A stretch of DNA of 64,000 nucleotides, from positions 1,471,720 to 1,535,719 of the forward strand of contig KV748215.1 in assembly GCA_001692895.1 (NCBI GenBank). Direction: 5' to 3'. Shown in pieces: positions 1-64,000 of the stretch. Every line of letters begins with the position of its first letter. The first letter of the stretch is position 1. A model generated the notes under the pieces. It did no database searches. It saw only the letters and a list, made by a program, of their open reading frames with translations, and was not told the origin of the DNA. This DNA is from Cenococcum geophilum 1.58 (lineage: Eukaryota > Ascomycota > Dothideomycetes > Gloniales > Gloniaceae). Position numbers and translations under genes: made by a program.

Positions 1-3000
1 AGGTCAACTCTTAGCTTATCTTTATCCTTAAGTTTAAACCTTTGTCGTGCTAATCTAAACGTTGCGATTTCATTTATAGGTACTAAGATGCGCCTCTTAC
101 TTCTCTAGTCCTCTAAACGTTCCTCTAGATCCTTTAACGTTATAATTAAGGCTCCTTTAATATGCGTTATGGCCTTCTCTATAATTGGGTGGTTTTAGAT
201 AACCTTTTTATCTAATTATATATAGAAGTCTTTCTACTTATCATTGCGTCGTTGCCTATACTACTTTTGGTACAGCTGCTAAAATATATACGGTCTATCT
301 ATAAGGAAGTATCTTCTTATTACTGCATTGTAATAGCCCTTTATATATCGTTCCTCGAACCTGGTTAAAATCCCTAGATCCTCTTTATCTTCTAGTTCGG
401 TAAGCCACTTAGCCCTTAGTGTGCCTGCTCTCGGCCTATTGGTAATTCTTTATATTGGTGCTCTGTCCTTTATATGTCCCAATATACTAGATCTCTTATC
501 TAGTTTTTGTTCTTGCTATATGATGATTCTTTACCTAAACTCTTCTATAGTTTCTTTTGGTTTATACCTTACGCTCTAATCCTTGAAGTTGTCTTACTTC
601 TTAATCCTAGTATCGATTTTTTGATCTTTAGTCCGAACACTTTGTTTAACTAGTAAATCCTCTAGGTCTATATATTTGTCTCTTAGTCTAATTGCTATTT
701 ATACTGTAGATTCTCTAATCTATAAAAAAGCTCCTTACCTCTTATTTGTAGGTGTCCTGATTTATACCCCGAATTCTTAACCCTTTAGATTCTTTAATCC
801 TAAGCTCGCTTCTGACTTAAGCTTAGCTCTAGCCTTAGTCTAACTAGGCTTACTTGGTGTTCTTATCTCGTCTTAAGAGTTTTAAATCTCACTTATCTCG
901 TCTTAAGAATCTTGTGCCTGTGGGAACTTCTGTCCTGAGCTTATTTGTATGTTTTTAAACTAAGCTACTGCTCTGCTCTATTGGTTATCGTCCGTTATAG
1001 GTCCTTAAGCTTGCCTTATCTCGTTTTAAGAATCTTAGTTATCTCTTATCTTACTATAAGAATCTTAAGCCTTTGGCCTTTTGCCTTTATTGAGTGCCGA
1101 AGTGGTTCGCTATCCTACTTCTCTTACATCTTGTGAAGCGATAGATATTATGTCTAGTGGGGTTTCAATCCCTACTAATGTTCCCTATTCTGTAGTAGAA
1201 TTATCCTCTACCTCTAGTATAACATCTCTGAGGTCTGCTTGCTTTTAGTAAGCGGCCCTTATTACCTTATCGTCACGGAATGTTTTGTTTAGGTTGAATT
1301 TATCGTCCTTAATATCCAATCTGCGAACTAGTTTGTTAGTTCCTCTGCATCCTGTAGGTGCTAGCTCTTATAGCTAATAGCTTACACCGTACTTGGCATC
1401 CTTATAAATTTGGTATATATTATTATAACAAAACGCAAAACTTCTAATTAAACACTCTTTTATTCCTCGCAGTATATTATTATCCCTTTGTACGTATATA
1501 TCGTCTGCTAGTTTCATGCCTTTTACTATATAGTAATTCTGCCCACTTCTATAGTCTCTAATATAATGACCCTGTTTTCCGCAATTTATGTAAGCTCCTT
1601 CTTTAAACCATTTTTCTTGCTATAGAGTCCGCCTAAATGTCTTCTACTATTAAGATCCCTGATTTGGCCTTTGCTCCTTAGACCTTTAATTACTTAATTC
1701 TTATCCTTTAGGTTTCTATAGTTTGCTCCATTTCTTATAGGCTTCTTTAGTACTACTTAGGTCTATTAGCTCTGCGCCGTACTATAGTTTCTAACTTAGC
1801 TTTTATTGTTGCGTACTTTGCGCCTTATACGACTATAGAACTCTATCCTAGCCTCTTTTAGCCTGTTCCCTTTAGTAGATCCAATTATTAATCTTAATTG
1901 CCTAATCTATTAGTTCCCTTAGGGTTTCCGTATCTTCTATTAGGATAATTACGTCCTAGACTTTAGCCTTAAGTCCCTATTTATATTATGCTATAAGCGC
2001 CCTATTATTCTACTTTACTTATATTACTAGTATCTGGAACTATATTATATACTTAATTGCTAAAGTTTATTACACGAGGTTCTAGAGTTTTCTTTCCGCT
2101 GTAGTTAATCCTTCCAGGTCTCCAAATATCTACGTAAGTTATTCTGCGAATCCTTCCCAACTTAAGAACATAAATCGCACGTCTTAGTTAGTGGTCGTCA
2201 TTCCGTTTGCCTATATCTCCATAAGGTAAAATTTAAACTACTTAAGTGCTTTTCCTAATAAGAATAGTCCTGTATAGGCTATCCGATCTATAGATATAGG
2301 TAACTTTACTCCCTCCTATAAGACCTTAAAGTGCATCTATATAAGGAATCCTTTAAGCTTTAACCTTTCTCCTATAAATCTCTTAATCGATAGTAGCTTG
2401 ATCTTTACTACTCCTATTCTATTAAGTCTTTCTTCTAATACTGTATTATTAGCTGTTAGCTAGTTAACTATTTCCTATAGCTGTTTAACCGTTATAGGTT
2501 GCTATAAGTTAGTATCCGCCATACTAGTGTTACCTCCTGTCCTTAAAGTAGTTGCTACCATTAATGGCGTTATGGTGGCTGCTTTTAGTGGTATGTTATT
2601 TAACTTCTTATATTAATACCGTAACTAGGTAATAATTATGTAACGGAACCTTGTAGTAAGAACTACGGTAGGCTCGTTAATGGGCTAGGTATATAGGAAA
2701 TGTAAGTATAAAAGTCAACAATGTAATAATAACTGGTGGAGTGGTTGCCTAATAGATTAACTCTAATTATATTCTGAGAATTACTACAAGGAAGGAACTA
2801 TCTAGGTAGGGACTAAGGGTCCTTAAATACACAACCGTACTTTTATGAAATTCTTCTTGTATGTGATATACATCTTATATATAAGGTATGTAAGTTCCTC
2901 TTATTCCTTTTGTTTAATACATAGCATATTATATAACTTTAGTTACCATTCCTCGTTATATAGTTCTATCAGCTCTATCCTAGACTATGCCTAAATTAAC

Positions 3001-3063
3001 CAACTAGCTTCTTCCGTCTCTTCTCTAAGTAGTTATAACATTGTACTTAAAGCGTCCGTAACA
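1..3063 (-). mobile_element. Family A LTR retrotransposon fossil, copy A: gag side plus 5' LTR (left part outside window)
   Basis: The whole stretch matches about 23768-27144 of copy C base by base, with many C/T and G/A differences. It includes the 5' LTR at 2639-3063. Orientation is minus, judged from copy C, where an integrase-tail motif and a polypurine tract read on the minus strand. It is broken with very many breaks and strongly RIP-like (TpA-rich). The right LTR end abuts sequence that corresponds to position about 22449 inside another family A copy, so copy A was inserted into copy B. Family: Ty3/Gypsy, inferred. Confidence 0.8.
2639..3063 (-). repeat. Family A LTR (5' LTR of copy A)
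   Basis: This 425 bp repeat begins TGTAACGGAAC and ends GTCCGTAACA. It matches the repeats at 17870-18293 and 26721-27144 over their full length. The TG...CA ends and the three-fold occurrence show directly that it is an LTR. Confidence 0.88.
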
Positions 3064-4930
3064 AAAAGCTGCTTTTTATTTATTGCCTTCCTTAATCCTA
3101 ATCTGGTAGTACACCTATCTTAGATCTATCTTTATAAAGATTTATATATTACCTATCCTATCTTAAATTTTACTAATTAAGGGTAAAAGATACCTATCCT
3201 TTCTAATAATGCTGTTTAATTGTCTATAGTTAATATACAGTCTTAGTTTACTATTTTTCTTTAGTATAAATAGTATTAGGTAACCTACTAATAACTATAA
3301 TGGTCTAATATATCCCTTTTATAAGTTTTCTTAGATAAACTCTTTTAATACTCTATCTTTTTCCTTAGTAAGCTTATAAATTAGAAAAAACCTTAAACTT
3401 ATTTTTAGTTCTAATTTTATCTTATAGTCCTATATTACATACTCTAATAGCTTTTTATTCTTTACTAACTATAGTTTCTTACTATACTTATAGTATCTCT
3501 TTAGTATATAGCTTAATCCTTTCTCTATTTCCTTATAGGTCGCTCCTACTTAGTACTATACTATCTTAACTTACTATTACATTTTATGTTGTTAAGTATC
3601 TCTAATATTAACTTAACCTATAATCTAATTAATCCTTAGATTATATTCCTGTAACTAAGGCATTCCTAATACTACCTTATTATTCCCTAATAGTAATATA
3701 TTAAAAGACATCTTAATTTATCTCCCTTTAATGGTTAACTAAATAGGTCCTATTTTAAGATTAATAATACCTCTACTATAGGCTATTAGATCTCCTAAAA
3801 TTGTTACTAATAGGTAAGGATGCTCCTTTTTCCTATATAGTAATCCTATTTTTTTAACCGCTACTAGTAAAATATAGTTCCTTATTACTCTACTATCTAT
3901 TAATGCTTTAAACTATTAATCTTACTACTTAACTTATAAATTTAGGTGTTATCCTTAAATTTCTTTAAGGGTTTAAGGCTTTACTACTAGTTCCCTCTAG
4001 TCCTATAGGCCTTTACTTTTCCTAACTATTAGCTACTTAATCCTATTTATACTTAGTCCACCTTTAGCTAATACTTAATTCGCTTTTTATCTTTAATATA
4101 CTATAGATATATATTCTCTAGGTACTCCTACCACTATTATCTATTTAGGTATTCTTCTATAAGGAATCTTCCTAGCTAAAGTATTAAGTCCCCTTAACTT
4201 TGCACTTCTATTAGGTGCTAACTATATATATACTTAATATTTCTATATTTTGCCTTATTTAGTGCCTAATATATTCTTATTAAGTACTTCCGGTTTTTAT
4301 CTTTAGGTACTCTATATATATAATCTATACTAATATATAATATACTTAGTGTCTTAGGTTAACTCTTAGCTTATTTTTATTCTTAAGTTTAAACCTTTTT
4401 TATATTAATCTAAGCGTTATAACTTCGTTTATAAGTACTAAGATTCGCCTCTCGCTTCTTTAGTCCTCTAATTGCTCCTTTAAATCTTTTAACGTTATAA
4501 TTAAAGCTCCTTTAATATAAGTTATAGCCTTCTCTATAATTAGGTAGTCTTAAATAATGTTTTTATCTAGCTATATATAGAAATCTTCCTACTTATTATT
4601 ATATTGTTGTCTATACTACTTTTAGTATAATCCTTTAAGTATATACGGCTTATCCATAAGGAAGTATCTTCTTATTACTATATTGTAATAGCCTTTTATA
4701 TATTGTTTTTCAAACCTAGTTAAAATCCCTAAATCCTCTTTATTTTCTAGTTTAGTAGGCTACTTAGCTTTTAGTGTACCTGCCCTATGCCTATTAGTAA
4801 TTTTTTATACTAGTACTCTATCTTATATATATCCTAATATGCTAAATCTCTTATCTAGTTTCTATTCTTACTTTACAATAATTCTTTACCTAAATTCTTC
4901 TATAGTTTCTTTTAGTATTCGCCTTATAAG
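3064..4930 (-). mobile_element. Family A LTR retrotransposon fossil, copy B: internal pol-to-gag segment
   Basis: It matches copy C from about 22449 to 24340 (reverse transcriptase side to gag side). It is cut on the left by copy A and on the right by the family G element at 4931, and resumes at 17785-17869. It is broken with many breaks and RIP-scarred. This is the oldest layer of the nest because two other elements interrupt it. Confidence 0.78.
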
Positions 4931-5310
4931 TGTTACGGGACACCCCCATAACACCTTGCACACGTTTACCTATTTCCACCGACTTAGTAATTAGAGACTA
5001 ACTGCAAAATGGCAATCTAACAGCAATCCAACGGCAATCTACGGCATTCTGCCATATTTTACCAAGTTCTACCAAATTCTGCTAAGTTCTACTAAATTCT
5101 GCCAAGTTCTGCCAGGACTACGACCTAAACCCTATTCTGCCCTATATACGTGTTAACTAAGTAACCAAGTCAATAATATATACCCTTTCTTCCTAATCTC
5201 CTACCTTCTCTCCTTATATAACGTCTTAACCTTATTACACAGTTTATATATATAGCTTAATAATATCTACTTCGTTATATATTATCACTACTTATACTTA
5301 CTCCGTAATA
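4931..5310 (+). repeat. Family G 5' LTR
   Basis: 380 bp, starting TGTTACGGGACACC. It aligns end to end with 17400-17779. The left flank ATAAG is repeated after the right LTR. Confidence 0.9.
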
Positions 5311-7436
5311 CTACGTTGCGTTAACCACTTACACTACTACCCGAAATGGAAAACGCACCTAAAGCCCCCGTAACGGCCGCCGATATTATATCCATCCTCT
5401 AAGAATAAATGGCAAGTATATAGAAGTCCTTTATAGAGGCCCTTAAATAATAACGAGTTACCCTAACTTAATAATAAGCCGAATAAGAAGCACGGCATTA
5501 GAAAATAATAGAAGCCCTCTAAGAAGAAGTCCGTACCCTTAAGATGCCCACGCTAAGCCCCTAAGATTAATCGCTATTACTAGAAACTAATACGCGGAAT
5601 ACGAGCCCTAAACTAGCAATAGTTATCCCACCAGTAGAACTAACTACTATATTATAACAATCTAAAAAACTACTAGACCCTCTAGTATTTACTAGTAAAT
5701 GATAAAAGCTTTAGTTATTTTTAAGCTGACTTAAGAATAAGCTAACTAGTAATGCTAATTATTACCTAACTAAAGCTAACCAACTCTACTACGCCCTAAG
5801 TTAACTAGGAGGAGACGTAGCTAACCTTATTAAACCTCTTTAGCCAAACTTAGTACAAAGCCTAGTTATACTTCTTAAAGCTATATATGGTAACCTAAAC
5901 CGCCAAGCTACCGCTTAAAGGAAGATAAACCATATAACTTAAAAAAAGAAAAGTTTCCTAGTATACTTCTCCGAATTTAATTATTACGTAAAGGAAACAG
6001 GCTAGAATAACTCCGCACTAATTAACAGCCTTATTAAATCTCTAAGCCCTAAACTAAAAACCTCCCTAATTGGTGTAGACCTACCGGGAGCCCTTAACGC
6101 CTACGCAAACGTTATTAATAAATGGTACAATAATATACTACGCCTAACACCAAAGCCCACTCCTTAATATAATACAATAACCCCGCGAACGTCTACTAAG
6201 TCATCGTCCCAACCTAAGCACCCCAACGCCATGGATATCGACACTAGGACCCTAGGATACGCCCCACTAGGGTCCTTTAAACGAGAACGACGCACCAAGC
6301 TAGGCCTCTACTTTAAATATAGAAGTAGCTCCCACCTCTCTAATAACTGCTCCGCCCCTTTCTAAAAAGATCTACAAATAGTTAACGCTAGCAACCGTTT
6401 ACTGCACCAATCTTCTAGCCACCGACCCTAATCTTTATCTGGCTCTAACTCCGCGTCTAGTAAGCACCATTTATAAGGATAAAGCTACAGCTGACGTCCC
6501 ATAAGAACCCCACCCTAATTGCCTCTAAAAGAAAGGTCCTAGAGCTAAGTCGCTCTCCGGAACGGCTCTGCTATAGGATCTCATTAAACGCATTTAACGT
6601 TACAAACTCCGACTCTTGGGACCGTAGTATAACTATTAACTGCCGTCTTTGGTAGAATGGTTAATAAGCTAATACTTAAATCCTAATTAATATAGGAGCT
6701 AGCGGCATAGGATTTATTAACAAGATCTTTATATAAAATAATAGTTTTACCCTAACCCCCCTTAACTGGCATATTAACGTATTTGGATTTAATGGCAAAT
6801 ACACTATCTTAGGCCGTATTACCCACGTAGTATTCCTAAAACTCCAATACCTAAACTATAAAGAATTAATTAAACTTTTTGTTACCACCCTAGGTCACTT
6901 AGTAATCCTTAAACAACCCTAGATAAAGCTATATAAGGTAACTATTAATTAAAACAACCTTAAGCTTTTATTTACCGCCTCCCGTTATAAGTAGAAGTAC
7001 CTTATAACTCGCTACTTAGACCTAAAACTAAAATCTAAAAAATCCACCAGGATTCACTAGTCTAAAATTTCCACAACTATCTACCCCGCGCCTAAAAAAT
7101 CCACTAGATTCCACTAACCTAGGAATTCCACCAAATTCCACTAACGTAAGATTTCCACTAATATTTATTAAGGATCTAAAAATTCCACCAAACTCTATAA
7201 ACAGACCCTAAGTACTACACCGCCCCAAGCTAAGTAGAAGCTTAAGCTTAATACATAAAAATACTAAAAGGACTAGTATTCCACTATAAAAAGGATTTTT
7301 AAAGAACCTAAACCTAAATCTAATACTAACTCCGTACCTAATACTAAACCTAAACCTAAGTAAGAAACTATAAGCAATCTAAGCAAGCTCGGCACCCTAG
7401 ATATTCGCATAATTAAAGCTACCCCGTTAGCGCAAC

Positions 7437-7619
7437 TGTCACAGTGCTGCAATGAAGTAGACTAAATAACTACGTTATGGTATAAAGAGGGGAAGAAGGT
7501 GGAAAGGGGGTATTGTATACAAATAGTAGGGCCGCTAAGTCGCTAGTGGTGGGCTAGCTAACAGTAGGGAATAGTACAAGACAGTATAAAACAGTATACG
7601 TTAGGTCAGTGCCGTGACA
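7437..7619 (-). repeat. Family H LTR (3' LTR for the minus-strand element)
   Basis: It aligns with 14161-14347 along its full length. Its short inverted tips TGTCA/TGACA are visible, and the 5-bp flank GCAAC is repeated on the far side. Confidence 0.9.
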
Positions 7620-10600
7620 GTACTCCTCTCCCCCAGACGGTTTGGTCCCCAAACCAAATAGATAACTTAAAAATAGGTAGTGTACGGGGTTGCCTATTTT
7701 CTACTACAAAGATGTCAGTTTTGCTTACCGCCCTTAACCGAGCTAATGGCGATTTTTTATGCCGGGCATGGAAAATCCTAATTGGTTAGTTTAGTGAGTA
7801 AGGTCGGCAGAACTCCATACCGCCACCTAAATCGGTCCGTGTGGCGTTTCTTGGCGAGAATTTGGCTAATTAGACAACTTTGACCGCCGGTCGAAGTTCC
7901 ATAACATCTTAACCACTATAAATTTTAATGCGGTAGTCGGCTACGACCTCAGCATAACTTTTCCTTATCTCGTGCCTAGTCTGGGGGTCCTAGCTTCTTA
8001 GGGTGTTGCTTATAGAAGCGCTATACAGCTTATTTATAACCCTTTAGGTCTTCCTCTAGCTGCTAGGTTATATCCTTATAATATTTCTATTTAATCTTAT
8101 AAGTTAGGCCCTAGGGGTCTTCGTTGTATACATTAAGGATTTTCTTAAACTCCCATTTATCTTCTATGTTGCCGTCATTATCTCTCTCTGCCACTCGTCC
8201 TTATATATTACGGCGCTCTATAGTATTAATATTTGCTTAGCCAGGGATCTCTTTAGCAGCCTAAAGACGGACCTTAGATATATAAAAGGATTTGTTTACT
8301 TAGATATAGTCCGGGAGGTTTACTATAACTGCCCCTTGGTATACTGCGAGTACGGGGTATAGGCCGTCCCATTTATCGTCCCATTTCTTCTTAGGTCTGT
8401 TTATCTTTATATTTTTTAAGCTAACTATAACTATATTACCTTTATAAAATAACGCGCTCTTGTCCCTACGGGTATTAGCATTGTCTTTATAGCGTTGCTA
8501 TAAAATCTAGGCTAGGGCCTTAAGCTGTGTTAATATCCGCTTAAAGCGGTTAGCTACAGAGTTTGCGCAAAAGAACTCCTTCTTTACTTATGCTAATAGT
8601 ATTAATGGGCGGGGGCTAGCAGGCTTAATTCCAAGGCGAGGGTTAAAGCCATAGTTTGCAAAAAACGGGGAGATGCCTATACTTTCGTTAACTTAGTTAT
8701 TTATAGCAAACTTGGTAAGCGGCAGGTAGTTAACCTAGTCGTCCTATATAAAGCTAACAAAAGCATAAAGGTATTTATTTACAGCGGCGTTAATAATTTT
8801 AGTTTAGCCGTCCGTTTCTGGGTATTAGGCTGAGCTTAGTTATAAGGTTGTCTTAAGGCGTTTACTTAGTCGTCGCTAGAAGTCGCTGATAAATTATATG
8901 CCGTGATTAGAGATAATCGTGCTTGGTGCACCGTAGAGCTTATATACGTTATTAATAAAGCTATTAACTAACTCCTCTATTAAGAGTCCTGTTACTAAAA
9001 TAAGGTATTATATTTTAGTTAGGCGGTCCACAATAACAAGGATATATTTGTATGCCTTGCCGTGGCGTTAGTATACTGGTAGCGTTATAATATAGTTGAT
9101 TGAGATATCGGTTTATGGGCGGGCGGGTAATTCTAGTAGCTTTAGAAAACCGGGTGGGGCAGAATGGGGGGTCTTAGTATAAAAGTATAGGGTATAGTCT
9201 TTAATAAAGGTAGCTGTAAACTGGGAGATTCCTAGCCACTAGTATGTTTGGTTTAAGAGGTTAAAAGTCTTAACCCGGCTAGGGTAACTAGTAGGGCCGC
9301 TACTATAAGAGCGATAGGTAACTTCTAGGTGGAGGTCTAGGGCGTTAGAAATAAAGAGATATTAGCGGAAGTAGATCTGTCTGTTAACAATACTATATTC
9401 TAACTTATCGCAATAGAGTAATTTCCTAATTTTCTTTAGCTAACGGCGAGCTTTCTAATTATATAGGGCTGCCATTATATCTCTTGCGAGTTTATTCTCC
9501 TAGTATCCTAGCCGGATTAACTCGTCTAGTAACTTTTCGGCTATTTTAGGGTCTAAAGCGGCTATAAACTCTACGTTATTAGAGTTACGGGACTTATATA
9601 GTAATTCTTCTAAAATTATAGGGTTAACTTTCTAGGGCGGTATAACAACTTAGGCTTAGTGGCGAAGGCGTTCGTTATTAGCGTCCTTAGGCCTTATTCC
9701 TAGTAGCCAGCTTAGGGCGTTAGGGAGCGTAGCTTTACTGCCGGGTCTATATATAATTACAAAGTTAAACTGTAAAAGGAACTCTGCCTACTAGACTTAG
9801 CGCTAGTTTAGCTGCTTAGTAGTTATAAACGTCTATAGGTTCTTATAGTCGGTAATAATTTTAAACGGCTCCTTAGTCCCTTACAGCTTAGGACGCCATT
9901 CCTCTAAAGCCTTAATAATAGCTAGGAGTTCTTTATCGTAGATCTTATAGTTACATTTTAGCGCGGAGTGCTTTATGGAGAAGAATGCGACCAGTCTTAA
10001 TTTTCCGTTATTATTATACTGGGAAAGGACTCCGCCAGAAGCCCAATTTAATACATCTATCTCTACCACTATTTTCTTTATATAGTCATAGTATGCTAGT
10101 ACTGGTGCTAAAGTAAAGGCTCCCTTAAGGGCCTTAAACGATTTAGCTTATTCTAGTCCCCATAGCCATCTAATATCCTTCTTTAGAAGTTTTGTTATAG
10201 GTGTAGCAATAGTAGAGTAGCCTTAGATAAATTGTTGGTAGAAGTTCGCGAAGCCAAGAAATTGTTATAGTTCTTTAATTAATGTCGGGTCCTTCTATTC
10301 CTGTAAGGCCTATATCTTCTTAGGGTCTATAGTTATACTATTAGTTGAGATAATTAAGCCGAGGTATTTTGTTTTAGTAGAGTAGAACTTAGACTTATTA
10401 ATATTAATCTAAAGTCCAGCATTGCCGAGTCTTTGGATGACTTTATTTATATACTTAGTATGCTTAGCGCATGTTTTAGAAAAGACAAGGACGTTATTAA
10501 GGTAGGTAGTGTAGTAGTCATTAAGGGCGTTGTGTAGAATATGGTTAATATAGTTCTAGAATATAGCGGGTGCGTTATAGAGGCCGAATAGTATAACTAG

Positions 10601-13600
10601 TATCTTATAGAGTCCGAACCGGGTAATAAATACTATAAGCCACTTATAGCCCTCTGCAATCCGGATCCGGTTAAACGCAGCAATTATATTAAGTTTAGTA
10701 AAGTACTTAGCGCCACAAAGTACGTCAAGTGTCTCGCGGATTAGTAGCAGTAGGTATCAATTCTTAATAGTGACTATGTTTAGGCCTCGGTAATTATAGT
10801 AGATTTATATACCGCCACCAGGCTTAGTAGTGAGGAGGAGTAGTACAGTAGCTAGTGAGGTCGATTCGCGGATAAAACCCTTATCTAGCATCTTATTAAT
10901 CCACTTCTTTATACACCTAAGTTCGGCAGGTAAGAGTGGTCTATTTTTATAGTACAGGGCCTAGTTTCTAGAGGTAATTTTAATTTTATAGTCCTATAGT
11001 TGGTAAGGGGGCAGCTTATCTACGTTTTTAGGGAGGAAGTGCTTAATATGTTTACTAAACTTCTTTAATAGGCGTTATAGAATGTCTTCGTGGGTTAATC
11101 CTGGTTTGCCTTTTAGGAATTTTTTAATATTAGTGTCAACTATCTTCTGACGTAAAAGCTCGGGTTTGGTTTTTAGATTTATCTTAAGGAAGTTATAGAA
11201 ATAGGGGGGNAGCNCTTTANNGGCTTCCTTTATNNTATAGTNGCCTTCNACNAGCCGGCGGAAAGACCTTTNTAATAGGTTTGGTACTTCTATTAGGCCT
11301 ATAGGCAGCTCTTTAAGCAGCTATTGGTGCTTATCTTATTTAACTAGTTCTACTAGCTCCGCTATATAGATCCTTATTACCTTTACGTCTTTTTATTTAT
11401 AGAACTAGGTAAAATTAATAGTATGGGTGTATTTAATATTATCCAGGTTAGGGCGTATCTAGCTCTCCGGTACTACGGCTAAGCTAGTACGGCTTAGTCG
11501 GCCTAGAGGGGCGGAAACGAGGTGGTGGCTCTATATGGTACGCGCGGGAGATAGGTATAAGGTTAGGCGTTACAGTGGCGCGGTTTCTATTATCTGGGTC
11601 TTAGTAGTTTTATAGCTAGTCCTTACTATAACGCGAGCTGTAGTGTGCGTATATGGCATATAGCTTAGTTTTAGGTATTGGGCTGGGCAGCTGGGGTTTA
11701 AATAGTACCTGGGTTGGGGTTAGTTTCTTAGTAGTGGCGGTATAAAGCGGACCTTCTTCCTTAGTCTCGGCAGGGCTAGCTAGCCTGTTATTTTGGTCTT
11801 AAGTACTAGGTTAGTCCAGTCTTTTACTATCTTATTTCTTTGCAGCTATATAGGCTCCCCTTTATTAGGAACGTCTTCTACTATTAGGGCTTTATATATA
11901 GTCCTAGGCACTAGGCTTAGTAGTACTAAGTGTCTATATAAGGCGTTCCTGCTAACGTTGGCTATCCCCCACGGGAGGCAGTGCCTAGAGTAGTAGTCTA
12001 AGTTAAAGCGGATTTTAAGTTTCCTAAAGCTAGGACGGGGCTTATACTTCTAAAGCTAGGGTATACCTAAGATAATTAGGGTAGTAGGTAAGAGTTTAGT
12101 AATAAAAAAGAGTATAGCTTTAGTATAGAGGCTAATTAACATTTAGGCGGTAAAGTAGTCTGTAATAAGTGAAGTTAGAATACCGTCTATAAGGCGCAGT
12201 GGCCTAGGTACTAGCAGCTTCTTAGTTATAATGTTATACTTTTTTACGATAGACTCTGTGTCGGTAAATGCCATTATAGTACTACTAAAGTCCACTAGGC
12301 TTACTATATTAATATAAACTTAGGGGTATAGGTTACGTAATAAGGAGAGTTAGGTTTAAATAAGGATTAATTTCTTGTTACTATTTACTAATCTAAGATT
12401 AAGTAGCAGTTTACTAATAGAAAGGACTAATTAATCTAGTAACAGGGACCTAATCTTCTCGTCTTCCTCCTTATATAGTTTAGACCCTTAGGCGTAACTT
12501 AGTTTAAGGGTCTGCCTTTTAACGACTAGGGTACGGGGCTGTCTTAGTGGGGCGGTCTAGTGTCTATCTAGCTGGCGGTGTCTATCTCTATTTTGGTTAG
12601 GGTATAGGAAGATAATACCTCGCCAATAACGTGGCCGTGTTCGTATTCGCTAGCGCGAAGTCGCTAATACTAGGCGTTGTTAATAGGTTAGGCTCCTATA
12701 TAGGGTATAGTTTGGAGTAACTAAGCCATAGGGTTAAAGGGGGGGGGTCGTCCGCCGCGGCCATAATAGGCTTTGTGGTTGCCGCGTCTATAATAGACTC
12801 TACGGTCACCGCGTCCGCGGTTATTTATTCGCGTCGTTTAATAGGGTGGCATTAGGACTAGGTTTGCTGTCTTAGCAGGGTTATAGGCATCCTTTTAGTG
12901 GCCGGGTAGGCCATAGGTAAGGTATAGTCTATTATTAACGCGGCGCTTGCGCTTCGTATCTAAGATTCTATTAAGGTCTATAGGTTCTCTAGTCACTACT
13001 AGGGTTAGGGTTAATATAGAGGCAGGGGCTTAAGCAGGTAGGCGGTGGTTAGCGTTCTTCTTAAGGTTAGCTTAGTATATATAGTTTGCAAGGTTCTTAG
13101 CGAACATATCTATCTACTTGCTCTAACCTATATAGTCGCTGTTATTAATTTTATAGGCCAGTCTAAGTACTAGCTCTTCCATCTTTAGAGAGATAAACTT
13201 TTAAAGTAGGTCTACCTTCTGTTTGTCTATCTTCTTAACGCGGACTATTAGCTTATTAAGCTCTCCCTTCTAGGACTAGTAATTACGCTCGCCTTAGGGG
13301 AAATGGTTAAGCTTATTCTTTACGACCTGGGTTATATTAAGGACCTTATAGTAGGCAGTAAGGTCTTTAAGCATATCTTCCTTAATAGGCCATTTCTACG
13401 TAAATATGTTGTTTGGGTTCTTATGTATAAGCTCTAGGCCCTGCTTAATAAACTTATAGGCCTTATCCTCTAGCATATCCAAGATATAAAGGATCTGGGA
13501 CTAAACTATGTTAAAGTAGTCCCAGTCCCGGTCGAAGACTTCCTTAATCTTAATGTGCCAGGTCTTAAAATTAGCTTATTATTCTAGTAGGGTGCCTTTT

Positions 13601-14160
13601 CCACTAAATATTAGCGGGTCTTTAGATCTCTGTTTTTTCTGCTAGGTTACTACCGTTGTTATAGGGGTTAATTATTTTAGAACGGTAATAGTCTTTACCT
13701 AGGAGTTAATAGTTCCTATCTAGGAAGCGATAAGGGTACTAAGGTTTTCGTTAGCTTTCTTGTTGGCGGTATTTATATTATATATACACTATAGTCCTGC
13801 TTTAATATTATTAAGGAACTTATTGGTATAGTCGATAAGGGTAAGGTAAGCTTTACTAGGCTTAAAGGTCTTAGGGTACAGTAGGGAGCGGCGGATTGTC
13901 TACGCGATATTAGGGTATATCTTTATAAATAGGTCTATAAAAACGTCGCGGGGGTTCTAGGTTTCGGCCATTTTGGCGTTATTGGTGTCGCCCATCTAGG
14001 CGTTAGGTAAAAACTAAGGATTATTCTAGGACTGTACTAGGGACGTATCAATTTTAGCAGAGGCGCGCGTAGGTCGCGATTGCTCTAGGGCGGAGGTTAA
14101 TTAGCTAGGGTATAGGGAATTAGTAATCGCGATGGGGCGCAAATTAAAGATACCATAAAC

Positions 14161-14347
14161 TGTTATAGTGCTGCAATAAAGTAGACTGAATAACTACGTT
14201 GTGGTATAAAGAGGGGAAGAAGGTAGAAAGGGGGTATTGTATATAAATAGTAGGGCCGGCCGCCAAGTCGCTAGTAGTGGGCTAGCTAATAGTAGGGAAC
14301 AGTACGAGATAGTATGAAATAGTATGCGTTAGGTTAGTGCCGTAATA
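14161..14347 (-). repeat. Family H LTR (5' LTR for the minus-strand element)
   Basis: Partner of 7437-7619. It is directly followed by GCAAC, the second copy of the target duplication, after which family G sequence resumes. Confidence 0.9.
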
Positions 14348-17300
14348 GCAACTTACTAAGAAACCTAAGTATATAATCTTCGCTGTTATAATAGCCGATA
14401 TTAAGAAGGCCTTAGCACTAAAGAAGTACACTAACCCTACTATAAAGGTACCAATAGAGTATTATTACCGCTTAGGTGCGTTCTTATAAAAGGAAGCTAA
14501 TAAGCTACTAGAATACCAACTATACAACCATAAGATTATACTTAAAGAAGAAAAGCAGCCTAGATTTAGACCCTTATACAGGATGTCCTAAAATAAACTC
14601 TAAGTACTACGAAAGTATTTAGACGAGAACCTAAGTAAAGGATTTATTAGAGCAAGCTTGTCGCCTATGGCCGTACTAGTGATCTTCGTTAAGAAACCTA
14701 GCGGCGGTCTGCGCTTCTATATAGACTACTAAGCTCTTAATGCCGTTACCGTTAAGAACTAATATCTAATCCCGTTAATATAAGAGACGCTAAACTAACT
14801 AAGTAAGGCTCGTTACTACACGAAGCTTAATATTATCTCTGCATTCAACTATCTCCGCATTACAAAAGGGGATAAATAGCTTACTATATTTCGTACCCGA
14901 TATAGATTATTTAAATACTTAGTAACACCCTTTAGCCTTATAAACGCTCTAAGCTCGTTTTAACATTATATAAATAATACCCTACGCCCCTACCTGGACA
15001 TCTTCTGTACTACTTATATTAACGACATCCTAATATATAGTAATAACCTAACCGAATATCGGAAACACGTTAACCTTATCCTATAAGCCCTATATGGAGC
15101 TAGTCTATAATTAGATATAGATAAATATAAGTTCTATAAAACAGAAGTCCTATACCTTAAACTCCTTATTTCTATAAACGGTATATAAATAGACCTAAAG
15201 AAAGTTGAAGTAATTGTAAACTAATAAGAACCTAAGAACGTTAAGGACGTAAGAGCCTTTATAGGATTTGCTAATTTCTACTAACAGTTTATTAATAACT
15301 TCTCCGCCCTAGTTTTACCCCTTATAGCTTTAACCTAAAAGGATAAAGTCTTTATCTTTAATAAGGAATATAAGAAGGCCTTTGCCTATCTAAAGGTTAT
15401 ATTTACTACTACGCCCGTGCTCTAATACTTTAACCTAAACTAAATAAGTGTTATAGAAGCCGACTTATCTAACTACGTCACTAGAGGCATCCTATCTTAA
15501 TATAACGAGGATAGAGTATTATACCCTATAGTATACTTCTTAAAACGACTAAACCTAGCTAAATATAACTATAAGATCTATAATAAGGAATTATTAGCTA
15601 TTATTAGATGTTTTAAACAATGGCGACCTAAACTAGAAGGCGCTAGATTTCCAATTAAGGTCCTTAACAACTATAAGAACCTATAGTACTTTACGACCAC
15701 AAAATAGCTAAGTTATCGTTAGGCCCGCTAGTTAGAATATCTATCTTATTTCTAATTCTTAATTACGTACCGCCCAGGCGTCCAAGGTTAGAAGCCTAAT
15801 ACCCTAACCCAACACTTGCAAAACGCGCCAGCCCTAAAAGAAGCGCGCTCTTACCAAAATCAGACCCTACTTCGCCCTAAACTATTTAACCCTCCTACTA
15901 AAGATCTTATGGTACTTATCCTTGAAATAACTAATTAATTAATTAAATAGATTATAGTTAATAAATACCTAAATAACGAGTTTATCTAAGAGACGCTTAA
16001 GTTAATATAAGATAGCATTAGACGCTTTAAAAAGATTTCTCTAACTAAATACAAAGCCCGCGGAAACCGCTTATATTACCAAAACCGTCTAGTTATCCCT
16101 AATTATAATAAGCTTAAGCTTAAACTCCTTAAACACGTATATAATCTACCTGTCGCCGGCCACCTAGGCTAAGGAAAGACCCTAAAACTACTCTAACGGG
16201 AGTATTATTGGCCGAATATATATAATATGACACGAAGGTATATCTCTAGCTGCTATATCTATTAATAAGCCAAAGCTTCGCATAAGACGTACAACGGCCT
16301 TCTAAAGCCACTACCTGTTCCAGACCGAAGATAAAAGGATATCTTAATTAACTTTGTTATTAATCTCCCCGTAAGTAAAGGCTATATAAATATTATAGTA
16401 GTTATAGACCGACTGTCCAAAATGAGACACTTAATCGCGTGCCCTAATATATTAACACCTGCCGTCGCCCAACTATTCCTAGATTACATATAGAAACTCT
16501 ACGGACTCCCTAAAACAATTATCTCTAATAGAGGTAGCCAGTTTATCTCTATATTCTAGGAAGAACTAACTACCCAACTCTATATTAAAGCACTATTGTC
16601 TACGGCATACTACCTAAAAACGGATGGTCAAACGGAACATGTAAATAATTGACTGGCTTGTATTCGCCGAGTTTACAGCAAATAATTCCGTCTCGGAAAC
16701 CACAAAGGTCTCCCCATTCCTGGCCAACTACGGCTAGCATCTACAAATAGGCTTTAAACCCTTTAGCAACGTTCCTTGTCCCGCTTACTAAGCCTTATAA
16801 GTTGCAGAAGCAAACAAATTCATAGAAAAGATGGAGGAACTGCAATAGTTCCTTACTAACGAAATAACATAGGCCCAATCTATCTATAAAGCCGCAGCGA
16901 ATAAGAAACAAACCCTAGTACCGGCCTACTAAGTTAGTGACTTTGTCTAGCTAGATATAAGAAATCTAAACACGAAACAACCTGCTAAGAAACTTAATTA
17001 GAAGAACACTGGTCCTTATAAGGTTAAAAAGGTTGTCTCCTCTTACTCCTACTAATTAAAGCTCCCTAATACAGTTAAAATCCACCCCGTATTCTATACG
17101 TCAGTCCTCTATCCTACTACCCCCGTATTAGACGCCCTACCTAAATAGATACAGAACCCTCCCCCACTAGTTAAAGTGGATAGTAAGAATAAGTACTTTA
17201 TTAAAAGAATTAATGATATTAAGTATAATAAACGGAAACGCTAATATATATATCTTATAAAATGGAGAGGCTTTACTAAGTCCTTATAGGAACCCGTTAA

Positions 17301-17399
17301 CTCTATAGGACTTATATAAGCCGTAAAAGACTTTTATAAACTCCACCCAGAACTACTATAGCCCTATCTCGCAGAAGCTTAAGTTTAAAGGGGGGGTAC

Positions 17400-17779
17400 T
17401 ATTACGGGACACCCCTGTAATACCTTGCACACGTCTACCTATTTCTACTAACTTAGCAATTAAAGACCAACTGTAAAATGGCAATCTAACGGCAATCTAA
17501 CGGCAATCTACGGCATTCTGCCATATTTTGCTAAGTTCCACTAAATTCTGCTAAGTTCCACCAAATTCTGCTAAGTTCTGCCAGGACCACAACCTGAACC
17601 CTATTCTGCCCCATATATATATTGACTAAGCAACCAAGTCAACAATATATACCCTTTCTTCCCGATCTCCTACCTTCTCTCCTTACGTAACGTCTTGACC
17701 TTATTATACAGTTCATATACATAGCTTAATAATATCTACTTCGTTATATATTATCACCACTTGTGCTTACTCCGTGACA
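17400..17779 (+). repeat. Family G 3' LTR
   Basis: 380 bp, ending CTCCGTGACA. It is preceded by a run of purines and followed by ATAAG. A further, more decayed copy of this LTR lies at 60082-60427. Confidence 0.9.
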
Positions 17780-17784
17780 ATAAG

Positions 17785-17869
17785 TAGATCCTTAAAGTCC
17801 TCTTACTTCTTAATCTTAGTTTTATGTTCTTTAATAGTCCTTATTTACGTTTAAAAGTCTTAGTTTTAT
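17785..17869 (-). mobile_element. Family A copy B, short continuation after the family G insert
   Basis: It matches about 24347-24425 of copy C and joins in register with the segment that ends at 4930. This confirms that the 12.8 kb element was inserted into copy B. It is then cut by the LTR of copy C at 17870. Confidence 0.7.
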
Positions 17870-18293
17870 TATAACGGAACTTTGTAGCAGGAACTACAAT
17901 AGGCTTATTATTAGGCTAGGTATATAGGTATTACAAATTAAAGTTAACAACGTAATAATAACTAGTAGAGTGGTTGCCTAATAAATTAACTCTAATTATA
18001 TTCTAAGAATTACTATAAGGAAGGAACTATCTAGGTAGGGACTATAGTCCTTTAAATACATAACCGTACTCCTATAAAATCCTTCTTATATATAATATAC
18101 GTGTGCTCTATCTACTTTATCTTAGATTATATAAATTATATAGATTATATAGATCACGTTATATAACCTTAGTTACTATTCTTTATTATATAGTTTTATC
18201 GGCTCTATCTTAGACTATGCTTTTATTAACTAATTAGCTTCTTCTAACTCTTCTCTAAGTAGTTATAATATTGTACTTAAAGCGTTCGTAACA
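17870..18293 (-). repeat. Family A LTR (3' LTR of copy C)
   Basis: 424 bp, matching 2639-3063 and 26721-27144. It is followed by a C/T-rich stretch that is a polypurine tract on the minus strand. Confidence 0.88.
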
Positions 18294-20853
18294 CTATCTC
18301 CCTCCTTTTTATCTTTGTCCTTAAAGATTCCTAATATCTCTAAGTCGTTTACTAGAGGTGTAATATCCGTCTAATTAATTTGGTTAATATTATTACTTAT
18401 TATACCTAAAGCTCCTTCTTCTTTATCTATAGCTCGTCGGTTTTATACTATTACTACAATATTATCTCTTAGTGAAATTATACCATCTCCATGTTCTCGT
18501 TATGTGAAAGAGGGGTTAGTCTATATTATATTAGTAAGTCTATCTTCCTAATAACCGTCCTCTTGCTCGGAGTGTACTAAGGCAAATATTTATTTGTCTT
18601 GCGATGTTTGTTTTATTTTTAACGCTAAGTATATACGTTTTATAACTTATAATAGTTATCTAGTACCCTAATTAATTTACTACTGCGAAGCTTAATAATA
18701 AGCTATTAGTAGTATTAGTAAAGCTTTATTGTTTCCGCAACGCTAAATAAGAAGCCGCTAATGCCTAGTAGTGGGCCCTTAAGGCTTATTTTACTGCATC
18801 TGCTTATTTAATTTATCTTAAGAAGGTGCGTAAGAAGGTTTATTTTAAGGAGTAGAAACTTATAGAATAAGGTCTATAGGAACTTAGTAATAAAAAACGG
18901 ATTCTTTTTTATCTAAGAAGGAAATAGATCTAAGTAGCTTGGCAACTGCTCTTCTTAAGTCCCCCTTAGGTAACTTATTTTTTAGCAATCCTTCTTTATT
19001 AATACTACCTAACCTAATCTCTTCCGATACTCCTATACCTTTCCTATAGCATTTTTTAGATTTTCTAGTAGTTCCTAGATAGTCTTAGTGTAGCCTATTT
19101 ACTTTACTTTATACTATATTTTATTATTAACGTCCTTATAATTAATAATCTTTAAAACTTACTATTTGTCTTCCTCTTGTCCTCTATATATATCTACTTT
19201 ATAAACTAGTAGCTTAATATTTCCGTATACTAGCTCTAGTATTATAATATACTGTATAGGGTAGATCTTTATTTTAGCTAGTAGGTTTAACTTAAACGTA
19301 ACTGGTGAAATCCTCTATATAATTTTAAAAGGTCTTAGTCTAACGTAGTTTAACTTCTTACTTAGTTATTAACTTTTAACATTTTTATATAGTAGCCATA
19401 CTTTATCTCCCTCCTTAAGATCTAGTCCCTTAGATCTTTTAGCGTTATAGTATTTCTTTATTCTTTCTTTTACTATTTTTGCTAATTTTATAAGGTCTAT
19501 ATAAAGATTTATTAACATCTTTATTCTTTTTTTAGCTATGCTACTTATTTTCTTCACTTATTATAGTAATAACGATATTCTTAGCTTATATCTGTAATTT
19601 GCCTTAAATAGTAATATACCTATTCCTTTTTATAGCGTTATATTATATATAAACTATATAATTAGTAATAGCAATACCTAATTATTTTACGCGTAATTAA
19701 TATAGTATCTTAAATACTATTCTAGTGTCTAATTTAATCTTTCTATTTAACCGTCTNTCTNCGGATAATATATAGTANAAGTTNCTNCTCTAANTNCTTA
19801 TTCNGCTAAGAATACCTNNTANAATACTACTATAAATCTTAGATCTCTATCTAATATAATTTTACTTAGTGCTCTATATTTTATAAATACTTCCTTAATA
19901 TAGATTCTAGTGATATCTTCTACTAATATTTCTTCTATATATGCTATAAAGTATCCCTACTTTATAAGCTTATCTATTATTACTAAAATCGCGTTATAAT
20001 TTTATCCGGTAATAGGATCTTTTAACTTTAGTAACTTAATAATAAAGTCCTATAATATAACCTCCTATAGTCTCTCTAGTATTTTAATAGGTTATAGCCC
20101 TCTATATAGCTTATGTCTTATTAACTTATTTCTTTAGCAATTTAGATATTCCTTTATAACTTTTCGCGCTAAGCCTTAGATTCTATTAATAATATACTCC
20201 TCTTAAAGTCTTAACACTAAGCCTATAGCTCTATTATGTTCTTAAGTTATTCCCTTATAGAATTCTTCTATAAATTATTCTGCTATACTTTTTAGGATAT
20301 ACTTTACTTCTTAATTTTCGTATATATCTATTTATAGATCTTTTAGCTATGCTTTTAAAATTCTTTATATCTAAAAGCTCTTTAATAACTTATAAGCTCT
20401 ATTTAGTTCTTCCTAAGTTATTATAATTTTTAAATAATTAAACCTAATTAATCTATCTATATCTTTTTATAGTAAAGCCCTTAATACCTTTTTATTATTT
20501 TATAGTTTAGCCTTTTAACTTAGAGTATCTGCTTATATATTATCTGTACCCTTAATATACTAAATCTTAAAATAGTATTTTATAAGTATCTCTGCCTATT
20601 TAACTTATTTTTAGTTAAGTTCCTTTATTATTAGAAATCCTATTAGGTTTTTATAATCCGTTTTAACTATAAATAGTTTTTCTATACCTTATAAGAATAC
20701 TCTCTATTTTTTTAGTACTATAACTATACCTAATAACTTCTTATTATAAATATTATAGTTTAACTTTAGTATTATCTTCTAACTATAGTATACTACTAGG
20801 TGCTATCTATCCTAATATTTCTATATAAAGTATGCCCCTAGTATAAAGTCTAA

Positions 20854-21862
20854 GGCCGTCGAAATCGGACTTTACACCTATACGTGGTGACGGCTACGAA
20901 CCTGGTCTTCGAAGTTCAGATCCAGAGCCAACGCAGAGACGTCGCATAGCGTGCGGACAGGACCTAGTGGTGGTTATAGGCGTCGAGGGCGGTGGTGAAA
21001 AATTTTCGGATGGTGAGATCTTAAAAACTACTACTGTTAGCCCTCTATAATACGACGACTACTACACTGTTCTATTTAGGGCACCTATATAATCTAACAT
21101 AGATAAGCAGTTTTCGATAACATCCCTAAAAACCCTAATAGAAAGTATTAATAACCTTATATTAACGAATAGACAAGCGCGAATAAACGAATAAGTAAAT
21201 ATACGGCCCCTTCTAACCCCTAGGGCGATCGCCCGCAGAGTATACGGTCACTCGCCGTACTACCATAATACTACTAAAAGGCAGCTGGATAACCCCGTAC
21301 GGTTTTCCTTGTCTCCTCTTAACGAAGTAGTGCCCTTAGAGAGGGCCTAGTGACTAGGGCCTAGGCATAAAAGATACCCAGATACACACACACATCCCGC
21401 TTTTGTCTTTTAGTATTAGGATAGTAAAACGGATGAATCCCCCTTACGCCTTCAATAGGCCTTAGGGGGGGGAGGCAAGGCGTATTGGTAATGGTTAATA
21501 AGAGATAGTATATAGGGGGTGATTAAGATACGGGACACAACTACAACCGTACGGCAATCGATTAGCAAGGCCTAGCTAGGACGTAGTAAACCCTAGCTTT
21601 AGATAAGCTAGAGAAGGAAGTAGTAGTTCCTAAGGAGTTTAAAACATCTAAGGAGGAGGATATAGCTATAGGCCTATAGGGCCGCACTATATGCAAACAT
21701 AGCAATTCGGGGTTTTTTATCTGACTAAGGTGGCTTATAGGGTTTTTCCTTCCCCTAACTATAGGGTTTTCTTTATATAAACTATAAGTTTTCCCCCTAT
21801 AACGGAGTAGTCTGCGTAGGCCTAGATAGGATCCGTATTAGACGTTAATTAAAGAGTTACTA
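20854..21862. mobile_element. LINE-like or other 1.0 kb insertion with 16-bp target duplication
   Basis: The insert is bounded by the perfect direct repeat CTAGTATAAAGTCTAA (20838-20853 and 21863-21878), while copy C continues on both sides. A long duplication of this size suits target-primed insertion of a LINE or SINE better than an LTR element. The left 90 bases are GC-richer and hold motifs shared with 58945-59060 (AATCGG, AACCTGG, ACGCAGAGACGT). No reverse transcriptase or endonuclease motif is visible, so it is at most a truncated LINE. An unclassified non-autonomous element is equally possible. Confidence 0.5.
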
Positions 21863-24800
21863 CTAGTATAAAGTCTAATATATTTATTTTTATAACTGTC
21901 TCTAGTCCTAGTTAATAGATCTTAAGAACTAGCTCCTAGGTAAATAACNTNTTAACTTCNTTAAANAATTNNTACTATTNCTCTCCCTATNCCTATNGTT
22001 CTTCTTTCTTNNTTAATTACGTAAATAGTTTAATATTTTTTAACTATTACGCTATAAACCTTCTATAGTAATTACAAAACCCTAGAAATAATCTTAACTA
22101 TATAATATTCTCTAGTTCTTACTAATTTACTATAGCCTTAATTTTCTTTAGATCTATGCTAAGTTGGCTTAGTTTAATAATAAATCTTATAAAATTGGTC
22201 TTCCTAGTAAAGAACTTATATTTTTTAATTACTACTAGCATCTATTCTTCTTGTAGTTTCTTTAAGACCTATTTAACGTATTCTCCGTGTTCTTCCTTAG
22301 TTATTAAGTAGATAATAATATTGTTAAGATATACTATAATAAATTTATTTAAGTGTTCTCCTAATATATTATTAATATACTTCTAAAACATTACTAATGC
22401 GTTTATAAGCCCGAATTATATAACTAATAGCTTATATAGTCCTTTCTTTAACCTAAAAGCTGCCTTCTATTTATCGCCTTTCTTAATTCTAATCTAATAA
22501 TACGCCTATCTTAGATCTATCTTTATAAAGATTTATACGTTGCCTATTCTATCTTAAATTTCGCTAATTAAGGGTAAAGGATACCTATCCTTTCTAGTAA
22601 TGCTATTTAACTATCTATAGTTGATATACAGTCTTAGTTTACTATTTTTCTTTAGTATAAATAGTACTGGATAACCTACTAATGACTGCGATAGTCTAAT
22701 ATATCCCTTTTATAAGTTTTTTGGATAAACTCTTTTAATACTCTACCTTTTTTTAGGGTAAGCTTATAAATTAGAAAAAACCTTAGACTTATTCCTAGTT
22801 CTAATTCTATTTTATAGTTTTATACTACGTATTTTAACAGCTTTTCACTCTCTAGTGATTATAACTTTTTACCGTACTTATAGTATCTTTTTGGTACGTA
22901 GCTTAGTCCTTTTTCCGTTTCCTTATAGGTTGCTCCTACTTAGTACTATACTAACTTGGCTTATTATCGCATCTTACGCTATTAAGTATCCCTAATATTG
23001 ACCTAACCTATAATCTAATTAATCTTTAGATTATATTTCTGTAACTAAGGCATTTCTAGTACTGCCTTATTATTGCCTAATAGTAATATATTAAAAGACA
23101 TCTTAATTTATCTCCCTTTAATAGTTAACTAAATAGGTCCTATTTTAAGATTAATAATACCTCCTCCGTAGGCTATTAGATCTCCTAAAATTGTTACTAA
23201 TAGGTAAAAATACTCCTTTTTCCTATGTAGTAATCCCATTCTTTTAACTACTATTAATAAAATATAGTTTCTTATAGCTCTACTATCTATTAATGCCTTA
23301 AACTGCTAATCTTGCTATTTAACTCGTAAATTTAGGTATCGTCCTTAAATTCCTTTAAGGGTTTAAGGCTCTACTACTAGTTTTCTCTAGTTCTATAGGC
23401 CTCTACTTTTCCTAACTATTAGCTGCTTAATCCTATTTATACTTAGTCCACCTTTAGCTAATACTTAGTTTGTTTTTTGTCTTTAATATACTATAAACAT
23501 ATATTTTTTAGGCATTCCCACCACTATTGTCTATTTAGGCATTTTTCTATAAGGAATCTTCCTAGCTAAAGTATTAAGTCCCCTTAGCTTTATACTTCTA
23601 CTAGGTGCCAACTATATATATACTTAGCGTTTTTATATTTTGCCTTATCTTATATCTAATATATTTTTCTTAAATATTTGCAATTTTTATCTTTTAGTGC
23701 TCTATATATATTACATGCATTATCTATATATGCAATCTATGCCAATATATAATATACTTAATGTCTTAGGTTAACTCTTAACTTATCTTTATCCTTAAGT
23801 TTAAACCTTTCTTATATTAATCTAAGCGTTACTACTTTGTTTATAGGTACTAAGATTCGCCTCTTACTTCTCTAGTCCTCTAATTACTCCTCTAGATCCT
23901 TTAACATTATAATTAAGGCTCCTTTAATATAACTTATAGCCTTCTCTATAATCAGGTGGTCTTAGATAACCTTTTCGTCTAGCTATATATAGAAATCTTC
24001 CTACTTATTGTTATATCGCTGTTTATACTACTTTTAGTATAACCCTTTAAGTATATACGGCTCGTTTATAAGGAAGTATCTTCTTATTACTACGTTATAA
24101 TAGCCCTTTATATATCGTTCTTTGAACCTAGTTAGAATCCCTAAATCCTCTTTATTTTTTAGTTTAGTAAGCCACTTAGCTCTTAGTATGCCTATCCTAG
24201 GCTTATTAGTAATTCTTTATACTAGTACTCTGTCTTATATACGTCCTAATATACTAGATCTCTTATTTAGTTCCTATTCTTACTATATAATAATTCTTGC
24301 TCTAAATTCTTCTATAGTTTCTTTTGGTTTTTGCCTTGCGAGTAAATCTTTAAAGTCTTTTTACTTCTTAATCTTAGTTTGTTTAATAGTTCTTATTTAT
24401 ATATTAAAATCTTAGTTCTATAGGATTCTTAATCCTAAGCTTACTTCTTGCTTAAGCTTAGCTCTTGCCTTAGTCTAACTAGGCTTAGGTGTTCTTATCT
24501 TATCTTAAGAGTCTTAAATCTTACTTATCTTACTTTAAGAGTCTTATACCTATAGGAAACTCTATCCTAAGCTTATTCGTATATTTTTAAACTAAGCTAC
24601 TACCCTACTCTATTAGTTTCTGTCTATTATAGGTTCTTAGGTATACCTTATCTTATCTTAAGAGTCTTAGTTATCTCTTATCTTACTTTAAGAATCTTAA
24701 GCCTTTAGCCTTTTGCCTTTATTGAGTGCTAAAGTGGTTTACTATCCTACTTCTTTTATGTCTTATAAAGCGATAAACATTATATCTAGTAGGGTCTTAA

Positions 24801-25053
24801 TCCCGACTAATGTTCCCTATTCTATAGTGGAATTATCCTCTACCTCTTATATAACATTTTTAAGGTTTATATACTCCTAGTAAGCTACCTTTATTACCTT
24901 ATTATTATAAAATGTTTCGCTTATATTAAATTTATCGTCTTTAATATCCGATCTACGAACTAGTTTATTAATTCCTCTATACTTTATAGAGTATAGCTCC
25001 TATAGCTAATAGCTTACGCTATACTTAGCGTCTTTATAAATTTAGTATATATT

Positions 25054-25154
25054 TGTAACGTGGCCCGCCTCCACGTCGCCATACGGCCAAAAAGACTGAG
25101 AGTGCTTGCGAACTTGTCGCAAGCGCGGCGGGACCTAATATATATACTCTTACA
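25054..25154. repeat. TRIM left terminal repeat
   Basis: 101 bp direct repeat matching 25394-25494 without a difference that I can see. TG...CA ends. Confidence 0.88.
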
Positions 25155-25393
25155 ATTGCCCTCTCCTCTGCGCGCTCGTCCTCGAGCGCTCGCAGGGATT
25201 CCTGTGCGCCCGTTCGCGCCACAGGGATCAAACGCCAAGAGTATCACCATATTAGTTAGTCCCCAGTAACGTAAGCGATCGGACTCAGCCGACCCGCCTC
25301 ATCGCACGGATGCGTGTTAGACTGTACCAGAGCGAAGTGACCGATGGGGATCGAACCCACGATACCTGGCCCCAGTAAGTTCGCAAGCACAAT

Positions 25394-25494
25394 TGTAACG
25401 TGGCCCGCCTCCACGTCGCCATACGGCCAAAAAGACTGAGAGTGCTTGCGAACTTGTCGCAAGCGCGGCGGGACCTAATATATATACTCTTACA
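25394..25494. repeat. TRIM right terminal repeat
   Basis: 101 bp direct repeat matching 25054-25154, followed by the ATATT target duplication. Confidence 0.88.
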
Positions 25495-26720
25495 ATATTA
25501 TTATAACAGAACGTAAAACTTTTAATTAAACATTCTTTTATTCCTTATAGTACACTATTATCCCTTTATACATATATGTCTTCTACTAGTCTAGTTCCCT
25601 TTATTATATAGTAATTCTAACTATCTTTATAATCCCTTATAAAGTAACCTTATTTTCCGCAATTTATATAAGCTCTATCTTTAAACTATTAACTTTGCTA
25701 TAGAGTCCGCCTAAATATCTTCTGCCACTAAGATCCCTAGTTTAGCCTTTATTTCTTAGTCCTATAATTACTAGATCCTTAACCTTTAAGTTTTTATAGT
25801 TTTTTACTCCATCTCTTATAGGCTTCTTTAGTACTACTTAGGTCCATTAACTCTGCGCCATACTATAGTTTTTAACTTAGCTTTAGTTATTATATATTTT
25901 ACGCCTTATATAACTATAGAACTCTATTTTAACCTCTTTTAGCCTATTCCCTTTAGTAGATCTAATTGTTAATCTTAATCGCTTAATTTATTAGTTCCCT
26001 TAGGATATCCATATCTTCTATTAGAATAATTACGTCCTAAACTTTAGCCTTAAGTCCTTGCTTATACTATGCTATAAGCGCCTTATTATTCTACTTAACT
26101 TATATTGCTAGCGTCTAAAACTATATTATATACTTAATTGCTAAGGTTTATTGCGTTATATCTTAGAGTTTTCTTTCTACCGTAATTATCGCCTTTAGGT
26201 CTCTAAATATTTATATAAGTCGCTCTATAAATCCTTCCTAGCTTAAGAATATAAACCATACCTCTTAATTAGTGGTTATTATTCCATTTACCTATATTTC
26301 TATAAGGTAAGGTTTAAACCATTTAAGTGCTCTTCCTAATAGGAATAGCCCCGTATATACTATTCGATCTATAAGTATTAGTAGCTTTGCCCCTTCTTAT
26401 ATAACTTTAAAGTGCATTTATATAAGAAATCCTTTAAGCTTTAATCTCTCTCCTAAGTATCTTTTAATTAATAGTAGCTTAATCTTTACTACTCCTATCC
26501 TATTAACCCTTTCTTCTAGTACTGTATTATTTGTTATTAACTAGTTAACTATTTCTTATAGTTGTCTAACCGTTATAGGTTGTTATAAGTCAGTATCTGC
26601 TATACTAGTGTCGTTTCCTAATCTTAAAGTAGTTGCCGCCGTTAATGGCGTTATAGTGGCTACTTTTAGTGGTATATTATTTAACTTTTTATATTTAAAA
26701 CTGTAACTAGGTAGTAATTA

Positions 26721-27144
26721 TATAACGGAACTTTGTAGCAAGAACTACAATAGGCTTATTATTAGGCTAGGTGTATAGGTATTATAAATTAAAGTTAACA
26801 ACGTAATAATAATTAGTAGAGTGGTTGCCTAATAGATTAACTCTAATTATATTCTAAGAATTACTATAAGGAAGGAACTATCTAGGTAGGGACTATGGTC
26901 CTTTAAATACACAACTATACTTCTATAAAATCCTTCTTATATATAATATACGTGTGCTCTATTTACTCTGTCTTAGATTATATAGATTATATAGATTATA
27001 TAGATCACGTCATATAACCTTAGTTACTATTCTTTATTATATAGTTTTATCGGCTCTATTCTGGACCGTACTTTTATTAACTAACTAGCTTTTTCCGACT
27101 CTTCTCTAAGTAGTTATAATATTGTACTTAAAGCGTCCGTAATA
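26721..27144 (-). repeat. Family A LTR (5' LTR of copy C)
   Basis: 424 bp, matching 2639-3063 and 17870-18293. It directly abuts family D sequence at 27145. Confidence 0.88.
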
Positions 27145-27974
27145 CTAGTTAAGCAATTATCTTTTTTATAAGACCTTTAATAGCCTAGCGTGTGCGTTAC
27201 TTATACTTATAGTTAGCGTTATTAACCTTAAATTAGTTCTTAACTGCAGCAATTAACTAGTTAAAATGCTATTAAGTAGGACTGCTATTATTAGGTAGTA
27301 ACTTCTTAACTAGGGCGTTAAGATTTATTTAGCGTATATATTTATCATATAACTTATACTTTTTATTAAAGAGGAAACGAGAGGGCTTTATTAGATTAAT
27401 AATACTCTATAAGTTCGCTATTTTCTTAGCTAGCTCATCTAGCTCCTTTATATTAGTATTATTTAATAAAACACTAGTAATTTTATTAAGCTTCTTTTAA
27501 GCTTAGGTATTTAAGTTAAACTAGTCTTTAGCATTTATAGATATCTAATTATTTTAAGGTTTAGAAGGTGGCTTAGATTCAATTAGTATACTTTTAGCGG
27601 TTTTGTCTATACTAGATTTTAAGGCGTTCTGTAGTTATATCGCTAGCGTATTACTATTAGGTATAGCCGCCGGTCTTCTTTTTAAAGATATTATTTTATA
27701 AAAAAATTAAACCGGCTATCCTTTTAAGGAGATTAGTAAGGATTTAAATATAAAGTAAGAATATAGATAGGGAGTCCAATTAATAGAATAATAGGGTATA
27801 TTATATAGATAGACAAATCCTTAAGGGAAAAGGAGGAGTCTATATACGAGGTAAGTAAGGGGTTTCTCTAGGTATATATAGTGTATATATCTTATAGACA
27901 AGTTACCCCTAGGTTGTCCCTAGGTCGCCTATACCTTATAGCTATATAACTATATACTTAGGTTTTACCTAATA
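27145..27974 (-). mobile_element. Family D LTR retrotransposon fossil, copy D1: gag-side fragment plus 5' LTR
   Basis: 27145-27748 matches 32517-33118 of copy D2, and 27749-27974 is the family D LTR. It is truncated on the left by the family A LTR at 27144. Broken and RIP-like. Minus strand by comparison with D2. Confidence 0.82.
27749..27974 (-). repeat. Family D LTR (5' LTR of D1)
   Basis: 226 bp, matching the two D2 LTRs with more RIP-type changes. Confidence 0.85.
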
Positions 27975-27992
27975 GATAATTCGTTATTAAAG

Positions 27993-28217
27993 TATGAGGT
28001 AAGGATATAGATAGGGAGTCTAATAATAGAATAATGGGTATATTGTATAGATAGAGACGAATCCTTAAGGGAAAAGGAGGAGTCTGTGTGCGAGGTAGGA
28101 AGGGTTTTCCCTAGGTATGTGCTCTGCACGTACCTTACGGGCGAGTTAACCCTAGGTTACCCTAGGGTCGCTCGTACCTTATGGCTATATAACTATCTAC
28201 TTAGGTTTTACCTAATA
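27993..28217 (-). repeat. Family D LTR (3' LTR of D2)
   Basis: 225 bp, matching 33119-33343 and 27749-27974. The ends resemble TGTGAGGTAA...TTTTACCTAATA, decayed from TG...CA. Confidence 0.88.
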
Positions 28218-31200
28218 ATGCCCCCCCCCTTTAAAAAGGGTCGTCCCCGATCCTTTATATGCTTAAGCCTTAATAAAACCCTATAAAAACCTTAGTAAGG
28301 AAAAAATTTAGAGGGGAAAGAGTGTCTTAATTTTATATATAGAGACAGGTAGTATATATGCGCGGCGCGAAGATATTAAGGAACTTCAACCGGCGGTTAA
28401 AGTTGTTTAATTGGTTAGATTTACCTTGCTAAGACTCCCCCACATTTAACTAAGCTAGTAGCAATTTTATATGCCCGGTATAGAAAATCCTAATTAGTCC
28501 ATTTAATAGGTAGAGCTAGTAGAGCTTAATACCGTTACCTAAATTTAGTAGACTAGAAATATTCTAAAAGCTTACTTGCGTAGGTAGGTCGCTGGTACCT
28601 TGTGGGTTGGTTATAGGTTATTTATATACAGCTAGATTTATAGACGGTAAGGCTATATACCTATTAAATCCGCCGCTGACCCTACTTTAGCCTTGCGCTA
28701 TACCGGTATAGCGTCATATATACTTTATAGGTAGGTTATAAATTATTTATATATAGCCAGATTAGGACGGTAAGGCTATATACCTATTAGACCCGCCGCT
28801 AACCCATACTTTAGCCTTATACATTATCTGCGTAGTATATATATGGAATAGTATATAAGTTATTAGTATAGGTTACTACTAGCGGGTTACTAGTAGGTTG
28901 TGGACCCCAGTTAAATAGACTTTAGTTATAAACAGGCCTATTTTCTAATATATAAACGATCTGCTTAGCTAGTATAGAGTAACGGATTAGGTCTAGGAAG
29001 GGTGCTTTCTAAATTAAGGCTATAGTTCTTACAGCAATTATTACTTATTCTTTAATCCCTTAGAACGTCCTCTGCTTCGCTTTAATACAGATTATATTTT
29101 AATAGCGGCGCTTACTTTTCGCCTGCGCTTTAGCTATAAGGCTAGGGTATCCCGCTTACAGTACTTATCTAATAGTTATTAACAATTCTTAAGTTCTATC
29201 TCGTATTTCTATTTATTATACTTATTTAGCCATCCTAGCTATTTAATAAGGTACTATAGTTATCTAGCACGATTCTAGTAGGTAATAATTGCTTCTACTT
29301 CCTAGCTGCCTTCCTTAAGCTCTTTTACTGCTAGGGGTTAAAACCTAGAGCGTAACCTATAAGGCTTTAGTAGGGAAATATAGAAGACTAGGTAAAGCTA
29401 TGCTATAGTAGGTAGAAGCTCTAGCTTATATACTTACTGCCCTATATACTCTAGGATCTAAAACGGTCCTATAAACTTATAGTTAAGCTTTTTATAAGGG
29501 CGTTTTGTGCGGATATTCTTAGAGGAGAGTAGGACTTGTTTACTAACGGCGAAATGCTTGGCCAGATAGTAACGATTATAGTATTTTACTTAAAGCTGTT
29601 AGGCGTGCATTATTGACGCCGCCGCTACCTTATATGTGAGGCGCAGGCGTTATAGATGCGTCTCTGCAAGTTTAATATTTATTAACTTAAACCCCTTCCT
29701 ACCTTACTGGGCGTCTTAGACGCCGTCTAGGACTACATCTAGGATGTTTAGCAGCTAGCTATAGGCGAGCTTAATAGGGGAACGCTTTATTATGGCATAG
29801 ACCTTAGAGTTATAGATAAAGGCTACTTCTTTAAGTAGGGAGGCCTAATTAGACTGTTCCTAGTTTGTAAATATATATAGGTATACCTTAAGCTCCTAGT
29901 TCTGACGCTCTATCTAACTATCTATCTACGGGTAAAATGCGGTGCTAAGTTTACGTTAAACGCGGAGATAGTAGCATATAGTGCTTTAGTACTCGCTTAT
30001 AAATATACTACCCCTATTAAGGATAATATTATTTAGAGGGTTTATTTATATAAAGACTCTAAATAAGAGTTTTGCGAGTTGTATAGCATTAATTATCTTA
30101 TGCACTAGATAGTAACGTACTAGCTTTATAAAACGGTCTATAAGGATAAAAACGGAGTTATACTCTATACTATTAGGAGTTTTAGACTCTAGGAGATCTG
30201 TAATAAAATTAAATAAATAATGCCACTAGGCTTAGATGGGGGCCTAGAGAGGCTATAGCTTACTATAGAGTTTATAGCGGCGCGATTTGGAGCGTTAGCA
30301 AGTATTATAATTATTTAGGTATTTACGGAGGTCCTAAGTAAGGCCGTTCTAAGCGTACTTTCGTGCGATTACCTTAAAGGTACAGTTAAAACCATAGTGG
30401 CCGCCTATAGGATTATTATAATTCTGCTTAAGGATCTCCTATTATAATAGTGTGTAATTTAGCACCTAAACCTTATTATTTTGCCTTAAGAGTCCTTAAT
30501 TATTAAGGGTATAGTCCTTATTACTGGCAGGAACTTATTTTTAGGTTAACTAATTATATATAGAGCGTATAAAGGCGTCCCTTTTTTATACTCCGCGAAT
30601 AAAATTAACTAGTGACTTAGGGGGGTGTTTTATAAACGCCGTTTTGGCTAAAGTAGCTACTACTACCTCTTGCCGTAGCATAAGACTTTACGTAAAGTTA
30701 GTGCTAGAGAAGTAATATATAATATATAGGTAACTTATTAGGTTATTACGGGGGACCGTAACCTAGGCTAAGGGGTCTTCCCTAGGGTTAAGCGCTATTA
30801 GGTTAGTTAAAGTGGTTTTAAAGAGAATAGTAGGACGCTCTAATCCGCCGGCGCTAAGTTCGCGAGGGTTGCTTATATGCTACACGCATGCTACTTACTG
30901 GTTTAGTGTAGTAGCACTAGGGCCGCCTATAAGGCCCATAACCCGCAACTTTTGCTATAATATAGGCAGCATAGTATTAAGGATTGTCCTCTTACTATTA
31001 TTTTTAAAGCCTTTAGTATAATCCGGGCGCCGGGATAGTATATTAGTAGGATTTATCTTACCTAGCTTATATTTAATCTTAAAATTAAACTTAGCTAGTT
31101 CTTTAGCGTACCAGGTCTAGCGAGTAAATAAGCTTTTAGTAGTTATAAAGTACTTAAGATTGTTATAATTATAGAGCACGCGTGTTATATACGCGGTATA

Positions 31201-33118
31201 TTTAAGGTAATAGCGCCACGTCTTAAAGCATTGCACTATAGCGAGTAGTTCTTTATTATATGTATTATACTATACTTTTAGGCTAGTAAGCTTCTAACTA
31301 TAATAAGCGATCAGGTGCTAGTGGAGTTAATCTCCCTACCTTAAAGGCTGCAGAAGTATACCGCTATAGGTATAGTTAGAAGCGTTAGTAATTACTATTA
31401 AGGGTAAATTAAGGTTAAAGTGATGAAGTAGAGGAGCCTATATAAACGCAGCGTATAGCTTATAAAACGCCTACTATGCGTTATTAAGCTAGGACCAGGG
31501 TTAATACCATTTAGTAGGCCCTTTTAACTTACGCTTCTTCTTCTTCTCCCTATCTAATATTAGGTCGCGATGTGCCTATATAAGGTATGCGTATAGGGGG
31601 TATATGGTATCTAAGTAGTTCCAGATAAATCGCCTATAGAAGTTAGTAAAGCTAAGGAAGATTTAGATATCCCTATAGAACTTAGGCTTAGGCCATTCCT
31701 TAATAGCTTTTACACGGTTAGGGTCTATTATAATACCCCTAGGGGTAATAATAAAGCCTAGGAACTTAACGTTCTTAGTGTAAAAGATGCATTTTAATAG
31801 TTTGGCGTATAGGCCCTAAGCGTGGAGCTGTCGTAGTACCTACTTAACGTGCTTAATATACTTATCCTTGTTATTTAAGTAGATAAAAATATTATCTAGG
31901 TAAACCACGTAGATGGTGTCTACTAGGGTTTCTAGAGCTTTATAAATGTAGCTCTGGAAAGTTATAGGGGCGTTAGTAAGACTAAAAGGCATTACTAGGT
32001 ACTTGAAGTGCCCGTAGCGTGTCTTAAATGCGGTCTTTTATTCATCGCCCTTTTTGGGTTCTATTCCCTAAGCCTAAGTCTATAAAGCCTGTGCTGCGAC
32101 CACGCTTTGTACGCGATAATTTGCTGCTGCTACTTACGCGATCTTCTACGAGCTTCGTGGTATTGAGCAATTGCTCTACACAGCGGATTTCGTTAAAGAG
32201 GTCTTTAGCGGTTCTTACCCGTTAGGTAAAGTTCTAGCGGAAAAGCTCTGCTTATAGGTAGGCTGGGAGATATAAGAACTAAAAGTCTACCTATTATTTA
32301 GGATTAATAAAAGGGGTATATAAGAAGAGGTCCTCTAAGCTATATATACGGGCTAGGAAGATATTAAACCTCTAGTTCTCCTTTATAATAGCTATATAGT
32401 ACATTATAGCGTTATTAAAGCGTCTTACTATAGGGTTCCTAATTTAATCTTAGACTATAGTCTTAAATTCATCCTATAGTAAAGGACCCTTATTCTTAGT
32501 GCCTAACCAGCAATAAACTAGTTAGGTAATTATCTTCTCTTTTATAAAACCTTTAATAGCCTAGCGCGTGCGTTGCTTATAGTTGTAGTTAGCGTTATTA
32601 ACCTTAAATCGGTTTTTAACTACGGCAATCTACCAGTTAAAATGCTATTAAGTAATACCGCTAATATTAGGTAGTAACTTCTTAACTAGGGCGTTAAGAT
32701 TTATTTAGCGTATGTGTTTACTATATAACTTATACTCTTTACTAAAGAGGCGATAGGAGGGCTTTATTAAATTAATAATGCTTTATAAGTTGGCTATTTT
32801 CTTAGCTAGCTTATCTAGCTCCTTTATATTAGCGGTATTAGGTAGGACGCTAGTAACCTTACTAAGCTCTTATTAAGCCTAAGTATATAAATTAAACTAG
32901 TCTTTAGCGTTCGTAGATGTCTAATCATTTTAAGATTTAAAAAATGGCTTAGATACTACTGGTATGCTTTAGCAGTTTTGTCTATACTAGATCCTAAGGC
33001 GTTCTACGGTTATATTGCTAGCGTATTACCATTAGGTGCAGGTATCGGTTTTCTTTTTAGAGGTATTATAGAAAAATTAAACCGGCTATCCTCCTAAGGG
33101 GATTAGTAAGGATTTAAA

Positions 33119-33343
33119 TGTGAGGTAAGAAGGTAAATAGGGAGTCTAATAATAGAATAATGGGTATATTGTATAGACAGAGACGAATCCTTAAGGGAAA
33201 AGGAGGAGTCTGTGTGCGAGGTAGGAAGGGTTTTTCCTAGGTACGTGCTCTGCACGTGCCTTACGGGCAAGTCACCCCTAGGTTACCCTAGGGTCGCCTA
33301 TACCTTACGGCTATATAACTATCTACTTAGGTTTTACCTAATA
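33119..33343 (-). repeat. Family D LTR (5' LTR of D2)
   Basis: 225 bp partner of 27993-28217, followed by TAAAG, the second copy of the target duplication. A 77 bp piece of the same LTR forms the end of the MFS gene at 54645-54721. Confidence 0.88.
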
Positions 33344-33348
33344 TAAAG

Positions 33349-33960
33349 TAAATATAATAGTATTTATTAAATAAACTCCTATACCTCTCTAAAGTAGAAT
33401 ATTACTAGCCTACCATAATAGGCAATAGGTTTAGCTTTACTACTATAGTTATATAAGGTTAAAGTATTATATTCGTTTATAGGATGCTATATTTAAAGTC
33501 TAAGTCTTCCTATAAAGGCGACTATATTAGTACTAGTAAATTATTAAAGGGTGTAAGATTAAACGTATTCTAGTAAGATAACTCTATTTATACCGCTAAA
33601 GAAATTACCTAGTAGGTTTAAATTAGCCTACTAAATTAGTTCTAATAAATAGTTAAAGAATATAGTATTAAATGTATTATAACTACGCTAAAGATTAAAA
33701 GGGCGTAGGGTTAGTCTAATTAAGTAACTATATGGGTCCTACTTTAAACAGATCTCTATATAGCTATAAGTATAGTTATAAGGGTTACTAAAGAATTACT
33801 AAAGGATTACTAAAGGACTATAAGGAGTCCCTAATAATATAAATAGGCTAGCTTAATAGTCTTTACTATCTAGTAAGTCCTCCTTTTAAGTAATAGTAAC
33901 TAGGCATGTTTTTACTTCTAGTTATGATTTTCTATAGCTAACCTTAATATAAATAGTTAA
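33349..33960. repeat. RIP-scarred unclassified repeat remnant
   Basis: This is TpA-rich sequence with the same look as the element fossils to its left, but it matches no other part of the window that I could find. Composition changes sharply to gene-island type near 33960. No frame reads for long. It probably descends from another mobile element. Confidence 0.5.
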
Positions 33961-34171
33961 CTTAAACTAGCGCAGATTTGCGCGAGCCGCTGAGGGCAAT
34001 TTTGCTCACCCAGATGCGGGGTGGAGGGTGCGCAGATTTGCTCGGCTAGGGTGCGCAAAAATGCGCAGGCGACTGAAGCTCCCTCCTGGTCAAATGTTTT
34101 ATTTCACCAGTCGCGCTCGATTTTGACTGTAATACGCGCACTCATGTTTTCTCTTTGACAAAGTTCTCCCA
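33961..34171 (+). promoter_or_regulatory. GPI13 upstream region with GCGCA repeats
   Basis: This 211 bp upstream region has three related copies of GCGCA-(A/G)A-type motifs at about 33973-33988, 34031-34043 and 34052-34063, the first and last being partly self-complementary. They may be transcription-factor sites. That is inference only. Confidence 0.3.
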
Positions 34172-37100
34172 ATGGATGATGGCAAGTCTTTGCCGTCGTA
34201 CGAGGGCCTGGCAGCCGCCTTTGCGAAGGCCAAAGCTGAAAAGGAGAAAGAGGAAGCTCAGGGACTGAGGAGCAGAACCGCAGACGCAAAGGCATCTAAC
34301 AAGCAAGGAGAGCTTCGCTTCAAGGCTTCGCACGGCCTATTAATTGCCTTCTTCTCTTGGATTTTGTAAAACTTATGCCAGCTAATTGTGTATATTGAGT
34401 TACCTTTCGCTAATAAACTCCAGTCTACTGCATCTACTCGGCATCTATCTGTTTACAAGTGGTTTCCTGCTCACGAGGCTAGTATTAGAACAAAAATCCC
34501 AGTGTTCTATGCCCCCAGCCGCTCTCACGCATGCATACGAGCCTGGATCACCCGATAGGGGTTGCTGGCATCCTAAGTCTTTCGAGAAAGCTATTGTTAT
34601 CATTGTCGACGCACTTCGTTACGATTTCACAGTCCCTTTTCAACCCGTAAACAGCAATGACAGGCCTCATCACTTCCACGAGTCCATCCCCATATTCTAT
34701 GAGACAGCCATACAGCATCCAAATAACGCCTTCCTCCTACCTTTCATCGCAGATCCCCCGACAACTACCTTGCAGAGGCTGAAAGGTCTAACAACTGGAA
34801 CCCTACCCACATTCATTGATGCTGGTTCCAATTTTGCCGGAACTGCTATAGATGAGGATAATCTGGTTGCTCAATTACGGGATGCCAGCAGGAGAATTGT
34901 ACACCTAGGAGATGATACTTGGCAAGCCCTTTTTCCAGGCTACTTTGAACCGAATCTCACAAGAGCCTATGATTCTTTGAACGTTTGGGACTTACATACT
35001 GTGGACAATGGAGTCACCGAGCATATCTTTCCCTTATTACATCCGTCCAACACCAGTAGATGGGACGTAATATTTGGACATTATCTCGGAGTTGATCACG
35101 CCGGTCACAGATACGGACCGGATCACCCCGCAATGACAGCAAAGTTAAAACAAATGGACGAAGTCTTCCGTCAGATGATTGAGCTTCTCGACGAAACGAC
35201 ATTGCTTGTTGTTATGGGAGATCATGGAATGGATGCAAAAGGTGACCATGGTGGGGAGTCCGACGATGAAATTCAAGCAGCTCTATGGATGTATTCTAAG
35301 AGGAACTTTTTTGGTCGTACTTCGCCTACATATCAGAAACCCCCGAATACCGCAAAAGAAAGACCCGTAGCTCAAATTGATCTTGTTCCTACTCTGTCGC
35401 TCTTATTGGGCATGCCTATCCCATTCAACAATCTGGGCGCTCCTATTGAAGAGGCTTTTGTAGGTACAAGTGGGGGGGATTACGAGAATTTGGCGGCAGT
35501 AAATCGATTGGCGGCCGCTCAGATTTACCGTTACCAACATGAGTATGCTCTCGCTCGAGGATTGGACAACAACGCCAGATCAAGCTCGCTTTCTTTATGG
35601 GCAGCCGCTAGCGAGGCTTGGGATTTCATTGCACAAACTAAAAAGCCTTCTCAAAAGCACTGGCTGGAGGTCTTCTCATTGTTCTCGGCCTATCAAGTCG
35701 AAACTCTGAGCATTTGCCGCGCTTTGTGGGCCAGATTTGATATAACAAGCATGATCCATGGGATTGAAATTTTAGCCATTTCCCTTGTCATTCTTGTAGT
35801 GTACGCTCGCGGGCTGGAGGGAGACAGGACCGAACTAACACCCGTACTCCTTTTGAGGAGCATGATTGGCACAATTTTAGGTGCTTTAAGTGGTGCAATC
35901 CTAGGGTTCGGGATTCCCTCTTTTCCTCTAGAACACACCTTGGTCTTTTGCACAGCCGTAGGAGGCGGGGCAGGGATGTTTTCTGCGTTCTGGCACATTC
36001 GCCGGAGGCTCGTCTCTCCCCTACCGAAAACAATCTGGGGTTGGGTGAGCGTGATATTTACCATTTTTTTGTCCGCAGGGTTCGCCTCAAACTCTTTTAC
36101 GATCTGGGAGGACGAAATTCTGCTGCATTTTCTGTGCACATTTGGTCTCCTTATGCTACTATCTTCCTTTCGGCAAACCAACCTCATCGATAAAGCACTC
36201 GGTTGCTACCACTCGATTCTGTTCATCGCCCTTACTCGCATTTCTTCTCTATCCCGCCTCTGTCGGGAAGAACAGATGCCCTTCTGCAAATCGACATACT
36301 ATTCTTCAGCCACATCATCGACCTCAGCAATGTGGCAGTTGACAATTCCATTTCTCATGGCATTCACACTCCCGAATATCATTCGCTCTTACTACAAAGG
36401 GACACGTTCGTACCAAGGTTCTGCGGTTTTGTGGATTGATTTTGCTCTTCGGACTGGGTTGCTCTTGAGTGCTGCTTTCTGGACGATGGATGCCGCAGAC
36501 GATGGTGATTGGTTCAAGGGACATGGCGGCACACTCAAGACTATCAAAATCATCGTGGCACAAATCGTCTTTGCCATAGCTCTTGCAGCTGGATACTCTA
36601 CGTTTTCATGGGCCGCGCCTTTGCTCAGCATTGAGACGAAATCGAAATCGCGTGCCGAAGATGACGAGGATCCATCGCGGCAGGTAGTCTCCGAAGGCGG
36701 TAGCTCATCAATCACAATCCTAGGCTACGCCAATGTTCATGGTTCACGCTATGGCCTCTTGATCACTATGTGGCTCCTCGCCATTATCTTAGTTCAGAAG
36801 CCCATGGGCGGCGGGGCTATCGGTCTTCTTGGTTGGCAGATCTTCTCTCTGTTTGAAATTGTGGACACCAACAAGCTCTCTGATACACCAGTGGGTCCCG
36901 TGGTCCTTGGGTTGCTGGGTTCATTTCATTTCTTTAAAACCGGCCATCAAGCAACTCTTTCATCCATCCAATGGGAAAGCGCATTCATTCCACTCAGGTC
37001 GATCAAATATCCATGGTCACCTCTTCTTGTAGCGCTAAATACTTTTGGTGCACAAATCCTCTGTACTATTGCGGTCCCGGCAGTTGTCCTATGGAAGCAA

Positions 37101-37361
37101 CCACCGAAAAAGAAGGGATTGCTTGGCGATGTTGCAAAAGCAATGGCAACGCATTTATTATTTTATGCTATCATCAACCTTGCCACAACGATGTGGGCCG
37201 GTTGGCTCAGACGTCATCTAATGCTCTATAGAATCTTCAGTCCAAGATTCATGGCCGGCGCCGTCGTACTGCTCATTGTCGATATTGTTGGGATTTTCAT
37301 TGCGATTGGTGGGACGCGACTGAGCTTTCTAAGTGTTGCAGAAGTTTTTGGGTGGAGCTGA
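34172..37361 (+). CDS. GPI13: GPI ethanolamine phosphate transferase 3 (PIG-O/Gpi13), two exons
   Basis: This is an ER membrane enzyme that transfers ethanolamine phosphate to the third mannose of the GPI anchor precursor, the step that later joins the anchor to protein. Exon 1 is 34172-34365 and exon 2 is 34424-37361. Splicing out 34366-34423 joins the frame exactly and gives 1043 residues, the usual size. The N-terminus has a cytosolic Lys/Glu/Ala-rich part (residues 1-50), then a membrane segment spanning the splice site that leads into LLHLLGIYLF. The lumenal alkaline-phosphatase-like domain follows: VDALRYDF (D127 and D132, metal site), TTTLQRLKGLTTG (likely nucleophile Thr), FIDAGSNFAG, GDDTW, HYLGVDHAGHRYGPDHP, and MGDHGMDAKGDHGG. 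The C-terminal half (from about residue 490) is strongly hydrophobic, with many membrane segments as in PIG-O. The wording VWDLHTVDNG marks it as Gpi13 rather than Gpi7 or Mcd4. It converges with the gene at 38605-41235. Confidence 0.95.
34366..34423 (+). other. Intron of GPI13
   Basis: 58 bp. Donor GTAAAACT, branch-like GCTAATAAAC about 15 bases before acceptor CCAG. Splicing restores the conserved membrane segment, with codon TT|T for Phe65. Confidence 0.9.
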
Positions 37362-38604
37362 AGTCCCGTACGTCTTGGTGACCAGAAGAGCGTTCTTAGA
37401 ACGTGACAGGCACTCAGTATTCTGTACGCTAGCATTTTGCATCGCACCGGCGTTCTTCCCTCCTGGGTATCTGCCAGATTTCCATTACAGCGTGACATTT
37501 CTTGGCTAGCCTCTGCATTCCTAACATCAAAAATTTCAGGTTGTAAGCATTGCTCAGATTATCCGTTAAACAAAAAGGGTGATATTCATTTTCTGGACAG
37601 TATTTGTGAGGCAGCACTTGCTGGGATAACGACTCCGAAATTACCTGACACTAAAAGTATGACAAGCCGCGCTCTTGATTCAGACTTAATGGGGCGTAGC
37701 CCATAACCTAGGACTTAGTAAATTTATCATTTGTAACTCTCTAACAAGAAGCACAATAACATCATTTGACGATTTCGCATTTCCTTATTTCAACTAGTTT
37801 TTTTACCTAAACGGTCTAATTTCATTAGCTTTACTATTAAAATTTAAACCAACCCAGCCTTTTATTCTTGCCTTTAACTTATCTAAAAATACTCCTCAGA
37901 GAGCCAGTGGATATTCACGGAGGAAACATCACCAAGGTACGTGAATTATTCTCTTTCTTATCTGAGTAGGTTTGCAATCAATAGCTGGTTCTCGAATAGC
38001 CTCTGCGATTGTCTGTGGACGATTTGAGTAAGCGTAGAAGTCCTCTGCAGATGTTTGATAGCGTCAATATTGTCTCTAAGGGCTACTGGCATTTTCCATA
38101 TTCAATTCTACTGTATTTCTCGGCATAGCCTTTCCAAATTTCGCCTATGCTCGGTCCTAAATGCCATTGGAAATAAAGGAAGGGGTATAATTGTAGGAGA
38201 GGAGTCGAACAGGCCAACAATTTACCGGTTTTACGAGAGCAGTGACCACCGAATCTATCAGTTGATTCAATTCATTATGATAGAGACATGTATATATATC
38301 GATAGAAGCAGGTATCAAAATGTAGACTTGAAGTCAGAAAATGGACTGGGCAAGGCCCTCTAGCTCTATCGCGGAATGCCAAAGAAACTCAGGATTTCTA
38401 TGCAGGCGCCTGTGGCTGTTGAATCCACACCAAGCGTATTGAAGTAATAAATATAAATGTTACGCTGAGTCCTGACCTAGGGATTAGAACAGCTGCTCAG
38501 CTGCCAGACTTCCTCGATTACAATCTCGTGCGTAATTAGTCTATTCCCACTTACCGCTTCAAATAGCAATTGTTTCCTCCCGAAACAACCGGACATAAAA
38601 TAGG
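37362..38604. other. Intergenic region between convergent GPI13 and PABA synthase genes
   Basis: 1.2 kb with balanced composition and an AT-rich part at about 37720-37900 that should hold 3' ends. The few short frames here lack codon bias or similarity that I can recognise. I see no gene. Confidence 0.6.
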
Positions 38605-41235
38605 TCAGGGGGTAAATGTCCGCATCGTGCTCTCGAGTTTCACAATCATCTCTTCGTATTCCCCCTTTAGCGTACTTTGTGCTGTAATTGCTCCTCCAGC
38701 ACCAATACGCCAAATCTCATACTCTTTCGTCAAACTGTCAGATAATTGGACGACCTCAACCTCATCTTCCCATCTGACCATTGTTCTAATGACGACAGAG
38801 AAATCCCCGCCTCCACCGACATCAAGGTATCCAAGCACACCCGCATAGATTCCACGAGGTTGGTTTCCTTCAATGTTTTGGAGAATCTCACACGATCGCT
38901 TTTTGGGTGCTCCAGTCATGGACCCCGGGGGGAGGGAGGCAGCGAAGACATCAATGCCAGACTTCCCTGGCTGCTTTTTCTGCGAAATGTAGTCCGGGGG
39001 TTCCTCCCACTCTTCAGGTGTCCGCGCCTTTTGAATTCCCGGTGGGCTGCCTTCGATTACTGAAACAAGCTGATAGACAGTCTCATACTCTTCGACCTCC
39101 ATCAATTGCTTTACCTGGATATTCCCGGCACCATAGACGCCATGGAGCTGGTGTCGTACAAGGTCTACAATCATAAGATTTTCCGCTCGCTCCTTTGACG
39201 TACTAAGTATCATTTCTGCGTCTTCGCGGGTGACACCAGGGCCCTTTTTGACGGTGCCTTTGATCGGACGACACTGGCAACTCCCATTTCGATCCCAAGA
39301 GATGAATCTTTCAGGGCTACTACTCACTATTTGGAAGCCGTGCCCATCTTGACCCATACGGATATAGGCGCCAAACGGCGCAGAGTTAATGGTCATCAGC
39401 TTTCGGTACAGGCTCCACGGTATCATGGCTCGAGGGTGGCTTCGGGGAAGCCGAATGACGGTTTGATCAGTGAGACATAGCTCGTAAGAATCTCCAGCGG
39501 AGATCGACTCTTGACATGCAAGAATCTTTGCGCAATATTCCTCCCGGGAAGGAAAGTTTTGTGTAGTTTGGTCTAGGTAGCGTTGGAGGTATTCTTGAGC
39601 AACAGCCATCCGGGTGTAGGTTCCATCTTCGGTAATGAGCATACTATCTAACTCCGGAACTTGAATAGCTGAGATCCTGAGATCCCATGCTAGCTCTGTT
39701 TTCGTCTCAGATTGCACGGCTTCGCTAATTAATTTGATGGTTGTTTCCACCCATTCCATATCTTTACCACGAATGCTTTGCACATATATCTTTTTGAGGA
39801 TATGGTCAAACACAACGCTTCGAGTAATATACGCGAAGCAAATGTCGGGCCTATTCATATCTGTCTTAACGGAGTATGGTTCGATGTTAATAGAGTCTAA
39901 GCCAGCTTCGTAGGATACAAATCCCATCAGGCCTCCCCAAAAAGGTGCGAAGGGAGGGCCTGGAGGACCGTGCAAAGGCTTGAGATGCTCCATTAGTGCC
40001 TTTAAATAGGTCCATATGTCGTCTACCTGAATCTCAAGGTAAACCTCGTCATTACCCGTCCGCAGTTGGAGCGTATGGGTGCTGACATAATAACACAGGC
40101 GAAGTGTTTCTTTAGGGACGAAAAGCCCAATGATGCTGTATCTACCTGTGCTAGCCGCAGAGGGCTTTAAATCATCATTTAAACCAGATTCCAAGACGGC
40201 AGCTTCAGTAGCGGGGATGCCAAGAACTTGACAAGCTTCTGCGACTCTTAGTCGTCCGCTACCACATGTCATTACATTGACAACATCTGGTGGCAGTTTT
40301 GGAAGACGAGTAGAATCTCCATACGCCATTAATCGAGCAAGATCTGCCGGCTTTTGTGCTCCAGCATGTTTGAATGAGATGCCGTTTAGATGAATTGGTA
40401 TATCTTGAAAAGGCGTTTTGAGCGCCTCCTGAGATAGATTTCTCGTAAGAGGGTAGCTTGGCATTTCTGTAATAACTGTCGAAAGGGGGAAGTTCTCCCT
40501 GCGTGCCAGTAGTTCTTTACGAATCCAGATTTGCGCTTTGGTCCACCAATTCCATATGATCTTGGCGCCTTCGGCGTTCGTGCATATTGATTCCGGGTGA
40601 TACTGAATGCCCCAGAAAGGCTTTTCTATATGCCTAACCGCCATGAGCACTGCACCGTTCTGGGAATTGTCAAAATCCCAGGCCAGAGGTTCTAATTGCG
40701 GACAAGAACGAGTTGCTCTCCAAAGCTCATCCGGGTAAGACACAGCTCGCCGCGTTTGGATTGAATGTCCAATATTGGCATGAAGAGAATGGTATTGAGT
40801 TGCTCGCACTTCTCCCATACCCTTGAAGATAGAGTTTGCTCTGTGAAGGACCTCGGATATTATGCCATGGCGCGGCTCTGAAAGACGCTCGATTTTTGCG
40901 CCGAAATGCATTGCCAAACTTTGGAAACCAAGACAAATTCCAAGAACAGGAAGCAGATCCTCGTCTTTGAGGCGCCAAAGCTCTCCTATGAGGCCTTCGT
41001 CCTTCCTGTTCGTAACGGATCCTGGACCAGGGCCTGCGATGACCGCGTCAAAGCCTTTGAGTAGACCTAAGAAGCCTTCCTGGCCACCATCCACATATTT
41101 TTGGTCATCGATTCGTATGGTGACCACTTCGGCGCCGAGAGACTCCTGTACCAGCGCGACAATGTTGTTCGCGAATGAGTCATATGCATCAATGAATAGT
41201 ATGCGTCCTGGCCTTGTTGTGAGCGCTGGAGCCAT
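38605..41235 (-). CDS. Aminodeoxychorismate synthase, fused PabA-PabB (para-aminobenzoate synthase)
   Basis: It converts chorismate plus glutamine to 4-amino-4-deoxychorismate, the precursor of p-aminobenzoate and folate. The intronless 876-residue frame fits the fungal fused enzymes (ABZ1 in yeast, pabaA in Aspergillus). Residues 11-235 are the class I glutamine amidotransferase: LFIDAYDSFANNI, GPGPGS, nucleophile Cys101 in GICLGFQ, and His213/Glu215 in QYHPES. A linker follows, then the chorismate-binding half: GGLMGFVSYE (434-443), AGDSYELCLT (580-589), SPERF (640-644), PIKGT (657-661, with the Lys659 typical of PabB-type enzymes), DLVRHQL (691-697), and LPPGSMTGAPK (768-778). All catalytic residues that I can name are present, so it looks functional. 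The start at 41235 begins just before the amidotransferase and has no in-frame competitor that improves the domain. Confidence 0.95.
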   Translation of the reverse strand: MAPALTTRPGRILFIDAYDSFANNIVALVQESLGAEVVTIRIDDQKYVDGGQEGFLGLLKGFDAVIAGPGPGSVTNRKDEGLIGELWRLKDEDLLPVLGICLGFQSLAMHFGAKIERLSEPRHGIISEVLHRANSIFKGMGEVRATQYHSLHANIGHSIQTRRAVSYPDELWRATRSCPQLEPLAWDFDNSQNGAVLMAVRHIEKPFWGIQYHPESICTNAEGAKIIWNWWTKAQIWIRKELLARRENFPLSTVITEMPSYPLTRNLSQEALKTPFQDIPIHLNGISFKHAGAQKPADLARLMAYGDSTRLPKLPPDVVNVMTCGSGRLRVAEACQVLGIPATEAAVLESGLNDDLKPSAASTGRYSIIGLFVPKETLRLCYYVSTHTLQLRTGNDEVYLEIQVDDIWTYLKALMEHLKPLHGPPGPPFAPFWGGLMGFVSYEAGLDSINIEPYSVKTDMNRPDICFAYITRSVVFDHILKKIYVQSIRGKDMEWVETTIKLISEAVQSETKTELAWDLRISAIQVPELDSMLITEDGTYTRMAVAQEYLQRYLDQTTQNFPSREEYCAKILACQESISAGDSYELCLTDQTVIRLPRSHPRAMIPWSLYRKLMTINSAPFGAYIRMGQDGHGFQIVSSSPERFISWDRNGSCQCRPIKGTVKKGPGVTREDAEMILSTSKERAENLMIVDLVRHQLHGVYGAGNIQVKQLMEVEEYETVYQLVSVIEGSPPGIQKARTPEEWEEPPDYISQKKQPGKSGIDVFAASLPPGSMTGAPKKRSCEILQNIEGNQPRGIYAGVLGYLDVGGGGDFSVVIRTMVRWEDEVEVVQLSDSLTKEYEIWRIGAGGAITAQSTLKGEYEEMIVKLESTMRTFTP

Positions 41236-42659
41236 TGGCAGATTTAAAAAGAAGATATGAGAGGGAATGAGATAAACACAGATACGGTTGTTGGCGATTC
41301 CCTAGATCTCCGGTTATCCGGTAAATCCAAACTGATAGACGGAAAAATGGAGTACTTGAAGTTCGAGCACTGACTGATCAAGGACAAGAATCGATCCAGT
41401 AGTCGAATATTAGCTTAAATGAGCTGTGGGTAAAAAGAAATCAACTAAGAAGAAATATCAGAAGACGAAAGGAATCCTGCCTAGAGGGTAACAAAGAGAA
41501 GGCAACGTGCTAGGGATTGGATAGTGGAAAATAGAGTGATAATCGCAACCGGGGGGTCTATCTGGAAGAGCGTAGTTTCTGCTCTAAACAGTCCTGGTCG
41601 AGTTTTGGGTTTTGGGATTTGGTTGGGAAGGTAAGGGGTCATAATTTTTGAGCTTGAAAACTACCCTCGAGGCTCGCAGGGCTTAGACCGTTAAACTAAA
41701 TGCGGCATGGTTCGAAAAACTTTAATGACAACACCAAGCCACATGAACTTTTCCTTTTGCCAGGCTTGCATTCTTGACGTACTGGGTGACTTTGAACACT
41801 ATTTAGGTATGGGTTGTCTGAAGAGAGAGTGAAGTTTATTGCACTATTACACACGTGATAGGAATGTCTGTCATTGCCAGCACGGGACATCGGACGTGGA
41901 TATATCATCCAATAAACGTCTTATTTTTCTGTGAGCAATCCCCTCCACATGAAAATCTCGGCCTCAGCAATGCTATCGAGCTTGTTGCGGATTTTAAAGG
42001 AAAACGTGAGCACTGAGTAGAGGCTAGGCAGAACGTGACTAGTTGCGGTCCCAGTCATCAACCAATTTGTCCCTCAACACAAACCCAAGAAAGTTTTGTT
42101 CATCGGTGCTTACGCAACGACCTTCAACTATAGTACTGCTCTATTATTAGTTAACAATTAATTCCATATACGCTGACTGCTACTTCAAGCATAGGCCATA
42201 TCTACGCAATGTAAATATGACTCTTTCCGCCTCCATAACTTCCACCATCTTCTGCCTTCTCACTACTTTACTCACGGCCTCGAATCCCAGGCCTAGCAAA
42301 TGGTGTCCTCCATGCTATTAAGATCCGCACGATTAGCGCTGGTACTAAACTATAAGACATGCCTAATAGATAGAAGTACTGTTGCAAGAAAATATATCAC
42401 AGATCCCACGAAGCAGGATAATCCTGCCGTAGCGGTTTTATTTCTGCTAAGAAAGACATACCATATCTAACATGGCTTCTACAGAGATTGATTCCGCAGC
42501 TTTAACCATAGACTCTATTCGCAATTTCTACATATACCAAGCTGCTTTATTATCTTCCACATTTTATAGACCAAGTTTCTCCCATATAGTTGTCTTAGCA
42601 TGCTTAGACCACATGGGACGCCGGATAAATCTGGCCCAATGGCACTAAACCAGTTTAGG
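41236..42659. other. Upstream region of the PABA synthase gene up to the helicase element
   Basis: 1.4 kb of balanced composition. 41236-41640 is the likely promoter and 5' leader. The remaining short frames look random, apart from the small one at 42472-42651 listed separately. Confidence 0.55.
42472..42651 (+). other. Small open frame of 59 codons, possible gene remnant
   Basis: The frame starts ATG GCT TCT ACA and ends TAA only 8 bases before the left edge of the helicase element. I do not recognise the product. It could be chance, or the cut remainder of a host gene. There is no intron signal or upstream continuation in frame. Confidence 0.2.
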
Positions 42660-42702
42660 CCATCTGTCCCTGTGTGGTCTGAGACACTTTAGCCAACGTT
42701 TG
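42660..42702 (+). repeat. Left inverted terminal sequence of the helicase element
   Basis: It contains GTCTGAGACACTTTAGCC, which matches the complement of 48907-48946 (GTCTAAGCCACTTTAGC) with a few changes and a one-base indel. Confidence 0.55.
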
Positions 42703-43079
42703 TAAAGCACGTCGCGATATCCGCATGGCTGATATTACGGATATTCACTTCTTATTCTTACGATAAGTTTAGGCAGCTTGAAAAATCCATTAATTATATA
42801 CTAGGCTCCGGCGAATCAAATGGTCTACGTAAGAAGTCTCCCCGCCTTCCCGTTCTTAACATTAATTTTAAAATAGCCGTAACGCGGTTTGCTAAAGTGA
42901 ATAATCAGCAATATCCGCACCAACAACGCGTTAATCTCAACTACCTACTCTCCATCTATTATATCTATAATCCAATAATTAAAACCCATTAAGATCTATC
43001 TATTACAACGTGTTTAAGTCCTCCCTGCCTTTATCCAACCCTCTATTCTCCCTCTGCTGCTTTTAAGCGCTATCTATTA

Positions 43080-45340
43080 ATGCCTCTATTAAAGCGAATA
43101 AGGCAAAGAGGTTGTAAACCATAAGCCAGTTAAGCAGATTAACAAGCTGGCAGTACGCAATAGGCTAGGGATTATATTGAAATGGATCCCTAGTGGTCTC
43201 CACGGCTATATAGCCTGCGGAGGGAGCTACCCTAGCTTATAAGCAGCTCTTATAAACTTTAAATAAGTAAGCTAGATGAAGCTATTGCGGAGATATATCC
43301 GTACCGCGGTTATACGGAGCAGCTCAAGGCCCTAAGGGTGCTAATATTTAAGCGGCGAGATCTTATGCTTATAGCAAAGACGTCTTTTAGTAAGAGTATG
43401 ATAATATAAGCACTACTATGTCTTGTACCTAATGCAGTTATTATTATTGTTCTTCCACTTAACGCGATTAGGTTAGAGTAAGTAAAAAAGATTGCAAAGC
43501 TACCTTATGTTCAACCTATTTATATATAGGAGAAAATAATATCCGCCGAGCTGATTAAGGATATCCGCACGGGCAGCTATATATATATCCTTATCTCCCT
43601 AAAGCTTTTAGTTAGTGACAAGCTGCATAAGGTTCTGATAGACCCGATATTTCGTTCCCATGTTACCCTTGTAGTGGTTAATAAAGTACACCTACTTACT
43701 AATTAGGGAGAGACCTTCCGTATAACGTACACACAACTCTTTAAAGTACGTTTAGTCTTAGTTAATAAGCCTTGGTTTGTATATACTATAATACTAGACC
43801 TATTTACGTTTTAGACTGTATGCAAGCTAGCTGGGTTTAAACCTAATATATAAGTTATTAAAACCCTAATTAATCGGCCGGAGCTAAAGATTATACGGAG
43901 GGTTATGACCGCGCTAGAGAAGAAGGACTTTTAAGCTCTTTACTTTACTATTGCTGCTGCTCCAGTGTATTCGCATACTGCTAGTAATAGTAACTAAAAA
44001 GAAGGCGAGTAATTAAGAAGCCGCTTAATATCCGCATAGTAGACATACCACTAATAGTTTAATTAACTTTAGCTAATTCTAAAGACGATTATCTTCTTTA
44101 ATTCTAAGGAGTGGATAGCTACCTGTTGTAATACTATTCGCAGCTAGTTAATCTATCGCGGCTATAATGCTACTATTGCTAGAGAAGCGGTGCAGAGCTA
44201 CCACGTAACGCTTGCGGATATTAATAAAGACCGCTTATACGCCGAATACGCGCGCCTAATATCTCGAATTTAAATTTTCGTTGTATTAGATACAGTAGCA
44301 CACGGTATAGATGTCCCAGATATCTACCGTTTAATCTAATATGGAATGCCTCGCCACAAATCCTGTAATATGCTAGTATAGCGGTTTGGCCGGGTAGGCC
44401 AAGGAGAAGGCCTCTTAGGTAAAGCAATCTTTATGGTTAAGAGCCGCTGGCGGGGTCCTTGCGATAAATTAGGTGGTTCTAAGCATACACAACCTTAGTG
44501 TATAGGCGATCTTCGCGCAAGCGCGCTGCGCAATGATATCCGCGGGTAATAAAATGTAGAGACTGCGGATATTACGGGCGATGCTTTATCTATAGCGTTA
44601 GTTAGTACTAAGCAGTTAGTAGATACAAGAAGCGGGCGTAGGTTAAGCCCTAGTGGTTTTATAGTACGCCTACCTAAAGAGCTTATTATACCGACCCTAC
44701 GCCTAAAGAAGCGGTTGACTAATGCGCAGTTGCGTAGTAAACTGCCGTTTACCCTATGGCGGCTAGTTAATAAGGATTAGGTATGCTTACGAGCAATATA
44801 ACTTACACACTATAGAGACCCACAGTCTACTGTTAGTAAAGACTTATATTATAGTAACTGTAACCTAGCAATATTTATGGATTGCGAGTACGATATCCGC
44901 ACTAGCTATAGTGCGGATATTGCGAAAACCCGCCGGGAGCCTATATTAAGCAATATACAGAAGTGGTTTACGTAATAGGCGGAGGCTAGGTATTAGGATA
45001 CATTATAGACGCCTATAGTTAATTATATTATACCGGATAAGCAGCTTTGTCGCCTTTATAATATAGGGTAGGTTCTAGATGCGGCATCATTAAGGTAAGC
45101 AATGCCTAAGTAGGATCCTAATATCCTCGGTAAGGAGCTTCCGTCCCTTATTAAGCTTTTAGCAGATAAGGAACAAAAGTAGAAACAGAAAGAAATAGGG
45201 CAACTCTTAGGTTCTTCTAGGTTAATTATGCAGATGTTAGAGCGGTTTTCCCAAGCGTTAGAGCAGCACGCTGCTGCGGATAAGCGCTTATTATAGGCTC
45301 TTATACGGGCTTTGTAGGTTTTAGATAGGAGATTTGAAAT
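43080..45340 (+). pseudogene. RecQ-like DEAD/DEAH superfamily 2 helicase remnant
   Basis: Reading the plus strand gives helicase motifs in order, despite stops. A RecQ-type lead-in (YRGYTEQLKAL) stands near 43300. A Walker A-like TSFSKS follows near 43380-43400, then a stretch like LVPNAVIIIVLPLNAI, and LISLKLLVSDKLHK near 43590-43630. VVVNKVHLLTN, where families have DEVH, lies near 43675-43700. The C-terminal helicase half follows: GIDVPDIYRLI near 44304-44337 and FGRVGQGEG near 44383-44409. An undefined tail runs to about 45340. Many in-frame stops and Asp/Glu-to-Asn/Lys changes fit RIP, so it is a pseudogene here. Helicases of this shape in fungi are known both in DNA repair and in mobile or subtelomeric elements. 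The context argues for the latter. Confidence 0.72.
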
Positions 45341-45969
45341 ATTAGCGCCGTGGCAATTAGCGCCTTACTGTGGCGCTGATATATTATAGGCTAGTTAACA
45401 GTTAGCTATAGACCTCTTGCTAATAACTTAGGAAGAGGATGTACCTATGCCTTCGCTAACTCTTAGGTCTCCAGCTCCTACTCCTCTATTATTACCCTTA
45501 TACTAGCCGTCAGATATATCTATACCGCTAGCAACCCGCTAGTTGGATACGTCTTTATTAGTACCGTAAAGGCGGTCGGCGCGATTAAACAGAGGTAAAC
45601 GTATGTAAAGAGTACTATAGGAAATTAACGGCAACGCTAATTAGTATATAGCGGGCTAATATTAGGCGAGGTTAGTTGATATTAGGCGGGGTTAGCTAAT
45701 ACTAGGTGAGTTTACCTTATATCCGCCAAGCGGATATTACAACCATAATAGCTGATATTTATTAGAATGACACCCCCCCTTCCCCTTATACTCTATACCC
45801 CTAGTAAGCGCGGCCTAGGAACTAAATAGATTAATTAATTAATAATATCAATTACTTAGGAATATGTACTAGTGCTACTAACTATAGCGGATATTGAACG
45901 GTTGTAGTAATAGCTTATAGCTAATATCTTATATTACTCATCGAGCAACTTATACGTAGGTTAAAGCTA

Positions 45970-48753
45970 GGTTTAAGTAAAGTTGGTAGGGAGTACAAAG
46001 CCATCTAGCTCATTATTATCGTTATGGAGATTAAGCTTATTAAACACGGCGGAAAGATTACTGCCTAGCTGTAAATTAAACTTGTTAAGGGCAGATTGAT
46101 TAAGTTGTTTAATACCTAGTTATAGTAAAGGCGGCGCTTCTATCTTTGCTTGTCGTGCCTAACGGCGGATAATAGAACCTTTGGCAATCGCATTAGCAAG
46201 CGATTAAATATCCGCTGTAGGAGATTTAACAGTATGTTGAGTAGACATCCGTTTACCGAATATGATCTTAAACTTTGCACGTAGTGGCCCTGTATAATTA
46301 GTTATATAAATGCTCCAGCGGAAGAGTAAGTCTAGGTTAAATGTCGAATTGCCACGAGTGTGCATAAGCTGCTTTAGCTCCCTATTAAGTAGCTCGTTGT
46401 CGAGATCTATTAGGTAGTGACTATCCTATTCGCCGCGGATATTTACTAGACTATTTACTAGAATAGCTTACTAAAGCTTAGGGGAATAAGCATCTGTTAA
46501 AGTTAACTGGAAGAAACGTAATATCTCTGGTAGATAGTTCTTGTTTTGACCACCTATGAAATAGATATAAATATAGGGGAGCACGCGGCTGAGTAGGCCA
46601 ATATCCGCAAGCTTAATAGCGTGCTTAAGGACCTTATACGTCTCTACCAGTTGTAAAAAGCGAACGTGCGTTAGAAACTCTGCATTAGTAGGCTTAGAAA
46701 GTGTTTGTAAGGATGCAGCACTGCTAGCCTACTTAAGGTGACCCTTTTACCGTAGTTCCGTAGGCTGGCTGGTATAGTTAGCCGCCTAAGAGACTTCCTA
46801 ACCGAAAACCGCTATGCGGATATCCTTGACCACTGCTAATAGATATTACGGAGATAGGCTTTTAAGGTACCGCTTAATATCTATAGGCGACTTAGTGTTA
46901 TAAGACTCCTTAATCTAAGTATGGAGCAACGCTACAATACGAGCGTTAAAGCTATAGAGAATTAGCTCCTCTATATAATAAAACGGCGCGCGCTCGGCTG
47001 GGATATTTCTTTGACCTAGGTGGTTTATATAGGTGTACAGCGTAGAGTACTCTTAGGCTAATTGCTTGCCACTATAGTAATACCGTATAACCATATATAG
47101 GTAGTTTAGCTTTAGGTGCTAAAGAGCTGGAATAGGCAGAGCCCAACGCAGGCTATTATAGGCGGATATTAACTTAGTACGTTCTCCCTAACATAACCGA
47201 ATAAGCTTTACGGTCTTTTAATTACTATAGATTAGAAATAGTCGCTCCTTAAATGCTTTATCAGTGCGTTATAGATTTATTTAATAGAGAAAAATATCGT
47301 TTAGTATCTTATAGGTTTTAGATATAGAAGCCTCTCTAGTTATAATAGGTCCTAGGTTAAACCTAGACGTCCGCGCAGCGGGTATTACATTAATAGAAGG
47401 CATACATGGATGTTTAAACCGTGGGTTTTTGCTAAGTAATATATTAAGGCCTGGGTACGCCTCTATAATAGCTTTATAGATTAAAGCTGTTAAGATCTGC
47501 TTTTATATTTCGTCTTATAAATTACCTAGAGCCTCTGCAATATCCAAGAACTTAATTGGAATATCCGCACGAAGCATGCTCTGTTAAAGCCTATTATTAG
47601 GTATACTTATACTAAAGACAAGCTTGCCAGTTATGCGCGAATAGAACGTCCTAGTATCCCCAAGTGTTTAATGCTGAACTCGTTAGAGGTAGTCGAAGTT
47701 ATTATAGATAATAATAGTATTAGAAGCTGCACCTATTAAGCGGATTTTTACCTATATATAGGTTAGTATATACCTATACCGCGGAGATTATAGGCTAAAC
47801 CTTAATTCCTGGGCTATCCGCTCCTTCTACTGGTTTAAAGTGGTATAACCATTAATTAATCTAAGCCTATGGAGCACAGAAAGCACGTGGCGCTTAACGC
47901 CGTTAGCTTGGAGATATATCCTTAGTAGCCATGGGATACAGTTTATAGAGTTTTGTAAAAGGCCAAATATAAGCATAGAAGCTATTAGAACCGCACGGCC
48001 TTTATACGGAGAATATTTGCGTTAACCCTCTTAATATGCTATAATTACATACTCTAGTGTAGGTGCGTAAGTCTTTACGGCTTAATAGTACTGCCTAAGG
48101 TTAAGCTGCTTAATATCCGCATATTAGTTAAAGCTGCCAAATAGTGACTCTTTCTCCCTTAGCTCTTTAAGCTTTCCCTAGATAGTAAGAGTAATACTAG
48201 CACCCACTATACCGCGCTTCTCTATCTCTTTAGTATAGATATCTAGGATATTAGCATCCTCTAGGAGTTTATTAAGGAGCTCTCTTACTCTTTTTTTCTT
48301 TAGTGCCTTATATAAACCTTTAGCCATTATAATCCATTTAAGCGCTAGGTCTCCTATAGATATCCGCCATGGCCTAAAATAGTTAATAATTACCCAGACC
48401 TTCTCTGCAGCGGATATCTTCTTAGCGGATATTACGGATATTACAGGTATTTTATTAACTCTTACTTCTTTATCCTCTTAGGGATCTATATAGTTTGGCA
48501 GTAGTGAGTAGGCTATTAAGGACCGCTATTAAGCTGCGGATAGCGATGGGGGAAACAATAGGGGAAACGATAGGGGAGATAATGGGGGTGGGATAAGACG
48601 GCTAATGCCCTTGGGCACTATATCCGCTATATCTCTTAATCCTCTAGCGGTATTAGTTAATAGAGAGGGTAGTTTATTATTAAAAGCTTAAAAAGACTGG
48701 CTCCTGCTAGACGAAATAGAGGGGTTTCTTTAACGCCTTTTAGATGCGCCCAT
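45970..48753 (-). pseudogene. DUF6589-like protein remnant
   Basis: From ATG at 48753, read leftward, the minus strand gives a long frame with interruptions. The N-terminal third includes the coiled, charged stretch RVRELLNKLLEDANILDIY. The middle has IIIYNNFDYL, then GDTRTFYSRITGKL and SMLRADIPIKFLDI. The late part has DLDNELLNRELKQLM and TFNLDLLFRWSIYI, followed by NYTGPLRAKF. This order and wording recall fungal proteins carrying DUF6589, a domain of unknown function common in repetitive fungal loci. The assignment is from memory of the family, not from a search. Several stops make it non-functional here. It converges with the helicase remnant, with about 600 bases between them. Confidence 0.55.
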
Positions 48754-48906
48754 AGCTGGTAGTTAGTTCTGGAAAATCCATTAATTAGAGAGCTGATTAA
48801 GGTAATTCTAATGCAGGTATTAACAGGATAATAGACGTGGCGGTTACTTACATTAATTTCGTTAAAGTTAATGGTTTGCCTTATATAAACAGACCGGCTC
48901 AGCTTC

Positions 48907-49019
48907 CAAAAGCTTGCTAAAGTGGCTTAGACTAAGAAATAGATGGATTAATTAAATAGGTTAGCTTGCGGATATTCGATTATCCGCGCAGTGGATATTT
49001 ATCTATTTCTTAGTCTAAG
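48907..49019 (-). repeat. Right inverted terminal sequence and terminal hairpin of the helicase element
   Basis: 48907-48946 pairs with the left end. In addition 48926-48944 (CTTAGACTAAGAAATAGAT) has a perfect 19-base inverted copy at 49001-49019, giving a hairpin with a 56-base loop. The loop itself contains a smaller inverted pair made of GCGGATA/TATCCGC. Confidence 0.6.
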
Positions 49020-49522
49020 TATACTGAGTTAACCTATACAGGTGTTTTTAAATAAGTTACGTGGCTCTAATATCACGATTTATAGCGTATTTACACCTTA
49101 AAGTGGCATAAAGTCTGTTTAAAGCGCTCGGACCTTATTCTCCGGAGCTCAGCGTATTAATTTCTAAAATTATAATAAGTAATACAGCTGGCCGCCTGTA
49201 GTTATATAGTCGCGCTTTCATTCCTTCGCGTTATTGTCTAAGTATAAAATACTCCTTTAGCAGCCTCCCAGTGTATACTTCATATCCATTGTGGGGGTGG
49301 CATATAAGTACAGTATCCCTTAACGCGTTAGGGCACCCAGAGGAGAAGGCCCGTACGCGAACACCAAGTTGACGTGTTAAGGGATAGATGTTTGTTGTTA
49401 ACTCCTAAAGTCATTGGACCGCCGGGCCTTGGCAAACCAGTTTAGCTTTGCCTCGAGGTTCCCGTTGCCAAAGCCCCGGGGCTAACTTGTTTATGGCTAA
49501 AATAACGGCGCGTACCAGCCAC
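49020..49522. other. Spacer between the helicase element and the 8-bp-duplication transposon
   Basis: 500 bp. It begins TpA-rich and becomes balanced by about 49250. I see no gene, RNA or repeat in it beyond the target duplication copy at 49515-49522. Confidence 0.5.
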
Positions 49523-49536
49523 TTATCTCACAAATC
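49523..49536 (+). repeat. Left terminal inverted repeat of the 3.15 kb transposon
   Basis: TTATCTCACAAATC, directly after CCAGCCAC. Confidence 0.75.
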
Positions 49537-50177
49537 AGGCCCCCGAGGAGAAATCCCGCCACGGCGTAACACAAAGGATCATGTGGCACGCTTGTGGACT
49601 CCTGCAAACTCCTAAGCTAATTAAATTACTATACCCTAGTCCTGTAAACTCCTAAGCCAATTATATTATACTGAGAGCTATTTCTCCCTAAGAGTCTAAA
49701 AGCTTATAGAGCCCTTTATATTTAAACTTAAAGTTTCTTATCAGGTAATAACTCTTCTATTATAACGCTGCATCTTATACCCTAAATTAACTTTAAAATA
49801 CTCCCTCTATCTTATTAGGAAATAATAGACGTCATTAGCGGAATACCTATGCCCTTATCTAACGATTTATAAAGCCCTTTATCTAATATTCTCCCTAGCT
49901 CTCTTCTATCTTCTAATAAATATTCTAATAAGTATCTTAATAAACTTAATAGCAACGCTATTAAGGCTCTTTAGCCTTCCTCTAACAGACCTTTTTTTCT
50001 ACCCGTAATTAATATAATATAAGCGATAGGGAATAATAGTCTATATAGTTTAAGCTTTAGCAGGTAGCTAATATACTACGCTGCATTTAATAGAGCTTTT
50101 AAGGCTTTATACTTAGGTTAGGTTAAAAAAAGGCCAAAAGGTTATAATTAAGTACTGCCTATATAGTAGTTAATAAT

Positions 50178-50728
50178 TGTAATGAAGTCTTATAGGAAAT
50201 ACTATGGTAGACTTATTAATAGACTAGGTATATAAATAAACAAATCATTAACGTAACGGGTAGAGTAAGTGCCCAATAGATTAACTCCAGTTGTATTTTA
50301 AGATTTACTATAAAAAAGAGAACTATCTAAGGTAAAGACTATCCCTTCCCACGCTGGCGTCCACAGCTTGGCGCCAAGCCTATGAACATTAGTATTAACG
50401 CTAAGCTCTCAGTCAAACAAGAGCCTGTGATTGGCCAACCCCTTATCGATATGCGTGGACGTAAACCAGCGTGGGAAGGGATAGTTCTTTAAATATATAA
50501 TACTGCGCCTAGGAAATTTACTAAGTATATTAGTATATTAGTACGTTAGTACGTCTCCTATATTTCTACATTCCTACGTTCCAAACTATAGTCTTATAAC
50601 TTATTATATAACTTAGCTACTCTTTATTTTATAGCTTAATCGGTTCTAGCGCCTTCTATACTATTTTAACTAACTTATTTATATCTCTTTTTAGTAGTTG
50701 CACTACTACTAATATAAGGTCTATAACA
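50178..50728 (-). repeat. Family E LTR, interrupted by a MITE
   Basis: It begins TGTAATGAAGTC and ends GGTCTATAACA. Most of it matches 59092-59390 on the other strand, apart from the 140 bp MITE. Confidence 0.75.
50342..50481. mobile_element. MITE with TCCCTTCCCACGCTGG terminal inverted repeats
   Basis: The 140 bp element has perfect 16-bp inverted ends that continue as CGTCCAC after a 4-base gap. It is flanked by TA on both sides, as expected for Tc1/mariner-derived elements. It splits the family E LTR. Its interior keeps CpA and TpG and is clearly less mutated than the LTR around it, so it is younger or was too short for RIP. Non-coding. Confidence 0.8.
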
Positions 50729-51905
50729 CTATCCCCCTCCTCTTTATCTTTACCCTTAAAGATATCTCCTATCTTTAAGTTATTAATTAGAAGTATAGCG
50801 TTCCTATCTTTAATATAATAACCTTTTTAATTTATAATACCTCCTATTAGATCTTATATATCTAATTATTATAACTAGCTTATAACTACTATATTATTAC
50901 TTAGTAAAGTTATACTACCCTACTCTCGCTATATAGAGAAGAAGTTAGTATATATTATAATCGCGGCTCCGTCTAATTGCTAACCTTCTTCTTATACTAA
51001 GTATATATAAATAAATATATAATCGTTCTATACTACTTAATCTATCTCTAACAATAAGTATATATATCTTATTAATTTCAATAGGCGTTTAGTAACTTAT
51101 TAAAATTATTATAGGGTTTTAGATTTAATTCGCTACTAAAAGGTTAGAAGACTAACTCTTTATAGCCCGTAGTAACCTTAAGCGTTTATATAGTAAGTAA
51201 GATTATACTCTAGCTAAATTCCAATATCTTCGTACTAAAGAGTTTTAGATACTTAACGCTTAACTAGCTATTTACGCTTAGTTATCCTGTCTTAAAAAAG
51301 TCAATAAAAAGATTTATTTAGAGGAGCTTTATCTTATTGGATAAGGCCTTTATAAACTAAAAGAGGTTTAAAAAGGGATTCCGTTCTACTAGTAAGGGAA
51401 ATAGCTCTAAGTAGCTTAGTAACTGCTCCTCTTAAGTCCCTCTTAGGTAACTCGTTCTTTAGCAATCCTTCTTTATTAATATTACTTAACCTAATTTCTT
51501 TTAATAGTCCTCTACCTTTCTTATAGCGTTCTTTAGGTTCTATAGTAGCTCCTAGGTAGTTTTATTACAGCCTATCTACTTAACCTTATACTATATTTTA
51601 TTATTAGTATTATTATAATTTATAATCTTTAAAACTTACTATTTATCTTCTTTTTGTCCTCTAAATATATCTACTTTATAAACTAGCAGCTTAATATTCC
51701 TATATACTAGCTCTAGTATTGCAATATACTATATAGAGTAGGTTTTTATTTTAGCTAGTAGGTTTAACTTAAATATAACTAGTAAAATCCTTTATATACT
51801 TTTAAAAGGTCCTAGTCTAATATACTCTAATTTCTTACTTAGTCCTTAACTCTTAAAATTTTTGTATAGTAGCTATACTTTATCTTTCTTCTTAAGATCT
51901 AATTA

Positions 51906-52520
51906 GCTAATTAATATATTAGAGGGTAAAGTATAGCCTTAAAGTTTAAAGATATATTTTTAAACTTAACTAGCCTTATTAATATAGCGACTATACTCTA
52001 CTACTATAACTCTATTTACTATTAAACTTTAAAGGCACCTCTTATACCCTATTATAAATAGCTTACCTAATTATACTATATCTATATAATCTTCGTAACG
52101 CGTTATTAGTTAAGTGTATTCTTTTAGGGACTTTTATAAGCTTTTATAAACTCCTAGGCTAATTAGAAGAGATTTTACAAACTTTAAAAAGAAGAAGAAG
52201 AAGAAGGGCATTAACTATTAGGGTTAATGGCATAGATCTTAGGGTACGATTAGGCTCTATTACGGATATAATATATAGAGTAAGAGATAAGCTTTTAAAT
52301 AGAGGTATTGGCGAGCTAAGCGGAGCTATATTAGGAGGCGATATATAACGTTAAAGGCGATAGAACTGTTATTTACTAGTAAGGCTATACAGCCCTTATA
52401 AAAGGCGCCTATAATCTCTTAGACCCTTAGAGGGGAATCCGCCTCGATGCTCTGTAATTAGCTGCTAAAGCTAGCGGAAGCGCTAACGCCTGCGGCGTAT
52501 ATTAGGCAGCGGCGCCGGTT
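51906..52520. other. Interior of the 3.15 kb transposon, right part
   Basis: TpA-rich sequence with no recognised gene. It has a GAA-type short run near 52182-52198 and one more copy of the AAACTCCT-type repeat at 52144-52165. It turns GC-richer near 52430. Confidence 0.4.
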
Positions 52521-52662
52521 GCTAATTGGCTCAGGAGTTTGTAGGAGTCACAGGGGTTATAGGGGTGTGGCGGTGCCAGCCGCTGATTGGCTCAGGAGTT
52601 TGCAGGAGGTGAGGTGGATTTTCTCTCCGAGGGCCTGAGTCAACTAAGATAACGGAGCGTCG

Positions 52663-52676
52663 GATTTATGAGATAA
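52663..52676 (-). repeat. Right terminal inverted repeat of the 3.15 kb transposon
   Basis: Complement of TTATCTCATAAATC, directly before CCAGCCAC. Confidence 0.75.
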
Positions 52677-52684
52677 CCAGCCAC

Positions 52685-53115
52685 CTACAGTATATGACGT
52701 TCGAGTTCGATCCTATGGATCCTTCCAGGCACCCATCTTAAAGGCTATGCATCAACAACTATTGTATCGTGGCAGGCCTCGCGATACCTAAAATATACCT
52801 ACTGAGGTATGAAGTTGATGTTAGGGTAGCTGTATGAGTAAAGGTATGCTGGCCTTTCAGTCTACTTATGCTGATTGTTCTGAGGACTTTTTTTTTAGCC
52901 TTGCTTACATATCTTATTTGCGAAGCTTGTGATTAGCTTCTTCTGCCGTCTTTTGGAAGAGTCCCTAAGAATTATATCCGAGATCTTTCTTCTCATCTTC
53001 CACTCAGGACCTATCAGAATCTGCTATTTCTTCCGTTCTCGAAAAGATCTCAGCGCCCTTTAACTTCGCCAAGGAATCAGTATCTCATCACCGGCTGTGT
53101 AACTACGAATCCATC
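52685..53115 (+). promoter_or_regulatory. Upstream region of the MFS transporter gene
   Basis: 430 bp of balanced sequence between the transposon and the start codon, with a T-run at 52888-52896 and C/T-rich stretches typical of fungal promoters. No specific site is claimed. Confidence 0.4.
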
Positions 53116-54696
53116 ATGGCCATCAAAGACTCTATCAGTCGCCCCGCTTATTGGGTTGCTCAAGAGCTTGGCCTTAAAACAATTGCTGGTGCGGGCAAAG
53201 ATACCCATATCCTCATCCTGGGCCGTTTCCTTCGCATGTTTGCCTACGGATCCGTTGCTTTGGTCCTTGCCCTATACTTCGCCACATTAAAAATCTCTGA
53301 TGAGCGTATTGGCCTCTTCATTACGCTCACTCTTCTTGGGGATGTTTTCATTAGTCTCCTACTTACTCTCGTGGCTGATAAGCTGGGCCGGAGACGTACG
53401 TTGTTATTAGGGTCTGCCATGATGGTCTTTTCCGGAGTCGTATTTGCTTTAACAGGAAATTATTACATCCTCTTGCTCGCGGCGATTGTGGGCGTCATTA
53501 GTCCGAGTGGAAGTGAGATTGGGCCTTTCAGGGCCATCGAAGAGTCCACGCTGGCCCAGCTGGTAGAGGCAACAAAGCGTTCCGATGTTTTCGCTTGGTA
53601 TGTGGTGCTAGCAGCATTAGGTACTTCGGCTGGTTTGTTGGTTTGCGGATGGATGGTCGAGTATTACCAATCTTTAGAGGGATGGACGGACGTCGATGCG
53701 TACCGCGCCATCTTCTGGATGTATGCCGGATTAGGTGTGGCGAAAGCCTGCTTGACATTCTTGCTAAGCCGGGAATGCGAGGCGGGAAGGAAGAGAGAAC
53801 TGGTGCTGGTCACAGAGTCGGAAGGTGAAGATGGTGGTGAAACAGAACCGCTGTTGGGAGCCCGGGAGATGCATGCTACCAATACGGATAACGGGAAGCA
53901 ATCCAAGAAAAGCTGTCTCAACCCTTTTGCACAGATCTCGACGAAGAGTCGTTGGATATTGCTCAGACTGTGCGCCTTATTTTGCATTGACTCGCTTGCT
54001 AGCGGCATGGTCCCGTTCTCTCTCATCAACTTTTACATGGATCGCAAGTTCCACCTTCCAAAGAGCAAGCTCGGCAGCATTATGTCAGTGACATGGCTCG
54101 TTTCCAGTTTGGGCAACATCTTCGCTTCCTCCATCGCTAAGCGAATTGGGCTTATTAAAACTATGGTGTTCACGCATCTTCCCTCCGCTATTTTCCTGGC
54201 CCTTTTGCCTATCCCCACATCGCTAGTTTTGACTATCTGTCTGCTGGTTGGCCGCGCCTGCTTGAACTCAATGGATCAAGCCCCACGTTCCGCATTCCTT
54301 TCTGCTGTTGTACTTGCAGAGGAGAGGACAGCAGTCATGGGAATTGTAAATGTCGTCAAGACGCTGAGCCAGAGCGGATGTCCGGTTATTACAGGGATTT
54401 TGGCAGGGAGGGACAGATTTTGGATAGCATTTGTGGTAGCTGGTTCTATGAAAGCAGCCTACGATATTGGCTTGCTCACCTTCTTTGTGAATACTAAGCT
54501 TCATGGACACGAGCAAGAGGAATCAAATCTCAGAACGACCGAGCCGGTGGAGACTGATGGAGAAAGTCCAGACAATCGAGATGGAGACGTCATGGAAGCG
54601 CGAGCTGAGGGTCAAGAGGTAGCTCCAACGACAGTGTCTTCAAGGCGAGCCACCCCTAGGTCGCTCCTAGGTCGCCCGTACCTTGCGGCTATATAA
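53116..54696 (+). CDS. MFS transporter with C-terminal end taken from an LTR fragment
   Basis: A 526-residue membrane transporter of the major facilitator superfamily; the substrate is unknown. The first six-helix half covers about residues 30-220, with a motif A-like sequence ADKLGRRRTLLLG in the loop after helix 2. An acidic cytosolic loop spans about 225-275 (EGEDGGETEPLLG). The second half covers about 278-470, with the conserved-looking MDQAPRSAFLSAVVLAEERTA. After the last helix comes a hydrophilic tail. The last 16 residues or so and the TAA stop lie in a family D LTR piece (54645-54721), so the original 3' end was replaced. All helices are intact, so function may be kept. The single exon starts at the first ATG that precedes the charged N-terminus. 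Confidence 0.88.
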   Translation: MAIKDSISRPAYWVAQELGLKTIAGAGKDTHILILGRFLRMFAYGSVALVLALYFATLKISDERIGLFITLTLLGDVFISLLLTLVADKLGRRRTLLLGSAMMVFSGVVFALTGNYYILLLAAIVGVISPSGSEIGPFRAIEESTLAQLVEATKRSDVFAWYVVLAALGTSAGLLVCGWMVEYYQSLEGWTDVDAYRAIFWMYAGLGVAKACLTFLLSRECEAGRKRELVLVTESEGEDGGETEPLLGAREMHATNTDNGKQSKKSCLNPFAQISTKSRWILLRLCALFCIDSLASGMVPFSLINFYMDRKFHLPKSKLGSIMSVTWLVSSLGNIFASSIAKRIGLIKTMVFTHLPSAIFLALLPIPTSLVLTICLLVGRACLNSMDQAPRSAFLSAVVLAEERTAVMGIVNVVKTLSQSGCPVITGILAGRDRFWIAFVVAGSMKAAYDIGLLTFFVNTKLHGHEQEESNLRTTEPVETDGESPDNRDGDVMEARAEGQEVAPTTVSSRRATPRSLLGRPYLAAI

Positions 54697-54721
54697 CTAT
54701 CTACTCAGGTTTCACCTGACA
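54645..54721. repeat. Family D LTR end fragment forming the 3' end of the MFS gene
   Basis: About 77 bases match the right end of the family D LTRs (for example 33266-33343), including CCTAGGTCGCC and GGCTATATAACTATCTAC. The piece ends TTTCACCTGACA, a less mutated version of the LTR end, showing that it kept CpA and TpG where the others are RIP-changed. The rest of the LTR is absent. Confidence 0.82.
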
Positions 54722-54948
54722 AGCGGGATATATATATTTTAGGTATCTCTTCGGCATAGGCCCTAGTTGCTAGGCCCTCTGGGATTACTTAATTTTTATA
54801 TATTACTATTTATAGTACTTTCGTTTTATATTTAGTTAAGAGATACCCAACCCGTTTATCTACTCGTTAGGGTAAATTCAGGTAAATACTCAACCTATTA
54901 TATAACTATCATACGCTAACAACATTCGCTCCGCAATACTCAGTGAGC
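54722..54948. other. Spacer after the LTR fragment
   Basis: TpA-rich sequence with a short inverted pair (GGTATCTCTT at 54742-54751 and AAGAGATACC at 54839-54848). It may be the remains of a further small element. No gene. Confidence 0.35.
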
Positions 54949-54949
54949 C

Positions 54950-55680
54950 ATGGAAGGCAATCATCAAACCTACTTAACGCTCTCTTTCTTGTCGGCATTA
55001 TCAAACAAGAGACTGCTAGCTCTGACAGTCTTCTACCTTTACGTTCATACCGAGTTTCCTGCAATAGTCTCATACTACTTCTCGTAGTTCAAAATATTCC
55101 AGTTAACATATCTACCACCTTCCATTTTGACCTCCGCGCCTCCTCTATCCCTATCAATCGGGAGCACAGCCACCAACACAAGTATCCTATTCCTCGGCGG
55201 AAAGCCTTTCACCCCTTGATCATTTCTCCCGTTGGTCGTCTGTGGGACCTGAGTTTTGACTTCCTCTGCCAAGCCTTTCCTGGCTTCCAAGGGAACCATC
55301 CGTCGTCAAACTTATGCGGATGCCGGGGCTGTGCGAGACGTAGCTGTTTACGGCAGTTCTAAAAACCGCTTACGTTATCGCCGTGGTGGGAAGGGCAAAT
55401 ACAAGGACAAGCTCGGTGAAACGGGCTAGTTTAAGCGCAGGAGGGTGGAAGCCGAAATTTTGGAAAGTGAGCTGATCCCAGAGATTGTTGCTAATGAGAG
55501 ATGGCTGGACAGGATGGCCGACGGTGAAGTTAATTATGTGCTTGAGCAGCTGTGGAGCGGGGATGAGACGGAGGAACTGGAGATTGAGGAGGCGGAGCAC
55601 GCCGAGGTGGTAGATAGAGCATTGGGGGTGTGGGGCGAGAGAGTTCGGAAAGGAGGGAAGTGGAAGGTTGGAGCTTTGTA
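54950..55680 (+). pseudogene. Possible gene relic with acidic C-terminal frame
   Basis: The frame ending at 55680 reads GEVNYVLEQLWSGDETEELE and looks coding, with a Glu-rich, helix-like composition. To the left, about 55295-55420 reads RRQTYADAGAVRDVAVYGSS and then a Lys/Arg-rich basic stretch. No single splice arrangement that I tried connects these to a start cleanly; stops lie between them. I do not recognise the protein. It may be a short gene with introns I cannot place, or a decaying host gene next to the LTR insertion. Confidence 0.3.
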
Positions 55681-56099
55681 GAAGAAGAGGAGAAGGAGAT
55701 AGTGATGGACATAGATGGAGGAGGAGAGGATGTGTGAGATGAAGAGCTTGAGGTTGTGGTTCTGTGATTTTGTAATACCCTACAGCTAGCAAAGACCTCC
55801 AATCCCGGATCACTAACCGAGATTCTGGTCTTATATTCAAACAAACCTGAGTTTTATACTTACGCAAATATTTGCAAGTTGCAGTAAATGCTTGAATCCT
55901 ACCAAGACAAGTCCCGATGGCATAAGCTCTTCCCTCCCAATGTGTTATTTAGACAGGGTAAACATCGAATCTTGGAAAAAAAATTGATTTGATCATACGC
56001 TAGTCTTAGGGAATTTATGCAGACCTCACATATCTTCAAAGGCTCATTAACGCCAAACTAATCTCCAATCCGAACGCCATTCAAAAACGCTCCCGGCAT
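55681..56099. other. Intergenic region between the relic and CWC21
   Basis: 419 bp. The first 60 bases are an AG-rich continuation of the relic. The rest is AT-rich and likely holds the 3' end of CWC21. A minus-strand frame over 55370-55867 is an antisense shadow of the AG-rich stretch. Confidence 0.5.
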
Positions 56100-56701
56100 T
56101 TATTCAGAATCTTCCTTTCTTGTCTCTTCCCTTCTTGCCTCTTCCTTCCCCTTCTCTAACATGGACTCCCTTAGCCGTTCCTCTTGTTTCCTCCAGTGAC
56201 TTCCCTCCTCGTAGTCCTCCCTAATTCCTAGCGCCTTCCGCAACTTCTCGCTTTCCTCAATCTTCGCCTTAGCTAGTTCATGTACCTGGTGCGATTTCAG
56301 GCCCCGTGCATTCGGGCCAGCATTCTTTCCCCTTTGTCTCTCAGCTTCGAGGTTCTTGCGAAGTGCGGTGCATTGATCTTCGATCTCGTCTTCGTCAACA
56401 CTGAAAAACCGGTTGCTCGTTAGCGTATTGCGAGACTAAAGGAAAATGCACAAGTGACAAAAACGGCATACCCTTCGTCTTCTAATCTATCACGAAGTTC
56501 AAAGACTTTAACTTCGATCTCTCGCCGTCGGTCATGCTCAAGGATCTCTTTGTCTGGTTGTCGCTGGCGGTGCTTGAAGTTGTCCCAATCTTTCGGGTAA
56601 GGCGCGGCATTGTCGCGGGGTTTAAGTAGTGATAGATTTCTCTGGACGTAGCCGGAAGTGCCACTGCCTCTCGGGGTGGAGAGTCCAACATTTGAAGACA
56701 T
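56100..56701 (-). CDS. CWC21: Pre-mRNA-splicing factor Cwc21 (cwf21 domain, SRRM2-like), two exons
   Basis: A small spliceosome protein that binds Prp8 and Snu114 near the catalytic centre (known for yeast Cwc21). Exon 1 is 56701-56472 and exon 2 is 56400-56100. Removing the intron joins GG|T in frame and gives 176 residues. The N-terminus MSSNVGLSTPRGSGTSGYVQ is the hallmark of the family. The cwf21 domain follows across the exon join (about residues 55-100, ending VDEDEIEDQCTALRKNLE). A charged tail contains GLKSHQVHELAKAKI and a Glu/Arg-rich end. An in-frame ATG upstream (56842) would add 47 residues with no family match, so 56701 is preferred. It is divergent with CDC123. Confidence 0.93.
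56401..56471 (-). other. Intron of CWC21
   Basis: 71 bp. Donor GTATGC, branch-like CGCTAACG, acceptor TTTTTCAG. Splicing yields the continuous cwf21 domain. Confidence 0.9.
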
Positions 56702-56927
56702 TTTCAGCGTGTGAACATGTAAGTGGTGATTGCCAGGGAAACTATACCAACGTGCTCTTGCGGCGGTGAAGAAGGCGGAGCTACTGTACTGTGGGACTTG
56801 ATTGGTGTGACTCACCCCGCGATGACTCTTCTCTTCAGACAAATATTTAAATCGCCCTCAGCCCTTGGACATTGTCCGAAGCACTCTCCATTATAACGGT
56901 TACTTCTGCATATACCTCATCACTGCA
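56702..56927. promoter_or_regulatory. Shared divergent promoter region of CWC21 and CDC123
   Basis: 226 bp between the two start codons, so both promoters and leaders must overlap or abut here. No TATA box is evident. Confidence 0.6.
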
Positions 56928-58317
56928 ATGGCAGCAGCTTTACCCAGCTCGGTGGATTTTGAAAGCTCTCCCAAAAGCCTGAGCGAGCCCAACACCTTTA
57001 AGAAGCTTCCATTTCCCCCAGTGACGAAACGCCATATTTTAAACTGCTCTTTCCATTCTTGGTATCCGCGGTACTGCAACTCTCCTTCAATTACCACCTT
57101 AGGGTCTACTTACTTATTGTTGTCTCAGGTATCGTAGCATAACCCCCAAAGCGCGCTTGATTCCTCTTTCCCAACCTTTCATCACTTACCTTCGTGCGGA
57201 TGGCATCGTACTCCCACCAGACGATAATGACCGCACTGATTGGTCCGACTCAGACAGCGGAATCTTCTCCTCAACGGACAATGCCTCAGACGCTGAAACT
57301 GAAGAGGACGATGATCCATCGGCCCCATGGCGCGAAATACATCAAGCTATCAAGTTAACAATAGAGGAGCTAGATGGGAAAGTTGTGCCAAAACTGAACT
57401 GGTCGGCCCCAAAGGACGCGACATGGATAGCTGCAACGAACAGCATGGAGTGTAGGACTCCTAACGATATCTATTTATTACTAAAATCCAGCGATTTTGT
57501 CACGCATGATTTAGAGCATGCCTTCGATGACTGTGAGGATGGTGAAGCCACAGGAGGTATAGAAAATGAAGAGCTTTCTACACAAAACATACCTTACTTT
57601 CTCGTCCTCCGCAAAAATATCACTCTCAATCCTTCTGTTGAGTTCCGCTGCTTTGTGCGGCGGCGGCGACTTATTGCGCTTTGTCAACGCGACCTAAACC
57701 ATTTCGAATTTCTCTTTATGATGCAGGATAAGCTTAGAGATAAGATACAGCAATTTTTTGAGCTAAGGTTGCGGGAATCTTTCCCAGATGAAAATTTCAC
57801 TTTCGATGTCTATGTTCCTCCGCCGCACGATCGAGTGTGGCTTGTTGATATCAACCCCTGGGCACAGAGGACAGATCCACTGCTGTTCAGTTGGCTGGAG
57901 CTACTCACACTGCCAAAGTCGCTCTCACCAGCGCCATCAGAATCAGGCACAATATCCCTCTCGCTAACATCAAGAAACAACATCAGCAATGACCTCGCAC
58001 AATCTGCGTACAATAATACAATCCCAACCGAAAGTTACAATTGCTGCGGCATCGGGAAAAGTGACTCTGCATCGGCATCGGACACGGAAGAAGATGAAGT
58101 AGAAGACATATTCACTCCTGAATTCCGTCTCGTACGTAGAGATGACCCGGAAGCGTATGGCTTCACGACGCCACAATACAGCGCGCACAAACTTCCTCGT
58201 GATGTTGTTGATGCTAGCGGGGGCGGCGAAGGGAGTTTGAGAGAGTTTGCAACACAATGGAAGGAGGTGCTTGCGAAGCGAAAGCAGGATGATACTGAGG
58301 ATAGTGCTGAAGATTGA
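56928..58317 (+). CDS. CDC123: Cell division cycle protein 123 (Cdc123/D123 family), two exons
   Basis: An ATP-grasp-like cytosolic factor needed to assemble the eIF2 translation initiation complex, by joining the gamma to the alpha subunit (known for yeast Cdc123). Exon 1 is 56928-57070 and exon 2 is 57129-58317, giving 443 residues. The join restores the family N-terminus: [20 protein letters not shown] then [14 protein letters not shown]. Other marks are LRADGIVLP (about 68-77), an acidic stretch, [13 protein letters not shown] (136-148), VLRKN and VEFRCFV (about 207-224), [10 protein letters not shown], and the metal/ATP-binding end [20 protein letters not shown] (273-292). The tail after about residue 305 is acidic and variable. 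ATG at 56928 is chosen because the 21 residues from the upstream ATG (56865) are not family-like. Looks functional. Confidence 0.94.
57071..57128 (+). other. Intron of CDC123
   Basis: 58 bp, from GTACTGCAAC to TGTCTCAG. Splicing CG|G gives the conserved [13 protein letters not shown] sequence. Confidence 0.9.
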
Positions 58318-58539
58318 TAAAGATGGTTTGGATGTTAATTTAGCCTCATTGCTTTCTATGAGCATAATTGCAACATCATGCTACATAACTTGTACCTCTT
58401 TGGTATATCCAGATTTGCACCACAATCACTCTCTTAAGCATATCAATAAGCGGCTCTATCGCCGTCGCCTCCCCTTCGTCCTCTGCTGTCGTCGCTATGG
58501 TGCCGCAGGCTATATAACCCCTAAAGACACGTCACTGAA
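58318..58539. other. Region downstream of CDC123
   Basis: Likely 3' untranslated and terminator sequence. No gene. Confidence 0.45.
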
Positions 58540-58870
58540 CGCCTAATACCAGACACACCTACCACAACCTCTACCACAACCAGTCTATAGCTATTACGCT
58601 ACAGGCAACCACCGCAACCAGTCTACAGCTATCGCGCTATAGACAACTACTACACTATAGGCGCATGGCAGAGGTACCGCAGACGCACCGCAGACGCAGA
58701 AAACCACTACCACCACCACCCACAGACGCACCGCAGGCGCAGACAACAACAACCACTACAATATACCACATTACCAATTTGCCGTAGACGTACCGTAAGC
58801 TATCGCGCTACAAACAACTACCGCACTATAGGCGTACCGCAGATAGCAGATAAGGGTAGCTATAGTAGGG
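58540..58870. repeat. Imperfect, CAG/CGCA-rich tandem-like repeats
   Basis: Units such as AGTCTACAGCTATCGCGCTA recur at about 58581, 58619 and, decayed, 58798. GACGCACCGCAGACGCAG-like units fill 58680-58745. Some copies show C/T changes. There is no coding frame of note. It may be a degenerate minisatellite. Confidence 0.5.
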
Positions 58871-58938
58871 GGGAAAGGGGCCAGCCCGTATTGCTTCAGC
58901 ACGTTAAATATATGGTTTATAGGTAATTTAGTATTTAG

Positions 58939-59091
58939 CGCTCCATGAAAATCGGCCTCTGCACCTCCACGCGGTGGAGCCCGGGAACCTGGCAGTTACA
59001 TTGGCGCTCCATCAGGATTATGCTAATAGACTACCAGAGCAAACGCAGAGACGTGTGTACAGCTGCGCAGCGTCGGCGCTGCGACGTGGTA
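58939..59091. repeat. GC-richer segment sharing motifs with the insertion at 20.85 kb
   Basis: It shares AATCGG-C-T, GCACCT/ACACCT, AACCTGG, CCAGAGC and ACGCAGAGACGT in the same order with 20860-20945, with one indel of roughly 20 bases. It directly abuts the family E LTR at 59092. Confidence 0.5.
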
Positions 59092-59390
59092 GTTACAAGA
59101 CTATAGTTTAGAACGTAAAAACGTAGGAACGTAGGGACGTAAGGGGTATACCAACGTACTAACATACCGACGTACTTAGTATATTTCTTAGGCGCAGTAT
59201 TATATATTTAAAGGACTACAGTCCCTACCTTAGATAGTTCTCTCTTTATAGTAAATCTTAGAATATAATTAGAGTTAATCTATTAAGTAACCACTCTACT
59301 AGTTATATTTACGTTATTAACTTCTTATTTACCTATATACCTAGCCCATTAATAAGTCTATTGTAGTATTTCCTATAAGGCTTTATTACA
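59092..59390 (+). repeat. Family E LTR fragment
   Basis: Complement of most of 50178-50600 without the MITE. It ends with the complement of TGTAAT. The rest of the LTR is missing. Confidence 0.75.
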
Positions 59391-60427
59391 CTCCTTATTT
59401 ACAGCTAATTATAGCTAGTATCTATAAATAGGTTTTAAAACCCTTTAGTAATATCCCTCGCCCTATTTATTACGTCTTATAAGTTATAGAAGTAAATTAA
59501 TTTATAAAGAAGATAGAGGAACTATAATAGTTTTTTACTAATAAGATAATATAGGCCTAATTTATCTATAAAGCCGTAGCAAATAAGAACTAAACTCTAG
59601 TTCTAGCCTACTAAATTAGTAATTTTATCTAGCTAGATATAAGAAATCTACATATAAAATAACCTATTAAGAAACTTAATTAGAAGAACGCTGGCCCTTA
59701 TAAGGTTAGGAAGGTTATTTTCCCTTATATTTACTAACTAAAGCTCCTTAATATAGTTAAAGTCCACACTATATTCTATACGTTAATCTTTTACCCTACT
59801 ACTCCCGTATTAGATGCCCTACCTAAATAAATATAAGACCCTCCCCTACTAGTTAAAGTAGATAGTAAGAACGAGTATTTTATTAAAAGAATTAATAATA
59901 TTAAGTATAATAAACGGAAATGCTAATATATATACCTTATAAAATAGAAAGGCTTTATTAAGCCCTTATAGGAACCTATTAGCTCTATAGGACTTATATA
60001 AGCTATAGAAGACTTTTTTAAACTCTACCTAGAACTACTATAACCCTATTTTATAGAAGCTTAAGTTTAAAGGGGGAGTACTATTATAGAATGCCTCTAT
60101 AATACCTTATATACACCTACCTATTTCTACTAACTTAGTAATTAGAGACTAATTACAATACTATAAATTGCCACAATCTACGGCAATCTGCTATATTTTA
60201 CTAAGTCTATTTAATTATACTAAGTTCTGCTAGAACCGCTATTAAATACTCTTCTGCCCTATATACGTATTAACTAAGCAACTAAGTTAACGATATATAC
60301 TTTTTCTTTCTATTTCCTTACCTTCTTTCCTTACGTAACGTCTTAACTTTATTATATAGTTTATATACATAGCTTAATAATATCTACTTCGCTATATATT
60401 ATCGTCGCTTACACTTACTCTATAACA
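59391..60427 (+). mobile_element. Family G LTR retrotransposon fossil: integrase tail, chromodomain region and 3' LTR
   Basis: Collinear with about 16715-17779 of the large family G element, with more RIP-type change. The 3' LTR is 60082-60427. Broken, and older or more exposed to RIP than the copy at 4931. Confidence 0.82.
60082..60427 (+). repeat. Family G 3' LTR, second copy
   Basis: It aligns with 17400-17779 with small gaps and is preceded by the G-rich polypurine tract at 60070-60079. Confidence 0.82.
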
Positions 60428-60481
60428 CTCTTATAACCCTTATCTCTCTTATTACCTTCTCTACTATCCCCTTTAGTACTA

Positions 60482-60631
60482 TCCCTTGCACTGCTGGTGT
60501 TCAATAAACTGTGGCCCGTGCGCGACGCTTAGGAAAATCAATTTCATGACGCCTGACCGCCTACGAATGCAGTTGATTAATTGGTTGCGCACGGGCCACA
60601 AGTTATTGGACGAATCCAACAGTGCAAGGGA
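60482..60631. mobile_element. MITE with TCCCTTGCACTGYTGG terminal inverted repeats
   Basis: The 150 bp element has imperfect inverted ends of about 45 bases (both include CAATAA and GTGGCCCGTGCGC) and is flanked by TA. The outermost TCCCTT is the same as in the MITE at 50342. It keeps CpA and TpG, unlike its surroundings. Non-coding; the plus-strand frame at 60486-60716 only reflects its good composition. Confidence 0.8.
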
Positions 60632-61300
60632 TAACTTGCCGTCTTTCTTACTAGCGCTTTATATTAGATTTAGTAGCTTTAGTAGCTTACCTAATAGCCC
60701 GCTTCTATATAGCTAGTAAAGGAGGTTAACTTAGCGTTAAAGAAGATCTAAAAGGACTAGGGTACTCGGCCAAAAGTAAGCTTAATTAACTACCTTTAAT
60801 AGAGCTATAAGCTAATTCTAACTTATAGGCCTTATCTACTAAACCTAACGCCGGCGAAGCTACTGCTAAGAGAAGTTTAAGGTCTATAGAGCTTTTAATT
60901 ACTTTATTAATTAACTTTATATAACTACATATCGCTAAAACTCCGTTAAATAGCTTCTATAGTAGATTTAGAAAGGTAGGCGGCGTATTACAAAACTCTT
61001 AGCAATAGGATTAGCTTTAATATAGGCCTTTATAACTTCCTTACTAGTAATAGGCACGCCTTTATCTTTATTCTATCCCTAGCTAGAGAAGCTATAAAGC
61101 TCCTTCTATAGCTTCTAGTCCTTCTTATAGTTATTATATTTACTTTTAATTTATTTAAAAGTAATAAGCTATTAAATAATAGTAAGCGTATAATTAAGAG
61201 TAATCTTCTAGCCGTTAGATTTATAAGAGCTATCTACATAATATCCTTTCTTAACTGCCTTAACGAGGCCTTCTAATATCGCCTCCTCTACCTCGCCTGT
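60632..61300 (-). pseudogene. Degraded coding-like block, unassigned
   Basis: RIP-like sequence. The minus strand reads GVPITSKEVIKAYIKANPIA near 61050-61000, and other short coding-like pieces with stops. It may be a transposase or other element protein. No family recognised. Confidence 0.35.
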
Positions 61301-63588
61301 CTATCTTAGACGCGCATTCCTGTGTACTGCGGGCGTCGCTGTAACTCCACTACGGCTCCTCCAGGAGGTAGACGAAGGTGTAGAAAGCGTCGATCGCAGA
61401 GAGGGCGTTGGCCGAGGAGGCTCTATTAATACACTAAGGTAGGGAGTCGCGATAGGGGCCTGGTGGCAGAGAGGGGCTCATTCGGATCGGTCACCGACGT
61501 CAATCACGTATTATGCGAAGTCAAATCTAGAGCCCCATCTGGAGTCACTGAATAATTGCCTTAATTACAGATTTAAATGAGCCAAGGTAGTAGCCGCCAC
61601 TAATTACAAAACGGGCGACACTAAAAGGTGCACGGATTAATGAACTAACGGAGTCGTTTGGCGCCGTTTCCAACGTTCTCCTGATCGTGAATTGATTTTC
61701 TAGAGGGATTAAATCTACATTATGCAGACACGCAGAACGTGCTGTGTAATGTGCGTCGTGGATTGTAAGGTATGCCATATATTGTGTTGCTTAGAAATCT
61801 TCTATAGTTCTAGATATACTATAACTGTGCCAGATTGTGCTGTGCATTCTAGAACTCGGAGGTAAGTGCTAATGGTGGTATGCGTTTGAAGTTTAGGAAA
61901 TGTGGTTTTATTCTCTGCCTTATTGGCCGTTGCTTTATACTACTAGTAGTAATGCTAGGAAATATATTTGAACGGGGAAGGAGCCTGATCCTGCTGTAAG
62001 ACTGGATTCCAAGGGAAAGGCTACTCTACCAGCGGGTTTGATATGATTACTTATTAGGGACGGTTTGCACGAGAATGAAGCCCAGTATTGACGCTATTTT
62101 GGTATGCATAGCCACATACTAGCCTTGATCAAGGAGTCAGCTCCGAGGATCGTCATCCTCGATATTGACGACGTATTTGGTTAGATCTTGACGTACGTGG
62201 TACGTGCCCCCCCTTTTTATGGGTAATGCTATACCAGGGTGTATTTCCCCCCATAACTCTTAATATATAACTGTTATAAAAAAAAGCATTATATAGTAGA
62301 GATATAGAACTTAATAAGTTGAATCCAATGGTCCAAAAATTATAAAATTCTAATAAGAATTGGTAAAGATATAGCTATTTTAAGTTATACCGGGTTACTC
62401 AACAATATCTACCCCATCAAAATGAGAGATTCTATATATTTTGTATAGGTAATGCACATAGTAGAGATAGATCTACTGCCTCGTAAAGCTGGTAATAGAA
62501 AGGGAGATGTAGAATACAGCTTTTTAATCGTGAATGCACGGTTGTGTGGCTCATCAACCTCTAGCGTCAATATGCTGCAAACCGTCTCTATTGATGATAG
62601 ATGGCAACCCGTTAGGTATCTGGTATTAAGCTCCTACTCAAGTATTAGTTCCAGTAGTACTAGGTAATGTGATATTGTCTAAACAAGGCTGCAAGGAAAG
62701 CGCGGGCATATAACTCAACGCCTCAGCCCCTTTAAGAAGCCTACGGAGTAGAGAGGAGGCCCCCGCCCTTTTGTTTTTTGTGAAGGCCTGGCCATCTCCT
62801 ATGTCGTACAAATTTTTTGCAGTTTCTCCTACTGTATTACTACCAGGGGAGTCAATGCTATTGTTTAGGGCTAACTTGCGGCATAATCATATATGAGGAG
62901 AGGCGCGACTCAGGGCCGAGGTTCCTACGCGTGTGTTTACTAGTACGTAGTATTTCTTAGAGAAACACCCGGTGTCGTCACAATAATGTGGTTTCGTATT
63001 TACTAGCAACACTGTAAGACCAAACTCACATTTACTGGGCACCGCGTGTGGGCCTTCACGAGATAAGGATGCTTTGATCCCAAATTTAGCCCCCCAGCCG
63101 GTTGTCCAAACGGGCTCCAGTGCCGTTCTAGTGGTCTGCAGGATGTATTAGCTTTCCCGGCTCGGCGCGTTGAACCCTGTTCCTCTCAAAGTTCTGCGCC
63201 TACCCGCTTGCGTCTTGGCAAGCCCACGAATTTTATTAATTAATCGCGATAGGCCGAGGCGCATCTATTGCTCAGTTGTGCTTGTGGCCCCTCTCAGCCT
63301 GGCGGGTAAGCTACTGTACATAGCTGATTCTGCCTCGCAACAATCCAAACCCGATCCGATCATGTGTTCTCTCTCTCTGGTTGCCTGACCAGATGCGTTC
63401 ATGTACGACGAGCAGGCACTGGGAAAGCGCAAGACTAACTCGACGGTCATGTATTCTCTATTCGACTTGGGCCAGCGACCAGAAGATACGCCTTCTATCA
63501 TAAACATAATATTCCGCGTCTAAACCTGCTCAGTGCTCTTCGGCCCGCATCTGTATTCGAATAGCAGCGACTCGTGGTATACGATAGA
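61301..63588. other. 2.3 kb with no recognised gene
   Basis: Composition is balanced except for an AT-rich patch at about 62200-62450. Frames of 70-80 codons occur (for example 61545-61778 minus and 63265-63507 minus) but show no family motif. I cannot support a gene here. Confidence 0.45.
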
Positions 63589-64000
63589 ATGCTAAATAGG
63601 TGGATCCTGGTTTTTGAGCGGCTTCACGGTCGCCATGACATCGCGGACGTTCTTCGCGATATCATAGCGAAGCACGCTCTGGATTCTTCATTGTTGCAGC
63701 TTCAGGAGAATTCCGCCAGCAACACTGAATCATCAATTTGCGTCATTGTCTGGATTAAGGTAATATTTGACCTCCAAAGAACTTATCTCCAAGCATGCGC
63801 TGGTGTTAACGAATGTCCACCTTATCTTTTGCCTTGTCTCATTCCCTCAGAGCTCGTGTTCTCCACCATAACGTATCTCATTCAAGTCAAATTAAGACTT
63901 TTTCCCAACCAAACCAACATCATCACTCGAGAATTCGCGAAGCAAAGATATTTCATTGCGCAAACTTTACTTTCTGGCCTCCGACTTCTGTTGCTCCGCA
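63589..64000 (+). CDS. Open frame running off the right edge, partial hypothetical protein
   Basis: From ATG at 63589 the frame stays open for 137 codons to the window end. It starts MLNRWILVFERLHGRHDIAD and contains a hydrophobic stretch around residues 53-100. A GTAATATTTGAC at about 63759 could be an intron donor, so the real product may differ. No family recognised. Chance openness is possible. Confidence 0.35.
   Translation, partial: MLNRWILVFERLHGRHDIADVLRDIIAKHALDSSLLQLQENSASNTESSICVIVWIKVIFDLQRTYLQACAGVNECPPYLLPCLIPSELVFSTITYLIQVKLRLFPNQTNIITREFAKQRYFIAQTLLSGLRLLLLR

Follow-up and report, generated by a model that had tools for sequence, protein, structure and literature searches.

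A probable AcademH-type DNA transposon pairing a RecQ-like helicase with a DUF6589 protein in Cenococcum geophilum

What kind of element holds a RecQ-like helicase gene and a gene of the DUF6589 family, converging on each other between inverted ends, in the genome of Cenococcum geophilum 1.58? Here we analyze the whole 64,000-nucleotide stretch in which this locus lies (the window), together with sister loci in the same 177-Mb, 162-contig assembly. We conclude, with a probability of roughly 0.8, that the element is an AcademH-type DNA transposon, in which the DUF6589 protein would be a DDE-type transposase and the RecQ-family helicase its helper.

Results

Boundaries, ends, and target-site duplications

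The element is bounded by 21-bp terminal inverted repeats, TTGTCTCAGCATGCTCAGACC and TTGACTCAGCATGCTCAGACC in little-mutated copies, which were read from sister loci taken together with 1.5-kb flanks, and outside these by a 9-bp duplication (Table 1). A reading of the sequence alone had placed inverted ends around positions 42660-49019; the inverted ends are present, but the limits are wider, at 42590-49032. The same reading had inferred that the locus could be a mobile DNA element, and the 9-bp duplications, the matching inverted ends, and the presence of copies at many sites agree with this. All 14 copies for which both ends were read on a single contig have matching inverted ends and a 9-bp duplication, exact in 10 copies and with one or two mismatches in four, the duplicated sequences being unrelated among copies. 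A duplication of this length implies a staggered cut of 9 bp. The 14 comprise eight short-type copies (the window copy, six sister loci, and a short copy on contig C75) and six longer-type copies (on C75, C4 twice, C70, C23, and C124). Left out were a copy that spans C88 and C43, joined solely by the shared 9-mer TTGTTCGCG, and a longer-type copy on C40 (L019/L046), of which the RecQ-side end was found and the DUF6589-side end was not. Empty sites, for which the sequence-only reading had pointed to related strains, were seen in sister copies of the same genome: for two longer-type insertions (C75 and C4), the uninterrupted site is visible, with the duplicated stretches CAAGAAACA and GAAACCGAT.

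Two longer-type copies, at C75:754919 (L009, L002) and on C4 near 3997600 (L017, L045), sit inside the hairpin end of short-type copies. Both nested insertions, two of the six longer-type copies with ends read, hit roughly the same AAGAAAC stretch, and it is possible that the element has a target preference for the ends of its relatives.

Table 1. Features of the element in the window
Feature	Window positions	Strand	Length	Basis or remark
Whole element, RIP-mutated copy	42590..49032		6443 bp	Inverted-repeat ends and a 9-bp duplication, seen here and at six sister loci; full queried length common to sister copies
Target-site duplication, RecQ side, CCCATATAG	42581..42589			Two mismatches to the opposite-side duplication CCTATACAG
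Target-site duplication, DUF6589 side, CCTATACAG	49033..49041			
Terminal inverted repeat, RecQ side	42590..42610	+	21 bp	
Terminal inverted repeat, DUF6589 side	49012..49032	-	21 bp	
Hairpin of RecQ-side end, CTCAGAC...GTCTGAG	42603..42683			Sister L007 end folds at z -7.5; arm complementarity; window limits by position
Hairpin of DUF6589-side end, 19-bp perfect stem	48926..49019			Inverted repeat; sister L007 end folds at z -7.0
RecQ-like helicase gene, many stops	42993..45644	+		Placed via gap-free alignment to the C88 copy
DUF6589 gene, many stops, putative transposase	45937..48807	-		Outer limits computed on the basis of the C41 copy; beyond about 47820 without base-by-base alignment
PF20231 domain match	46258..47505	-		C40:1517977-1519224
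Dispersed ATATCCGC/GCGGATAT sites (25)	span 42717..48975			25 of the 27 sites in the window

Elsewhere, the window holds four open frames between AT-rich stretches, with Pfam matches to a phosphodiesterase/pyrophosphatase (34386-37358, plus strand), a fusion of chorismate-binding and glutamine amidotransferase domains (38608-41301, minus strand), an MFS transporter (52969-54693, plus strand), and D123 (57103-58314, plus strand). Long AT-rich blocks occupy 1-34000 and 50000-53000. No Rfam match was obtained in the window and no tRNA was predicted in it under bacterial settings.

The two genes

Two broken convergent genes, as had been proposed, are borne out by profile scores and by unmutated copies. 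With stop codons written as X, the minus strand of the window copy matches the Pfam profile PF20231 (DUF6589; E 3.8e-45, 154.7 bits), and the plus strand matches Helicase_C at E 1.5e-4 and 22.5 bits, just below the cut-off of 23.5 bits. Unmutated copies have open frames, measured here from stop to stop. The plus-strand gene is an 883-codon frame in the C88 copy, with DEAD (7.4e-12) and Helicase_C (2.3e-8) domains in Pfam scans, and the top solved-structure matches of its first 503 residues are RecQ (1.3e-20), WRN, and BLM. The minus-strand gene is a 957-codon frame in the C41 copy with a DUF6589 match of 1.1e-68 and 232.3 bits; both this and the window copy exceed the PF20231 cut-off of 27 bits. 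Compared with the PDB, the DUF6589 protein gave no convincing solved relative, the two matches (E 0.11 and 0.19) being unrelated by name. PF20231 was found in none of 14 control genomes, a set that says little about fungi.

An alignment of DUF6589 proteins, which took in 15 of the 30 loci returned, has in all 15 rows either an acidic residue at the YDN and DQ.T motifs or the derivative made from it by C>T/G>A changes. In C41 numbering, D369 is itself present in four rows and D529 in 13, each being replaced otherwise only by the RIP derivative N; E613 is present in every row and E805 in seven, the remainder having K. D369, D529, and either E613 or E805 are candidate catalytic residues.

Recurrent convergent pairing

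At least 102 DUF6589 matches occur in the assembly (a lower bound from 274 candidates), and RecQ matches were taken as two overlapping sets of 124 and 74. A RecQ match lies within 15 kb of 68 of the 102 DUF6589 matches, 67 pairs being convergent and one divergent; 2.4% of the genome lies within that distance of a RecQ match. Thus the converging co-occurrence suggested by the sequence-only reading is recurrent, at least in this one genome. At 30 kb, 79 of the 102 are paired (77 convergent, two divergent), and the 124-match RecQ set alone gives 65 of 102 at 15 kb (63 convergent, two divergent), with gaps between the paired genes mostly in classes near 2.3, 7, and 8 kb. The DUF6589 matches that have no RecQ match, 34 of 102 at 15 kb and 23 of 102 at 30 kb, possibly reflect truncation, nesting, or incomplete scoring of candidates. 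A clearly distinct DUF6589 lineage is represented by L020 (C23:1511626-1512843), which has YRDQLT in place of YGDQKT and no RecQ match within 15 kb.

RIP decay and unmutated copies

Repeat-induced point mutation (RIP) is a fungal defence that changes C to T in repeats. The window copy aligns to the C88 copy free of gaps over 5231 compared bases with 440 differences, of which 439 are C>T or G>A (330 of these in CpA context) and one is T>C; over these bases, the decay of the window copy is of the RIP type. A strong RIP index is also seen in the first AT-rich block, where TA/AT is 1.73 over 1-34 kb of the window versus 0.70 in the gene-bearing 34-42 kb.

That the pairing was known from a single decayed copy, as had been assumed, does not hold for the genome: at least 12 other copies align, at 91-92% identity, over 6350 or more of the 6360 bases queried (25 of 323 candidates scored). 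Furthermore, contigs C9, C42, C74, C149, C88, C43, and C41 each end within an unmutated copy, the frames of which are open up to each contig's limit. With N positions skipped, C42, C74, and C149 have no difference from C9 over 2748 bases, and C41 is identical to C43, C88, and C9 over 4269, 3090, and 2748 bases, respectively. The outer 9-mers of these copies are all distinct except that C88 equals C43, and they therefore represent six insertions. A seventh unmutated copy, of which the helicase side alone is seen, lies on C70 (L051, C70:2950-3450) and has the same 883-codon frame (printed identity 100%, slightly lower score). This copy has an open helicase frame and a deletion of about 12 bases in the outer arm of the hairpin at its RecQ-side end, where no terminal repeat was found at up to three mismatches. 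Unmutated sites thus total seven, six of them identical over the 2.7-4.3-kb parts compared. A whole unmutated short copy was found on no single contig, and four contigs break at the identical base; the perfect identity may partly be due to collapse of a shared repeat by the assembler. The unmutated frames and sites suggest that the element has been recently active.

Hairpin-forming ends

At each end, CTCAGAC at position 14 pairs with GTCTGAG (or GTCTAAG) 64-87 bases inward, and the stem sequences differ among end types. Folded as single-stranded DNA, the six ends (two sides of three types) gave z values of -7.0, -7.5, -9.5, -4.0, -6.3, and -2.7, with mostly branched folds. For five of them, none of 200 shuffles folded as well; for the weakest (third type, RecQ side), three of 200 did. 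Past the shared seven bases, the 5' arms match their own 3' arms at 46 of 54 positions in sum, a value reached by one of 720 arm pairings, namely the true one. The arm matching is covariation between end types, by a statistic that ignores relatedness among them. Literature searches on hairpin, cruciform, or subterminal ends with helicases and DNA transposons returned, among the matches listed, none on Academ by title, and the hairpin ends may be a new feature.

A dispersed 8-mer

The 8-mer ATATCCGC occurs, on both strands, 25 times in the element versus twice in the 57,557 window bases outside it; the shuffle mean is 2.09 for the entire window. Among 8-mers it ranks first in number in the C88 part copy (19 sites), the long C75 copy (30), the window copy, and five further longer-type stretches (13-17 each); the flanks of six short-type copies, 17 kb in all, have none. 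Counted as ATATCCGC/GCGGATAT, the sites recur roughly every 260-360 bp, on either strand and across both genes. When frames were shuffled synonymously, with protein and codon usage kept, none of 2000 shuffles reached the observed eight, 11, seven, and six ATATCCGC sites in each of four frames. Between the classes, alignable ATATCCGC sites coincide in two of eight cases in the RecQ gene (45% protein identity) and two of six in the DUF6589 gene (52%), a count that leaves out five DUF6589-gene sites that could not be aligned. With so few coinciding sites, density appears to be kept more than position, which points to a role at the DNA level. The motif, too, may be a new feature.

The longer class

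The C75 copy is about 10.9 kb long and has a tandemly duplicated unit (75% identity) between its two genes (L039, C75:759001-764400). Minus-strand frames of this unit contain a Cys-rich, zinc-cluster-like stretch (PF00172 at 15.8 bits, below the cut-off of 21) and another that resembles a coiled coil (weak, sub-threshold matches). The open helicase frame runs for 1184 codons, and the DUF6589 gene is split, by an intron or a frameshift, between a 302-codon and a 629-codon frame that overlap.

Discussion

The 9-bp duplication, the inverted repeats, and the conserved acidic motifs make it likely that DUF6589 is a DDE transposase. According to the mechanism we propose, the DUF6589 protein would attach to the hairpin-forming ends, excise the element, and insert it at a target cut with a 9-bp stagger. 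The RecQ-family helicase encoded by the convergent gene would most likely assist this reaction, acting either on the structured ends, which it would open or resolve, or on a strand-transfer intermediate, which it would process. We infer from sequence the identity of the cutting protein, cut-and-paste as opposed to copying, the role of the helicase, the autonomy of the element, and an RNase H-like fold of the transposase.

Other explanations of the locus account for part of these observations. The end hairpins together with a helicase could hint at a Helitron-like rolling-circle element. Helitrons, however, have an HUH/Rep domain, make no target duplication, and lack terminal inverted repeats, whereas the element described here has inverted repeats at both ends with 9-bp duplications, and Pfam scans of the window and the unmutated copies showed no HUH/Rep domain; this explanation, rejected on the target duplications, has a vanishingly small probability. 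Duplicated subtelomeric RecQ genes lying beside an unrelated repeat are known from other fungi, among them Mycosphaerella graminicola and, in the RIP-mutated X26 repeat, Stagonospora nodorum, and some 23 kb separate the window copy from the end of its contig. Yet other copies are far from contig ends, for example at 2.95 Mb on the 5.2-Mb contig C5, and shared ends with 9-bp duplications enclose both genes; copy positions and duplications together led us to discard this highly improbable origin. A viral relative was sought in a scan of viral contigs, which gave four pattern matches, none of them confirmed.

KolobokH, a RecQ-carrying form of Kolobok that is so far described from fungi only, has as its described content what is seen here, a RecQ helicase carried by a DNA transposon of a fungus (PMC9587614). 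Kolobok duplications are the 4-bp TTAA, and the helicase of KolobokH is described as lying downstream of the transposase (PMC9587614), but here 14 copies have 9-bp duplications of unrelated sequence and the genes converge. The duplication length contradicts TTAA, and we consider an assignment to Kolobok very unlikely and ruled it out. A new superfamily unrelated to Academ, in which a RecQ helicase and a DUF6589 transposase were joined independently, would fit with the outcome of literature searches on DUF6589 and PF20231/IPR046496, in which no link between DUF6589 and Academ was found, and with the hairpin ends and dispersed 8-mer, which are missing from the available parts of the Academ descriptions. 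We nevertheless hold it to be unlikely, since the element agrees with AcademH in the length of its duplication, the type of its helicase, and the kind of host. The element is by the same three features probably a new AcademH family. The statement of the sequence-only reading that no described class has this pair is thus probably wrong, AcademH being the best fit (PMC10045372, PMC6416283).

A more tentative, and rather doubtful, extension of the AcademH reading is that the element marks its own DNA. The CGG-containing ATATCCGC/GCGGATAT would be kept as a putative dispersed binding site, through which a transposon protein might recognize the entire element and coat it; the RecQ helicase would open the hairpin ends for the transposase. 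Candidate readers of ATATCCGC would be the helicase, the DUF6589 protein, or the zinc-cluster-like protein of the long class. If true, this would be structure-guided, self-recognizing DNA transposition, and we know of no such mode described for DDE transposons.

The AcademH reading gives a probable transposase function to a Pfam family of unknown function, and it identifies a helicase-carrying DNA transposon that has unmutated copies at seven sites alongside RIP-killed sisters. This makes it possible to test why a RecQ helicase is present in some DNA transposons, with folded ends and a dispersed motif as concrete substrates.

Terminal inverted repeats are a feature of the Academ superfamily and are shared by the element (21 bp here). 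Kojima (2020) reportedly described Academ DNA transposons that encode a helicase (AcademH). AcademH is described as a lineage of Academ that occurs in animals and fungi, encodes a helicase, and makes duplications of 9-10 bp (PMC10045372); the element resembles it as a helicase-encoding DNA transposon of a fungal host whose 9 bp fall within that range. Fungal Academ copies carry PF00270 (DEAD) and recQ_fam domains and are frequently annotated as host genes (PMC6416283), and the helicase of the element likewise has RecQ/DEAD domains. Unlike AcademH in the available descriptions, the element has hairpin ends and dispersed ATATCCGC, and unlike AcademH in fungi, described as low-copy (PMC10799480), it belongs to a genome with at least 102 DUF6589 matches. 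AcademX, of the same superfamily, differs in its 3-4-bp duplications and in a nuclease instead of a helicase (PMC10045372), against 9 bp and a helicase here. Like KolobokH, the element is a DNA transposon of fungi that encodes a RecQ helicase; it differs in duplicating 9 bp rather than TTAA. Telomere-associated RecQ genes and S. nodorum X26 similarly place a RecQ-type helicase in fungal repeats, and X26 is RIP-mutated too; unlike these, the element has terminal inverted repeats, target duplications, and a DUF6589 partner.
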